Shown here: piece by piece, positions 1-54,745 of the stretch | Position numbering within the stretch: the first letter of the stretch is position 1 | Layout: each line of letters opens with the position of its first letter | Assembly: GCA_016784965.1 (NCBI GenBank) | Contig: JADHTQ010000024.1 | Span: 1-54,745 of the forward strand | Direction: 5' to 3' | DNA length: 54,745 nucleotides | DNA from: Bacteriovoracaceae bacterium | Lineage (GTDB): Bacteria; Bdellovibrionota; Bacteriovoracia; Bacteriovoracales; Bacteriovoracaceae | The notes under the pieces: model-generated | Seen by the model: the letters and a program-made list of their open reading frames with translations, nothing else | Database searches by the model: none | What the model was told of the DNA's origin: nothing | Made by a program: the position numbers and the translations under genes

Positions 1-2
1 TG

Positions 3-188
3 TCCACTTCAAATAACTTAGGAGTACAGATTATTAATCAAGATAATGCCAGATCTGTAATTGAAGACTCCGATGTTGCTCAGGCCACCTCAGCTCTTGC
101 TGCTCAAGGGGTGATGAGTTCTGCAGGTATTGCTACTTTGAGTCAGGCAAATAACCTTCCAAATTCAGCACTTAGGTTACTTGGCTAA
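3..188 (+). CDS. Flagellin, C-terminal end (partial)
   Basis: The window opens inside a gene; reading from base 3 gives 61 residues ending in a TAA at 186-188. The C-terminus reads ...VMSSAGIATLSQANNLPNSALRLLG, and the stretch QANNLPNSALRLLG is the conserved flagellin D0 C-terminal helix (usually QANQ.P...L.LL). Flagellin is exported by the flagellar type III apparatus and polymerises into the filament. The 5' part lies outside the window, so copy number and neighbours upstream are unknown. A strong terminator-like inverted repeat follows. The family assignment is strong for such a short piece because this tail is very conserved. Confidence 0.88.
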   Translation, partial: STSNNLGVQIINQDNARSVIEDSDVAQATSALAAQGVMSSAGIATLSQANNLPNSALRLLG

Positions 189-258
189 AACAATCAATTG
201 AACCAATAAAATAATTCCTTCTTGGGCCTGGCCCAAACCGAAGACATAAAACAATAAA

Positions 259-316
259 AAACGGCGACGGCAACCGAAACAGAAACGGTTGCTGTTGCTG
301 TTTCTGTTTCAGTTGC
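259..316. terminator. Bidirectional terminator between flagellin and dnaA-like gene
   Basis: Two overlapping hairpins share one segment. For the + strand transcript, 259-275 pairs with 287-303 over 17 positions (three as G-U), with an upstream A-run and a U-rich tract after it. For the - strand transcript, 270-286 pairs with 300-316 over 17 bp with one wobble, followed by a T-rich tract around 250-262. The stop codon of the minus-strand dnaA-like gene (309-311) lies in the right arm. Confidence 0.7.
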
Positions 317-1448
317 TAGATAGAATATTCTGTATTGTTTCAGTTATTGAGTTATCAACACTATTTAATTTTTTAATCTTCTCGAGAGCGTATAATACTG
401 ATGTGTGATCTTTAGAAAAGATGGAGGCAATCTTTGTTGGTCTGATGTGCAAACAATGATGCAAAATGTACATGCACATATGTCTTGGTATCGCTATTTT
501 TTTAAGTCTTGAATTTGATAGCAAAGACTCTACACTTACTTTATAATGATCGGCCACTTGACTTAAAGTGTTCTGAATTGAACCTTTGTCCAAAGGAGTT
601 GCTCCAACAATATTTAAAGCACTCTTGGCCTGATTTAAAGTAATAGAGGTCCCCTTTTTAAAAGTATCCAAACTTTTAATCTTTAAAATCGCACTTTCTA
701 GTTCGTGAAGGTTACTAGAATACCTAGTGGCCATTAAGTCAGTTATTGAGGGGGCTGCCACAATAGCGCTTTCACAAAACCTCTGATCAATAATTTTTTT
801 ACAGACAAGCTTATCGACCATATTCATTTGTACAACTAAGCCAGATGATAGACGTGAGCTAAATCTTGCCACCAGGCCCTTAAGATCCCTTGGTAAAGTA
901 CAACCGGTACAGATAATTTGTCCCTTTAAATGTTGGAACCGGCTAAATATCAAACAAAAATCAGATTGAAAATCTTGGGAATTAAAAACCTCTTGGATAT
1001 CATCAATAAAAAGTCCATCTACGTTATCTGTATAGTCATAAATAAACTCTGCAAACCTATTTTGACTAATGTAGAGTTTATAGTTTTCAAGTAGCTCCTT
1101 GCCTGACATAAATTTTAGGCGATATTTTTTGTTGTGATGTAATATTTTTTCTGCAATGGCATTTAACAGATGTGTCTTGCCAGTTCCTGAAGCCCCACAA
1201 AGGTATATAAAGGGATAGTCTACGCCTGGAGCTTCAACTACTTTATCGATGATAGAAAGAGTATGCTGGTGTGCTTCTGAAGTAAAAAATGTTTTAAAAT
1301 TCATCCCAGGATTTTTTAGTCCAAAGTTAATTGGATTTACTTTCTTTTTTTTGGAGTTTGTGGATCTATTTCTTGTTTGTTTTATGGAAATAATATTGTC
1401 GGCCACTGAACTAAATTGCAATAATTCCATTTGTTGTGCATTACTCAT
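309..1448 (-). CDS. DnaA-like replication initiator lacking domain I
   Basis: 379 residues from the ATG at 1448, preceded by GAGAG; a longer frame to 1514 has no better start. After a short basic N-terminus (about 50 residues, SKKKK) comes the AAA+ core: Walker A GASGTGKT at 85-92, Walker B LFIDDIQ at 146-152, and the box VII arginine finger R199. The sensor II motif, NVRELEG in E. coli, reads NLHELES, so the sensor Arg is His248. Domain IV is complete with the DnaA-box signature KDHTSV (346-351, usually RDHT[TS]V). The ~90-residue domain I that recruits DnaB is missing. Known family: DnaA initiates replication and also regulates transcription. I infer a divergent paralogue rather than the main initiator, but the window cannot show whether a second dnaA exists. 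Confidence 0.8.
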   Translation of the reverse strand: MSNAQQMELLQFSSVADNIISIKQTRNRSTNSKKKKVNPINFGLKNPGMNFKTFFTSEAHQHTLSIIDKVVEAPGVDYPFIYLCGASGTGKTHLLNAIAEKILHHNKKYRLKFMSGKELLENYKLYISQNRFAEFIYDYTDNVDGLFIDDIQEVFNSQDFQSDFCLIFSRFQHLKGQIICTGCTLPRDLKGLVARFSSRLSSGLVVQMNMVDKLVCKKIIDQRFCESAIVAAPSITDLMATRYSSNLHELESAILKIKSLDTFKKGTSITLNQAKSALNIVGATPLDKGSIQNTLSQVADHYKVSVESLLSNSRLKKIAIPRHMCMYILHHCLHIRPTKIASIFSKDHTSVLYALEKIKKLNSVDNSITETIQNILSSN

Positions 1449-1546
1449 AATGACTTTTCTCTCTTGATAAACTTTTTTAAAAGAGATCATAAAAAAAACT
1501 ATCTTTTTTATCAAGTGAACAATTTATATTTTTTTAGACAAAAACC

Positions 1547-1578
1547 TTGACAACTACCTAATCAGCACCAAATTAGAT
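1547..1578 (+). promoter_or_regulatory. Possible promoter of the small heat-shock gene
   Basis: TTGACA at 1547-1552 followed by AAATTA at 1570-1575 (17-nt spacer) or TTAGAT at 1573-1578. It is about 60 nt upstream of the hsp20 start. The -10 element is poor and no CIRCE element or clear sigma-32 pair is visible. Confidence 0.3.
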
Positions 1579-1636
1579 AGTGAGAAGAGGACGTCCCCAA
1601 TTAAAGTTATTTTTTATAAACTAATGGGAGGAAATT

Positions 1637-2026
1637 ATGAACTTAGTACTTAGAAATTCACCATTTGCCATGTTTGACGAAGATTTTTTTGGTCTTAAAT
1701 CACTTGTGAACAACTCGGTTAACGCTGACATTAGAGAAGATGAAGGCCAATATGTAGTTCAATTAAATTTGCCAGGAATTGCAAAAGAAGATGTTAAAAT
1801 CGAATACCTTGATAACATCTTAACCATTTCTGGAGAGAAAAAAGATGAGGTACAAGAAAGTGGCAAATACTTTTATCGAGAAAGAACCTTTGGCAAATTT
1901 GCACGATCTTTTAAGATTGAAGACGTTGACGAACAAAAACTTAATGCATCTTTAAAAGACGGTGTTTTAGAGATAACTCTACCAAAGAGTGAAAAAAAAT
2001 GCCCTAAACTTATCACTATCAACTAA
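1637..2026 (+). CDS. Hsp20-family small heat-shock protein
   Basis: 129 residues, ATG preceded by GGGAGGAAATT. The alpha-crystallin domain covers about 28-118, with the hallmark ASLKDGVLEITLPK near 104-117, and the C-terminal I-x-I anchor is present as ITI (126-128). Small heat-shock proteins are ATP-independent cytoplasmic holdases that oligomerise through these elements. The gene stands alone: a divergent dnaA-like gene upstream and a hairpin downstream. Length is typical of the short bacterial Hsp20 class. Confidence 0.93.
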   Translation: MNLVLRNSPFAMFDEDFFGLKSLVNNSVNADIREDEGQYVVQLNLPGIAKEDVKIEYLDNILTISGEKKDEVQESGKYFYRERTFGKFARSFKIEDVDEQKLNASLKDGVLEITLPKSEKKCPKLITIN

Positions 2027-2044
2027 TGATGCTGTTAACAAAAA

Positions 2045-2091
2045 ATTTAAAGGAGATTTAACAATTTGCAAAAAATAAATCTCCTTTAAAT
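2045..2091 (+). terminator. Perfect 16-bp hairpin after hsp20
   Basis: Arms 2045-2060 and 2076-2091 are exact reverse complements around a 15-nt loop. It starts 19 nt after the hsp20 stop. No U-run follows, so it may stabilise the 3' end rather than be a classical intrinsic terminator. Confidence 0.55.
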
Positions 2092-2193
2092 ATGCAAGAT
2101 ATATCTCCCGCAGACCAGATACCTACAGACAATAAGTGTTGATTGAACTAAACTAACTCCACCTTTTTATACATAATTGTTAGGAGTTGTTTT

Positions 2194-5100
2194 GTGGAGA
2201 AAGTATCTGAGTTTTTTTTAAAACGGCCATTATTTGTTAATATTTTAATTATATTTATTCTCTTTGCGGGTATTAAAACTGCAATTGATATGCAAAAAGA
2301 AGGCTTTCCTGCTGTCAGTGAGAATAAAATTATTATTACTAGCTTATATCCTGGTGCATCGTCAGAGGATGTAGAGCTAAATGTTACCGATTTAATTGAA
2401 AGCGAGTTAAGTGACGTTGCCAACATTAAAGAAGTCTTGTCCACTTCAAAAGAAGGTGTTTCTCAAATCATAGTGGTCGCTGATGATAACTTGAGTGAAA
2501 GACAGTTTAGCAAATTTTACAACGATGTTGGAAATACTATTGGAGCAATTTCAGACCTACCTGCTAATATCCAAGGTCCCTCCTATAAGCAAGCAACTTC
2601 AGATGAAATGCCAATAATTGAAATTGCTGTCGGTGGTGAGTCCAAGGATTTAACTAAATTTGTATCCTTTGTCGTTTTTGAGTTAAAAAAGATTAACGGT
2701 ATTTCTAAAGTAGAAAAAGTTGGCTTCCCCGATGAAGAAGTACATGTCGTCGTAGATCCACTAAAGGCCAATAACAATTACATCGATTTGCGACAGGTCT
2801 ATAATTCAATTGCCAGTCGCAATGTTGAAGGTAGTGGTGGAACGATTGAGTCATATATCGGAGAAGAAAAGGTCGTAATATATGACAAATTTAAAAACTT
2901 TGAACATTTGTTAAATACAAATATTAGAAGAAGCGTTGAGGGCAAAGGTGTACGCTTATTAGATATTGCAAGGGTTCAGCCAGATTTTGAGAACCTCAAG
3001 CTTCTTGTCAGAAATGATGGAAGGGCCGGGGGATCTTTAATTATAATGAAAAAGTCCAATGCTGACCTTCTGGATACTATTAAAAAAATTAGAAAAGTTG
3101 TTGGGAAAATAAAAACTCCTTCAAACATTCACATCAATCTCCTAAATGATAAAAGTGTTTTAACCAGAGATCGCTTAAAGTTACTTGGAAGCAATGCTGT
3201 AATCGGCATCTTGCTAGTTTTTATTATATTGTGGTTTGCCCTGGGGCTAAAAAGTGCCATCTGGACTTCATTTAGCATCCCACTATCTTTTTTGGGAATG
3301 ATCATCTTTTTGCCCTACCTAGGAATTACCATAAATGCCATTACCTTGGGTGGCTGTGTACTCGTTTTGGGGATGCTCGTAGATGACGCTATCGTAGTAG
3401 TTGAACAGATCAACCGCGAAAAAGAGAGGAATATTTTTGGTATTCAGGCGGCGATTAATGCAGTTAAAAAAGTTTGGGCCCCGATTTTGGGATCATCTCT
3501 TACAACTATGATTGCCTATTGGCCCCTTTCCAAACTGGGGGGGCTGCCCGGTAAGTTTGTATGGGTTATTCCAGTTGTTGTCATCATGGCCCTTTTTGCA
3601 TCTTTGTTTGATACTTACTTTCTACTGCCCACCCACGTCTGTCACGGCAGTGCCATTAAAGATAAAAGGAAGAAGTTTATAGAGCTACTTGAGGGATACT
3701 ACTCACGTTTACTAGAAGTATGTTTCAAGTTGCGTTATGCGGTTTTATTATTTTTTATAGTTTTGCTGATTTCTGCTATGTTTATTGCCAAGAATTTCTT
3801 AGAAAAGGAGCCATTTCCCCAAGATGCTGCTGAGGCCTTTACTATTCAAGTAACCCTTGATGCAAAAGTTAACTTTGAGCAAGCGAGTGATCAGATTAAA
3901 GTAATTGAGGAAGAAATTCTAAAACTACCAAAAGAAGAGCTTGCTGGAGTAAGTATCCGAATTGGTACCCATTCAAAAGCAGCAGATCTAACAAGAGGGA
4001 GTTCTGCTAATTTAGCTATGATCTTTGTATATCTTAAGCCATTTTCTCTGCGCGTAAGAACAGCTTTACAAATCATCAGTGCTCTACGCGAAAAACTTAA
4101 AAAACCTCTAAAGCTTGCTGGCATTAATGCAGTATTTGAACTACTTCGCATAGGACCTCCTTTGGGAAGAGCATTTGAAGTACGAGTAAGCTCTTCTTTG
4201 GATACAAGCCGATTAAGTACAGTGCAAGCTATTAAACAATTTATTTCAACACTCCCAGGCGTAACGACAATAGATGATGATTACATTCGTGGTAAAAAAG
4301 AGTTAAATATTAATCTTGACCACGATCGCATTGCAGAGCTTGGGATTACGGTTTCAGATGTATTACAAACTATCAAAATTGCCTTTGATGGCCTAATTGT
4401 TAGTGATATGGTCGTAGATAACAAAAGCATTGATATAAGAGTTAAGCAAGACCAACAGGGCAAGGTTAGTAAGCAATATTTAGAAGATCTATCCATTATG
4501 AACAAAAATGGACGTCTTGTTAAGCTGTCTGGCTTTACCAAGCTGGTTGAAAAAGATTCTAATGCTGAAATTTATCACCTCGATGGTAGGCGCACCACTA
4601 CCGTTTATGGCCAAATAGATAAAGACAAAACAACCGGGCAAAACATCACAAACTTAGTGCAAAAGAAGTTTATTTCCAGCAAGGATGTACAAATAACTTA
4701 CTCTGGTGAACCAGTCGAAAACTCCAAAATATTTAAAAACTTGCGTGTGGCTGCTGTAATTGCCGTTGTCGGTGTGTTTTTAATCTTGGCCCTAATTCTA
4801 AACTCTCTTGCCAGGCCTCTGATTGTAATGTCTGCGGTACCTTTTGGCATTATCGGTATTGTTTATTCAATCTTTGTTCATGGAATGCCTTTGTCTATGT
4901 TTGTAATTATTAGTATGATTGGGCTTTCTGGAATTATTGTAAACGACTCCATAGTCATGGTTTATACCATTGCAGACCTGATTAAAAGTGGCCCGCAGTC
5001 AATCGAAAATATCATACGTGGTGCAACAGCACGCTTGCGTCCTGTTATGTTAACTACAGTAACTACAGTGCTAGGTCTTTTGCCAACAGCATATGGGGTC

Positions 5101-5235
5101 GGAGGATCTGACCCGTTTATCTCTCCCATGTGTTTGGCCATGGCCTACGGATTATTATTTGGAACAGTAATTGTACTAATATTAGTGCCGATCATTTATA
5201 TGATCGGCACCGATTTAAAAAAAGCTAAAGCTTAA
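2194..5235 (+). CDS. RND-family efflux transporter (AcrB-like)
   Basis: 1013 residues, GTG start at 2194 with TAGGAG 8 nt upstream. The protein has the full RND plan: an N-terminal membrane helix, a large periplasmic loop, a helix cluster, a second periplasmic loop and a C-terminal helix cluster. The TM4 proton-relay pair is present as GMLVDDAIVVVE (D397, D398). TM10 reads GLSGIIVNDSIV, a VND variant instead of the Lys-bearing AcrB motif, as in many AcrB-like pumps outside the HAE1 group. RND pumps export substrates using the proton gradient, normally with a membrane-fusion protein and an outer-membrane channel; neither is adjacent, so partners must be elsewhere. The substrate cannot be told. 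Confidence 0.92.
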   Translation: MEKVSEFFLKRPLFVNILIIFILFAGIKTAIDMQKEGFPAVSENKIIITSLYPGASSEDVELNVTDLIESELSDVANIKEVLSTSKEGVSQIIVVADDNLSERQFSKFYNDVGNTIGAISDLPANIQGPSYKQATSDEMPIIEIAVGGESKDLTKFVSFVVFELKKINGISKVEKVGFPDEEVHVVVDPLKANNNYIDLRQVYNSIASRNVEGSGGTIESYIGEEKVVIYDKFKNFEHLLNTNIRRSVEGKGVRLLDIARVQPDFENLKLLVRNDGRAGGSLIIMKKSNADLLDTIKKIRKVVGKIKTPSNIHINLLNDKSVLTRDRLKLLGSNAVIGILLVFIILWFALGLKSAIWTSFSIPLSFLGMIIFLPYLGITINAITLGGCVLVLGMLVDDAIVVVEQINREKERNIFGIQAAINAVKKVWAPILGSSLTTMIAYWPLSKLGGLPGKFVWVIPVVVIMALFASLFDTYFLLPTHVCHGSAIKDKRKKFIELLEGYYSRLLEVCFKLRYAVLLFFIVLLISAMFIAKNFLEKEPFPQDAAEAFTIQVTLDAKVNFEQASDQIKVIEEEILKLPKEELAGVSIRIGTHSKAADLTRGSSANLAMIFVYLKPFSLRVRTALQIISALREKLKKPLKLAGINAVFELLRIGPPLGRAFEVRVSSSLDTSRLSTVQAIKQFISTLPGVTTIDDDYIRGKKELNINLDHDRIAELGITVSDVLQTIKIAFDGLIVSDMVVDNKSIDIRVKQDQQGKVSKQYLEDLSIMNKNGRLVKLSGFTKLVEKDSNAEIYHLDGRRTTTVYGQIDKDKTTGQNITNLVQKKFISSKDVQITYSGEPVENSKIFKNLRVAAVIAVVGVFLILALILNSLARPLIVMSAVPFGIIGIVYSIFVHGMPLSMFVIISMIGLSGIIVNDSIVMVYTIADLIKSGPQSIENIIRGATARLRPVMLTTVTTVLGLLPTAYGVGGSDPFISPMCLAMAYGLLFGTVIVLILVPIIYMIGTDLKKAKA
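5185..5210. terminator. Hairpin in the 3' end of the RND gene, between convergent genes
   Basis: An exact 11-bp stem, 5185-5195 with 5200-5210, closes a TTTA loop inside the last codons of the RND gene, 23 bases before its stop codon begins. The convergent lipoprotein gene ends at 5244, so this hairpin may stop minus-strand transcription; a clear U-run is absent on both sides. Confidence 0.4.
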
Positions 5236-5243
5236 GTCTCGAT

Positions 5244-7202
5244 TTATGGTGTAGTACAAATTCCTTCTAGACACACTTGATTAGTTTCCGTGCAGTCTAT
5301 TGTGAATTGATCGACCACATTTTCATTACAAAACAGCTCCACAAGGGTATTGCCCAAACACTCATCTGATGATGTACCATTTACTCCAAATGCATCTGTA
5401 TAATCTATGGTACCTTTTTGCGATGGATCTTGGCCACTATCACCTGTTTCTTCACAAGCAATTAGAGATGGATCCGGAGAGACACACACACCATTTACAC
5501 AAGCTTCACCCTGTAGTGAGCAATCATAAAGCTTATAATTATAACTATAAGGCGTAGGACAATAGTACTGCATTAGCTTATCTCCACTACATTTGTCTTT
5601 TTTCTCACTTGTAGTACCATCAATTTTTGTAAAAGATACAGTCCCTTTCATTTTGGGATCACCAATACCATCACTGCCCTTTTCAAAATCAGTACAGCTC
5701 GGCTGGCCACCTCCATCTCCCTCCCCACTAGGTTGAACACAAGCTCCATCATTGCATACTAGATATATCTTGTTTCCTACTCCATCATAAATGTACTCAT
5801 TGTAGCAGTTAGTGCTTTTTTGCTTCATAATTTTTTGGTTGTCATCACAATACCACTCTTTTAATACCTCTGTGCTGGAGCAAGTGTCAGTTTTGGTTAA
5901 CTCTTCATTATTAACAGTTAAAACCTCAATAGTTCCCTTAATGGTCGAACTTACTTGTCCCTCATAATCAATACAGCTTGGGATCACATCGATTGGGACA
6001 CATTCTCCATCTTCACATTTACCATAACTACCAATATTTTGATAGGCGTACAAACAATCCTTAGAGGCAGATTTTGCAGGTTTTGTAAAATTTCCATTTG
6101 GCAGCAAAATTGGTTCTACACAATAATTTTCATGAAGCTTAGTCTCACTAGGATCATTGCTTACACAAACATCTGTGTCTATGTCTTGATTGCCAGCAAA
6201 GGTGTAGCTAGTAGATCCCTTTTCAAAAATGTTAACTCCTCCCAAAGAAGTATTATCATCAGTCTCCCAACAGGTGGCACTACAGACAACACCTGGAGAA
6301 TAGTAAAAATTATCTCCAGAGCTAACTGTTTTAGTTAAAGTATTGTTATTGATCGTTTTTTCGGGAAAGGCATTACTTGAATTTAGTTTTACTGTAACAC
6401 TATTGCTTTGTTTAACGTTGGTATTGAAGTCTTGGATAGAAAATGCCTGGGGCTCCTTGATATCAATACATTTGCCAGTTGCAATTTCCCCTAATAGATT
6501 TACCTTATACTCCCACGGTATAGTGACGCCCTTGGAGGTCACTGTTATCATAAAGTTTTGATCCACTTTATAGTCGCCGATATTACATATTTCAAAAGTG
6601 TAGAAGCTCGAACATTTTTCACTAGTCGCCGTTTTATAAATCTTAGAAATTTTAAGATCAGGGACCAGAAGATCTTTATTGATGCATCTGCCATCATTAC
6701 AAATCATATTCATGCTACCGCAACTAACCCCCATAATAGATTTCTCTTTTCCATAGGGGGTGTCTATACAGATAAACTCTTCTAATATTTTTTCTGACTT
6801 GCACTTATCTTCGATGGTCAAGCATTTTGAAAAATCAAATTGTTTGGGCTTTGCTCCCAACGTTAATGGACCTAAAGAAAAATTATAATAATAAAGTGTG
6901 TCTTTTACAAAAGGTGAATTACCATTTTCTTTATAACATCCTCTATATGTATAGGTAAACTTGCTAGGATCAACTTTACTAGTTGAAACCTGCCACCCAC
7001 CACCAACGGTTGCTTGCATACATTTTTGAAAACGATTATAAAACTCCATTTTGCGATCCAGTGAACCTGGAATCAAATCTTCTCTTTTACTGATAGATGG
7101 CCTAGAGTCAGAGGAGGGCAATTTGTCATCTGGATCAAAGCTAGAGCAAGTTACAAAGGTGAGTAATAAAATCAAAGTGAATAGCAAGTTAATACATTTC
7201 AT
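5244..7202 (-). CDS. Cysteine-rich secreted lipoprotein with repeated C...KGT...C modules
   Basis: 652 residues with AAAGGA upstream of the ATG. The N-terminus is a signal peptide with a probable lipobox ending at C19 (TFVTC, with an unusual Thr at -1). Between about 180 and 290 is a CARDB-like beta domain (DLKISKIYK... CNIGDYKVD...). The rest is built from modules of the form C-x-D/E...KGT...C...L.E[FY]C...C...C..G.C; the three clearest are 410-502, 503-582 and 583-652, and two more divergent ones lie near the N-terminus and around 310-400. I recall similar CARDB plus C-KGT-C modules from surface proteins of uncultured archaea and candidate phyla, but cannot check this here. Cysteines probably pair as disulfides outside the cell. 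Function unknown; a surface or adhesive role is a guess. Confidence 0.75.
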   Translation of the reverse strand: MKCINLLFTLILLLTFVTCSSFDPDDKLPSSDSRPSISKREDLIPGSLDRKMEFYNRFQKCMQATVGGGWQVSTSKVDPSKFTYTYRGCYKENGNSPFVKDTLYYYNFSLGPLTLGAKPKQFDFSKCLTIEDKCKSEKILEEFICIDTPYGKEKSIMGVSCGSMNMICNDGRCINKDLLVPDLKISKIYKTATSEKCSSFYTFEICNIGDYKVDQNFMITVTSKGVTIPWEYKVNLLGEIATGKCIDIKEPQAFSIQDFNTNVKQSNSVTVKLNSSNAFPEKTINNNTLTKTVSSGDNFYYSPGVVCSATCWETDDNTSLGGVNIFEKGSTSYTFAGNQDIDTDVCVSNDPSETKLHENYCVEPILLPNGNFTKPAKSASKDCLYAYQNIGSYGKCEDGECVPIDVIPSCIDYEGQVSSTIKGTIEVLTVNNEELTKTDTCSSTEVLKEWYCDDNQKIMKQKSTNCYNEYIYDGVGNKIYLVCNDGACVQPSGEGDGGGQPSCTDFEKGSDGIGDPKMKGTVSFTKIDGTTSEKKDKCSGDKLMQYYCPTPYSYNYKLYDCSLQGEACVNGVCVSPDPSLIACEETGDSGQDPSQKGTIDYTDAFGVNGTSSDECLGNTLVELFCNENVVDQFTIDCTETNQVCLEGICTTP

Positions 7203-7281
7203 GACCTAATCCTTTAGTTTTAGTATAGTTAATCATTGTAACTAAAAACTTAAAAAATATAAAGAAATCATGTTTAACAGA

Positions 7282-7746
7282 CTATTGTTGTCTAATAATT
7301 TTCCAGGTGTGATCTGCTAAAAGTTCTACCTCTGCCACAAATAATCCGATTCTATCTTCATCTCCCCACTCTTGTGGAGAAACCATAGATAGAACCATTT
7401 TTTCCCCCTCTTTTTCATATAGATAATATCTTCCACCAATGACGGGACTAAATTTTAAATGTGCATCGTAAATCATTTCACTGACCTGTGCCCGATCTTT
7501 AATACTTTGAGCTTGTGACGCCAAAAGTTTCATCTGCTCAAGTAGCATATCAAGCTGCATTTGGGTCTGTTGCTTCATGGCCTTTAGGGCATTCCCCCTA
7601 ATAACTCCTTGCTTGGTGGGTACAATCGAAAAGCCACCAACATTATGGGCATATTCTATAAGACCCGGAAGATCTGTGCTTAGGTCTTTTAAACGTTTGG
7701 TATCTATTGTAGTTAAATCAACGGGAGTAGGTTTTTTAACTTCCAT
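7282..7746 (-). CDS. DUF2452 family protein
   Basis: 154 residues, with AAAGGAGAAC upstream of the ATG. The sequence matches my memory of DUF2452 (PF10504): LPGLIEYAHNVGGFSIVP near the N-terminus, the helix MKQQTQMQLDMLLEQMKLLASQA, then FSPVIGGRYYLYEKEGE and LSMVSPQEWG. The family occurs in scattered bacteria and in animals (human C1orf50); its function is not known. No signal peptide or membrane segment, so probably cytoplasmic. It is transcribed alone, with lipoprotein genes on both sides. Confidence 0.75.
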   Translation of the reverse strand: MEVKKPTPVDLTTIDTKRLKDLSTDLPGLIEYAHNVGGFSIVPTKQGVIRGNALKAMKQQTQMQLDMLLEQMKLLASQAQSIKDRAQVSEMIYDAHLKFSPVIGGRYYLYEKEGEKMVLSMVSPQEWGDEDRIGLFVAEVELLADHTWKIIRQQ

Positions 7747-7940
7747 CTAAAGTTCTCCTTTTTATAATAAATGCAATATATTTAAACTTAGGGGAACAAG
7801 AAATACTTAAATGAAAATTGATGGCAATATAACTCCAGCATAACAAAAATATAATAACAATTGGGTTTGTATCAACTCATCCATCTGGTAAATCTATCAC
7901 TTGAGCTTTAAAAAGCAACTAAAAAGAGATCTAATAAATA

Positions 7941-8132
7941 CTACTTAACGTCTTTTTGAAACTTTACACGGCAATTTGCTTTGCACTTACTTAGGGCCTG
8001 ATAATTGTATTTGCTAATTTTAATTTTGCAGGCATCTTCACAAACCTGCAGTTTGGTTTCAGCATACATGCTCCTGGCGGTGCCACAGGATGATAAACTA
8101 AAAACTGCCAATAATACTGCAAGTAATTTCAT
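7941..8132 (-). CDS. Tiny lipoprotein with twin CX3C motif
   Basis: 63 residues from the ATG at 8132. A longer frame extends to 8324, but only this start places a signal peptide at the N-terminus (MKLLAVLLAVFSL) with a good lipobox LSSC (C16). The mature part has two CX3C pairs, CEDAC (31-35) and CKANC (50-54), separated by 14 residues in a basic helical stretch. This spacing resembles the helical hairpins of twin-CX3C proteins, where the pairs form two disulfides. No family recognised. Shine-Dalgarno is weak (TGGGA). Confidence 0.6.
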   Translation of the reverse strand: MKLLAVLLAVFSLSSCGTARSMYAETKLQVCEDACKIKISKYNYQALSKCKANCRVKFQKDVK

Positions 8133-8302
8133 AATAATCCCAAATTCATAAGTTATTAACATTTCTAGTATAGTATAAGTGTAAATATAAAAAAATGAAA
8201 TCCCTCCGATGATGCACTGCCCAGCGATTTTATTACATCTAATAAAACAAGTGCGTAAATGGCCAAAATAGAAGATTATAAAATTATATAGGAGTACTCG
8301 AA

Positions 8303-10051
8303 ATGAATCTAAAACCTTACCCACTAACTTGGGTAATCACAGTTGTAGGGCTTTTTCCTTTTATATATATTGCACTCTACACATACCCAATCGCAGATGA
8401 CTTCTGTTATGCAGATGTTGGTAGGCAGGGTCTTTTGTATTCATTTGGTGAATTTTATCAATGGTGGAACGGACGATATTTTGCTAGTTTATTAACCTCA
8501 CTACACCCTATTTCTTTTGGGCTTACTGAGCAATCTTACTTAGTGTTTGGATTTATTTTTTCTAGCACAATTTTGTCAATGTATTATTTTACAAGAGCTT
8601 TTATTGCTAAATCATTTGCTGTGCCTTTAACCCTGCTTCTTCTTACTCACACCTTTTTAATTATGCCAGACATTACAGGTGCATTTTACTGGGCAGCTGC
8701 TGGTAATACCTACCAGATTGGGGTTTGTCTGTTAATGCTAATAATTGCTCGTTTACATACATCACAAGATCGATCTTGGAGATCGCCTGCAATTATTTTG
8801 CTCTTAATAATTTTGTCCGGAGGAAGTGTAGAAATTGCCTCTGTTTTAAATGTATTAATATTTTTATTTCTTGCTTTATATCACTTAGGCAAAAGTAAAA
8901 AAATCAGTTTCAATTACCTTCTATATTTAAGTGCTTCAATAATCACTTTTTTAATTAATTATTTTTCTCCAGGGACAGCATTTAGATCTTCAAAGTTCCC
9001 AAATAAACGACAGTTTTTTTATTCATTTTTTGAAGCCTTTATAGAATCATTTGATCAAATTATATCTTTGATTTTTTCACCACTTTTTTTGTTCACAACC
9101 TTAAGCTTTTTCATTTTTTTTAATTGTATTAAAGATAAATTAAAACCGCTAAATTGGCCCATATATATTCCTATCCTCGTTGGTATCGGCGTAGTCTATA
9201 TCGTAAACTTCACAGCATTCTATGGTATGGGACAAGCTCCCAAGGCCAGGACTTTTAACTTTTCAATTTTTCTAATTTACTTAAGTTGGGTACTAACAAT
9301 AATTCACATAATCCAAAAAAGTAAAATTCCTTATAAAAGTTGGATGCCAGCTTCTTTAATAATACTTTCCATTGCTGCCTTTGCTTCAAGCAAAAACTAT
9401 AGGGGTGTCTTGTTCGACTTAAGTGGGGTAGCTCAAAAATACTCATCAATATACCAAAAAAGATTTAAGCAGCTGGGGACATGTAAATTAAAAAAGACAG
9501 ATCACTGTCAACTTGAGGCCATCAAAATTTACCCACAAACCATTACATATACCGATATCACAAACAATATATCCCATTGGCAAAATATTTGTTTTAATGA
9601 TGTAATGAAATACAAAGGCAAAGTTCACGTCGGGCTGATGCTGCCTAGTCAGGATTCTATTGTTGGAAAGAACTTAGTAAAATTTTTAAAAGACAACAAT
9701 ATAGAAAAAGTTAGTTTTTGGCCAATTGGTTTTAAGGCCACAAATAAACTTTATCTCAACAAGACAATGAATCAATTGCCCGAACTGGTTATGACCTTTA
9801 TAAAAAAGAATTACCATTATGTGATTTATGCTAGAAAGTCCTATTTTTCTAAAGACATTCATATTATCGATTTTAAAAAATTTCCCGCCAGTGAATACAT
9901 AATTGTAAATCCCAGTTTTTGTAACGGTTTTTATCGCAGAGATATTCCACTGTTTGTTATCAAAAATAATTCGCAATACAACGGTTGGATGTTGGATATG
10001 GGCGAGCAAATTATGATAAAAACAGTGAGCAAAATTCAGTGTAGTAACTAA
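8303..10051 (+). CDS. Polytopic membrane protein, DUF6056/GT-C glycosyltransferase-like
   Basis: 582 residues, ATG with TAGGAG upstream. About ten hydrophobic helices fill the first 360 residues, followed by a soluble C-terminal part of about 200 residues. Between TM1 and TM2 is the acidic loop PIADDFCYADVGRQG with FYQWWNGRYFASLL, the pattern of DUF6056 and related GT-C membrane glycosyltransferases where DD sits in the catalytic first loop. Such enzymes move sugars from polyprenyl carriers at the outer face of the inner membrane. The substrate is unknown and no polysaccharide genes are adjacent. Membrane protein is certain, DUF6056 likely, enzyme activity inferred. Confidence 0.7.
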   Translation: MNLKPYPLTWVITVVGLFPFIYIALYTYPIADDFCYADVGRQGLLYSFGEFYQWWNGRYFASLLTSLHPISFGLTEQSYLVFGFIFSSTILSMYYFTRAFIAKSFAVPLTLLLLTHTFLIMPDITGAFYWAAAGNTYQIGVCLLMLIIARLHTSQDRSWRSPAIILLLIILSGGSVEIASVLNVLIFLFLALYHLGKSKKISFNYLLYLSASIITFLINYFSPGTAFRSSKFPNKRQFFYSFFEAFIESFDQIISLIFSPLFLFTTLSFFIFFNCIKDKLKPLNWPIYIPILVGIGVVYIVNFTAFYGMGQAPKARTFNFSIFLIYLSWVLTIIHIIQKSKIPYKSWMPASLIILSIAAFASSKNYRGVLFDLSGVAQKYSSIYQKRFKQLGTCKLKKTDHCQLEAIKIYPQTITYTDITNNISHWQNICFNDVMKYKGKVHVGLMLPSQDSIVGKNLVKFLKDNNIEKVSFWPIGFKATNKLYLNKTMNQLPELVMTFIKKNYHYVIYARKSYFSKDIHIIDFKKFPASEYIIVNPSFCNGFYRRDIPLFVIKNNSQYNGWMLDMGEQIMIKTVSKIQCSN

Positions 10052-10076
10052 AAATAAACATATTTCTATGTGACGT

Positions 10077-10105
10077 TTGAAAAAATTAAATCAATTTGCT
10101 ATAAG
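10077..10105 (+). promoter_or_regulatory. Promoter placing transcription start at the ATG of the macro-domain gene
   Basis: TTGAAA at 10077-10082, exactly 17 nt of spacer, TATAAG at 10100-10105, then 6 nt to the ATG at 10112. The predicted +1 coincides with the A of the start codon, and no Shine-Dalgarno sequence is present, so the mRNA may be leaderless. Confidence 0.6.
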
Positions 10106-10111
10106 TGATCT

Positions 10112-10615
10112 ATGATTACGATTAAACTTGGGGATATCACTTTAGAAGAAAACATCGACTGCATAGTCAATGCCGCCAATGAACGCCTAGTTGGTGGCGG
10201 TGGCGTCGATGGCGCGATCCATCGGGCCGCTGGTCCCTCTGTAATGACAGAGTGCAGACAAATTGGGTCTTGCCCCACAGGAAGTGCTGTAATCACCTCT
10301 GCAGGAGACTTGAAAGTCTTACATATCATCCACACAGTTGGTCCCATCTGGTATGGTGGTGCCCAGGGCGAGCCGCAACAACTAAAAGATGCCTACTACA
10401 ACAGCTTTAAAAAGGCCCTTGAGTATAAAATAAAAAGTATTGCCTTCCCGGCTATCAGTACTGGGGTATATGGATATCCAAAAAATGAAGCCACCTTGAT
10501 CGCTTTGAGTGTTGGTCTTGAATTTGAGTCAAAATTCGACGAAATTAGATACACCTGTTTTTCTAAGTCAGACCTCACCAATTACCAGTTAACTCTGCAT
10601 AAACTACGAGGATAA
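10112..10615 (+). CDS. Macro-domain protein, YmdB-like ADP-ribosyl hydrolase
   Basis: 167 residues, a single macro domain. Key ADP-ribose-binding elements are visible: the start ITIKLGDIT, the catalytic-loop pattern IVNAANERLVGGGGVDGAIHRAAG, and the phosphate loop FPAISTGVYGYP. This pattern is that of the MacroD/YmdB class, which removes the acetyl group from O-acetyl-ADP-ribose or ADP-ribose from acidic side chains. The start cannot be moved downstream because residue 7 already belongs to the core motif, yet no ribosome-binding site precedes it. The gene stands alone; no ADP-ribosyltransferase or sirtuin is near. Confidence 0.92.
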   Translation: MITIKLGDITLEENIDCIVNAANERLVGGGGVDGAIHRAAGPSVMTECRQIGSCPTGSAVITSAGDLKVLHIIHTVGPIWYGGAQGEPQQLKDAYYNSFKKALEYKIKSIAFPAISTGVYGYPKNEATLIALSVGLEFESKFDEIRYTCFSKSDLTNYQLTLHKLRG

Positions 10616-10631
10616 AAGTATTGGTCAGACT

Positions 10632-10748
10632 ATGCTTGCAATCGTTGAAGGCACCATCATTATAATATTTTTAATGATTATTACAGAGGGGATTCTAAAG
10701 TTTAAAAAACACTTAAAAACTTTTTTTAATCCTGATAAATTATACTAG
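10632..10748 (+). CDS. Possible 38-residue small membrane protein
   Basis: ATG at 10632, TAG at 10746-10748, 17 nt after the macro-domain gene. The peptide begins MLAIVEGTIIIIFLMIITEG, one membrane helix, followed by a basic tail (KFKKHLKTFF). It has no strong Shine-Dalgarno sequence and overlaps the end of the convergent gene by 9 nt. The hydrophobic-then-basic design is typical of real small membrane proteins, but it could be chance. Confidence 0.28.
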   Translation: MLAIVEGTIIIIFLMIITEGILKFKKHLKTFFNPDKLY

Positions 10749-11231
10749 ATCTTTGGCAATCCCAATCTCTTTTAACGATTGGATTAAAACTTTAAGGCCA
10801 ATGATCTCTTTTCTAAAATCATCAACATCTTCCATCAAGATCTTTTGCAGGTGATACAAAGAACTAATTGCTTTTGACAAAGAGGCCTTTTGTTGCTTGA
10901 TTTTTTGTTTCTTCATCAGGTAGTAACCACCAACACCTAAGGCAGCTACGGGGGCCATCATAATACTCACCCCAACAGCAGCACCACCTCCAATAATCCC
11001 TCCTATTGCGGCGATCCCTGAGTTAATACCAGCATTTGATAAGCCTGGCACCATTCCTGCTCTTGAAATAACAAATAAACTTCCAGCACCTCCCAATGCT
11101 GCTCCTGCCACAGCACCTGCTCCCTCTGCTAGAGAAGGTACATCATGCTCAAGCTCCCTTAGGGTTGCTTGCATTTTGGCACTGGTCTCACTTTTAATCT
11201 TATTAATCTCTGACTGTTTAAGATGCGGCAT
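10740..11231 (-). CDS. Glycine-rich membrane-hairpin protein flanked by coiled coils
   Basis: 163 residues from the ATG at 11231, chosen because GGAGAGAAG precedes it; an in-frame ATG four codons upstream (11243) has no such site. A helical N-terminus (KQSEINKIKSETSAKMQATLRELE) is followed by two hydrophobic Gly/Ala-rich segments, about 35-60 and 70-105, full of GxxxG-type spacing. The C-terminal part is Lys-rich and then a heptad-like helix (KAISSLYHLQKILMEDVDDFRKEIIGLK). No family recognised. The design suggests a membrane-inserted hairpin with cytoplasmic coiled coils. It is a single-gene unit. Confidence 0.6.
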   Translation of the reverse strand: MPHLKQSEINKIKSETSAKMQATLRELEHDVPSLAEGAGAVAGAALGGAGSLFVISRAGMVPGLSNAGINSGIAAIGGIIGGGAAVGVSIMMAPVAALGVGGYYLMKKQKIKQQKASLSKAISSLYHLQKILMEDVDDFRKEIIGLKVLIQSLKEIGIAKDLV

Positions 11232-11453
11232 TCTTCTCTCCATTTGTGTTTATAAAAAAATCGCAAAAAGTCCGAACTCTACATTTTGTATACCGATAAA
11301 AGGACACTATGTTATCCATTTTATAATACAATCTAGGCCAGCGCAAATAAATATAGATAAATATTTTTATATTAGTTACAAGCATTGTTAAAGCAATTTC
11401 TGCAGTAAAAGTTAATTAAAATAATTGGGAATAAAATACCCCTTACAATTTAT

Positions 11454-12134
11454 TCAAGTATAAACAACCCCATCTTTTAACAATAATCGTTTATCAAAAT
11501 GCGCTGCTACATTATTATCATGGGTGACAATTACAAGGGTCTGTCCATGGGCAATGGCCAAATCCTTAAGAAGGTTTGTCACCTTTTGGGTATTAACCGA
11601 ATCGAGGTTTCCTGTTGGTTCATCACACAATAGCAATTGTGGATTCAAAGAAAGTGCTCTGATTATGTTAATTCGTTGTTGCTCCCCACCTGATATTTCA
11701 AAAGGAAACTTGTTCAAGCAATGTAAAACATCTAACTTACTGGCCAACTCATCAATTCTTTCTCTAGTAACAGGGTCTTTACCACCGCCAATTCTTGAAG
11801 GTAAGAAGATATTATCCAGACAGGACATTGAGGGAAGCAAAAAATGAAACTGAAATACAAAACCGATAAATTGATTGCGATATAAAGCTAGTTGCTCATC
11901 TTCAAAATCTGATAATTTATGCTTTGCGGCCCAAATTTCACCCGAGGTTGGAAGATCAAGCCCACCAATTAAGTATAGTAATGTTGACTTACCAGAACCT
12001 GATGCACCCTGAATTACATAATGCTCTCCCTTGATAAGCTTCAAAGAAATGCCCTGTAAAACATTCACCTGGCCAAAAGACTTGGTAATATTCTCAAGAT
12101 TAATTAGAACTTCATTTTCTTGATCATTCATCAT
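11454..12134 (-). CDS. lolD: LolD-like ABC transporter ATPase (lipoprotein release)
   Basis: 226 residues with Walker A GASGSGKST, Q-loop VFQFHFLLPSM, signature ISGGEQQR and Walker B LLLCDEPTGNLD with the downstream H-loop VIVTHD. Motifs and length are those of the LolD/MacB group. In the Lol system the ATPase powers extraction of outer-membrane lipoproteins from the inner membrane. Its ATG overlaps the stop of the permease gene (TGATG arrangement), implying coupling. Identity as LolD rather than another MacB-type ATPase rests mainly on the adjacent permease. Confidence 0.88.
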   Translation of the reverse strand: MMNDQENEVLINLENITKSFGQVNVLQGISLKLIKGEHYVIQGASGSGKSTLLYLIGGLDLPTSGEIWAAKHKLSDFEDEQLALYRNQFIGFVFQFHFLLPSMSCLDNIFLPSRIGGGKDPVTRERIDELASKLDVLHCLNKFPFEISGGEQQRINIIRALSLNPQLLLCDEPTGNLDSVNTQKVTNLLKDLAIAHGQTLVIVTHDNNVAAHFDKRLLLKDGVVYT

Positions 12135-13339
12135 GCAAACTCTCTTCTTAGCCCTGACAAGACTTGTTTATTTTGAAATCGCAACAAACCTACCCAAGAT
12201 ATGAATATTAACCAGACCATTGTTAAAGCAAAAACCAATAAGTATTCATCTACGCTGAGTACTACCGATAGGTGGCCCAGTGAGTATATTTCACCCGGAA
12301 CTTTAAAAACAGATAGGTTTTCTAGGCAAATATTAAAAAATGCAGCAAATACGATAGATAGTCCACACGCTAAAAACCACAGCTTCACAATAAAGATGGC
12401 CCAAATATGGTTTATGCGTTTGATCGACATCCCCAAGGCCTTAAATAGAAAAATCTCCCTAACTCTTTTTTCGTTTAAAAAGATGATAAAGGACAATACA
12501 TTAAAAATTGATATTATTACAATCAATTGTAACACCAAACCAATGGCCAATTTTTCAACCTCAACTGCCTCAAGCAAACCTGAATACTCGCGCCAATAAG
12601 GCCTAATTGTAAAATCCATGCCAAGTTTATTCTTTAAAATAGATATAAACTCCTCAATCTCATCGATGTCATTTGGTACATTCATCGTTACTAAATTCAC
12701 TCTGTCATCTAGCTCCAACATTTCCTGAACGATTGTTTTATTGACATAAATAATGCGCAGATCCTTTTGATAGATACCATGGGTAATAATTTGGCTCACC
12801 CTAAAGCTGCGCAACAAAGGTAGCGATTTAAACCTTTTGTTTCCTTTGGCAACACCAAGAACCACCTCATCGCCCAATTTAATCTGCATAGCTTTGGCAA
12901 GCTCAGATCCAATAACGACTTCGTCGTCCCCAGAAAAATTTAACTTAAGCTCCGTCACTGTAGTGTAGCTTTTTTTATCAACTCCTTTAACTAAGACCCC
13001 TTTTGATACTTCATTAGAGATTAAAAACCCTTGGGTCTGCAAAAAAAATGACGCTTGCTGAATCTTTAATTCCTCAACTACTTTACCAATCGCCTCCCGC
13101 TTGGTAAAAAAGCCAAAGCGTGAATTAATCACCACATCCCCCGATGACTTTTTAAGGCCATCGCGCAGAGACAGTACAAAGCCATTCATAATACCGATGG
13201 TACTTAAGATTACTGAAATGGAAAATGCTAGCCCAACTACCACCCCTATAAAAAATTTAATGGATGATTTTTCATAAAAGAGAATGCCTCGCAAAAAAGC
13301 AGATACTTCCCCTATTGTGACCTTACCCCTTTGTTTCAC
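12131..13339 (-). CDS. lolE: LolC/LolE-type lipoprotein-releasing permease
   Basis: GTG start at 13339 with GGAGG 8 nt upstream; a longer frame to 13366 exists but lacks a site. 402 residues with the LolC/E plan: N-terminal FLRGILFYEKSSIKFFIGVVVGLAFSISVILSTIGIMNGF, one membrane helix, a periplasmic MacB-like domain, and three C-terminal helices. Only one permease gene is present, so it may form a homodimer as in bacteria with a single LolF-type protein. It overlaps the 3' end of prfB by 17 nt and lolD by 4 nt. Confidence 0.85.
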   Translation of the reverse strand: MKQRGKVTIGEVSAFLRGILFYEKSSIKFFIGVVVGLAFSISVILSTIGIMNGFVLSLRDGLKKSSGDVVINSRFGFFTKREAIGKVVEELKIQQASFFLQTQGFLISNEVSKGVLVKGVDKKSYTTVTELKLNFSGDDEVVIGSELAKAMQIKLGDEVVLGVAKGNKRFKSLPLLRSFRVSQIITHGIYQKDLRIIYVNKTIVQEMLELDDRVNLVTMNVPNDIDEIEEFISILKNKLGMDFTIRPYWREYSGLLEAVEVEKLAIGLVLQLIVIISIFNVLSFIIFLNEKRVREIFLFKALGMSIKRINHIWAIFIVKLWFLACGLSIVFAAFFNICLENLSVFKVPGEIYSLGHLSVVLSVDEYLLVFALTMVWLIFISWVGLLRFQNKQVLSGLRREFA

Positions 13340-14457
13340 TGCTAACCCTCCACCGTAAAAATGCATCCATAAAAGAATCTAGCTCTCCGTCTAGTACTTT
13401 ATCGGGGCTTCCCACTTCAAAGTTAGTTCGATGATCTTTTACCAACTTGTAGGGATGCAAAACATAAGATCTAATCTGCGACCCCCAACCTATCTCTTTT
13501 TTACCCGACTCAATCTCACGATTTTTTTCCCTTTGCTCCTCTAGTGCTAAATCATAAAGCCTAGAGCGAAGCACTTTCATCGCTTGGGCCTTATTTTGCA
13601 GCTGTGATCTTTCATTTTGGCAGGTAACTACAATTCCACTTGGAAGATGGGTAATTCTTACTGCGGAGTCTGTGGTATTGACCGATTGTCCACCGGCTCC
13701 ACCAGACCGGTAGACATCAATTTTTAAATCCTTATCCTGAATGTCAATTTCAATTTCATCATCAAGCTCGGGAGAAACAAAAACGGAGGCAAAAGAGGTG
13801 TGTCTTCTGGCATTTGAATCAAAAGGTGAAATTCTTACCAAGCGGTGAATACCTGACTCAGATCGCAACATTCCATAAGCATAAGCCCCTTCAATCATCA
13901 TTGTGACAGCTTTGATGCCCGCAGTATCACCATTTTGATGATCGAGAATTGTGATTTTGCATTTTTGCCCTTCTGCCCACCTGGTAATCATACGTAGCAA
14001 CATATATGCCCAATCGCAAGACTCCGTTCCTCCTGCTCCAGGAGTTATAGAAACAATGGCATTATTTGGATCAACTTCATCAGATAGAAGCATTTTCTGC
14101 TCGGCTTGATGGAAATTTTCCAAAAACTTTTCAAATAAATTTAGGCCCTCAATGGCGGCCTCTTCATCATCTTCTTCAAAGGCCATATCCAGCATAATTT
14201 CACATTCTTCGTATAGCTTTTCAAGGCCTACGTACATCTGAGTTATACTTTGCAGTAGAGATTTTTCCTTTTGAACCTTCGCGACACTATTTATGTCATT
14301 CCAAAAACCCTCAAGTGCTTCCATCTGGGCAATACTGGCAATTCTTTCTGCTTTTTTGTCAATGTCAAAGAGACCTCCGAAGAAGCGTTAGTTTATCTGA
14401 CATTTCTTTGACCTGTGACTTGGTTTCACTAAGCCTAATTTTAACTGATTCTTCCAT
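13323..14457 (-). CDS. prfB: Peptide chain release factor 2 with programmed +1 frameshift
   Basis: The gene starts at the ATG 14457 (overlapping the ybeY stop as TGATG). The first 30 codons end in CTT followed by an in-frame TGA at 14367-14365; skipping one base continues into the remaining 347 codons. The signal is canonical: CGGAGG (14379-14374), three bases, CTT TGA C. RF2 domains follow: the SPF tripeptide recognising the stop codon (HRLVRISPFDSNARRH) and the GGQ loop (YRSGGAGGQSVN) that triggers peptide release at UAA and UGA. The frameshift is autoregulatory in the family: low RF2 slows termination at UGA and favours the shift. It is not a disrupted gene. Confidence 0.95.
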
Positions 14458-14999
14458 CACTTGCCTCCGACAGAAATCTTTTGAATTATCTCTTCTTCTA
14501 GTGACATCATAACTTTTTTTTCAACACTTGGCCCTTCGTGATCAAATCCCAGTAGGTGCAATAGGCCATGGATAAAAAGATGAATCACCTCATCTTGAAT
14601 AGAAATCCCAAAAGCTAATGCTTGTCTCTTTGCGACTTCTTTACAGATAAATATATCTCCACAGTTAATCACAGGGCCCAAAGCTTGATTCACTGAACTG
14701 TCAAATCGCAGTGAATCGTGAATGGGAAAGGATAAAACATCTGTCACCTTATCCTTATTTCTATAATTGCGGTTTAGAGTTTTGATTTTTTGCGCTCCGC
14801 ACATTGTCATCGACAACTCTAAGGACTCAATCTTTGAGATTCTCAACTTTGGACCGTGGGCCCAAATAAACATCTCAACCGTTGGTAAAATCTTTTGAAA
14901 CAGTGGGGTCAACTTTTTTGTCCAACTGTTTTTACTCGTTGGTCGTGCAGTATCTTGAATATATAAGTCAATTTTACTGCTACTTACCGTTGTTACCAT
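14457..14999 (-). CDS. ybeY: Endoribonuclease YbeY
   Basis: 180 residues with the zinc site HGLLHLLGFDHE (HxxxHxxxxxH) near residue 140-151 and the family motif NYRNKDKVTDVLSFP. YbeY is a metal-dependent RNase that acts in 16S rRNA 3' maturation and ribosome quality control. It is the first gene of a row ybeY-prfB-lolE-lolD, all overlapping by a few bases, so co-transcription is very likely. The N-terminal 40 residues are longer than in E. coli. Confidence 0.93.
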   Translation of the reverse strand: MVTTVSSSKIDLYIQDTARPTSKNSWTKKLTPLFQKILPTVEMFIWAHGPKLRISKIESLELSMTMCGAQKIKTLNRNYRNKDKVTDVLSFPIHDSLRFDSSVNQALGPVINCGDIFICKEVAKRQALAFGISIQDEVIHLFIHGLLHLLGFDHEGPSVEKKVMMSLEEEIIQKISVGGK

Positions 15000-15217
15000 T
15001 TTTATAGAAATCCTTTTTTAGTTTATAACAATGGTAGTGGCAAATATCAATTTAATTCAGTGATTACGAAAGTTTAAAGAAGGTGAAGGGATCAGGATTA
15101 GGGTTAGGACAGGAACAAAGATCATTTTTTTGATCGGTCCAGGTGTCCACGCCTAATCCAGCTCCATGTGTGGCTCCAGGGGGGCCAAGAAGACATACGG
15201 CGCAACAGGTAGACAGA
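15000..15217. other. Gene-free stretch with a short coding-like frame
   Basis: 218 nt between two minus-strand genes. On the minus strand a frame open from 15222 to the TAA at 15064-15066 lacks any ATG/GTG start but encodes a non-random peptide with CCAVC, LGPPGATHGAGLGVDTW and CSCPNPNPDPF. It is richer in G+C than its surroundings and could be a gene remnant. A short inverted repeat GATCA...TGATC sits at 15120-15135. Confidence 0.3.
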
Positions 15218-16222
15218 CTAAACTAAGGCATCAAGAAAAGTCTCCACCACTGCGTCAATCTCTTCTTCCTTTTGCCACTTCTTTAATTTTTTAAACTCTT
15301 TTTCAGCTTTCTTAGCTGCATCCTTCGCTTTTTTATCGCGATCATCTTCGAGATATTTAAAATGAGCAGTAATGGAGTCGTTAATATCTCCATACTTGCC
15401 AACTAAAACGTTCAAGGTATCAAAGCTATTATCAACTTTTTTACTAGTATCTTCTACAATGTGGGGGAAAAATGCAGTTATTTTAAGTACTGTTCTAATT
15501 CTTTTTCTAAAGTCGTGAAAACTCTCCGCTTCTTCGTGATCCAAAACATCGTCAAGTTGTTTGGCGTCATCATAATCATCACGGGCCAGATCTAAAAGAT
15601 TCTTGGCAAGACGTGAAATATTCTCTACTCCAGTCAAACGATTTAGTGGTTTTTGATCTACTCCGCCCCAAAAAAATCGTGATAAATTTTTTCTTTTAAT
15701 GTCTACAATTTTTTTAGCAGGATTTGCAAGCAGATCCTTAAACTCTTTTTGCCTTGAGCTTTTGCCAAATGAGTCCTTCCAATCTAAAACTGCATTTCTC
15801 AATTTTTTGACTTCATCTTTATCGTAGTCAGCATCATCAACATCAACACCTTGAATGTCATAAAGATCTTTAAACTCACCCATGACTTCATAACCCTCAT
15901 CAAGGCCGTCCCGAAGCTCTGCCAGACCTTTTTCACTTTTATATGCAAAGGGGAAAAGATCAATATAACCCCTAGTGTTACCAATTTGCTTTCTCAAGGC
16001 CTTTGCCTCATGTGGTAATATTTTTTTATCAAACTTCTTAAGCTCATCAAGCATGTCTTTATAAAGAGAGTAAACAGACTTTTTGGCCAACTCTCCGTAA
16101 CTTAATTTCTCCAAACCAATTTGTGTCACCTTTGGAACTTTCATTTTGGGAATGGTAGCACAAACTGCTGTACCAACTACCAAAGAGAACATCACTGTAA
16201 TTGCAACTGCCAAATGTTTCAT
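15218..16222 (-). CDS. Secreted CHAD-like helical protein
   Basis: 334 residues from the ATG at 16222, preceded by AGAAGGAGAAAT; a longer frame to 16330 would hide the signal peptide. The N-terminus is a typical Sec signal (MKHLAVAITVMFSLVVGTAVCA). The rest is all-helical and charged, with two similar segments: LPHEAKALRKQIGNTRGYIDLF and AESFHDFRKRIRTVLKITAFF. Both fit the [IL]H..RK.IK..R motif of CHAD domains, which bind polyphosphate through conserved His and basic residues; after the second comes LVGKYGDINDSI, like the G..nD element of CHAD. The tail is a Lys-rich helix. Membership is an inference from short motifs; a periplasmic CHAD-type protein would be unusual. Confidence 0.5.
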   Translation of the reverse strand: MKHLAVAITVMFSLVVGTAVCATIPKMKVPKVTQIGLEKLSYGELAKKSVYSLYKDMLDELKKFDKKILPHEAKALRKQIGNTRGYIDLFPFAYKSEKGLAELRDGLDEGYEVMGEFKDLYDIQGVDVDDADYDKDEVKKLRNAVLDWKDSFGKSSRQKEFKDLLANPAKKIVDIKRKNLSRFFWGGVDQKPLNRLTGVENISRLAKNLLDLARDDYDDAKQLDDVLDHEEAESFHDFRKRIRTVLKITAFFPHIVEDTSKKVDNSFDTLNVLVGKYGDINDSITAHFKYLEDDRDKKAKDAAKKAEKEFKKLKKWQKEEEIDAVVETFLDALV

Positions 16223-16399
16223 AGTATTTCTCCTTCTACGCTTTATAAAACGAAAGGAATTTAACTGAAAAATTTTCATTAAGGAACTTATTAGATTTAA
16301 TGACCTCTCATAAGCAGGAGTAATAACCAACTAATCAAGTTTCTCAACAAGGTACGTTTTTGCCCAACAGAAGTTAATAATGCAAGAATTTATTATGCC

Positions 16400-16410
16400 T
16401 GTAATATAAT
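16400..16410 (+). promoter_or_regulatory. Possible -10 element just before the chemosensory operon
   Basis: TATAAT at 16405-16410 with an upstream TG (16400-16401) lies 5 nt before the cheW ATG, which has no Shine-Dalgarno sequence. No matching -35 box is visible. If used, the operon mRNA would begin at or next to the start codon. Confidence 0.35.
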
Positions 16411-16415
16411 AACAT

Positions 16416-16925
16416 ATGGAAATTGAACAGATTTTAACATTTGAAGTTAACTCTCAACTCTATGGTATCGACCTGCTATCTCTAGAAGAAGTATTGCCCA
16501 TTTTGGAAGTTCAGGTCATTCCAAAGTCTCCTGGCTTACTTGCTGGAGTAATCAATGTAAGGGGCAAAATCATACCCGTAATGGACCTGCGAAGTGAGCT
16601 GGGACAAGTTAGCTGCGACTACATAAATGAAACAAAGATTATTCTTTATAAAGTCGATGATGATTTCATTGCACTGATAGTTGATAACATACTGGGCATT
16701 CATAAAGTTCCTGCTGACTCTATCGATTATTTTGTTAATGAAAAATTAAAAGGGAACTTAAGTAGTGGCATGGTAAAACTTCAGTGTGGCAAAACGATTC
16801 AACTGTTAAAGATATATCATTTTATCAGTGAAAAACAGTTAAAAGAAATTATGCATTTTGCTGCAAAATCAGACAATCAAAGCCTGCAGGAAATTAAAAA
16901 AAACGACAACAATAAAATTAAGTAA
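16416..16925 (+). CDS. CheW-type coupling protein (WspB/D-like), first gene of chemosensory operon
   Basis: 169 residues, one CheW domain: FEVNSQLYGIDLLSLEEVLP, then IPKSPGLLAGVINVRGKIIPVMDLR, the classic CheW beta-barrel signature. The C-terminal 25 residues are a polar Lys/Asn-rich tail. CheW links receptors to the histidine kinase CheA in a cytoplasmic array. The operon continues with genes spaced by 1-16 nt. The start has no ribosome-binding site. Confidence 0.93.
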   Translation: MEIEQILTFEVNSQLYGIDLLSLEEVLPILEVQVIPKSPGLLAGVINVRGKIIPVMDLRSELGQVSCDYINETKIILYKVDDDFIALIVDNILGIHKVPADSIDYFVNEKLKGNLSSGMVKLQCGKTIQLLKIYHFISEKQLKEIMHFAAKSDNQSLQEIKKNDNNKIK

Positions 16926-16936
16926 GGAGGATACAT

Positions 16937-18706
16937 ATGTCTGGAAAAAACTCAGACCAAGATCAAGTTAATAAAGTACCAAATGGAGCTGACTCCAGTC
17001 TTTTGGCCAACGACGTAGCATATTCCAACAAGCAAGTACCTGACCTTACTCAAGTTGGCACAGAAAGAAATCTCAATATTTCTGACAATACTCCTAGATT
17101 TGGAATAGCTCAGAAATTAATGGTGAGTTTTGGCCTGATATTAATGGTGTTAATCTTTATGACCTTTACTTTCCGCAAAGTTGTCGAAGATTCAATCAAA
17201 ACCTTAGACCATGTCAGACACACTTATGAAGTCTTAGAAATAATTGAGGGGATCAGTGCTAGAGTGTCAGATACTATGACTGTTTACAGAGGTTTCATCA
17301 TTACAGGTCAAGATGAGTATCTGGAGCCATATAGGGAGAGAAAAGCAAGTGTCTATATCGAAATTAACAGACTTAAAGACGTTACTACAAACCAAAATCT
17401 GCTGCAACCACTTGATAAAATGATTTTGCTAATGCAGGGAAAATTTAAAGAACTGGAAGAAACAATTCGCTTGAGAAAAGAAAAAGGGTTCACTGCAGCA
17501 CAAGCCGCAATTACTAAAGGACTTGGGGACGGTGTTACAGAGCGCATCAGGCTAATTTTAGGTCAAATGCATACCATTGAAACCAATCTTCTAAATGAGA
17601 GAACAACTCTTCAAAAGAAGATCCAGCACCGTATTAGTTATATTATTATTGGTGTGACGATAATTGCCTTCTTGGTAGTAATTGGAGCCACAATTTGGAT
17701 AACAAAGTCAATCTCAAATCCCATTAGGGAAATAGTGGAACGTTTATCTCAGTTAGCACAGGCCTCTGGTGACCTTACACAGGAGTTGAGTGTCAACAGC
17801 TCAGATGAAACGGGGCTTCTTGCACGTGCATTTAATCAGCTCATTAAAGGTTTTAAAAACATTGTGCTACAAGTACAAAATGCATCTCTAACCGTCAACT
17901 CCTCAAGTAATCAAATCTTAGCACAGGCCACAGAGCAAGAGAGCACAATAAATGAGCAAGCTGCACAGATGAACCAGATTAAGGCCAGTTTGACTCAGCT
18001 TAGAGACATCAGTACAGAGCTGGCCAGCAATTCAAAAATAATCTCTGATAATGCCCAAAAAGTTGGAATGAATGCCGAAGAAGGGGTCATCTTTGTAGAG
18101 AAAGCCGACGGTAAAATTAAAACGCTGAATCAATCATCCAAAGCGGTAGAGGGTAAGCTTGGAATACTCAATGAAAGAATCGAGGGCATTGGCAGAATTT
18201 TAGAAACTATAATATCTGTATCTGATCAGACCAACCTACTATCTCTAAATGCTGCCATTGAAGCCGCTAAGGCCGGAGAGCACGGCAAAGGATTTAGTGT
18301 CGTCGCCGAAGAAATTAGAAGGCTAGCTGATCAAACCTCGCAGTCAAGTAAAGAAATCTCCGGTCTCATTCGGGAGATACAAATAGCATCGTCAGCTGCA
18401 GTGATGGGAATGGAAAAATCAAATAGTGAAGTTAAGGTGAGCTCTGAGATTGTCTTAGAGTTAGGGAAGCGCTTCTCTGATATCACCGAGCAAATTCAAA
18501 AAGTGCTACCTCAAATTGAAAATATAACTCAATCAATTGCCGAGCAAGCATCAGGTGCTAAACAGATATCTCTAAGTGTTGATGAAATGAGCAATGCAAT
18601 AAATGTTTCTTCTGCGGGTATGGCCCAAACTCGCCAATCCATCCAATTATTAGCAGATGCTGCAGGAAACTTAAGAGGAACCGTAGACCAATTTAAGGTG
18701 AAGTGA
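16937..18706 (+). CDS. Methyl-accepting chemotaxis protein with CHASE3-like sensor
   Basis: 589 residues, start preceded by a perfect TAAGGAGG. After about 50 polar residues comes TM1 (LMVSFGLILMVLIFMTF), a periplasmic helical domain with VRHTYEVLE...RGFIITGQDEYLEPYRERK that fits CHASE3, TM2 (ISYIIIGVTIIAFLVVIGATIWI), a HAMP domain, and the MCP signalling hairpin with tip DQTNLLSLNAAIEAAKAGEHGKGFSVVAEEIRRLA. No CheR-tethering pentapeptide at the C-terminus. In the operon this is the receptor; the WspA receptor of the Wsp system has a similar plan. The ligand is unknown. Confidence 0.93.
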   Translation: MSGKNSDQDQVNKVPNGADSSLLANDVAYSNKQVPDLTQVGTERNLNISDNTPRFGIAQKLMVSFGLILMVLIFMTFTFRKVVEDSIKTLDHVRHTYEVLEIIEGISARVSDTMTVYRGFIITGQDEYLEPYRERKASVYIEINRLKDVTTNQNLLQPLDKMILLMQGKFKELEETIRLRKEKGFTAAQAAITKGLGDGVTERIRLILGQMHTIETNLLNERTTLQKKIQHRISYIIIGVTIIAFLVVIGATIWITKSISNPIREIVERLSQLAQASGDLTQELSVNSSDETGLLARAFNQLIKGFKNIVLQVQNASLTVNSSSNQILAQATEQESTINEQAAQMNQIKASLTQLRDISTELASNSKIISDNAQKVGMNAEEGVIFVEKADGKIKTLNQSSKAVEGKLGILNERIEGIGRILETIISVSDQTNLLSLNAAIEAAKAGEHGKGFSVVAEEIRRLADQTSQSSKEISGLIREIQIASSAAVMGMEKSNSEVKVSSEIVLELGKRFSDITEQIQKVLPQIENITQSIAEQASGAKQISLSVDEMSNAINVSSAGMAQTRQSIQLLADAAGNLRGTVDQFKVK

Positions 18707-18707
18707 A

Positions 18708-20225
18708 TTGATAACAACTACTATAAATGAATTATCAACATTACAAGAAATTTCAAATTTTCTAGAAACTAATTCTGGTCTAAATATATCCAGCGAAGAC
18801 ATAAACTTAAAACTGTCTGTACAAAGAAGAATGAAAGAGAGCAACTCAGAGTCAATTGATCAGTATAAATCTATTCTTCAAAGCGACACGAATGAGTTCA
18901 AAAAATTATATGACCTCGTCTCAACAACTGAAACCTACTTTTTTCGTGATCTCAGGCAATTTAGGGCCCTTGAAAAGTTTCTTCTACCAGAAATCGTAAA
19001 CATGAAAAAAAAGGGCACAACAAGACGGCCGAAGGTAACAATAATGAGTTGTGCTTGCTCCACCGGAGAAGAAACCTACTCTATTGCCATGGCCGTTAAG
19101 CGTTCTGGACTTGAAAGCATGGCCGATTTTGAAATCACTGGTTTTGATTTAAATAGCTTTGCCATTGAAAAGGCAAAAGAGGGAATATATACACCTCACT
19201 CCTTTCGCGAACGAAAAGCTTCTATCGATGAATACTTTGAAGTTCATGGCGAAAATAGAAAAAATAAAATGGTAAGAAGTGATATAAAACGCATGGTAAG
19301 CTTTCATGTCGGAAACCTAAAGCACTTAGAACAGCTACCCTGTGAATTTATAAATGCAGATATCATTTTTTTAAGAAATGCTTTAATTTATTTTAAAAAA
19401 AGTGCTAGGCTTGAAATTTTGGCCAATTTACGAACCAGGCTTGATAGCAATGGAGCATTGTTTTTAGGAGTGGCAGAGATGTGCCTGCCAGACCATCTCA
19501 ATTTACAATCCACAGAGTGGAACAGTGGATTCTTTTTTAGACCGACTAATGCCACCCATTTAGTAAGTAAAAAGAGCAAAGTAACAACAACCACCATAAA
19601 GGATATATTAAAACTAGTAGTGCCAGAAGCCTCCACTGTGTCTAAAGAATTAACAACATTTGAAAAATTACCTGACAAAAAATTAACTCCTGTCAAAGTT
19701 CACAAACAAGTTATTTCTTCATACGATAAAGCGTTGTGGCACATAGAGCGAAAACTGTTTGATGAAGCTAAAGCAGAAATTGTCAGTCATTTAAAAAATG
19801 CACCTCATGACCTACAGATGCTCTCACTGCTTGCGTATCTATATACAGAGCAAGGAAGCTTAAGTTTGGCCAAAAAAACTTGCCAAGATACGATACAAAT
19901 AGACTCACTGACCACTGCCCCGCATTACATTTTGGGACTCATTGAGTTTAAAGAAAAGAATTATACTGATGCAATAATAAATTTTAAAAAGTCAATTTAC
20001 TGTGATGAGTACTTCTATCTTGCCCAATACTACCAAGGACTAACTTATCAGTTGCAAGGAAAACATGATAAGGCCCAGAAACTATTTATGAATACACTGG
20101 AGAGTATTGATTATCACTGTGAGCACTCCAATGATAACTGTGAGCATTATATGGGAGCAAGTTTTTTTGGAAATACAGCTCATACCATTATGACTCTTTG
20201 CTTGGATCATCTTGAGGATATTTAA
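18708..20225 (+). CDS. CheR methyltransferase fused to TPR repeats (WspC-like)
   Basis: 505 residues from a TTG at 18708, 1 nt after the receptor stop; the next Met would remove the CheR N-terminal domain. Domains: CheR N-terminal helices, then STTETYFFRDLRQFRAL, then the SAM-binding motif MSCACSTGEETYSIAM and GFDLNSFAIEKAKEGIY. From about residue 340 to the end are TPR helices. The enzyme methylates receptor glutamates using S-adenosylmethionine. TPR-fused CheR is the form found in Wsp and similar alternative-function systems. Confidence 0.92.
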   Translation: MITTTINELSTLQEISNFLETNSGLNISSEDINLKLSVQRRMKESNSESIDQYKSILQSDTNEFKKLYDLVSTTETYFFRDLRQFRALEKFLLPEIVNMKKKGTTRRPKVTIMSCACSTGEETYSIAMAVKRSGLESMADFEITGFDLNSFAIEKAKEGIYTPHSFRERKASIDEYFEVHGENRKNKMVRSDIKRMVSFHVGNLKHLEQLPCEFINADIIFLRNALIYFKKSARLEILANLRTRLDSNGALFLGVAEMCLPDHLNLQSTEWNSGFFFRPTNATHLVSKKSKVTTTTIKDILKLVVPEASTVSKELTTFEKLPDKKLTPVKVHKQVISSYDKALWHIERKLFDEAKAEIVSHLKNAPHDLQMLSLLAYLYTEQGSLSLAKKTCQDTIQIDSLTTAPHYILGLIEFKEKNYTDAIINFKKSIYCDEYFYLAQYYQGLTYQLQGKHDKAQKLFMNTLESIDYHCEHSNDNCEHYMGASFFGNTAHTIMTLCLDHLEDI

Positions 20226-20227
20226 GT

Positions 20228-20797
20228 ATGAATGAAAAAGACTATAGCAAATTAATAGTTTCCAAGGATGTACTAAAAAATCGGGCATTGTTTTTTGCTA
20301 AACAAATCACAAACAAAGGCGATCAGAAATGGTTTAAAGGTGTCCACTTTAAAATGGGAGATGAACACTATATTATAAAACTTGAAGACCTAAAAGAAGT
20401 GGTACCATTTGAACCATTATCAAAGCCCCCTAGTGATGCTCAAAACATTCTTGGTTATATAACCACTCGTGGAGAAATTAGACTTGTCTTGGATCTTCAA
20501 TATCTTTTAACAAAAAAGTCAAGTCTCAGTAGCACTGATAAAGAAGACAAGGAAAAAACAATCATTTTTTGGAACTTGCAAGATAATGAAGTGTGCGGCT
20601 TTTTGGTTTCTAAAGTTCTGGGAGTTTATCTATGTGATCAAAATCTGGCCCAATACTCCATTCCCACATTGCAAGGATTGGCCCAAGAATATGTCCAAGG
20701 CATATTTGAAGAAAAAATTGATGGTCAAGTAGTCCCTTTGATTTGGCTGAATGTAAGAAAGCTTCAAAGTGAACTTGATAAAAGTTTAAAAGTTTAA
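20228..20797 (+). CDS. Second CheW-like coupling protein (WspD-like)
   Basis: 189 residues; SD GAGG before the ATG, 2 nt after the cheR stop. A CheW domain follows a 40-residue N-terminal extension: FKMGDEHYIIKLEDLKEVVPF, then PPSDAQNILGYITTRGEIRLVLDLQYLL. It is more divergent than the first CheW of the operon. Two CheW proteins flanking the receptor and CheR genes is the Wsp arrangement (WspB and WspD). Confidence 0.88.
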   Translation: MNEKDYSKLIVSKDVLKNRALFFAKQITNKGDQKWFKGVHFKMGDEHYIIKLEDLKEVVPFEPLSKPPSDAQNILGYITTRGEIRLVLDLQYLLTKKSSLSSTDKEDKEKTIIFWNLQDNEVCGFLVSKVLGVYLCDQNLAQYSIPTLQGLAQEYVQGIFEEKIDGQVVPLIWLNVRKLQSELDKSLKV

Positions 20798-20812
20798 AAA
20801 AGGTATATAAGT

Positions 20813-23053
20813 GTGGTAAGGCCCAATTACGATAAAATGTCCTTAACTGAAATTTTCCAACTTGACTCGAAAGAGCGCATTGCGACTTTAAATAAAAAGC
20901 TATTAATTTTAGAAAAGGGTCCCTCTCAAGAAATATTTAATGATGCCATGAGAGAGGCACATAGTTTAAAAGCTGCTGCGCGAGTTGTGGGATGTCAAGA
21001 AGTTCAAGCCCTGTCTCATAAAATTGAAGATCTTTTAGAAACAATTAAAAACACAAAACAAGCTGTAACTCAGTCTCAGGCCGACCTTATCTTTAAGGCA
21101 TTTGATGCCTTAGAGCAAACTGCTAAGGCATTTGTATCATCTACCGCTCACTCCATCGATGTCGAAAGCATTACTAAACTACTAGATGATGCCAAAACCC
21201 CTTCTACACTCACAGACAATGTACCAAGCAGTAATAATATAAATGAACAAAAACCTCCAAAAACTGATGTAGATACTATGCCAACTGTTCACCAAACAGG
21301 TGATATAAAAGAAATAGGCCAATCAACCATACGCATTGATATTGACAAACTTGATCGCCTTATGAATTTATCGGGGGAGCTATATACTAGATCGCTATAC
21401 TTAGAACAAAAATATAGCAGCTCAAAGGTTCTTCTCAAACAACTTAGGACTTTGCAAACACGCACTGGTGAGTTACGAGTACTTGCAACAAATCCTAATA
21501 TTAATGTGGATTTAATTCATAATTGGTTATCTCAAAATGACAATGAGTTGCAAAAAATGCAACAAAACATCCAAGTTTATACAAGATCACTTCAACAGAC
21601 AATTTTAGACTTTTCACACCTAACTACCCAATTACAAGATGAGGTGATGCAGTCGCGCATGCTTCCAATTTCCACACTATTTGATTACCAACATCGCGTA
21701 GTGCGAGATCTATCGCGAGAACTTAGTAAAAATATAACGTTGAAGGTTCAAGGTGGTAGCACACCGGTGGATCGTGAGATTTTGGAAGTATTAAAAGATC
21801 CCCTTGCCCATCTAATTAGAAACGCTTGCGATCATGGAATCGAAGATCCTAGAGCACGAGCTAGAGAGAAAAAAGCTCAAGAAGGGACAATTAAGCTTAT
21901 TTCTTATTATCAAGGCGATAGAGTAATTGTAGTCGTTGAAGATGATGGTAAAGGGATTCCTTTAGATCAATTAAGAGAGATCGCACTTGAAAAAGGAATC
22001 GCCAAAAAAGAAGAAATTAACCGCTATTCCTATCAGCAAGTGCTTGATTGGGTTTTTCTACCGGGGTTTTCTACTTCCCAAAGTGTAAGCACCCTCTCTG
22101 GTCGCGGTATAGGCCTAGATGTTGTTGGATCCAATCTAAAAAAAATTGGTGGCAATATCAAAGTCGAAACCAAAAGAAATGAACATACTCGTTTTATTCT
22201 TTCTCTGCCTTTAACTTTATCGGTCGTCAAGTGCCTCTTAGTTGAAGTTGCAAAGGAGTTCTTCTGTTTTCCCCTAACCCGCATTGAATCGACCAACACT
22301 ATTAAGCGAAAAGAAATTAAAACTATAGAGGGGCAAAGCAGTGTTTCCATTCGCGGTGAGATCATGGCAGTTGTAGATCTAAATGATTTCTGGCAAATGG
22401 ATAAATTGCGCCCTTCAGGTAATGAGCAAAATCTTCCCGTAGTTGTCATCGGTGAGCGCCACGAGCGATTTGCCTTCATTGTGGATCGGTTTTTAGGAGA
22501 AAAGGAGATTGTAGTAAAGACCTTAGGTAAAAGAGCAAACAAAGTGGCCGAAGTTTCAGGTGGTACCATGCTTGAAAATAAAAAAGTGGCCTTTATCATA
22601 GATACTGAAAAGCTCACTAATGCTGCAAAAAACTATGCTACCAAAGATCAAACATCTACCTTATCTGAAATCATTACAACTACAAAGAAGAAAATTTTAG
22701 TTGTGGAAGATACACTTACTGTACGGGAGCTTGAAAGAAAAACGCTTGAGCGTCACGGCTACGATGTAAAAACTGCAGTAGATGGTTTAGAGGGACTCGG
22801 GCTTTTAAAGCAGGAAAGTTTTGATTTAGTAATAACTGACATAGAGATGCCTCGTATGGATGGTATCGAGATGGTTAGATGTATGAAAAAAGAACCCAAA
22901 CTAAATAACATCCCAACTGTTATCATTTCCTATAAAGAAAGTGATGAGGATAAACGAAAAGGATTAGAAGTGGGAGCAGATCGTTATATCAGTAAAGGTA
23001 AGTATGAAACTAAAGTCCTTATTGAGGCAATACACAAGCTGTTGGGAGCGTAG
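20813..23053 (+). CDS. CheA-REC hybrid histidine kinase (WspE-like)
   Basis: 746 residues, GTG start with AAAAAGG upstream. Order: HPt domain with phosphorylatable H50 (REAHSLKAAARVVG), a linker without a clear P2 domain, dimerisation helices from about 190, HATPase with N-box HLIRNACDHGIE, G1 VVVEDDGKGI and G2 SGRGIGLDVV, a CheW-like P5 domain, and a C-terminal receiver (KKKILVVEDTLTVREL, phospho-Asp in DLVITDIEMPRMDG). The kinase phosphorylates CheB and its own or a separate receiver. No separate CheY is in the operon, as in Wsp. Confidence 0.95.
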   Translation: MVRPNYDKMSLTEIFQLDSKERIATLNKKLLILEKGPSQEIFNDAMREAHSLKAAARVVGCQEVQALSHKIEDLLETIKNTKQAVTQSQADLIFKAFDALEQTAKAFVSSTAHSIDVESITKLLDDAKTPSTLTDNVPSSNNINEQKPPKTDVDTMPTVHQTGDIKEIGQSTIRIDIDKLDRLMNLSGELYTRSLYLEQKYSSSKVLLKQLRTLQTRTGELRVLATNPNINVDLIHNWLSQNDNELQKMQQNIQVYTRSLQQTILDFSHLTTQLQDEVMQSRMLPISTLFDYQHRVVRDLSRELSKNITLKVQGGSTPVDREILEVLKDPLAHLIRNACDHGIEDPRARAREKKAQEGTIKLISYYQGDRVIVVVEDDGKGIPLDQLREIALEKGIAKKEEINRYSYQQVLDWVFLPGFSTSQSVSTLSGRGIGLDVVGSNLKKIGGNIKVETKRNEHTRFILSLPLTLSVVKCLLVEVAKEFFCFPLTRIESTNTIKRKEIKTIEGQSSVSIRGEIMAVVDLNDFWQMDKLRPSGNEQNLPVVVIGERHERFAFIVDRFLGEKEIVVKTLGKRANKVAEVSGGTMLENKKVAFIIDTEKLTNAAKNYATKDQTSTLSEIITTTKKKILVVEDTLTVRELERKTLERHGYDVKTAVDGLEGLGLLKQESFDLVITDIEMPRMDGIEMVRCMKKEPKLNNIPTVIISYKESDEDKRKGLEVGADRYISKGKYETKVLIEAIHKLLGA

Positions 23054-23059
23054 TACGTC

Positions 23060-24127
23060 ATGATCACATTACAAAAAAAAATTAGGGTTCTAATAGTTAA
23101 CGATTCAATTATGATTCAACAAGTATTAAAAAGAATCATTGAAACTGACTCTACTTTAGAAATAATCGGATTTGCAGAAGATGGGATAGAAGCCGTTGAG
23201 ATGTGTTGTAAGTACAACCCAGACCTCGTGCTTTTAGACATCAGAATGCCACACATGGATGGTGTGGAGGCCACTAAAGAAATTATCAAAAAACACCCCA
23301 CTCCCATTTTAATTGTGACAGCGACAATGACTTTGCATATGCAGCAGTTGTTTGAATGTTTAAATATGGGGGCCATTGATGTCATCAAAACTCCTACCCA
23401 AGAAAAATCAACTGAATTGCTGCACAAAATTCATATAACTGCCAGGATTGGCAAGAAAATGAAGCAAAGTCAGAAACCCTTAACTCCTGTTGTAAGACCA
23501 AAAAATAATGAACAGGTAGCAGTTCCCATAAAGACCGATAACCTACAGTCACAAAAATCTGCAAGAAAGATTCTTGCTATTGGCGCCTCCACAGGAGGAC
23601 CAAAGGCAGTTTACAACTTGCTAAGCCAGCTACCTAAAGATTTAAATGCTGCCATTATGATTATTCAACACATCGATTCAGAATTTGCAATGGGCCTGGT
23701 GGAATGGTGGCAAACGGGGACGAGCCTCCGAATTCTGCCAGGAATCACAGGTCATGATTTTATCAATGGAGAGGCCATGGTTTGTGTCAAAAACCAAAAT
23801 CTCATTGTCACTGCAACCAAAAAAGTACTCTACGTTAATCCACCCGCAGGAACAATACACGTACCAAATATTGATGCAAGCTTAACTTCCGTTGCAAATC
23901 ACTTTGGAAAAAATGCCATTGGTGTCCTGCTGACTGGAATGGGACACGACGGGGCACAAGGACTAAACAAAATCAAACAAGCTGGTGGAAAAACAATCGC
24001 TCAAGATGAAGCAAGTTCAATAATCTATGGAATGCCCAAAGCAGCTGTAGAGCTTGGTGCTGCGGAAGTAGTGACAGGAATTGATAGAATGGGAAAAACA
24101 ATATTAGAATTGTTAGATTATAATTAA
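23060..24127 (+). CDS. CheB-type receptor methylesterase (WspF-like)
   Basis: 355 residues: receiver domain with DLVLLDIRMPHMDG, linker of about 40 residues, then methylesterase with the Ser-His-Asp triad visible as GASTGGPKAV, IQHID and GMGHDGAQGL. The receiver begins VLIVNDS, so one of the two acidic pocket residues is Asn. The enzyme removes methyl groups placed by CheR and resets the receptor. Gap to cheA is 6 nt. Confidence 0.94.
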   Translation: MITLQKKIRVLIVNDSIMIQQVLKRIIETDSTLEIIGFAEDGIEAVEMCCKYNPDLVLLDIRMPHMDGVEATKEIIKKHPTPILIVTATMTLHMQQLFECLNMGAIDVIKTPTQEKSTELLHKIHITARIGKKMKQSQKPLTPVVRPKNNEQVAVPIKTDNLQSQKSARKILAIGASTGGPKAVYNLLSQLPKDLNAAIMIIQHIDSEFAMGLVEWWQTGTSLRILPGITGHDFINGEAMVCVKNQNLIVTATKKVLYVNPPAGTIHVPNIDASLTSVANHFGKNAIGVLLTGMGHDGAQGLNKIKQAGGKTIAQDEASSIIYGMPKAAVELGAAEVVTGIDRMGKTILELLDYN

Positions 24128-24143
24128 TTTGGGAGCAAAACTA

Positions 24144-26720
24144 ATGAATGAGCAATCTAAACCTACGGTCCTCATCATTGAAGATACACTTACCTATCAG
24201 CAGGCCCTAAAAAGAGCGTTTATAGATGCCAATTTGCAGGTACATTGCTGTTCATCGGGAGAAGAGGGACTTGATGCTCTAAAACAAATTGTTCCCGATT
24301 TGATTATTCTAGATCTCACCTTGCCCGGCATGGGGGGAAAAGAAATTTGTCAAAAAATTAGGATGAATATTGGTTACCGCTTAATTCCTATCATGATTTT
24401 AACTATGAAAGAAGAAGATCACTTTTTAATTGAAGGGCTTGAGTCTGGTGCAGACGCATATATGACAAAGGAGAGTCCACTTGGAAGTATTGTGACCAGA
24501 GGTAAAAACCTCATTAAGCTCTCTAGAATTGGTAAAGACATGTTCGCCCTTGGTGCAAGCGAAAATAAAGCACTTATGACCACTCAAGCTTCAGAACTTA
24601 ACCTATATCAAAAAAATATCTTAATCGTCGATGATGACATTACATACTTGCAGGCCTTAAAGCGAGAGCTGGCGACCCTAGGCTACAGTGTTAATACTTG
24701 TGATTCAGGAGTGACTTGCTTTGAATACCTAAAAACAAAAGTTCCAGACCTCATTTTACTTGACCTAAAGATGCCTGAGATAAATGGAATTGAAGTATGT
24801 TTACAGATCAGAAAAATAGAGCGTTTGGCCATTATTCCCATAGTGATGCTAACTGGCAGCGATTCCCAGGAGGATTTAATTAGAAGTTTTGAAGCCGGAG
24901 TTAATGATTATGTAATTAAGTCTCATGATTTTAAATTGATTGATGTGCGCATTCAATCAATTTTAAGACGAAGATACTTTGAGCATGAATCATTAAAGAT
25001 TGAGGCCCAACTAGTTGACGCGAAAATTAAAACAAGAATAGCAGAAGTAGAAAAGCAAAATGAGAAGCGTTTAACTAAGGCCCTAACAGAAAAAAATCAA
25101 GAACTGCATCAAGTACAGTTAGAGCTAAAGCAAGCACATCAAATTGCCGTTGCAGCTTCTGAAGCTAAGTCAGAGTTTTTAGCAAGTATGAGTCATGAAA
25201 TAAGAACCCCACTTAATTCCATCCTAGGGATGACAGACATCTTGCTTGAAAGTATTGAAGGAGAAGAACACCTCAAATACCTTAGAGTAATCTCAAATGC
25301 TGGAGATACTCTTTTATGTTTGATAAACGACATTTTAGACTTATCAAAAGTTGAAGCTGGAGAAATACGACTAGAGCAAATTCCATTTTCCTTAAGGACT
25401 ATTGTAGAAAGTACTATTGAGTTAATGACAGTTCGTGCCGATAGCAAAGGTCTAAATCTAATTGGGCGAGTATGTCCAACTTTAGACTTTCACCTAATAG
25501 GTGATCCAACCAGAGTTAGGCAGATCCTAATTAATTTGGTTGGCAACGCAATAAAATTTACGGAACTTGGCAATATTGTGTTAAACGTAGAAAGGGATAA
25601 AGCAGGTGACCAAGACAATGAATCTTTAAATATTACCTTTAGTGTTACAGATGAAGGCGTGGGAATACCTGCAGACAAACTAGACTCGATCTTTGATAGC
25701 TTTACTCAATCAGATTCATCCGTTACACGTAAATTTGGTGGTAGTGGGCTAGGTCTTACAATTTCAAAGAAGTTAGTAAACCTTATGCAGGGAAAGATTT
25801 GGGTTGAAAGCACACTTGGCAAGGGTAGTACCTTTTATTTAACCATTCCGCTTAACAAGACCTCAAAGCATGTTGAAGATAAAGATATTACTCATCAATT
25901 AAAGCGTTCGAAATGTTTAATTGTTGATGATAATCAAATTGAACAAAATATTTATAAGGAGCTCCTAGAAGCCGAACAGGTGGACGTTACCTGCTTTAAC
26001 AAATTGTTTGATGCACTTGTGATCCTAAAAGACAACTTGGAAAGCATTGATTTTGTGTTATTTTGCGCTCCTGCCCCACTTGAGACATGCTTATATCAAT
26101 TTGAGCAAATAAAAAATGCCCCTGAAGTCAAACTCAAAATTGTCGTTGCTTTGCCCTCTTTCCACCGGCGTGAAGATATTCTTCGCCTTAAAGAGTTGGG
26201 AATTAGCAATTTTTTAGTTAGACCTATTAAGCGCAACCATCTCATCCAGGCGGTGACTACTGTGCTAAAGCCAGTGGAAACTTCTAAGCATATCCCAAAA
26301 ACTAAAACAGAAGACAAAAAATTCAAAGATGATCGCAACTTAAAAATTTTATTAGCAGATGATGCTGAGGATAACCGTTTTTTAATGGAAGCATATTTTA
26401 AGGATGCTCCCTATACAATAGATTATACAACTGATGGTCAAGAAACACTTGATGCTTTTTTTCAGAAAAAATATGATATCGTATTAATGGATATGCAGAT
26501 GCCTGTTCTTGATGGTTACAAAGCAACCAGCATGATCAGACAATGGGAAAAAGAAAATAACAAAATACCCACTCCGATTTTGGCCTTTACCGCTAATGCA
26601 CTCGTAGATTCTAAAGATAATAGCTTGGCGGCCGGGTGTACTGACCTAGTCACCAAACCAGTAAAAAAGGCCACTCTTGTTGAGGCCATATTACAACATA
26701 CTGGTTTTTATAAAATCTAA
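24144..26720 (+). CDS. Hybrid histidine kinase REC-REC-HisKA-HATPase-(degenerate REC)-REC
   Basis: 858 residues from the ATG at 24144 (GGGAG upstream; a TTG 15 nt earlier is less likely). Receivers 1 (IILDLTLPG) and 2 (LILLDLKMPE) are intact, then a coiled coil, HisKA with H351 (SMSHEIRTPLNSILG), HATPase (DEGVGIP, GGSGLGLTIS), receiver 3 whose phospho-Asp position is Cys641 (FVLFCAPAP), and receiver 4 intact (IVLMDMQMP). Its place at the end of a Wsp-like operon is normally held by the diguanylate cyclase WspR. I infer that CheA phosphorylates its N-terminal receivers. Its stop overlaps that of the convergent cyclase gene. Confidence 0.93.
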   Translation: MNEQSKPTVLIIEDTLTYQQALKRAFIDANLQVHCCSSGEEGLDALKQIVPDLIILDLTLPGMGGKEICQKIRMNIGYRLIPIMILTMKEEDHFLIEGLESGADAYMTKESPLGSIVTRGKNLIKLSRIGKDMFALGASENKALMTTQASELNLYQKNILIVDDDITYLQALKRELATLGYSVNTCDSGVTCFEYLKTKVPDLILLDLKMPEINGIEVCLQIRKIERLAIIPIVMLTGSDSQEDLIRSFEAGVNDYVIKSHDFKLIDVRIQSILRRRYFEHESLKIEAQLVDAKIKTRIAEVEKQNEKRLTKALTEKNQELHQVQLELKQAHQIAVAASEAKSEFLASMSHEIRTPLNSILGMTDILLESIEGEEHLKYLRVISNAGDTLLCLINDILDLSKVEAGEIRLEQIPFSLRTIVESTIELMTVRADSKGLNLIGRVCPTLDFHLIGDPTRVRQILINLVGNAIKFTELGNIVLNVERDKAGDQDNESLNITFSVTDEGVGIPADKLDSIFDSFTQSDSSVTRKFGGSGLGLTISKKLVNLMQGKIWVESTLGKGSTFYLTIPLNKTSKHVEDKDITHQLKRSKCLIVDDNQIEQNIYKELLEAEQVDVTCFNKLFDALVILKDNLESIDFVLFCAPAPLETCLYQFEQIKNAPEVKLKIVVALPSFHRREDILRLKELGISNFLVRPIKRNHLIQAVTTVLKPVETSKHIPKTKTEDKKFKDDRNLKILLADDAEDNRFLMEAYFKDAPYTIDYTTDGQETLDAFFQKKYDIVLMDMQMPVLDGYKATSMIRQWEKENNKIPTPILAFTANALVDSKDNSLAAGCTDLVTKPVKKATLVEAILQHTGFYKI

Positions 26721-28195
26721 TAATCGGGGTAATCAATAGGAATTATAACTGAAACTTCCTGTTTTTTTCCAGTTTCTTTAAAAACCAGATCTTTTATAAT
26801 TTTTTTGGGCCTTAAAACTTTTCCCGCCACACATTTATAGACTCTTTGAGACACTAATATTTGACCAGGCCTGGCATTTGATTCTAACATTTCTGCATCT
26901 TGGACAGCATCACCAACTACCGTATAGTTCATAACCTTAGAGCTACCAATATTGCCCGCAATTACATTGCCTGAATTTAGCCCTATCCCAATTCCCATCC
27001 TACTGACCCCCCCTTGTCTCCAATGGGGAACTACCTTTTGTACCATTGCTTTTTGCATCTCAATAGCTGCTTTAACTGCATGCAGTTCGGGATCAGAAAT
27101 TTCTTTTGGAACATTCCAAAAGGCAGCTATCATATCCCCCACCAGCTTATCAACCGTGCCATGATTTCGCTCAATTATGGGAATTAATTCCGAAAAATAG
27201 ATATTTAATAATTTAACCAATACTTTAGGATCTAGCTTTTCACTGATAGAAGTAAAAGATCTTATATCAGCAAATAAGCAAATCGCTTTTTGCCGTACTT
27301 CATCTCCACGTTTGGAAAATCTTCCGTGTTCAATCTCATCTTGAATATTATGAGAAATATATTTACCTAAACTTTCAGTTGTTGTTTGGCGCTCTCTAAT
27401 AATTTCATTTACTAGGTAGTCATTTAAAACACGAGAGTAGATAACCACTAACTTACCAATAACATCTACATCATCGTATGAAAACGACCCTCCTAATTTG
27501 TTACTTAAATTCAAAACTCCAATTAATTTTCCATCAACAACTAGAGGAAAGCATCCCAAATTTCTAGGAGTGGGAAAATCGGTTTTTTTGTAGGCCGCTT
27601 CATTTTCTAAATCGTTGGAAAAATAGAATGCTTGATTTATAGCTGCAATTCCCATGACTGAAGTTGTATCAATGGGCCACTTGGTGCCATCTTCTGGCAA
27701 GATAATATGGCCGCTGTGCATGGACAACAGGCATTCTAAATATTCATCGTTATGATTTAAAAAAATGCTACAATGCTCTACACAAACATAACTTCTCAAG
27801 ATAAAAAGACAACGCTTTACAATATCTCTAATCGACGCTTGATCAATATTAAATTGATCTACTAATTGCTTAATGTCCTCCATTAGCACCCAGTGTTTTT
27901 GTTTTTCTTTATTGGCCTCATGTTTTTTCAAGTAAAATTTAATATCATCAATAAGCAGAAGCTTGGCAAATAAAAACTCATCGGGGATTTTTCCGTCTTT
28001 TAGAGGTCCCTCAAAAGTAAAGTACTTCTCTCCATCAATTTCTACCGGCAACTTGAAGTACTCTCCTTCAAATGAGTTAGTATTTCTATAAACTACAACT
28101 CCGCGGCAATCAAGCAATCGAAAGACATGCGTCTTAAGGGGCTTAAATGCTATAGACTTATTAAAATCTTGAAAATTAATATAGTCAATTTTCAT
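26717..28195 (-). CDS. GAF-containing class III nucleotide cyclase homologue with metal-site half only
   Basis: 492 residues, SD AAAGAGAA. An N-terminal domain of about 110 residues (shared with the upstream paralogue) is followed by GAF (about 120-265) and a class III cyclase domain (about 300-470). Both metal aspartates are present: D310 (LFADIRSFT) and D354 (VDKLVGDMIAAF), with Lys350 and Thr425 at base-selecting positions. The transition-state pair, N and R in VNLAARLE, is Q432 and M436 (AVQDAEMLE). Alone a homodimer should be inactive or very weak. Eighteen bases separate it from a paralogue with the opposite loss, so I infer a C1-like subunit of a heterodimeric cyclase. Confidence 0.88.
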   Translation of the reverse strand: MKIDYINFQDFNKSIAFKPLKTHVFRLLDCRGVVVYRNTNSFEGEYFKLPVEIDGEKYFTFEGPLKDGKIPDEFLFAKLLLIDDIKFYLKKHEANKEKQKHWVLMEDIKQLVDQFNIDQASIRDIVKRCLFILRSYVCVEHCSIFLNHNDEYLECLLSMHSGHIILPEDGTKWPIDTTSVMGIAAINQAFYFSNDLENEAAYKKTDFPTPRNLGCFPLVVDGKLIGVLNLSNKLGGSFSYDDVDVIGKLVVIYSRVLNDYLVNEIIRERQTTTESLGKYISHNIQDEIEHGRFSKRGDEVRQKAICLFADIRSFTSISEKLDPKVLVKLLNIYFSELIPIIERNHGTVDKLVGDMIAAFWNVPKEISDPELHAVKAAIEMQKAMVQKVVPHWRQGGVSRMGIGIGLNSGNVIAGNIGSSKVMNYTVVGDAVQDAEMLESNARPGQILVSQRVYKCVAGKVLRPKKIIKDLVFKETGKKQEVSVIIPIDYPDY

Positions 28196-28213
28196 AACTT
28201 CTCTTTAGCTTTT

Positions 28214-29659
28214 TTAAGAAGGAGCAAAAATAAAAACAGTCACTCCCTCTTTTTTTCCTTTTACTTTTACGTTTTTTGCCACTCGAGTAGGCTTTACTTT
28301 TAAATCCTTAATGTCACGAACCACATCGGACCTAACCCATATTTCATTATTTTGGGCCTTGGACTCTAGTCTTTGGGCCAAATTTATCGAATCACCAATT
28401 ACTGTATAATCCATAAAATCCTTGGCCCCCAAGTTACCCGCAACAGCAGAGCCAGAGTTTATCCCTATACCAACTTCAAAATCAGACAGCCCTCGACCTT
28501 TAAGCAGAGGTTTTATACTATTTAGTACTGTCTCTTGCATTTCTAAAGCAGCATTTACAGCTAGCTCTTCTGCATTTTCGACTTCATTTGGGTGCCCCCA
28601 CACAACCATCATTACATCCCCAATAGTCTTATCAATTGTCCCTTGATGCCTTTCTACAATGCTGGCCATGGAGTCAAAATGAAAATTCAAAATGTCTATA
28701 ATATGCTTTGCTGAAATTTCTTGCCTTATGGTTGAAAAATTGGCGATCTTGATAAAAAGAGTAACTAATTTCTTCTCAACCCCTTCTAGCTCCTCTGAGG
28801 TTTTTTCACACACCTCTTCTACTACATTGTGATCTAAATACTGCTCTAATCTCTCAGTAGTTTGTTTTAAGGCCTTGAGTTTGGTGAAGGCAATTTTTTC
28901 TGTAGAAACTTGAAAGATAATTTTTGAATAAAAGTCAATAGCTTCTAATTGTTGTTGACTTAACTTTTCAGTGGGATTATCAAGAGCTACAAGTACTCCT
29001 AGCACTTGTTCACCAGCACATAAAGGCACTATTGCAATATTTTTAATTTCGGTTTCATGTTCATTGTTGATAAATTTAAGCAAGGGATCATCGGCTTTAT
29101 TGGCCACATACATCTGCTTTTGCCTGGCAACTAAACTTGCACAGCGAGCAAGCCGGGTGGGCCACAGACAATAGTCAAGAGGCTTCCCTTTATCACCAAT
29201 ACCCACAAGTGCTTCTAACTCACATCCATCTTCTACCTTGTATAATAACAATGAACTGGTATAGGTATATGACCTTAACATGTGTAATATTTTTATAAAA
29301 ACTTGCTTGAGATCCATCTCTTGAGATAGTGAGTCATGCAGAAAATTTATAGCATCACTAACTATCATCATATCTGTTCTGGCAACAAACTTGTCTTTTT
29401 CAAGCTTTAAAAATCTCTCGAGGTAATGTTCGATAATATCTTTTAAAATTAAGCGATCTTTTTGTGTTGAGATCAATTCTCCAATAGGCTCTTCATCAAG
29501 TACAATTTTTATGCCAGAGTCATTTTCCAGCTTATCTTGCGAGCAAGATGCAATTTCTCTGCCAAATGCATCTCTAAATTTATATGGAAATTGTGTCAAG
29601 ATATTAGCTAATCCCGAGTCTCTAAATAATGCTGCTGTATTCAAAAACTCTTTTTTCAT
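28214..29659 (-). CDS. GAF-containing class III nucleotide cyclase homologue with catalytic Asn/Arg half only
   Basis: 481 residues; ATG overlaps the stop of the HD-GYP-like gene (TAATG). Same plan as its downstream neighbour: N-terminal domain, GAF (about 117-265), cyclase (about 295-470). Here the first metal Asp is Lys304 (LFIKIANFST), while D348, K344 and T419 are kept and the transition-state pair N426 and R430 is intact (SINLAQRLES). The pattern mirrors mammalian C2 domains, which lack the metal Asp but donate Asn and Arg. Codon for K304 is AAG on reading the DNA. Inferred partner: the downstream paralogue. Confidence 0.88.
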   Translation of the reverse strand: MKKEFLNTAALFRDSGLANILTQFPYKFRDAFGREIASCSQDKLENDSGIKIVLDEEPIGELISTQKDRLILKDIIEHYLERFLKLEKDKFVARTDMMIVSDAINFLHDSLSQEMDLKQVFIKILHMLRSYTYTSSLLLYKVEDGCELEALVGIGDKGKPLDYCLWPTRLARCASLVARQKQMYVANKADDPLLKFINNEHETEIKNIAIVPLCAGEQVLGVLVALDNPTEKLSQQQLEAIDFYSKIIFQVSTEKIAFTKLKALKQTTERLEQYLDHNVVEEVCEKTSEELEGVEKKLVTLFIKIANFSTIRQEISAKHIIDILNFHFDSMASIVERHQGTIDKTIGDVMMVVWGHPNEVENAEELAVNAALEMQETVLNSIKPLLKGRGLSDFEVGIGINSGSAVAGNLGAKDFMDYTVIGDSINLAQRLESKAQNNEIWVRSDVVRDIKDLKVKPTRVAKNVKVKGKKEGVTVFIFAPS

Positions 29660-30579
29660 TACCTAAACACAATACCTTCTACGAACTTTTTAAAATAGAT
29701 CATAACTCCCGGATCAAAGCATTCGACTTTCTTTTCCAGTTGATCTAGAGCACTTTTTATCTTTACTTTATTGGTTACTCCACCGATACATGACCTATAA
29801 TGGTCAAAGTGATCCAACACGGAAAACACTCGCACTTCTTCAGGTATTTGATCTTCTTTTAACTTACTGGGATTACCAGAACCATCAGCCAGTTCGTCAT
29901 GTTGCCTTATCAACTGAACAATTACACTTGGAAGTACAATTTTTTTCTTAGTTAAATAATCCAGCGTTGCAACAGATGCAACTTTGTTTTCTAAACTAAA
30001 GGGACTCCCGCGCAATTCATGAATAATAGATGATAAAATCAGGGAGTTAAATTGAGAGTGCTCAACAAGCTCTGGAAAAAATTCTCTAAATAATATAAAT
30101 AAGTACGTAACACGAGCTGTGTGCTCTTTGTTTTCTTTCTCAAAAGAAGCTGTAAAAAACCAGTCTATAAGTGGGTCATGCACCATTTCCCGAAAAATAT
30201 TTTGAGCAGCTGGCACCACCTCTTCCCTTTTTTCTAAAGCGCCTGTCACATCTATTTTTTTTAGTGCATAGCTTATGTATTTTGCTTTATCTACAGAACG
30301 CTCATTAAGAGGTTTAAACAGTTTTTCAAATTCTACTTTGTACTTAAAGCGATTGACTCTAAACCATTCAACCCACTGTTTTTTTTCTGTTTCTTGAATA
30401 TAGCAAAAATAATTTCCATCTTCATACATTTTGGCAACAAAAGGGAGGCCTATAATTTCACCTTTTTTAACTGCCTGTAAAAATTTACCTTTATAGTGGA
30501 TAAAAATACCACATGGAGACTCATAATCAGGAATGAGAAAGCTCAAATATATTTGAAAATAAAGTTGTTTAGTTTCCAA
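29659..30579 (-). CDS. Degenerate HD-GYP domain protein
   Basis: 306 residues from a TTG at 30579 with AAAGGAAA 9 nt upstream; a second TTG at 30630 has no site. The N-terminal half (about 140 residues) is unrecognised. The C-terminal half follows the HD-GYP outline: EHTARV, SIIHELRG where family members have HDIGK, QHDELADGSGNP where they have HHE..DGSGYP, then VLDHFD and FDPGVMIYF. HD is replaced by HE and GYP by GNP, so c-di-GMP hydrolysis may be lost or altered. It is the first gene of a three-gene operon with the two cyclase paralogues. Confidence 0.78.
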   Translation of the reverse strand: METKQLYFQIYLSFLIPDYESPCGIFIHYKGKFLQAVKKGEIIGLPFVAKMYEDGNYFCYIQETEKKQWVEWFRVNRFKYKVEFEKLFKPLNERSVDKAKYISYALKKIDVTGALEKREEVVPAAQNIFREMVHDPLIDWFFTASFEKENKEHTARVTYLFILFREFFPELVEHSQFNSLILSSIIHELRGSPFSLENKVASVATLDYLTKKKIVLPSVIVQLIRQHDELADGSGNPSKLKEDQIPEEVRVFSVLDHFDHYRSCIGGVTNKVKIKSALDQLEKKVECFDPGVMIYFKKFVEGIVFR

Positions 30580-30612
30580 AAAAAATTTCCTTTGATAGTT
30601 TATGATAATATA

Positions 30613-30641
30613 TATATATAATACACGCAAAGTTTAATCAA
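30613..30641 (-). promoter_or_regulatory. Probable promoter of the HD-GYP/cyclase operon
   Basis: On the minus strand TTGATT (30641-30636), 17-nt spacer, TATATA (30618-30613), about 34 nt upstream of the TTG start at 30579. It supports that start over the one at 30630. Confidence 0.5.
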
Positions 30642-30659
30642 AGGTGCATAAAAGAAAAA

Positions 30660-31316
30660 ATGGCAAAACAAATCAAGCTAAATAGTAAGTTAATAAGGTT
30701 AAAAGCAAGTAGTAGACTATATCAACTAGAAATCCCGATCGTTGCAGTCACTGGTGGTATTGCTTCAGGCAAATCTTATGTTTCATCAATAATGGCAGAT
30801 ATGGGACTTACTACAATATGTGCTGATAGCTTAATTAAAAATATTTATACCAAAAGGTCTACCATTTTATTCATTGCCAATAATTTCCCCAATGCAATGA
30901 AAAATGGAATAATTGATTTTAAAGTTCTACGACAAATCATCTTTAACAACGAAGAGTCCAAGAACTTGCTTGAAACATTTTTGCACCCTCAGTTAACGGA
31001 TTGTTTTACACAAGCTTTAAAAAAGTTACCAAAAAACCTTTCAGTTGTTGTATATGATGTTCCACTACTGTTTGAAAAAGGGATGCAGGTCCATGTTGAT
31101 CAATCTATCTGTGTTTATTGTGAATACTCTGCTCAATTAGAGCGCCTACAAAAAAGAGACAAAATAACTCAACAACTTGCCAGCAAAATTTTGGGCCAAC
31201 AAATGGACATTAATACAAAAAGGCAGCTAGCTGATTTTGTCATAGACAACACAAGCTCGCTCTCTAATTTAAAAAGAAATGCTTTGGCCACAATTAAAGA
31301 GATGTTTGATCTTTAG
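30660..31316 (+). CDS. coaE: Dephospho-CoA kinase
   Basis: 218 residues. P-loop GGIASGKS, then ADSLIKNIYT, the family's HPQLTD, VVVYDVPLLFE, and the lid region LQKRD...QQMDINTKRQLADFVIDNT. The enzyme phosphorylates the 3'-OH of dephospho-CoA in the last step of CoA synthesis. It has a basic N-terminal extension of about 25 residues before the first beta strand; no good ribosome-binding site precedes the ATG. The 3' end overlaps the convergent regulator gene by 4 nt. Confidence 0.92.
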   Translation: MAKQIKLNSKLIRLKASSRLYQLEIPIVAVTGGIASGKSYVSSIMADMGLTTICADSLIKNIYTKRSTILFIANNFPNAMKNGIIDFKVLRQIIFNNEESKNLLETFLHPQLTDCFTQALKKLPKNLSVVVYDVPLLFEKGMQVHVDQSICVYCEYSAQLERLQKRDKITQQLASKILGQQMDINTKRQLADFVIDNTSSLSNLKRNALATIKEMFDL

Positions 31317-32161
31317 CGCTTTTGCTCAAACTTAAAAACAAAGCGCAATTCATTGTCTGTTAGAACTTCAAAGCTACTATCAACTAAACGAGTATGATCT
31401 GAAGAAATACTACCTATTAGGCCCTTAACATAAGATCTAAAGTAGCTGCCCAAAGTCTTTAACAGGTGCTGTTTGTCTGCAGACACTTCACTTAGATCTG
31501 CTTGAATCAATTTTCTAACTTCTAAAACAGTACCGTCTTGCTCTAGTATATGTTCATGCTTGGAAAAATTATCATAGTACTTTGCATTTTTTAAAAAAGC
31601 TAGAATACGTTTTATGGGATCACTTTTATTGTATCTACTGGCAATGTCCCCATGAATTAATTCCAGGTTATTAAAGGATGCACAATCGGTGTATAGTGAG
31701 TCTAAATTTTCATTTTCAACTTCTAACTCTTTTAACATTTGCACAAAAAAGCGCAAATTGAGTTTATTATCTCTAATAGTGAGATAATCCCGATCGATCC
31801 CCTTTTGTTTTACAAAGGCATCAAATTGTCTTTCACCTTTTTTTGTATTGAACAAAAATATAAGGGGCAAAATTGAGCGTACCGTAAAACATGGGCCACT
31901 TAAAAATGTTGTTTTCATTTTATATATAAAACTATCGGAGTTTTTTTTTATAAAATCACCGTCGATGTAATCATTGGTATGACAAAAAGGAGAGTTATCA
32001 AAAGTCTTACAAAATTTCAACCAAGCGTTAACATCTGGGTTAAGTATACCATTTTCTACTTTGGAAACTGTACCTTGAGTAATTGCTAGTAAATTAGACA
32101 GTTCCACTTGGGTAACACCTGAATACTTTCGGATTCCTCTAACCATTCGCGCAAAAGACAT
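31313..32161 (-). CDS. XRE-family transcriptional regulator with large C-terminal domain
   Basis: 282 residues. Residues 5-55 form an XRE helix-turn-helix (GIRKYSGVTQVELSNLLAITQGTVSKVENG). The C-terminal 220 residues are soluble, unrecognised and could sense a ligand; there is no membrane segment. A perfect 7-bp inverted repeat TTTTGCA...TGCAAAA lies about 110 nt upstream and could be an operator. The gene is monocistronic. Confidence 0.85.
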   Translation of the reverse strand: MSFARMVRGIRKYSGVTQVELSNLLAITQGTVSKVENGILNPDVNAWLKFCKTFDNSPFCHTNDYIDGDFIKKNSDSFIYKMKTTFLSGPCFTVRSILPLIFLFNTKKGERQFDAFVKQKGIDRDYLTIRDNKLNLRFFVQMLKELEVENENLDSLYTDCASFNNLELIHGDIASRYNKSDPIKRILAFLKNAKYYDNFSKHEHILEQDGTVLEVRKLIQADLSEVSADKQHLLKTLGSYFRSYVKGLIGSISSDHTRLVDSSFEVLTDNELRFVFKFEQKR

Positions 32162-32271
32162 ACAATTGCTCCTTAAAATATAAATGACTAAATATTTTTT
32201 CTTTGACTACTAATCGCAGCAATATATTGAAATGTCAAATAAAAATATTTAATAATGAATATTTTAATCTT

Positions 32272-32289
32272 TTTTGCAATAATGCAAAA
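32272..32289. promoter_or_regulatory. Inverted repeat TTTTGCA-ATAA-TGCAAAA
   Basis: Exact 7-bp arms around 4 nt, between the end of guaC and the XRE regulator promoter region. Symmetry fits an operator for a dimeric regulator; no U-run to support a terminator. Confidence 0.3.
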
Positions 32290-32334
32290 CGGATTGATCG
32301 CTCAAATTTAATAAACAAATCATGTTTACTGCGT

Positions 32335-33354
32335 CTAGATGGTCTTGTGGGGCAAACTCTCTGTCCTGCCTGCATTGGAAACAACCACGTAATTTAATTT
32401 GCGCTGCAACTCCCTAATCGACGCTGCACCGCCATATGTTAAACCTGACCTTAATCCGCCAATAATATCACAAATGATTTCTTCCTCATTGTTTCGATAG
32501 GGAACAGTAGTCGCGACACCCTCTGCTGTTTTCCATTCAGCAATTCCTCCATGATAATCTTCAGCGACTTCTCTGCTGGCCATCCCTCTATAAGCTTTTA
32601 CCTTTATCTGCTCCCCACTACTATCCACTGTATTGATAATCTTGCCAGGAGTAGGCGTAGTTCCTGCGAGCATACTGCCAACCATTACAAAATCTGCACC
32701 AAAGGCCAAGGCCTTAACAATGTCGCCCGGGTTTCTTATGCCGCCATCTGCAACAATTGACCTGCCAACTCTGGCACACTGTTGAATAGAGGTAATATTT
32801 GGTACTCCAAACCCGGTTTTAATCCTAGTAGTACAAACGGAGCCACCGCCGATACCAACTTTAATTATATCGGCTCCACAAGATGCCAAATAGTCAGCAC
32901 CTGCGTAAGTTGCCACATTGCCTCCCATGATACAGATCTCTTTGCCCAGCATTTCCCTTAGATTTTTAAAAGTCTTCCCCACATATTTGGCATGAGCATG
33001 AGCTACGTCTATACAAAACAAGTTTGCTCCAGCATCACTTAGGGCCTGTGCTCTTTCTAAGTCTGCAGAGCCACAACCAATGGAAACAAATGTCCGATGT
33101 TTGCACTTTTTAAATTCTGCAATATTGTCCTCAATTGACATAAATCTATGCAAAACTCCAATTCCACCTTTGCCCCCAATAAAGTTTGCCATGGCACTTT
33201 CGGTGATGGTGTCCATATTGGCAGTCATAATTGGCAGATCTAAGGTTAATTTTTTTGATTCCACGGAGCTTGAAATATCAACCACCCTCCTGGACTCATA
33301 ATGATTATAAGAGGGAACAAGTAGTACATCGTCATAAGTTATTGCCTGATCCAT
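32335..33354 (-). CDS. guaC: GMP reductase (IMPDH/GMPR family)
   Basis: 339 residues, AAAGGAG upstream of the ATG. A single TIM barrel without CBS domains. The catalytic Cys is C174 in GIGGGSVCTTR. The flap region HGGIAEWKTAEGVATTVPY followed by IIGGLRSGLTYGGA resembles GMP reductase (HAGGVAEYRASEG...VP) more than IMP dehydrogenase. The enzyme converts GMP to IMP with NADPH and recycles guanine nucleotides. The motif GGGS replaces the more usual GPGS. A TTGACA lies upstream but no good -10 was found. Confidence 0.85.
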   Translation of the reverse strand: MDQAITYDDVLLVPSYNHYESRRVVDISSSVESKKLTLDLPIMTANMDTITESAMANFIGGKGGIGVLHRFMSIEDNIAEFKKCKHRTFVSIGCGSADLERAQALSDAGANLFCIDVAHAHAKYVGKTFKNLREMLGKEICIMGGNVATYAGADYLASCGADIIKVGIGGGSVCTTRIKTGFGVPNITSIQQCARVGRSIVADGGIRNPGDIVKALAFGADFVMVGSMLAGTTPTPGKIINTVDSSGEQIKVKAYRGMASREVAEDYHGGIAEWKTAEGVATTVPYRNNEEEIICDIIGGLRSGLTYGGAASIRELQRKLNYVVVSNAGRTESLPHKTI

Positions 33355-33583
33355 GTAGTAACTCCTTTAAGAAAGGGCGAAGTGTTAAGATTTAGTGTCA
33401 ATTTAAACAAAACGTGCAATTGTATTTAGTTAATTTCAGAAGGTCAACATCGAAATATTAAGAATACTCCACATTTACTCTATTGTTCTTTAACATTTAT
33501 CCATTAAAAATAGATCAAGACATAAAATAAAATATAGTTTTAAAACTGCTTTAAACAAATAATTTGCAGGAATGAGGTAAACT

Positions 33584-33766
33584 ATGAATACAGCTAAACA
33601 ACTAAATTTGTTCATTATTGATGGTGGTATGAATCGCCCTAGAAAAACAAACAAACATAATGCGAGTGTGGCAAAAGATAACTCTCCAAGCTTAGTTGAG
33701 CAAGAAATCAACAAGTTAATCGCTCAAAATACAGCTCTTCTAACAAAATTGGGAAAGTTAAAATAG
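33584..33766 (+). CDS. Small hypothetical protein, 60 residues
   Basis: ATG preceded by GAGGTAAACT, a good ribosome-binding site. The N-terminus is mildly hydrophobic (LNLFIIDGG), the middle basic (RPRKTNKHN), and the C-terminal half a helix with coiled-coil character (LVEQEINKLIAQNTALLTKLGKL). No family recognised. The frame, spacing and composition look real, but there is no other support. Confidence 0.5.
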   Translation: MNTAKQLNLFIIDGGMNRPRKTNKHNASVAKDNSPSLVEQEINKLIAQNTALLTKLGKLK

Positions 33767-33905
33767 ATAAGTCAAGAAGTCTTAAAGTCACATCCTTTTA
33801 ACTAACTAAAAAACCCACGTAATTATCTAAAGTATTTATTTGACTGGTGAACCAACTGGAAGTACCCTGTTTTGCAAAAACAGTGAAAACTAGAGGTATA
33901 GTGAT

Positions 33906-34724
33906 ATGACTGACTTAAAAGCAAAGTTTGATTTGGCAGAGCAATACACTTTAAAAGGTGATTTGCACAGCGCCATTGCTGAATATCAAGAAATATTAAA
34001 ATGTGACCCTTCACTTATACAAGTTAAAGCAAACCTCGGTGACTTGTATTATACCTTGGGTGAAATAAGTGCGGCCATGACTGAGTACGAAGATGTTGTC
34101 CGCATCAAACCTGAGTATACTTTAGTGCTCTATCGCCTGGGCATTTGCTATTTTAGGGCCACCAAGTTTTGTATGGCAATTGAAGTTTTCAATGATATTA
34201 TCCATATCGAAAATGACCTCTATATGGCCCAATACTGGCTAGCTCTTAGTTATTACCATACAGGCCAAATACAAAAAAGTATCGATGCATACCAACTCCT
34301 TCGAAAGAAAAAGCCAGATACTGAGCTTGGCCTTTACCAGTTGGCAATTGTATATAAAGCAGCAGGCAAGCATGAGCAAGCTATTGAGTGCCTCACCAAA
34401 CTGCTTGAAACAGATCCGTCACTTCTTTCAACTAACTATCATCTGGGTTGTTCTTACCTAGGTGTTGGGAAAATTAATGAGGCCATGAAGCATTTTGAAT
34501 CTGTTTTAGAGATGTTTCCCGAACACAGTGGTGCAAAAAGAGAGGTCCAGGCCCTAAATAGTGATCAAGAGATGCTCAACTCCTACGGAGTTCAAACACC
34601 CCATAACAACGATAAAGTCGACCTCACGGCAAACTACCACATGCAGCAGGCATATAAGGGATTTGCACTGCTTGAGAAATCCTTTGATTATTTTAAAAAG
34701 CAAGTAAATAAAGAAGATAGTTAA
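33906..34724 (+). CDS. Tetratricopeptide repeat protein
   Basis: 272 residues, AGAGG 9 nt before the ATG. About six TPR units run from residue 5 to 215, e.g. LGDLYYTLGEISAAMTEYEDV and LGCSYLGVGKINEAMKHFESV. No signal peptide, so cytoplasmic. TPR proteins are scaffolds; no partner can be named. Its stop overlaps that of the convergent channel gene. Confidence 0.9.
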   Translation: MTDLKAKFDLAEQYTLKGDLHSAIAEYQEILKCDPSLIQVKANLGDLYYTLGEISAAMTEYEDVVRIKPEYTLVLYRLGICYFRATKFCMAIEVFNDIIHIENDLYMAQYWLALSYYHTGQIQKSIDAYQLLRKKKPDTELGLYQLAIVYKAAGKHEQAIECLTKLLETDPSLLSTNYHLGCSYLGVGKINEAMKHFESVLEMFPEHSGAKREVQALNSDQEMLNSYGVQTPHNNDKVDLTANYHMQQAYKGFALLEKSFDYFKKQVNKEDS

Positions 34725-36028
34725 GACTTGCGATCAGACACTCTCTTGGCCATAACTCTTTTCATACTTTTTAACAAGTCTGGGTGCTTGCGGATAATTT
34801 CCACAAAATTTTCTTTATCTAATCGATATAAATCGCAGTAAGTTTGGGCCACAACATCGGAGTTTCGCTTCGATTCCTCAAGTAAGGCCGACTCACCAAA
34901 GCATTGCCCGTCTGTCATAGTCGAGATAACCCCTTTGCCCTTTACTACGACATCAACGACACCATGGGCAACAATGAACATCTCATTTCCAACTTCTCCC
35001 CTTTTGGTAATAATTTCTCTTGGAGAGTAATACTCTTGCTTCAAAGAGGAAGCAATATCCTTTAAACAATTGTGAGTACACTCTTTAAAAGCTGGCACAT
35101 TGCTAATTAATTTCATGTTCATATATGTTTGTAGCTCTGATTGAAGAGCATTTGGCAACTCTGAGATTATTTTTACATCGTTGTCACTCAATCTTTTGGT
35201 AAATAGGTGGTTGTAATAGCTAAAGACAGTATACTGTAGCTGATCGGGAATGTTGTAGTACCTCATAAAAATATTGAGCTCGTGCATCTTTTCGCGAGTT
35301 TGTTCTTTATATCTATCTGCCATGGAGATCATTCTAGACACATTACCAATGACAACACCATATACACCTACACCCAAAAACATAATTACCATAGTATATA
35401 ACCTGCCGATATTACTAGTCGGCGTAATATCACCGTATCCGATAGTTGTTAGAGTGGTAATGGCCCAATACAATGCTTTATTATAATAAGTATAAATATC
35501 TCCCCCATCCACTTGTGGATATATAAAGATCCATCCACAGGCAATCCAATTAATGGCAATAATCGCGCACATTACTGTAAATTGAAATTTAAGTAGTCTG
35601 GGAAGAATTGTAAAACCACCAATATACCGAATCATATTAATAATTTTTAAAGTTCTGACCATTTTAAAAAACCGTGCATAGCGGATCCAAGAATATAGTC
35701 CAAAAGGGTATAAGATCAAATCGATGGGAACACATGAGCATATATCTACAATAACTGACAGATCTATCCAAGATTTGCGATCTTTGTAAACAAAGTGAAA
35801 CCTCTTTTTCATCTGCTTTCTTAGTCTTTTTCGCATTTTTATATTAGAGATAAAATCGACTATCATCACCACCACGATAAACGACTCTAAGATAAGGTGC
35901 CATTTTTCTACAGAACGATTGAATACTAAACTAAGTGGGGTCTCAATCACAGAAATAGATATTGCGGTAAAAACTATGGCCTGCCACCATATTTCTAATC
36001 TCGTTAACTTAACTCTTCTCATCAACAT
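34721..36028 (-). CDS. Voltage-gated-like potassium channel with cyclic nucleotide-binding domain
   Basis: 435 residues. Six membrane helices with an S4-like segment carrying spaced basic residues (WIRYARFFKMVRTLKIINMIRY), a pore loop with potassium filter TTIGYGD, a C-linker (about 245-310) and a C-terminal cNMP-binding domain with the phosphate-binding cassette FGESALLEESKRNSDV. Eukaryote-like CNG/HCN architecture; bacterial relatives are known as SthK-type channels. It is a plausible receptor for a cyclic nucleotide made by the cyclase pair in this window, but that link is inference. Confidence 0.92.
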   Translation of the reverse strand: MLMRRVKLTRLEIWWQAIVFTAISISVIETPLSLVFNRSVEKWHLILESFIVVVMIVDFISNIKMRKRLRKQMKKRFHFVYKDRKSWIDLSVIVDICSCVPIDLILYPFGLYSWIRYARFFKMVRTLKIINMIRYIGGFTILPRLLKFQFTVMCAIIAINWIACGWIFIYPQVDGGDIYTYYNKALYWAITTLTTIGYGDITPTSNIGRLYTMVIMFLGVGVYGVVIGNVSRMISMADRYKEQTREKMHELNIFMRYYNIPDQLQYTVFSYYNHLFTKRLSDNDVKIISELPNALQSELQTYMNMKLISNVPAFKECTHNCLKDIASSLKQEYYSPREIITKRGEVGNEMFIVAHGVVDVVVKGKGVISTMTDGQCFGESALLEESKRNSDVVAQTYCDLYRLDKENFVEIIRKHPDLLKSMKRVMAKRVSDRKS

Positions 36029-36116
36029 ATTGTTTTAAATTTTTAATGTTACTATTAGTTCACGTATCGGATTTTTGTGGGTAAAACATTAGATGTTAAT
36101 ACTACTTTGACAAGCT

Positions 36117-37634
36117 ATGAGTGAAATAATTCTAACCACTATAAACGCGCGCTACCAGCACTCCTCATTGGGGTTGCGCTATTTATTTAGTAACCTTGGT
36201 GCACTTCAAAAGAGATCTAAACTTATAGAATTTAGCCTCTCTCAAACTAACCAAGAGATACTTGAGTCACTCTTTAGAGAAAAACCCACGATTATTGGAT
36301 TTGGTGTCTACATTTGGAATGTCGATCGTGTGCTGGAGCTTCTAAAGTTGATAAAAGTGGTTATGCCAAATTGCAAATTAATAATTGGAGGCCCTGAAGT
36401 TAGCTATCACGATCATCAAAGTGCAATATTGCAGCAAAGTGACTTTCTCATTAAGGGAGAAGCAGATCACAGTTTTATGCTTCTGTGTAACGATATTTTA
36501 AACAACCCACACCTCCACTCTGATGACAAAATTCAAACTCTAGCTCCTCCAGTCGTAGACACCATTGCCTTGCCCTATGAGTACTATACTGAAGAAGATA
36601 TAAAAAATCGCTACATCTACGTGGAAGCATCCAGAGGTTGTCCATTTGAATGTGAATTTTGTTTATCATCAATCGATAAGCAAGTACGACACTTTTCAAG
36701 TAAAATTTTTCTTTCCGAGATCCAAAAGCTGTGGGATCGAGGTGCTAGGCACTTTAAATTCATAGATCGCTCCTTTAACCACAATTTAAATTTTTGCTAT
36801 CCCATTTTGGAGTATTTTCTAACACTTCAAAGTGACGATTTATTTTTACATTTTGAAGTGATCCCAATCATGCTTCCTGCAAAACTTAAACAAATTTTGA
36901 CAAAGTTTCCAGTAGGTTCTGTGCAATTTGAAATCGGATTGCAAACCCTAAATCCAACTGTGGCGCAAAACATTGGACGCAATTTAAACTTAGACACCAC
37001 AATTAATCATCTTAAATTTTTAAAAGATCAGACCAATATTTATCTCCATACAGATCTCATCGTAGGTCTTCCTGGAGAATCCCTTGAGAGCTTTGCCGAT
37101 GGTTTTGATAAACTGCTCGCATTTGGGCCCCATGAAATACAGGTGGGTATATTAAAAAAATTAGGTGGAACAAAAATTTCTAGACACGACACAACCTGGC
37201 GAATGCACTATAACCCACTTGCCCCCTATAACTTATTGTTTAATAAGCTTATTGACTACCCAACTATGAACCTCATGGAGAGATTTGCAAAATTTTGGGA
37301 CAAGTTATACAACAGCGGTAACTTCAAAAATACCGTAGAGCTAATCTGGCAAGACAGCTCTCCATTTTGGGGATTTTATAGCTTTTGCGACTGGGCCTTA
37401 GGCCAAAAGCTATCTAACTATGGTCTCTCTCTCAATAGGTTAGCGGAGCACCTCTTTGTATTTCTAACCAAACACAAGTCACTGTCTCCCACAGAGGTAA
37501 CAAAAGTGTTAAGCTTAGACATGTTAGCAGTTAAGGGCAGGCAGCTACCTCCCTTTTTAAGAAGCTCACATACAAAAACACCAAGGCCCATAAATTCTTC
37601 ACTCAATAAAAGACAACTAAAAAATAAAACGTAA
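36117..37634 (+). CDS. B12-binding-type radical SAM protein
   Basis: 505 residues. The N-terminal part (1-140) has the cobalamin-binding-like fold of this family (ILTTINARYQHSSLGLRYL, IIGFGVYIWNVDRV, LIIGGPEVSYH). The radical SAM core carries EASRGCPFECEFCLSS, the CX3CX2C site for a 4Fe-4S cluster, and DLIVGLPGESLESF. The C-terminal third looks like the DUF4080 extension. Members are often methyltransferases or modify unknown substrates. No Shine-Dalgarno sequence is visible. Confidence 0.88.
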   Translation: MSEIILTTINARYQHSSLGLRYLFSNLGALQKRSKLIEFSLSQTNQEILESLFREKPTIIGFGVYIWNVDRVLELLKLIKVVMPNCKLIIGGPEVSYHDHQSAILQQSDFLIKGEADHSFMLLCNDILNNPHLHSDDKIQTLAPPVVDTIALPYEYYTEEDIKNRYIYVEASRGCPFECEFCLSSIDKQVRHFSSKIFLSEIQKLWDRGARHFKFIDRSFNHNLNFCYPILEYFLTLQSDDLFLHFEVIPIMLPAKLKQILTKFPVGSVQFEIGLQTLNPTVAQNIGRNLNLDTTINHLKFLKDQTNIYLHTDLIVGLPGESLESFADGFDKLLAFGPHEIQVGILKKLGGTKISRHDTTWRMHYNPLAPYNLLFNKLIDYPTMNLMERFAKFWDKLYNSGNFKNTVELIWQDSSPFWGFYSFCDWALGQKLSNYGLSLNRLAEHLFVFLTKHKSLSPTEVTKVLSLDMLAVKGRQLPPFLRSSHTKTPRPINSSLNKRQLKNKT

Positions 37635-37658
37635 GTGTAAAAATAAGGATATTGGCAT

Positions 37659-38741
37659 ATGAAAAAATCAACAATTTATCTAGCACGCTTTAATAAATCA
37701 GATCCCTTAGCTCAAAGCCATGCAAAAATAGATAAGCTTTTTTTAACTGCAAACATTGGACAAACAATCGCCCCCAGTGATTTGACAGCAGTTAAGGTCC
37801 ACTTTGGTGAAGAGGGCAATACAACTTATTTGCCGGCAACTTTTATTACACCTATCATTTCACAAGTAAAACAAGCCGGTGGTAAACCTTTTGTTACAGA
37901 CACTAATGTTTTATATAAAAGCACCCGAGACAATGCCGTTGATCATCTCCACTTAGCTGCCGAACATGGATTTTCTCTAAATACTCTAGGTGCTCCTATA
38001 GTCATCGCTGATGGCATTGCAGGTCGCAATGAAATTGATGTAGAAATTAATGCCCCGTTAAATAAGTCTGTTTCCTTGGCTTCGGATTTTGTAACCTCTA
38101 ACTCTCTAGTAGTGGTTACTCATGCGACAGGACACCTGGCAACAGGCCTTGGAGCTACCATAAAAAATTTAGGAATGGGGATGGCCAGCAGAAAGGGTAA
38201 ATTGAGACAACACTCAGTATCTCACCCCATGATTGTTGAAAGCATGTGTAGCGGATGCAAAAACTGCTCTAAATGGTGCCCCACAGATGCGATCGAGATG
38301 CAACAAGAGAGTAAGGCCTTTATAGTTGATGAAAAATGCATTGGTTGCGGTGAATGTTTGGCAATCTGCCGCCAAGATGCCGTAAAATTTCGCTGGGATA
38401 CCTCTTCTGAATTGTTACAACAACAAATTGCTGAGCACGCCCTTGGAATTGCCATGGCCAAAGCGGGCAAAATTGCTTACTTTACATTCTTAATCAACAT
38501 GACCAAAGATTGTGATTGCCTAAAACAAAAAGAAGTATTTTTATTAGATGATATCGGCGTTATTGCGGGGTTTGATCCCGTTGCATTAGACCAAGCAGTA
38601 ATAGATCTGACGACTACAGATCGACAGAAAAACCTTGCCACCCTTTCTTACCCACAACTAGACTGCACAAAGCAACTAAGCTACGGAGAGCAAATTGGAT
38701 TAGGTTCTAGAGATTATAATCTGGTTGAAATTGACGATTAA
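37659..38741 (+). CDS. DUF362 protein with two 4Fe-4S ferredoxin motifs
   Basis: 360 residues. DUF362 covers most of the chain (KVHFGEEGNTTYLPATFITPI, GGKPFVTDTNVLYKSTRDNA). Residues near 192-240 hold two ferredoxin sites: CSGCKNCSKWC and CIGCGECLAIC. Likely a cytoplasmic iron-sulfur protein in electron transfer; the reaction is not known. It follows the radical SAM gene by 24 nt on the same strand, so they may be co-expressed. Confidence 0.9.
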   Translation: MKKSTIYLARFNKSDPLAQSHAKIDKLFLTANIGQTIAPSDLTAVKVHFGEEGNTTYLPATFITPIISQVKQAGGKPFVTDTNVLYKSTRDNAVDHLHLAAEHGFSLNTLGAPIVIADGIAGRNEIDVEINAPLNKSVSLASDFVTSNSLVVVTHATGHLATGLGATIKNLGMGMASRKGKLRQHSVSHPMIVESMCSGCKNCSKWCPTDAIEMQQESKAFIVDEKCIGCGECLAICRQDAVKFRWDTSSELLQQQIAEHALGIAMAKAGKIAYFTFLINMTKDCDCLKQKEVFLLDDIGVIAGFDPVALDQAVIDLTTTDRQKNLATLSYPQLDCTKQLSYGEQIGLGSRDYNLVEIDD

Positions 38742-39124
38742 CGGTTGAAATTAACCTCGCCACCGTCTTTATTGCCGCGACCACTTCCACCACGACCACC
38801 ACCACGACCACCACCACGACCACCGCCACGGCTACCTCCACCGCCACGGCTACCTCCACGGCCACCGTCACTTTTTTTATCGTGAGCGACACTTACTCTT
38901 AAGGCCCGACCTTGGAGTTCTTGTCCATCTAATGCACCTACGGCAGCATTTGCTTCCTCTTCATTTTCGAACTCTACAAAGCCAAATCCCCTGCTTTTAT
39001 TGGTAAACTTGTCTGTAATAATTCGTACTGATTTTACACTTCCTTGAGTTTTAAAAAACTCCTCCAGATCATTTTCTTGCGTATCAAACGACAGATTTCC
39101 TACATACAACTTAATAGGATTCAT
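38738..39124 (-). CDS. RRM RNA-binding protein with RGG-rich tail
   Basis: 128 residues, AAGGAAGG upstream. One RRM (1-82) with RNP2 LYVGNL and RNP1 RGFGFVEF, then a Gly/Arg tail of GGRG/GGSRGG repeats (about 88-118). Bacterial RRM-Gly proteins of this kind are often cold-induced RNA chaperones in cyanobacteria and other groups. The 3' end overlaps that of the convergent DUF362 gene by 4 nt. The Gly-rich part is encoded by a tandem DNA repeat. Confidence 0.93.
   Translation of the reverse strand: MNPIKLYVGNLSFDTQENDLEEFFKTQGSVKSVRIITDKFTNKSRGFGFVEFENEEEANAAVGALDGQELQGRALRVSVAHDKKSDGGRGGSRGGGGSRGGGRGGGRGGGRGGSGRGNKDGGEVNFNR
38786..38866. repeat. Tandem 12-bp coding repeat (RGG tail)
   Basis: Units of CACGACCACCAC and variants (CACGGCTACCTC, CACGGCCACC) run head to tail and encode the GGRG tetrapeptides of the RNA-binding protein. 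Such repeats can change in length between strains. Confidence 0.7.
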
Positions 39125-39249
39125 CCCCTTAACCTTCCTTCTTTACTTTTGTTGATAAAATCTACAAGGACCAAAGTAATAATTTACTCAAATTAAATCA
39201 AATCAAAAACTTCTTGGCCACAATAAAATCTATTTCATATACTCTTTAG

Positions 39250-39315
39250 TTGAACTTGCCTAACTAAATTATTAACTATCTCATTTTTTTATCTTGAGAT
39301 ATACTTTAAGTTCAA
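39250..39315 (+). promoter_or_regulatory. Nested inverted repeats upstream of the gene at 39336
   Basis: Outer arms TTGAACTT (39250-39257) and AAGTTCAA (39308-39315); inner arms TATCTCA (39277-39283) and TGAGATA (39295-39301). Both are exact. They end 20 nt before the start codon and could fold as an mRNA leader or bind a regulator. Confidence 0.35.
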
Positions 39316-39335
39316 ATAATTTGAAGGAGATAGCA

Positions 39336-40127
39336 ATGAATATACAAGATAACATGAAGCTAAAAAATGAAATCGGCGGCATCGGAGGCATAGATATAAA
39401 CCAAAAGCTACAAGATCTATATAAAATGCCATCAAGGCCTATATGTCACATCCTACATGATCTAGAAAAAATCACTCAGCTTGCAAAACTAGGATTAGAT
39501 GTTGTAATTCCACGTGTTGTATTTCATATGAATAGCGGACGAGATATCTGTGGACACGTTCTAGATATAGATAGCTCAGAAGAAGAAAAAGTGGTTCTCA
39601 TTTATCAATTAACCAATACTTCTACCGAAAACACCAGAAAATCCATTAACACTTGCTTTATCCCCACATCGAGCATAGAGGCCCTAAGTGTGCAAGATAT
39701 ATCAACTGCACTACACATGTTATCACTTGGCAATATTTGCACTTTCATTGAGGGCACTCCCCTATCCCACCTGGAAATCAAAAGAAAACTACAGGCCTTC
39801 AGTGCCTTTTTTATCCAGGAGTTAAAGATGAAAGTAGAAATTAATGCAAACTGGAGTGACGCCCCCGAAGATACTTTAAGCTGTATTCATTTAATGGACT
39901 TAATTAGAGATAGCCTTCTAGGCCTTTATCTTCTGGCCAAAGAAAACAAGCAACTAACAAAGTTGCAAAAAGCGGTAAAATCCATCTTCTATAAAGGTGG
40001 AGACTCAAACACAGTTAATGTTGAGCTATCTAAAAATACACTTACAATTTCCGCCCCTTTAAAATCAGAAACTTTTGAACGCAAAAGGCCAATTGAAATA
40101 AGCCAATTAATTGAAACATCTCTTTAA
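39336..40127 (+). CDS. Hypothetical cytoplasmic protein
   Basis: 263 residues from the ATG at 39336, preceded by GAAGGAGATAGCA; a frame to 39294 has no site. No signal peptide or membrane helix. Mixed alpha/beta composition; a stretch CHILHDLEKITQLAKLGLDVVIPRVVFHMNSGRDICGHVLDID suggests a small beta-barrel-like part around 40-90. No family recognised. Followed by a secreted peptidase gene after 92 nt. Confidence 0.75.
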   Translation: MNIQDNMKLKNEIGGIGGIDINQKLQDLYKMPSRPICHILHDLEKITQLAKLGLDVVIPRVVFHMNSGRDICGHVLDIDSSEEEKVVLIYQLTNTSTENTRKSINTCFIPTSSIEALSVQDISTALHMLSLGNICTFIEGTPLSHLEIKRKLQAFSAFFIQELKMKVEINANWSDAPEDTLSCIHLMDLIRDSLLGLYLLAKENKQLTKLQKAVKSIFYKGGDSNTVNVELSKNTLTISAPLKSETFERKRPIEISQLIETSL

Positions 40128-40219
40128 AAAGACGACTAAAATTTTAGAAACTATATAGAAATTACCAACTTACCTCTTTTGCATAGCAAATATCCCAGCT
40201 TTTAGTATAGTGCCTCTCC

Positions 40220-41767
40220 ATGATAAGATTTATAGTTACAACCATTACATTCTTGGGTATTTATTCACCCACCTATGCTAAGTTAGCAATGGTTGATTAC
40301 GAAAATATTTGTCCAAGTAGCAATATCCAGTCGACTCAAAAAGACCCCTTTTATATAATTAAAAAGAAGGCGCGCTATAAAAAAAATAGTTTGGTCATTG
40401 AAACAAGAAATGTTTGGATTCCTTATGTCCAAAATATGATTGTAGAAAATACAACATATCTTCCCGAAAGAAGCATCGTACGCGTTATCCCCCCACTAAG
40501 ACCCCGTGTTAAAAAAAACCAAGAACACGAATATGGCCCCGAAGATCCCGATGCTAAAATATCTGGTCCAATACATCCGCCGCTACTACTGCCAGTAAAA
40601 AGACTTGAATACTCTAAAATCCCCATGTACAAAGTGATAACAACTCCGCTCAATGATACCCAATCAAGTCCTGTATTTCAGTTTCATGATACAAAAAAAC
40701 AATACAAAAAAATCTTTATGCCTTTTGCTGATGGCACTTCGATGGTAACTCCTAAAAATGCAGTGGTGATTCTTAAATCTAAAAATCTATCATCACCCAC
40801 AGAGCACTACTTTTCACCCAAAAGATCCAGCTTAAAAAACGCGATTTCACAAGGTGCTGGTCACACCCTATTGGAAATTGCGACTAATGAAAACGGCGAA
40901 TATTTAACTTGCTGCTTAGATGATTCAAAAACACATTGTGAGCAACCTAACTATTTTTTTAACTTATTAAAAACAGGCCATACTCGAGACAATACTTTGG
41001 AAGTGTCTAATGCTATTGTTTTTGATCCAAAAGAATCTGACGACTTAATATCAGGCCTTGATCCTGTAAGCAAAAATAGTGTCATCCCCTTACTTCACAC
41101 AATCAAAAACCTGCTACATCACGATGGTGATGAATTATCACTTCCAATTGATCGCTTTCAGCGATTGTATTATCAAGAGTCAAAACGCGGCAGATATTTT
41201 CAAACCATTGAACTATTTAGACCTCCACTAGTTCAAACTGCACAAAACCATCAACTTTTTCGTTTAGCAATACCTCCGCTTGAGCTAAAGTGGAGTTCCT
41301 ACCATGAAGCAGGCCCAAGCTATATAAAATCTAATTTTGAAAAGCATGGTACCGACAGCTACTTACAAGCATATTCATTGTGTGCCTTTACAGCAATTAT
41401 AAAAGAGTGGGAAACCAAGTTATGTACAACTGAAGGTTGTGCAATTATCTGGTACGATCTATTTTCCCCAAAAGGTGTCGATCACAGCAGCCACTATCAT
41501 GGTGAGTGCATCGATATCAAACCATTTCGCAAAAAAGACGACCTAGAAGGAATTGTTGGATGGAAATCTGCTAGGCGAGGACGCTACGATCGCAAAAAAA
41601 CCAAAAAATTCTTAAAGTATTTGAGGAAAATGGGAGCTACTAACAGGCTATTTAATGATCCTAAAATTTGGTATGCAAAAGCTCACCCTCAACACGACTC
41701 ACATATTCACTTTTGCCTTCCTATCAAGTCAGCTAAAATTCAAAAGTTGTGTACTGGAAGCAAATAA
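40220..41767 (+). CDS. Secreted MepA/LAS-type peptidase-like protein
   Basis: 515 residues, signal peptide MIRFIVTTITFLGIYSPTYA. The C-terminal domain has the LAS metallopeptidase zinc motifs: SSHYHGECIDI (SxHxxGxxxD; H425, D432) and HDSHIHF (H492, H495, H497), as in penicillin-insensitive murein endopeptidase MepA. Four cysteines and a Pro/Lys-rich N-terminal region of about 350 residues have no recognised domain. It should cut peptide cross-links of peptidoglycan in the periplasm or after secretion. TATAGT at 40206-40211 precedes the ATG and no ribosome-binding site is seen. Confidence 0.75.
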   Translation: MIRFIVTTITFLGIYSPTYAKLAMVDYENICPSSNIQSTQKDPFYIIKKKARYKKNSLVIETRNVWIPYVQNMIVENTTYLPERSIVRVIPPLRPRVKKNQEHEYGPEDPDAKISGPIHPPLLLPVKRLEYSKIPMYKVITTPLNDTQSSPVFQFHDTKKQYKKIFMPFADGTSMVTPKNAVVILKSKNLSSPTEHYFSPKRSSLKNAISQGAGHTLLEIATNENGEYLTCCLDDSKTHCEQPNYFFNLLKTGHTRDNTLEVSNAIVFDPKESDDLISGLDPVSKNSVIPLLHTIKNLLHHDGDELSLPIDRFQRLYYQESKRGRYFQTIELFRPPLVQTAQNHQLFRLAIPPLELKWSSYHEAGPSYIKSNFEKHGTDSYLQAYSLCAFTAIIKEWETKLCTTEGCAIIWYDLFSPKGVDHSSHYHGECIDIKPFRKKDDLEGIVGWKSARRGRYDRKKTKKFLKYLRKMGATNRLFNDPKIWYAKAHPQHDSHIHFCLPIKSAKIQKLCTGSK

Positions 41768-41768
41768 T

Positions 41769-42593
41769 CTACCAAGGAAGTTTTGAGAGCCTACAGCCTG
41801 CAGCTGACTTATGTCCGCCGCCTCCAAATTTGCCGGCCAGTGTGGATACATCAAAGTCTCCCCGAGATCTCAAGGATATTTTAATATCGCCCTCTTGGCC
41901 CATAAACCAAGATACGGAAAAATTTGCTTGGGGATAGAGATCAAGAAGTTCATGACCCACGTTTGAATTTAAGATAGGGGTGTTACAAGCTGGAACTTTA
42001 TGTCCATCAAAATCTACTATTCTTGCGTAATGACAGATGCTTTTGACCAGCAAGTATTCTCCGCGAACAATGGCCTCACCAATCTGAACAAATTTTTCCA
42101 AATCACCTTCTAAGTCCTGCTCTAGCTTTTGCCAATCATCAAAATTGTATGGAACTGTTGAGATATAGGCCTGAATCGCCTTACTATACTTAAGCTTAAA
42201 GTGCCATAGGTCTCTATCTTGAACATACTTGATAAGAGTTGGTATCTTTTGGGTACTAAATAGGTACTCAAATGCCAGAACTGCTCCCGATTTCTCCATA
42301 TCAAAAGTCGCAAACTCTAATCCATCAAGTTCCTTTTGTGCAGAAATGTGGTGATCAATTAAAACCAAACGTCTGTGTTTTTTAAACAAATCTAGTAACA
42401 CTTCCTTTGAATAGGAAAAATCAACAATATAAACCATTGAATTATCTTCCATCTCTGGCAAAGGGCAGTCGTGGTAAACCGCAATGTACTCCGCTTGATC
42501 TTTGAATTTTTTCCAAAAAGCAAATGCTGCGGCAAAGCCGTCGTAACAATCGGCATGATATAGAACGTATGTTTTTACTGCATCTTCATTCAT
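41769..42593 (-). CDS. DHH/DHHA1-family phosphoesterase
   Basis: 274 residues. DHH motifs: HADCYDGFAAA, VDFSYS and IDHH near residue 80; DHHA1 C-terminus GGGGHKSAAG. The family includes nanoRNases and cyclic-dinucleotide phosphodiesterases that use two manganese ions. The substrate here is unknown. It is the last gene of the oppD-oppF-oppA row, 6 nt after oppA, an unexpected partner for a peptide transporter. Confidence 0.88.
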   Translation of the reverse strand: MNEDAVKTYVLYHADCYDGFAAAFAFWKKFKDQAEYIAVYHDCPLPEMEDNSMVYIVDFSYSKEVLLDLFKKHRRLVLIDHHISAQKELDGLEFATFDMEKSGAVLAFEYLFSTQKIPTLIKYVQDRDLWHFKLKYSKAIQAYISTVPYNFDDWQKLEQDLEGDLEKFVQIGEAIVRGEYLLVKSICHYARIVDFDGHKVPACNTPILNSNVGHELLDLYPQANFSVSWFMGQEGDIKISLRSRGDFDVSTLAGKFGGGGHKSAAGCRLSKLPW

Positions 42594-42599
42594 AGTAAA

Positions 42600-44300
42600 T
42601 TATCTCGCGTACCAGTACTTCATACCAATAGTATAGGGAAACCAGTTTTTACCCTTGTAGGAGGGTAGACCTATTTTTGAGCTTACGCCGTGAAGAGAAT
42701 ACTTGCTCTCAGAGTATTGAAAAAGAATATACTCATCAGCGATTATATCATTTACTTTGTCTAACAACTTCTTTCTCTCATGTTGGTTCAGCTCTCTTCG
42801 GGCTTTAGTAATCAAGGTATCCACTTCGGTATTGGAATACCCATAGTAGTTTCTTAAACCTTTTGGAATATTGTCAGAGTGCCACTCACCATAAGGATCA
42901 ACTCCTCTGGCTTTATACGTGCGCCCTTTCCCATTTGATACTGCATCAAACTTTCTCTCACCCTGCAGTTGTCTCCAGGTACTATATTCTAAGATTTTTA
43001 TCGTAGCATGGACTCCAATATTTTTCCAATAATCCTGAACATAAAGCATCTCTTTTTCAATTCGAGCATTGGGCACAATAACGGTAAACGCAAATTTCTT
43101 TCCATTTTTGTCCAATATGTAATCCCCGTCAGAATCGGTCCAACCAAGTTTTGCTAGCTCCTTTAAGGCCAATTCAGGATTGTATTTTACAGGCTTAAAG
43201 CTCCCCGAAAAATTATCAACACTAAATAGTGGTCCAAGAGGAATTCTGGCCAGACCATCTAGACTCTTTTTAATCATCTCTTGGCGATTAATCGCGTGGC
43301 CTAAGGCCATTCTTACTTTTTTATTTTTGAAAAGCTCATTTTGCGTATTAAAACCGATAAAACCATATCCCTGTTGTAACTTATTAGAGATGGCCAAGGC
43401 CTTAATTTTGCCGCCCACAAATGCTTTATCTTTTTTAGTCTGCCTCCACAGCTCTGAGTTACCAATCCTTATGGGCATGTAATCTAACTCACCCTTTTTA
43501 AGGCTCTCAAAGGCAATTTGAGGATCTCGAATGTAGCGGATATTAATTTCATCAAAGTTATATGCCCCAACGTTTTGAGGGAGGTGTGCTCCCCAATAAT
43601 TAGGATTTCTCACCATCACAGACTTAACACCTTTTTTCCAAGATTTGACAATGTAGGGTCCAGATCCTTTTGGAAACTTTGTATGTTCATTTCTGGCCAT
43701 CTTTTCTGGGTCTTTATGATAGTACAGATGTTTTGGTAGAATGAGGCTGGATACCAAAAATTCAAAATTGCTAAACAATCTATCCTTGGCCACAAAGCGA
43801 ATTAATTTTTTTCCCAAAACTTCAATTTTGGAAAAACCTGACGCTTGGGATTTTCTAAATGCTGACTTCACACCTGGCATAGTGTACATTTCAAATGAAA
43901 ACTTAACATCTTCTGCAGTAATTGGTTTACCGTCAAACCATTTCGCTTTTTCATCAATCCAAAAGGTAAAGGTTTTTCCATCTTTAGATATGGCCCATTT
44001 CCTAGCAATTCTTGGAATATCATCGCCAGTTATAACATCGGTGTCTAAAAGTGTTTCAAAAACCCATTTAACCAAAATTTCAATGGCCCCAGCTTGTCTG
44101 AAGGTAATTGGATTTATATGGCTTGGCTCATAGTGTTCATAGACTAACTTGCCTCCCCTTTTGGCCTTGGTATTTCCACCAGAAATGTTTCGAATCACTT
44201 TAACTGGTTTATCTAACTTCGCTCTTTTGGCAGCAAGTAGGTTACAGTTAAAAGAACCAAGCAGAAGTAGTAGCACAGAAGTAATTATTGCTTTCGACAT
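42600..44300 (-). CDS. Peptide-binding protein of ABC transporter (OppA/YejA-like)
   Basis: 566 residues, GGAG upstream of the ATG and a signal peptide (MSKAIITSVLLLLLGSFNCNLLAA; C19 is not in a good lipobox). SBP family 5 signature: IARKWAISKDGKTFTFWIDEKAKWFDGKPITAEDVKFSFE and GSGPYIVKSW. The long form and permease partners are of the YejA type, which binds oligopeptides in the periplasm. It lies 3 nt after the ATPase gene. Confidence 0.9.
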   Translation of the reverse strand: MSKAIITSVLLLLLGSFNCNLLAAKRAKLDKPVKVIRNISGGNTKAKRGGKLVYEHYEPSHINPITFRQAGAIEILVKWVFETLLDTDVITGDDIPRIARKWAISKDGKTFTFWIDEKAKWFDGKPITAEDVKFSFEMYTMPGVKSAFRKSQASGFSKIEVLGKKLIRFVAKDRLFSNFEFLVSSLILPKHLYYHKDPEKMARNEHTKFPKGSGPYIVKSWKKGVKSVMVRNPNYWGAHLPQNVGAYNFDEINIRYIRDPQIAFESLKKGELDYMPIRIGNSELWRQTKKDKAFVGGKIKALAISNKLQQGYGFIGFNTQNELFKNKKVRMALGHAINRQEMIKKSLDGLARIPLGPLFSVDNFSGSFKPVKYNPELALKELAKLGWTDSDGDYILDKNGKKFAFTVIVPNARIEKEMLYVQDYWKNIGVHATIKILEYSTWRQLQGERKFDAVSNGKGRTYKARGVDPYGEWHSDNIPKGLRNYYGYSNTEVDTLITKARRELNQHERKKLLDKVNDIIADEYILFQYSESKYSLHGVSSKIGLPSYKGKNWFPYTIGMKYWYAR

Positions 44301-44303
44301 TAC

Positions 44304-45266
44304 TTAATCTCCTATTTTAAAACAAGCGGCCAGTTGGCCATTATTATATTCTTTCAGTTTTGGAATATCGCGCCCGCAGCTCTCATCTGCAATTGGACAA
44401 CGTGGGTGAAAATGACATCCACTGGGTGGATTGATGGGACTTGGAACATCTCCGGTCAAAATAACTCTTTCTTTTTTATTTTTTGTAGCAACTGTGGGGA
44501 CTGCAGAAATTAGGGCCTTGGTATATGGGTGCAGAGGGTTTTCAAATAAATCTGCGCTGTTGCCAACCTCAACAAACCTGCCCAAATACATAACTGCAAT
44601 TCTACTACTAATGTGTCTGACGACATGGAGGTCGTGAGAAATAAACACATAAGTAAATCTATATTTATCCTGCAGGTCCATAAGTAAATTTAAAACCTGC
44701 GCCTGAATCGATACATCCAAAGCACTAACTGGCTCGTCACAAACTATCATCTTAGGCTTAGGGGCCAAGGCGCGACCGATACTAATTCGCTGTCTTTGCC
44801 CACCACTGAATTCGTGGGGATAGCGACTTATGTATTCATGGCGAAGACCCACATCAGTCATCAGTGTTTTAACCCGCTCTTCTAGCTCCTGCTTTTTAAT
44901 CTTAGGGTTAAAATTTTTAATAGGTCCTGCCAACAGTTGAAAAACTGTCATTTTTGGATTCAGTGAAGAAAATGGATCTTGAAATATTATCTGAAAATCT
45001 CTGCGCTTATTTCTAAGGGCCGATTTAGAAAGTTTGCTAATGTCGACGCCATCAAATACTACTTTTCCGGAGGTGGGATCTTCAAGTAACATGATCGATC
45101 GACCGAGGGTAGACTTTCCGCATCCGCTCTCTCCGACCAAACCAAGTGTTTCTCCACTCTCTAAGGAAAATGTAACATCACTGACGGCTTCCACATGGTT
45201 TACAACGCGCCTAAGTAGTCCCCCTTTGACGGGGTATTTTTTGACTAAGTTTTCAACTTTGAGCAT
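44304..45266 (-). CDS. Peptide ABC transporter ATPase, OppF type
   Basis: 320 residues. Walker A GESGCGKST, signature EFSGGQRQRISIGRALA, Walker B MIVCDEPVSALD. The C-terminal oligopeptide-transporter extension GCHFHPRCPIADESC may bind an iron-sulfur cluster. Co-directional with the OppD-type gene 22 nt upstream and oppA 3 nt downstream. Confidence 0.92.
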   Translation of the reverse strand: MLKVENLVKKYPVKGGLLRRVVNHVEAVSDVTFSLESGETLGLVGESGCGKSTLGRSIMLLEDPTSGKVVFDGVDISKLSKSALRNKRRDFQIIFQDPFSSLNPKMTVFQLLAGPIKNFNPKIKKQELEERVKTLMTDVGLRHEYISRYPHEFSGGQRQRISIGRALAPKPKMIVCDEPVSALDVSIQAQVLNLLMDLQDKYRFTYVFISHDLHVVRHISSRIAVMYLGRFVEVGNSADLFENPLHPYTKALISAVPTVATKNKKERVILTGDVPSPINPPSGCHFHPRCPIADESCGRDIPKLKEYNNGQLAACFKIGD

Positions 45267-45288
45267 TTATGCCTCTTGCCTGCAGTAG

Positions 45289-46275
45289 TTATTTTGTCAA
45301 ATGACATGCAGATTGATGGTTGTCTTCAAAAGTTTTCAGTTTAGGGCCTCTTTGTTTACAAACATCCTCTGGTGGCATATCACATCTTCCCTCAAATGGA
45401 CAGCCCTGCATATGTCCTCGTAGATCGGGTACAACGCCACGTATCGTCTTCAACCTCTTTCTACCAGCTTTTTGTTGCTCGTGTGAATGATGGTATGACG
45501 GAATAGACTCCAATAATCCCCTGGTATAGGGGTGCTTGGGTCTTTCGAATATTTGCTCGACTGTACCAGATTCAACAATTTCGCCAGCATACATCACAGC
45601 AACCCTATCTGCCACCTCAGCAATAACTCCCAAATCGTGAGTTATTAAAATGACTGCAAGGTCTGATGTCTTTCTTAAGTTGTTGATTATATCTAAAATT
45701 TGGGCCTGAATAGTGACATCCAGCGCAGTTGTTGGCTCATCAGCAATTAGTAATTTGGGCCCACAAACTAAAGACATTGCGATCATTACTCTCTGCCGCA
45801 TCCCACCGCTAAGCTCATGTGGGTAACACTTGATTCTAGTCTCCGGAGAAGGAATGCCAACTTGCTGCAATATTTCAATTGCCCGGGCCCGATAAACGTC
45901 ATTGGATATCGGTGGTGCATGGAGTTTCAAGCTTTCAACTATTTGATTTTCCACTGTAAAAACAGGATTTAAAGAGGTCATCGGCTCTTGAAATATCATA
46001 GCGACATCTTTGCCGCGTACTTTATTAATCGCCTCTTCGTCCATTTTTAAAAGATTTTGTCCTTCAAAATGAATCTCTCCAGCTTTGATCATACCAGGAG
46101 GTACTGGAACAAGTTGTAATATGGCGTGAGTCGCAACGCTTTTTCCAGATCCAGATTCTCCCACAATGCCGAGAACCTCCCCTTTATCAACTCCAAAGCT
46201 TACTCCGTTTACGGCCTTGACCACTCCATCGTATGTATGAAATTCAACTTTTAAATTTTTAACCTCAAGTAGCAC
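45289..46275 (-). CDS. Peptide ABC transporter ATPase, OppD type
   Basis: 328 residues from a GTG at 46275, chosen because AAAGGGGAAAT lies just upstream and the protein then begins [11 protein letters not shown] as in OppD; a TTG at 46329 is also open. Walker [10 protein letters not shown], signature [16 protein letters not shown], Walker [14 protein letters not shown]-terminal GCPFEGRC. E. coli YejF combines both ATPases in one chain; here they are separate. Confidence 0.92.
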
Positions 46276-46396
46276 ACATTTCCCCTTTACAGATACCCCA
46301 TACTTACAATAAAAGAGTTGTACGGTCAAAGGCCCTAATTATCTGTTTAATTTTATGTTGTAAAGAGAAAGTTTAAACAGGCAACAAGGAAAACAA

Positions 46397-47410
46397 ATGT
46401 TTAAATATATTTTAAGACGTCTGCTCCTTATGTTACCTACTCTTTTTGGCATAACAATTGTCGTTTTCTTCATCATTCAGTCAGCTCCAGGTGGCCCTAT
46501 TGAGCAAGCAATTCAAGAAATGACCGAAGGAGTCGGAGAGGCCAATTTTTCTGGCGATCTAGTTATCAGTGCAGAAGTTTTAGCAGATCTTAAAAAACAA
46601 TTTGGTTTTGATAAACCCATTCACGTCAGATACGGTCTGTGGCTAAAAGACATCTTAACTTTCAATTTCGGCCACTCACTCATTTATGACGAACCCGTTT
46701 TTGCTGTTATAAGAAGTAAATTTCCAGTCTCTTTGCAGTTTGGCCTTACCTCTTTATTTTTCACCTATGTGATCTGCATTCCTTTGGGAGTAGCAAAAGC
46801 CGTAAAAGACAAAAAGGTCTTTGATTATGTAACTAGTGTTTTAATTTTTTTGGGGCACTCCACTCCAGGATTTGTACTTGGGATACTTCTAATTGTCTTT
46901 TTTGGTGGAGGGAGCTTTTTTAACATTTTCCCCATCGGTGGCCTAACTAGTGAACACTATGCAACACTTACCACAATGGGAAAGGTTTGGGACCGGCTGC
47001 ACCACGCCATTTTGCCCCTAATTTGCTACATGGTCTCCCACATTGCGGTTATCACCATGCTTATGAAAAACTCATTAATCGGAGAACTCAGTAAAGATTA
47101 TATCAAAACGGCCAAAGCAAAAGGCGTCAGTAAATTTTGGATAATTTATAAACACGCCTTTAGAAATGCTTTGATCCCTATCGCTACCGGAATTGGTAGC
47201 ATATTCAAATTAGTATTTGCTGGCAGTCTTTTAATTGAGACTGTTTTTAACCTGGATGGAATAGGATTGTTGACCTACACCTCAGTATTAAAGCGCGACT
47301 ACACGGTTATCATGGCATCTGTTACTCTTCACTCGCTGCTCATAATGCTTGGCAATATCGCCTCCGACGTAGCGGTTGTCGCCGTTGATCCTCGCATTGA
47401 TTACGATTAG
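46397..47410 (+). CDS. Peptide ABC permease (OppB/YejB-like)
   Basis: 337 residues, AAGGAAAACAA before the ATG. Six membrane helices; N-terminal RRLLLMLPTLFGITIVVFFIIQSAPGGP, the loop insertion before ADLKKQFGFDKP typical of YejB, and the EAA motif region AKAKGVSKFWIIYKHAFRNALIP. Divergent from the ATPase genes with 121 nt between start codons, where both promoters should lie. Confidence 0.92.
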   Translation: MFKYILRRLLLMLPTLFGITIVVFFIIQSAPGGPIEQAIQEMTEGVGEANFSGDLVISAEVLADLKKQFGFDKPIHVRYGLWLKDILTFNFGHSLIYDEPVFAVIRSKFPVSLQFGLTSLFFTYVICIPLGVAKAVKDKKVFDYVTSVLIFLGHSTPGFVLGILLIVFFGGGSFFNIFPIGGLTSEHYATLTTMGKVWDRLHHAILPLICYMVSHIAVITMLMKNSLIGELSKDYIKTAKAKGVSKFWIIYKHAFRNALIPIATGIGSIFKLVFAGSLLIETVFNLDGIGLLTYTSVLKRDYTVIMASVTLHSLLIMLGNIASDVAVVAVDPRIDYD

Positions 47411-47422
47411 GAGCTAACAAGT

Positions 47423-48430
47423 ATGGCAGAAATAACTAGTGGAGGTTTGCGAAAACTCAAAAACTTTAAAAAGCGCAAGACTGCTTTTTACTCCTTCATT
47501 TTGCTTGTCTGCCTGGTACTATCATCCCTGGCTGCAGAACTAATTGCCAACAACAAACCATACATTACTTTTTATAAAGGTGGAGTATACTTTCCCCTAT
47601 TTGTTCACTACCCCACAGCTAAATTTGACTATTTCAGCATCAGACCCGACTATCGCAAAATATGCAAAAGGGAAAACACCACCTGTATCTTTCCCCCAGT
47701 TAAGTACGATCCTATCGAGATTATTCGAGAAGTTGAAAGCTACCCCAGCCCGCCCTCACTAGAGCACCCCATGGGACTTGACTCCATCGGCAGGGATATT
47801 TTTGCGCGAATGTTGTATGGTTTTAGAGTTTCAATCTCTTATGCTGCCGGTGTCTGGTTAGTTGCATTTACCTTTGGAACCATCATTGGTTGCTTGATGG
47901 GGTTTTATGGTGGCATCTTTGACATTACTTTTTATCGCTTAATGGAAATCTTTTTTGCCATTCCCTACTTGATCGTACTCATTACACTGGTATCAATTTT
48001 TACCCCCAATATTATTTTGCTCATTTTTATCTCCTCCCTCTTTTCATGGGGGTATTTGACGCGCTACATGCGTTCTCAAGTATTCAAAATTAGAAAGCTT
48101 GATTATATAATGTCGGCAAGGGCCTCTGGTTGCACCACCAGGCAAATTTTATTTAAACACATTTTACCAAATGCTCTAACCCCCATTATTACCTTTTCCC
48201 CATTTTTTATTGCTGCCAATATTTTAGGACTTAGCTCCTTGGACTTTTTAGGCTTAGGGGTCATGCCTCCAACACCTAGCTGGGGTGAACTCTTAAGACA
48301 AGGCAAAGAATACTTTTTAGAAGCTTGGTACTTGGCAGTATTTCCCTCCCTCGGACTATTTGTTACTTTGGCACTTATCAACTTTGTCGGAGAAGGTATT
48401 CGAGATGCATTTGATCCCAGAAAATATTAA
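47423..48430 (+). CDS. Peptide ABC permease (OppC/YejE-like)
   Basis: 335 residues, TAGGAG upstream. It has the extended loop typical of YejE: NNKPYITFYKGGVYFPL, then PPVKYDPIE and HPMGLDSIGRDIFARMLYG. The EAA motif is SARASGCTTRQILFKHILPNALTP. Forms the membrane channel with the OppB-like protein. Follows it by 12 nt. Confidence 0.92.
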   Translation: MAEITSGGLRKLKNFKKRKTAFYSFILLVCLVLSSLAAELIANNKPYITFYKGGVYFPLFVHYPTAKFDYFSIRPDYRKICKRENTTCIFPPVKYDPIEIIREVESYPSPPSLEHPMGLDSIGRDIFARMLYGFRVSISYAAGVWLVAFTFGTIIGCLMGFYGGIFDITFYRLMEIFFAIPYLIVLITLVSIFTPNIILLIFISSLFSWGYLTRYMRSQVFKIRKLDYIMSARASGCTTRQILFKHILPNALTPIITFSPFFIAANILGLSSLDFLGLGVMPPTPSWGELLRQGKEYFLEAWYLAVFPSLGLFVTLALINFVGEGIRDAFDPRKY

Positions 48431-48457
48431 TCAGTTTTAACCTTCAAGGAGCACAGA

Positions 48458-49036
48458 ATGAATAACAATTTTTACTTTCTCATAGTTGATACTGAAACTG
48501 GTGGACTGGATCCTAAATCACACAAATTACTTGAAATTGGTGCTGCAGTTTATGATCAAGAGGGGGAAAAAGTCGATGAGTTCCACGCCATGTTAGGCCC
48601 AGATGACGATTGCAATCTAGAAAAGGATATTACCCTTTATGCCCTAAGATTAAACAAACTAGCAGAAAGAAGTGTCGATGAAGATACTGCAAATGGTGAT
48701 GTGGCCCATAACTTTGCAAATTGGTTGATTGAGATCTCTAATGCCTACAATCCAAGTTTAGTAGGTCAAAATATAAACTTTGATATCAGATTCATTGAAG
48801 AATTTTTGGGATACTTTGGTTACTTAAAATGGGATGAAATTTTTGGAGTTCACCACATCGACACCATCGCCATCGCCAAGCTTCTCTCTCTAAAGGGAAT
48901 CATTAAAACTAAGCGTTTTTCTCTCAAACATTTGGCCGAAGAATTTAATATCACCAATCCTGACGCCCACACTGCCATGGGAGATGTAGAAACAACCAAA
49001 GATGTCTTTTTTCATATGATGGGATTGATAAAATGA
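48458..49036 (+). CDS. DEDDh-family 3'-5' exonuclease
   Basis: 192 residues, CAAGGAG upstream. DEDDh residues: DTETGGLD (Exo I), NINFDIRF (Exo II), HTAMGDVE (Exo III, H and D). Similar to RNase T and DnaQ epsilon-type domains; fused partners absent. Acts on 3' ends of DNA or RNA with two metal ions; which one cannot be told. Its stop overlaps the next start by 4 nt (ATGA). Confidence 0.9.
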   Translation: MNNNFYFLIVDTETGGLDPKSHKLLEIGAAVYDQEGEKVDEFHAMLGPDDDCNLEKDITLYALRLNKLAERSVDEDTANGDVAHNFANWLIEISNAYNPSLVGQNINFDIRFIEEFLGYFGYLKWDEIFGVHHIDTIAIAKLLSLKGIIKTKRFSLKHLAEEFNITNPDAHTAMGDVETTKDVFFHMMGLIK

Positions 49037-51249
49037 GCAAACTGATCTTAGTATTTACTCTTTTGCTACTGGCCCTTTCTTGCACTACCTCTAATTCAAA
49101 TAATGTTTCTGTTGATACATATTTGAATGCTTTTAAGCAATACAGGCCACAACTAATCTCCCTACTGCCTACTCCGAGTAACCAGGTAGCACTTGAAACT
49201 GTTTTGAATGTTGCTCAGGCAGGCCCATTTAATTTTCGAGGGCAGGCCCTTGTAAACCAAAGTCCTGCAACCTTTATCTTTTCATGGCGACCAACAAGTG
49301 GTGACAGGGGATCGATTGCTCTTCGCGTCTTAGATGAGGCTGGAGTGGATCTTTTTTATAAAAGTGGTGATGCATCCATAAAGGGTCTAAGGGCCATTTT
49401 ACTCGGTACAATGAATGTCCAGTTATCTAAAACCCAAAGTGTTGCCTCTAAGGGACCGGTTCATTATAAAAAGTTAGATAACGGTTCTTTGGCCATTACA
49501 TTTTCACTTACCACCAAGGGTATAAAGGCCATTACACAACAGGTCGATTTAAGCTTTAAACTGAGAGTTTCCAATTTTAATGCCCTCAACCTGTGGGACG
49601 CCAATCCAAATAACACCAGAGAAGAACAACTTTATATCTACGATATCTTTAGACCTGAGTTTTCCAATTGGTATGATCCGTACATTCAAAAAAGAAAAAC
49701 TCAAAACCTAATTAAAGAGATCCGAGTAATGCAACTACCCGAGATCATCGCACTGCAGGAGATTGAAAGTGCTGGCAATGCTAGCGAAGTTTTTAAAAAA
49801 GGATCAATGCTTAGAAAAGAGCTTGAAAAGCTTGGATATAACTACTTTCTAATAGGCCCACAAGAGCCAAACAATCCAGTAGCGCTCACCACTGCTTTTA
49901 TTTCTACCTATCCCTTAGAAAATGGCTCGATCCCTTTTAATGTCAATTTGAAGCAATTTTCATCCCTATCTGGACGAGATAAAAAAATTGCAAGCTATAC
50001 CACTCGCGACATTCAAGTAGTTAAGCTCACACTAGGAAAAAGCACAACTCTACTTTATAACAACCACTGGCGCTCCCAAGGGTGTGGTTCACCATCAAAC
50101 TGTTTTTTCTCAAATAAAGTACGACTCATTAACGCCTCAGTGCTTCGATCTCACATCCAAAAAACCCAAAATACAAACAAGTCAAAAAATTCACTCGATC
50201 TGATAGTTTTGGGAGACCTCAACACCTCTTACTATACAGACATTATGCGGTCATTGGGCAGCACTGGAAATGAGGCATTTGTCCAAAGTGGCATGAGAAA
50301 CGACTTCTACTACAACTTGTGGTATGAGCTACCTGCAAAGAAGCGTTTTGAAGCATCACACCATGGGCAGTACGATACCTTGGGCCAATTTTTAATAGAC
50401 CAGGGCATGTACGACAACCTTGGTCTACAGTACGTTAATAACTCCTATAAAGTCATAGGCCAAACAGGCACCACTGCCCAGATTCTACAAAATGCAGATG
50501 GCAACCCCTTTAGGTGGCAACAATTTAGAATTAAACTTAAAGATGTCTCTGCAAACATTCGGGCAAACATTGATGCCCTTTTAAAACGTAGAGGATGCCG
50601 CAAAAACTCCAGTAAGAGGCGCTGTAATCCAATCTATTTCGAATTTATGGGCCAAGGGTTTTCTGACCATCTTCCCATGGTCGCTGATTTTAACTATATT
50701 GGAAATGCATTTTCAAAGAAGGCCTACACCTCCTTTAATCCAAGCAGCACAAAAGATATAAAAACTCCACCTGTGCTAAACACAATTGTGTCTGAGTGTA
50801 GCAGCGATCAACAGTCAATTGACAGCTATCCAGCTTTAAAAGAGCTGGACCTCAGCGACCACTCTAACTTTAGAAAATGTGCAAAAATCGATGCCGCCCA
50901 AGCCCCATACCCACTACACATAAGGGGCCTGTATAACAGCAACTATATCGTGGTTAACAAGCAAAAAATTGATGTAACCTTGATGAGAAGTTTTGATCCC
51001 AGAAACTTTATTAATGGTAAGATTGAACACAGCACTTCCACGCAGATGGAGCCTGGCAGCAATATGTGCTTTGCCAGAAAGGTACTGCAAGGAAAAGGTG
51101 GTAAAATTAGTTTTGCCTATGGTAGAATTGGTTATAGCAATGGACACTTGGCCCTACTTGTAGAAAGAAGAGAGCACATCAAGCTAACTGATTTGCCCTC
51201 GCACAAGTTGCTGGCCTGTAAACCTCTAAGGTTAAAAAGAGAGTATTAA
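49033..51249 (+). CDS. Lipoprotein with endonuclease/exonuclease/phosphatase-like domain
   Basis: 738 residues, signal peptide and lipobox LALSC (C17). An N-terminal domain (about 40-180) is unrecognised. The EEP fold starts at LRVSNFNALNLWDAN (about 176), with catalytic elements PEIIALQEIES, LYNNHWRSQG, LIVLGDLNTSY and FSDHLPMVADF, in the expected order. About 180 extra residues follow. Known relatives are secreted or surface nucleases and phosphodiesterases. An outer-surface nuclease is the simplest reading; coupling to a cytoplasmic exonuclease is notable. Confidence 0.82.
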   Translation: MSKLILVFTLLLLALSCTTSNSNNVSVDTYLNAFKQYRPQLISLLPTPSNQVALETVLNVAQAGPFNFRGQALVNQSPATFIFSWRPTSGDRGSIALRVLDEAGVDLFYKSGDASIKGLRAILLGTMNVQLSKTQSVASKGPVHYKKLDNGSLAITFSLTTKGIKAITQQVDLSFKLRVSNFNALNLWDANPNNTREEQLYIYDIFRPEFSNWYDPYIQKRKTQNLIKEIRVMQLPEIIALQEIESAGNASEVFKKGSMLRKELEKLGYNYFLIGPQEPNNPVALTTAFISTYPLENGSIPFNVNLKQFSSLSGRDKKIASYTTRDIQVVKLTLGKSTTLLYNNHWRSQGCGSPSNCFFSNKVRLINASVLRSHIQKTQNTNKSKNSLDLIVLGDLNTSYYTDIMRSLGSTGNEAFVQSGMRNDFYYNLWYELPAKKRFEASHHGQYDTLGQFLIDQGMYDNLGLQYVNNSYKVIGQTGTTAQILQNADGNPFRWQQFRIKLKDVSANIRANIDALLKRRGCRKNSSKRRCNPIYFEFMGQGFSDHLPMVADFNYIGNAFSKKAYTSFNPSSTKDIKTPPVLNTIVSECSSDQQSIDSYPALKELDLSDHSNFRKCAKIDAAQAPYPLHIRGLYNSNYIVVNKQKIDVTLMRSFDPRNFINGKIEHSTSTQMEPGSNMCFARKVLQGKGGKISFAYGRIGYSNGHLALLVERREHIKLTDLPSHKLLACKPLRLKREY

Positions 51250-51255
51250 CACCAC

Positions 51256-51807
51256 ATGCGACAAATATCTCGACTATTCTCACTTTGCGTTATTTATTTT
51301 TGTATCCACTTTAGTATACATTCTCCCAAGGCCTTTGCTGGGCCTTATGTCACCCTCGATTTCAATGCTGCTTTTATTGTCTCAGCTAGTGATCGCGACA
51401 ATGGAGGGACCGCCAACAACTTGGGCGGAGCTGTAGGGTACTCATTTGATGTTGCTAGTATCGAGTTTGGGGTTAAAAACCTAGTTTTTATCAATGATTT
51501 TGGAAATGGGACCAGTACTGAATTAACTGATTTCATGATGGCAGTAGGAGCAAAATACCACTATTTAAAAAACCTCGATATAAGGTTTGGAATTGCCATG
51601 CATAACCTTTCTGGCTTATACTTCGAAGATGGCGTCCAATTGATCTCTCAAATTGACGGAGCTACGATACTACCATTTTTTTCCATCGACTTAAAATATC
51701 GCGTTTACCCCAAAGTAGATCTACTTTGTGGAGCGAGTTTCTACAAAGTCAATGAGCCAATTGCCTTCATGAATATCGAATTAGGGATCAGATATACATT
51801 TTTTTAA
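51256..51807 (+). CDS. Outer-membrane beta-barrel protein
   Basis: 183 residues, signal peptide ending AFAGPY. Alternating hydrophobic strands (VTLDFNAAFIVSASD, AVGYSFDVASIEFGVKNLVF, DIRFGIAMHNLSG, FSIDLKYRVYPKVDLLCG) and a C-terminal strand ending in Phe (IELGIRYTFF), the signal read by the BAM complex. Likely an eight-stranded OmpW/OmpX-size barrel. Follows the nuclease-like gene by 6 nt. Confidence 0.8.
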   Translation: MRQISRLFSLCVIYFCIHFSIHSPKAFAGPYVTLDFNAAFIVSASDRDNGGTANNLGGAVGYSFDVASIEFGVKNLVFINDFGNGTSTELTDFMMAVGAKYHYLKNLDIRFGIAMHNLSGLYFEDGVQLISQIDGATILPFFSIDLKYRVYPKVDLLCGASFYKVNEPIAFMNIELGIRYTFF

Positions 51808-51898
51808 TTAAATCTAAAAAAAACTCTTTTAAATTTGTTTATAATAAGTCACACTCTTTAATACTAGTTTTAAATGGTACAAAAAAAAGGAGTTTACC

Positions 51899-52177
51899 GT
51901 GAATCGAAAAGAACTGTTAGATGAGATTTTGCAGCACAAGGACCTTACAGATTGGTCAAGAAAAGAATGTGATACCTTTCTATTAACCATGTTAGACACT
52001 ATTAAAAAAACCGTTAAAAAAGGTGATGATGTCACATTAATTGGTTTTGGCTCTTTCACAAAAGTACGCAGAAAGGCCAGAATGGGTGTAAATCCATCTA
52101 CCGGCGAAAAAATCAAAATCAAGGCCAAAAATGTTGTTAAATTTCGGCCAGGAAAAGCATTCAACGAAATACTCTAA
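51899..52177 (+). CDS. HU/IHF-family DNA-binding protein
   Basis: 92 residues, GTG start with AAAAGGAG 6 nt upstream. Family core: DVTLIGFGSFTKVRRKARMGVNPSTGEKIKIKAKNVVKFRPGKAF, with the DNA-intercalating P of NPSTGE. The N-terminus (NRKELLDEILQHKDL) is HU-like. It bends DNA as a dimer. Terminates in the REP-like hairpin next to it. Confidence 0.93.
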   Translation: MNRKELLDEILQHKDLTDWSRKECDTFLLTMLDTIKKTVKKGDDVTLIGFGSFTKVRRKARMGVNPSTGEKIKIKAKNVVKFRPGKAFNEIL

Positions 52178-52184
52178 TTTTTCT

Positions 52185-52217
52185 CGGAAGGTGCCAGCAG
52201 ACCTATGGGACCTTCCG
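52185..52217. repeat. REP-like element, terminator of HU and transposase genes
   Basis: Core 52191-52211 is the reverse complement of a motif seen three more times nearby (GTCCCAYARGNCTGCTGGCAC). Flanks CGGAAG and CTTCCG extend the hairpin to an 8-bp stem plus 3 bp after a mismatch. It starts 8 nt after the HU stop and ends 3 bases from the transposase stop. Confidence 0.7.
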
Positions 52218-52219
52218 CA

Positions 52220-52846
52220 TCAATACCTCCTCCGCGTAACAAATTTATAATGAGACTTTGCTAGTCCCATTTGTATTCCTTGTTCCTCATCAATGTGAAC
52301 TTTTTCATTCAACCAATTTTGCATTTGTGCATTTACGGTAAAAGGTGGCAAAAGCTGTCTATTAATAAAAGAGTCACCTCTTTTATGATTTGTATTATTT
52401 CTATTATCTAATTCAAAATATAAAGTACTAAATGGATACTTCTCACAGCTACTTGCAAGGCTCGCCCTCAGGGGATTTTGATAAATATAACGAAAGACTC
52501 TCATCAGCTGCTCATTGGAAGTTATTATCGACCACTTGTAGCGCCCACCAAACATTCGATTAATAAGTCCCGTGGCCCTTCGTAGTTGCAAACTAAAGTG
52601 CTTACCAAACTCATACATAAATAAGTCTAGGTTTTGTTTTGGAGTTTTCACTAATAAATGGTAGTGGTTTCCCATCAAAACAAATTGCCCAATATCACAA
52701 GGATGTTTTTTAAGAGCAACTTTAAAAGACGCTTGAGCAATTCCCCAAACTTCTTCCATGGGGCAGCAGTACCAGGTCTTTTGATTAGACCTATTTGTAA
52801 CGTGATAGTAGTGATCAGCAGTTCTTATAAGAGGTTTTCTAGGCAT
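52220..52846 (-). CDS. REP-associated tyrosine transposase (RAYT, Y1_Tnp)
   Basis: 208 residues. HUH-type Y1 transposase: DHYYHVTNRS, HUH motif GNHYHLLV (H61, H63) and RYIYQNPLRASL with the catalytic Tyr (probably Y120). Such domesticated enzymes mobilise or maintain short palindromic REP elements rather than themselves. Four REP-like copies in this window lie within 2 kb on both sides. A hairpin-capable GTGCA...TGCAC at about 52885-52899 lies in its upstream region. The full-length frame suggests an active gene. Confidence 0.9.
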   Translation of the reverse strand: MPRKPLIRTADHYYHVTNRSNQKTWYCCPMEEVWGIAQASFKVALKKHPCDIGQFVLMGNHYHLLVKTPKQNLDLFMYEFGKHFSLQLRRATGLINRMFGGRYKWSIITSNEQLMRVFRYIYQNPLRASLASSCEKYPFSTLYFELDNRNNTNHKRGDSFINRQLLPPFTVNAQMQNWLNEKVHIDEEQGIQMGLAKSHYKFVTRRRY

Positions 52847-52984
52847 AATTATTTCTCCTTTGCTTTTTAACCTCTTAGATGGTGCAACCCATGCACTATT
52901 TGTAGCATTATAACTGTTGGAAATTATTCGACATTAAATCAAGGTAATGATAAAAATTGAACTTTACTGTTAAAGAATTATTGC

Positions 52985-53016
52985 ACTAAGTCCCACAGGG
53001 CTGCTGGCACCAAAGT
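52985..53016 (+). repeat. REP-like element, copy 1 of tandem pair
   Basis: A 32-bp unit beginning ACTAAGTCCCACAGGG and ending CTGCTGGCACCAAAGT, directly repeated without a gap. The core can form a small imperfect hairpin GTCCCA...TGGCAC. Confidence 0.75.
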
Positions 53017-53048
53017 ACTAAGTCCCACAGGGCTGCTGGCACCAAAGT
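53017..53048 (+). repeat. REP-like element, copy 2 of tandem pair
   Basis: Identical to copy 1 over all 32 bases. Exact identity suggests a recent duplication. Lies 78 nt upstream of the HEPN gene. Confidence 0.75.
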
Positions 53049-53126
53049 ACCAATTTTTTAGTTAAAGACTCGTACTTAGACACTCTTTTCTTTTCCTTTG
53101 TTAAATACTCGTGTAAAATTCACCCT

Positions 53127-53531
53127 ATGGATGAGAGTAAAAAAAAGAGATTACTAGCATATTGGGTTAAAGGTTCAAACCTGGATTTTTTGGCGGCGAC
53201 TGACATTAGTCTTCACACAAAAAGTTATGTTCAAGCACTTTTTTTTCTTCATCTATCTATCGAAAAGGCCCTTAAGGCATTATATGTGAATGAATTCAGT
53301 GAACATGCACCTTTTTGTCATGGGCTTTTATATCTCACGGCAGAATGTAAATTAAAGCTTGACGATAAAAAACAAGAGGTTCTTGCTGATATTAATGAAT
53401 TTAATTTGGAAACACGCTATCCTGATGAAGAGTTTGAGTTGAATAAGAAGGCAACAAAGAACTTTACTCAAAAATATATAAACAACGGTGAGGACATAAG
53501 GCAGTGGATATTAGAGAAATTAAAAGATTGA
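53127..53531 (+). CDS. HEPN-domain protein, probable toxin of HEPN-MNT pair
   Basis: 134 residues, all helical. HEPN features: YVQALFFLHLSIEKALKALYV and CHGLLYLTAECK, with the RYPD motif (NLETRYPDEE) typical of this HEPN group. No clear Rx4-6H RNase motif at the usual place, so activity may differ. In HEPN-MNT modules the MNT partner neutralises HEPN, sometimes by AMPylation. The next gene overlaps its 3' end. Confidence 0.85.
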   Translation: MDESKKKRLLAYWVKGSNLDFLAATDISLHTKSYVQALFFLHLSIEKALKALYVNEFSEHAPFCHGLLYLTAECKLKLDDKKQEVLADINEFNLETRYPDEEFELNKKATKNFTQKYINNGEDIRQWILEKLKD

Positions 53532-53824
53532 TGGTAAACTATCGTCGCCTATTAATTGATAATCACATACATCCGCAAATAATTATTCTTTATGGATCTT
53601 ATGTTCAAAATAAACAGACAAAAGAAAGTGATATCGATATAGCTGTTGTTTCTAGAGATTTAGGAAAAGATAGATTAATTGAGGGATCACTATTAAATCG
53701 CCTAGCAAGCAAAATACATTCTAAAATTGAAGTTGTACCGGTTAGTCTGAAAAATTATCTAGATTTCCAAAATATATCTCCTATTTTAGATCAAATAAAA
53801 AAAACAGGGACTCCTTTACTTTAA
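53504..53824 (+). CDS. Minimal nucleotidyltransferase (MNT), probable antitoxin
   Basis: 106 residues from GTG at 53504 with GAGG 10 nt upstream; an ATG at 53531 overlapping the HEPN stop (TGATG) would give 97 residues. Active-site motif LYGSYVQNKQTKESDIDIAV (GSx10DxD). MNT proteins of this type pair with HEPN toxins. Overlap with the upstream gene is 28 nt, implying coupled translation. Confidence 0.88.
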   Translation: MDIREIKRLMVNYRRLLIDNHIHPQIIILYGSYVQNKQTKESDIDIAVVSRDLGKDRLIEGSLLNRLASKIHSKIEVVPVSLKNYLDFQNISPILDQIKKTGTPLL

Positions 53825-53851
53825 AGTTCCAGCACAGAATGCTGCCAGCTT

Positions 53852-53897
53852 AAAACCTCGTGGGGTGTCTAAGATTCTTGACACCATACGAGGTTTT
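53852..53897. terminator. Bidirectional terminator after the HEPN-MNT genes
   Basis: Arms 53852-53869 and 53880-53897 pair over ten bases (AAAACCTCGT), a 2-nt mismatch, then six more, with a run of T after the right arm and A before the left arm. It serves the MNT gene and probably the convergent secreted-protein gene. Confidence 0.85.
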
Positions 53898-53919
53898 TAT
53901 ATAAGAAAAACTTGCGTAA

Positions 53920-54405
53920 TTATTCTTCCATCACTTCATATGAACATAGAGTAATCTCATATTCTGGAAGCGCAAATACTGCTGTATCAGATTTTGTAAC
54001 CATATATTCTAACCTGTTGTTCCTCAGTTTAAAAACCTTATTAACAATAGTGTTTCTTATTAAAAAACCGTAACTGTTCTTAATTGAAACTGTGTTAGTT
54101 ACATTTAAAACATTATAATTAAAAAGTTCACTCCTATACTTTACTGTCGTTACCTTTTTTAAATTATCATCTTTTTCTGTGGTTCTTGAACTGTGGATAC
54201 CTTGGTTGATGTGACAGAGCTGTTCTACTTGAATGTCTCCTACCTCAAAACAGTCTATGCCTTCACTGATAGAAATTTCTTGAAAACATTTTTTTGTACC
54301 GCTTATTAATTTGTACTGCCCAACTAATTCATTAACCTTAATATCTTTTGCCAAGGCCACGTTCACAGGCAGCGCCAAAATACAAACTAGTAATAATAAT
54401 CTCAT
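53920..54405 (-). CDS. Secreted hypothetical protein
   Basis: 161 residues, AAGGAGAAAG upstream. Signal peptide MRLLLLVCILALPVNVALA. The mature part has four cysteines in C-F-Q-E, D-C-F, L-C-H and L-C-S contexts and a beta-rich pattern (KLISGTKKC, LCHINQGI, YMVTKSDTAVFALPEYEITLC). It resembles a small lipocalin-like or calycin-like secreted protein but no family is recognised. Confidence 0.75.
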   Translation of the reverse strand: MRLLLLVCILALPVNVALAKDIKVNELVGQYKLISGTKKCFQEISISEGIDCFEVGDIQVEQLCHINQGIHSSRTTEKDDNLKKVTTVKYRSELFNYNVLNVTNTVSIKNSYGFLIRNTIVNKVFKLRNNRLEYMVTKSDTAVFALPEYEITLCSYEVMEE

Positions 54406-54585
54406 AACTTTCTCCTTCGTAATCTTTTCATCGTTGTTATAGTTGATTGGTTGAAAGAAAAAGTAACGATGTGGTTATTGATTAGCAAATTGAATTACAA
54501 AAGCTCCTGATCTTGGTACTTTTTAGCAATATTAGGATTAAAAGTCGGTGAGCACAAATACCGCTACAAGGAAGTTGTGCGCTTA

Positions 54586-54606
54586 GTCCCACAAGTCTGC
54601 TGGCAC
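54586..54606 (+). repeat. REP-like element, single copy
   Basis: GTCCCACAAGTCTGCTGGCAC, differing from the tandem copies at two core positions. Same orientation as the tandem pair; flanked upstream by TTAG instead of TAAG. Confidence 0.65.
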
Positions 54607-54646
54607 GAATGCTACTAAGTTAAGAGATTAATTCAATGATTACATG

Positions 54647-54676
54647 ACGATACGGCCACGAGTCGTGGCCGATCGT
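54647..54676. promoter_or_regulatory. GC-rich near-perfect palindrome
   Basis: CGGCCACGA-G-TCGTGGCCG (54653-54671) is an exact palindrome around one base; ACGAT and ATCGT (54647-54651, 54672-54676) extend it with one bulged base. It is much richer in GC than its surroundings and lies 53 nt before the start codon at 54729. It could be an operator, a cruciform or an upstream terminator. Confidence 0.5.
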
Positions 54677-54728
54677 AATTCTTTTGATAGGCTTTAGTTG
54701 CAAAATTAAATCTACAAAAGGATTAAGC

Positions 54729-54745
54729 ATGGATTCTACTTTTTC
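54729..54745 (+). CDS. Start of an unidentified gene (partial)
   Basis: ATG at 54729 with AAAGGA 8 nt upstream, then MDSTF before the window ends. The good ribosome-binding site supports a real start; product unknown. Confidence 0.5.

Follow-up and report, generated by a model that had tools for sequence, protein, structure and literature searches.

The locus described here raises the question of what a DnaA-like protein without domain I does in a genome that also carries a canonical initiator. The gene lies at 309..1448 on the minus strand of the window (the whole stretch of DNA analysed, 54,745 nucleotides, which is the entire contig C68 and sets the extent to which the neighbourhood is seen); the plus strand over this interval is crowded with stops. 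Read from the ATG at 1446-1448, with a GAGAG a few bases 5' of it, it encodes 379 residues, and the open reading frame extends over 1514-309 from a TTG (401 residues). Pfam finds an AAA+ domain (Bac_DnaA, PF00308, 91.7 bits) at residues 49-206 (831..1304) and a helix-turn-helix domain IV (Bac_DnaA_C, PF08299, 65.1 bits) at residues 295-358 (375..566), and no DnaA_N (PF11638), a domain present in the long DnaA of the same genome. Walker A (GASGTGKT, residues 85-92, 1173..1196), the Walker B pair Asp149-Asp150 (999..1004) and the box VII/arginine-finger pair Arg195 and Arg199 (852..866; R281 and R285 in Escherichia coli) are all present, while alignment with short and long DnaAs places His248 (705..707, in NLHELES) at the sensor II position, Arg334 in E. 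coli; all these features are on the minus strand. The initial annotation, which had described a DnaA-like protein without domain I, with the AAA+ motifs, arginine finger and domain IV kept and the sensor II Arg replaced by His, was thus borne out.

The intact 379-residue frame and the score of 243.2 bits against the DnaA model TIGR00362 place the gene far beyond chance, although this score is below the equivalog cut-off of 343.9. The Hda model TIGR03420 gives 70.3 bits, below its cut-off of 194.8, and by its AAA+ scores the protein belongs with DnaA and not with Hda (243 versus 70 bits). The AlphaFold model has a mean pLDDT of 82 with low values over the first 40 residues, and was matched by DnaA chains over domains III-IV and by Hda chains over the AAA+ part.

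The search of the genome for a canonical dnaA, proposed in the initial annotation, was successful. This genome (G000, 4.59 Mb in 126 contigs) encodes on contig C116 a DnaA of 555 residues with domain I, flanked by rnpA-like and dnaN-like genes (neighbours named by eye), and the 679-base gap between dnaA and dnaN holds 15 exact matches to TTATNCACA, 14 of these being TTATCCACA. Close pairs of exact TTATCCACA boxes occur in this genome on C116 only, with seven of the eight at oriC. The remaining pair (C116:47957-47986) lies alone at about 49 kb from oriC and is possibly a titration or regulatory site. The window gene is therefore not at oriC, since the oriC boxes and dnaN adjoin the long dnaA, which is on a different contig. 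With a canonical dnaA-dnaN pair separated by such a cluster of perfect boxes elsewhere in the genome, the window gene is a paralogue. The GC content of its contig is 37%, against 32% for the oriC stretch. Most genomes used in this work are drafts, and the assembly that contains the window has 3.78% contamination. A third, weak DnaA match on contig C38 is in a frame that follows an apparent transposase gene and looks, by eye, like a helper of the IstB/DnaC type.

When 129 genomes from this family (Bdellovibrionota, members carrying the name Bacteriovoracaceae) were searched with a profile, 20 short DnaAs were retrieved, and a twenty-first, from G109, was confirmed on reading its open reading frame, giving 21 in 129 genomes spread over eight genera. 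A search across 368 genomes of the phylum again gave these copies as its best 21 rows, all within the family. A single-protein scan of the genome-contig collection found no relative, and an alignment scan of the same collection gave mostly matches of the canonical-DnaA kind. The phylogeny of both DnaAs, also called for initially, resolves the short proteins as one clade apart from the long ones (support 99/100, and 100% of 200 bootstrap trees), in a tree that included 42 of the 71 long proteins and, with the contig-end-truncated G067 copy left out, 20 of the 21 short ones, and in which several short branches are long. The 71 long DnaA-like proteins used for comparison were picked without a sequence pattern from fetched loci, with 12 of 80 loci of the genome-contig collection considered, and include truncated rows and second copies from family f3.

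Comparison of the two sets shows which parts of the initiator the short proteins have kept. The Walker A Lys and the Walker B Asp-Asp are present in 21 of 21. The sensor II Arg, found in 71/71 long proteins, is missing from 19 of the 21 short ones, where the position is Tyr in 15, His in three, Arg in two and Leu in one; His itself is a minor variant. In E. coli, Arg334 is described as necessary for ATPase activity, RIDA and DDAH, and dispensable for functional initiation complexes (PMC5742627). Given a canonical dnaA at oriC and an Arg in every long protein, the window gene is neither the only dnaA of its genome nor the bearer of a His shared by the main initiators of the clade. The arginine-finger position (Arg199) is Arg in 13 and Lys in eight short proteins, versus Arg in 71/71 long ones, and the R281 position of box VII is Arg in 11, Lys in nine and Asn in one. 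The sensor 1 Asp is found in three of 21 short against 69 of 71 long proteins; the H-motif residue is Ile or Val in 69/71 long proteins and in a minority of short ones; and the position of K243 is Lys or Arg in 68/71 long proteins, neither being among its common residues in the short set. The B-motif Arg is uninformative because the long DnaAs here mostly have Gly. The residues of initiation (sensor 1 Asp, H-motif, Lys243) are thus mostly lost, and the earlier view that the protein is not an initiator and is probably a regulator is well supported. The DNA contacts are kept (R399 in 20/21, R407 in 21/21 and H434 in 20/20 assessable), and the turn before R/K-D-H (usually GGRDH) is one residue shorter in 20/20 assessable short proteins and in 5/70 assessable long ones, so the binding site of the short DnaA could differ.

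In place of domain I the short DnaAs have a tail, with 41-89 residues before the AAA+ domain versus mostly 110-291 in the long proteins. This tail is otherwise unconserved and contains Q[LM]x[LF][LF] in 21/21 short DnaAs, at a position that shifts from 6 to 42. The pattern Q[LMI]x[LF][LF] occurs in the corresponding stretch of none of the 71 long DnaA-like proteins, two of which match a looser version. Most short proteins have QLDLL and four have QLELL, with QLDFL in G111 and QLALF in G109; the window protein has QMELL (residues 6-10, 1419..1433, minus strand), ending in Leu and not in Phe, and Q6, L9 and L10 are invariant across the first seven paralogues compared. When the tails of eight representatives were shuffled, the motif arose by chance in 0.1-2% of cases per tail, figures that serve as a guide only because the motif class was picked after seeing the tails. 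The alpha subunit of Pol III in the window organism carries QVSLF, presumably at its usual clamp-motif site. The motif of the short DnaAs sits where Hda has its clamp-binding motif, and it belongs to a known class: the clamp-binding consensus is given as QL[SD]LF, more generally QxxLF (PMC12309361, PMC9690074), and the N-terminal QLSLPL of Hda and QFKLPL of Caulobacter HdaA as required for clamp binding (PMC3836487). From the sequences, domain I, with its helicase and DiaA docking, has given way to a short tail bearing a motif of the clamp-binding type, and through this motif the short DnaA probably docks on the DnaN clamp.

The best explanation that the sequences offer is that the short DnaA would be an Hda analogue with a domain IV, arisen independently from DnaA. 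Hda/HdaA, the RIDA factor of Proteobacteria, likewise has a DnaA-like AAA+ domain, no domain I and an N-terminal motif of the clamp-binding type; in contrast to it, the short DnaA keeps domain IV and its DNA contacts, scores as a DnaA, forms a clade of its own and does not always keep the Arg finger. With the initiator it shares the AAA+ domain, the helix-turn-helix domain IV, the Walker motifs and R399/R407/H434, whereas it lacks domain I, is altered at sensor II, sensor 1, the H-motif and K243 and falls below the TIGR00362 cut-off. We give about an even chance to the short DnaA acting as a clamp-tethered, DNA-binding, non-initiating paralogue that restrains DnaA after passage of the fork, and its effect on initiation could equally well be negative as not. 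Slightly short of even is the fuller proposal of a DNA-binding Hda counterpart made from DnaA in Bacteriovoracaceae, in which a clamp-docking peptide would stand in for domain I and the protein, moving along with the clamp, would act as a replication-coupled brake behind the fork. The QMELL tail would dock on the DnaN clamp remaining on newly copied DNA, domain IV would allow the protein onto DnaA boxes behind the fork, and its AAA+ domain would use the box VII Arg to pair head-to-tail with ATP-DnaA, with one of two effects, an Hda-like stimulation of ATP hydrolysis or a capped filament, such that oriC and DnaA-regulated promoters would not be re-used straight after replication. A hydrolysis mechanism of the Hda type is doubtful, and the Lys found at the Hda-type finger in 8/21 weakens it for those paralogues.

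Most relatives lack both a short DnaA and a recognisable Hda. None of 59 relatives gave a match to the Hda model above the cut-off, which is strict and also missed the Caulobacter control; matches below it were to proteins of about 425-440 residues. Present in 21 of 129 genomes, the short DnaA is not a universal off-switch. The titles and abstract openings of the literature consulted describe no short DnaA with such a clamp motif. To our knowledge, little has been established outside Proteobacteria and Bacillus on how DnaA gets switched off after initiation. YabA of Bacillus, a brake linking DnaA to the clamp, has no AAA+ or helix-turn-helix domain and is unrelated to the short DnaA, the likeness being the DnaA-clamp link as a brake. 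HdaB of Caulobacter, a DnaA-related regulator acting on RIDA, reportedly resembles DnaA domain IV without an AAA+ domain, unlike the short DnaA, and is said, judging by a title, to stimulate initiation. The lineage of predatory bacteria couples its replication to the invasion of prey and to growth as a filament; if our reading is true, the short DnaA would give a direct handle on replication control there and would illustrate a route from DnaA to an Hda-like factor.

Alternatively, the short DnaA could be a sequence-specific transcription factor or DnaA-box blocker that uses domain IV to bind DnaA boxes, remains in a nucleotide-bound state and acts by repression or titration independently of the clamp, in agreement with the retention of domain IV and the Walker motifs and the loss of sensor II. 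This reading is close to that of the initial annotation. The motif in all 21 tails would then be left unexplained. The 330 bases around 20 short-gene starts are not enriched in DnaA boxes, with 13 sites at up to one mismatch versus 11.5 expected, and contain no exact box; the confinement of close exact pairs to C116, nearly all at oriC, also speaks against this possibility, which we regard as unlikely. The initial annotation had left the choice between transcription factor and replication regulator; since the clamp-class motif, missed at that stage, is found in every tail, a replisome-tethered, Hda-like regulator is favoured over a free transcription factor.

The neighbourhoods of the short dnaA genes, compared in 20 of the 21 loci for both synteny and box scans (G067 was left out), bear on another alternative. 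A divergent gene of the SIR2/CobB type (named by eye) is adjacent or one small open reading frame away in 11/20 loci from four genera; the copies of the window, g15 and G109 are not at this locus, the SIR2 match of the window genome being on contig C9. A RecQ-like helicase gene, recognised by eye from its helicase motif, is near the short dnaA in 8/20 loci. This would favour a role in which the clamp motif brings the protein to stalled forks or gaps, serving repair or restart and not the control of initiation; however, a RecQ-SIR2 block without short dnaA is found in two genomes lacking the short gene, so the link between RecQ and the short dnaA is not specific, and we hold this role to be somewhat less likely still than that of a free transcription factor. 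The block without short dnaA is consistent with loss or late insertion. In E. coli, the Walker A Lys of DnaA is a deacetylation target of CobB (PMC4971506), and by analogy a functional link between the short DnaA and SIR2/CobB may be entertained as a suggestion only. The adjacent flagellin gene pointed out in the initial annotation is indeed there, its C-terminus being in frame at 3-188 and the gene converging on the short dnaA at the contig edge, but it is not kept as a neighbour across the short dnaA loci. Between the two converging genes, at 249-315, an imperfect inverted CTGTTTC-rich repeat was seen by eye, perhaps a terminator.

That the short DnaA initiates replication of a second replicon or an integrated plasmid is very improbable. 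In favour of this reading, the protein is a DnaA that retains its DNA-binding domain and is encoded away from oriC, and its shorter turn leaves room for a different site, but its synteny across genera is chromosomal, its origin-opening residues are mostly lost and the window genome has no second cluster of canonical box pairs. In the two-contig genome G002, moreover, both the long and the short dnaA are on one contig of 3.44 Mb, with the short gene at 1.34 Mb. Phage and plasmid collections, searched for a mobile origin of the gene, yielded nothing beyond DnaA-like matches of about 30% identity; those with an annotation, among the matches listed, are named DnaA, and this origin was rejected.

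A decaying, functionless dnaA duplicate would agree with the faster evolution relative to the long DnaA, the patchy presence and the variable sensor II, yet the intact Walker residues and tail motif of all 21 copies, the same locus retained in four genera and a dN/dS of about 0.13-0.15 in three short pairs (G069/G065, G065/G072 and G006/G139) make it highly unlikely. The long dnaA genes of the same genome pairs show a dN/dS of about 0.04-0.08. Silent sites are saturated in several other short pairs; where measurable, the short DnaAs are under purifying selection.

Other DnaA relatives were observed in the phylum. Two divergent second DnaAs of family f7, of 482 and 518 residues (L217:1750-3198, minus strand, and L216:1433-2989, plus strand), carry QVSLPL and QIHMPL, respectively, in the linker before the AAA+ domain, like the clamp motif of Hda; the main DnaA alongside one of them (L219, 365 residues) has only about 33 residues before its AAA+ domain. 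As a kind separate from the short DnaAs, they suggest from their motifs that clamp-linked DnaA paralogues may have arisen more than once in the phylum. Several f3 genomes have two or more DnaA matches, including an additional full-length DnaA that sits on a long branch (L214:1174-2664, plus strand, and L215:1459-2907), with domain I confirmed by Pfam for L214 only. In G080, a protein of 488 residues (L182:1201-2667, plus strand) fuses a DnaA AAA+ domain (PF00308, 103 bits) to a DnaB C-terminal domain (PF03796, 78 bits) and has no domain IV, and in G088 the sole clear domain of a 176-residue protein (L183:1163-1693, minus strand) is DnaA domain IV (PF08299, 67.5 bits). Isolated DnaA AAA+ fragments also occur in addition to the main DnaA, with 283 residues in G065 (L180:1404-2255, minus strand) and 149 in G018 (L040:5108-5557, minus strand), the latter retaining NNIRELEG.
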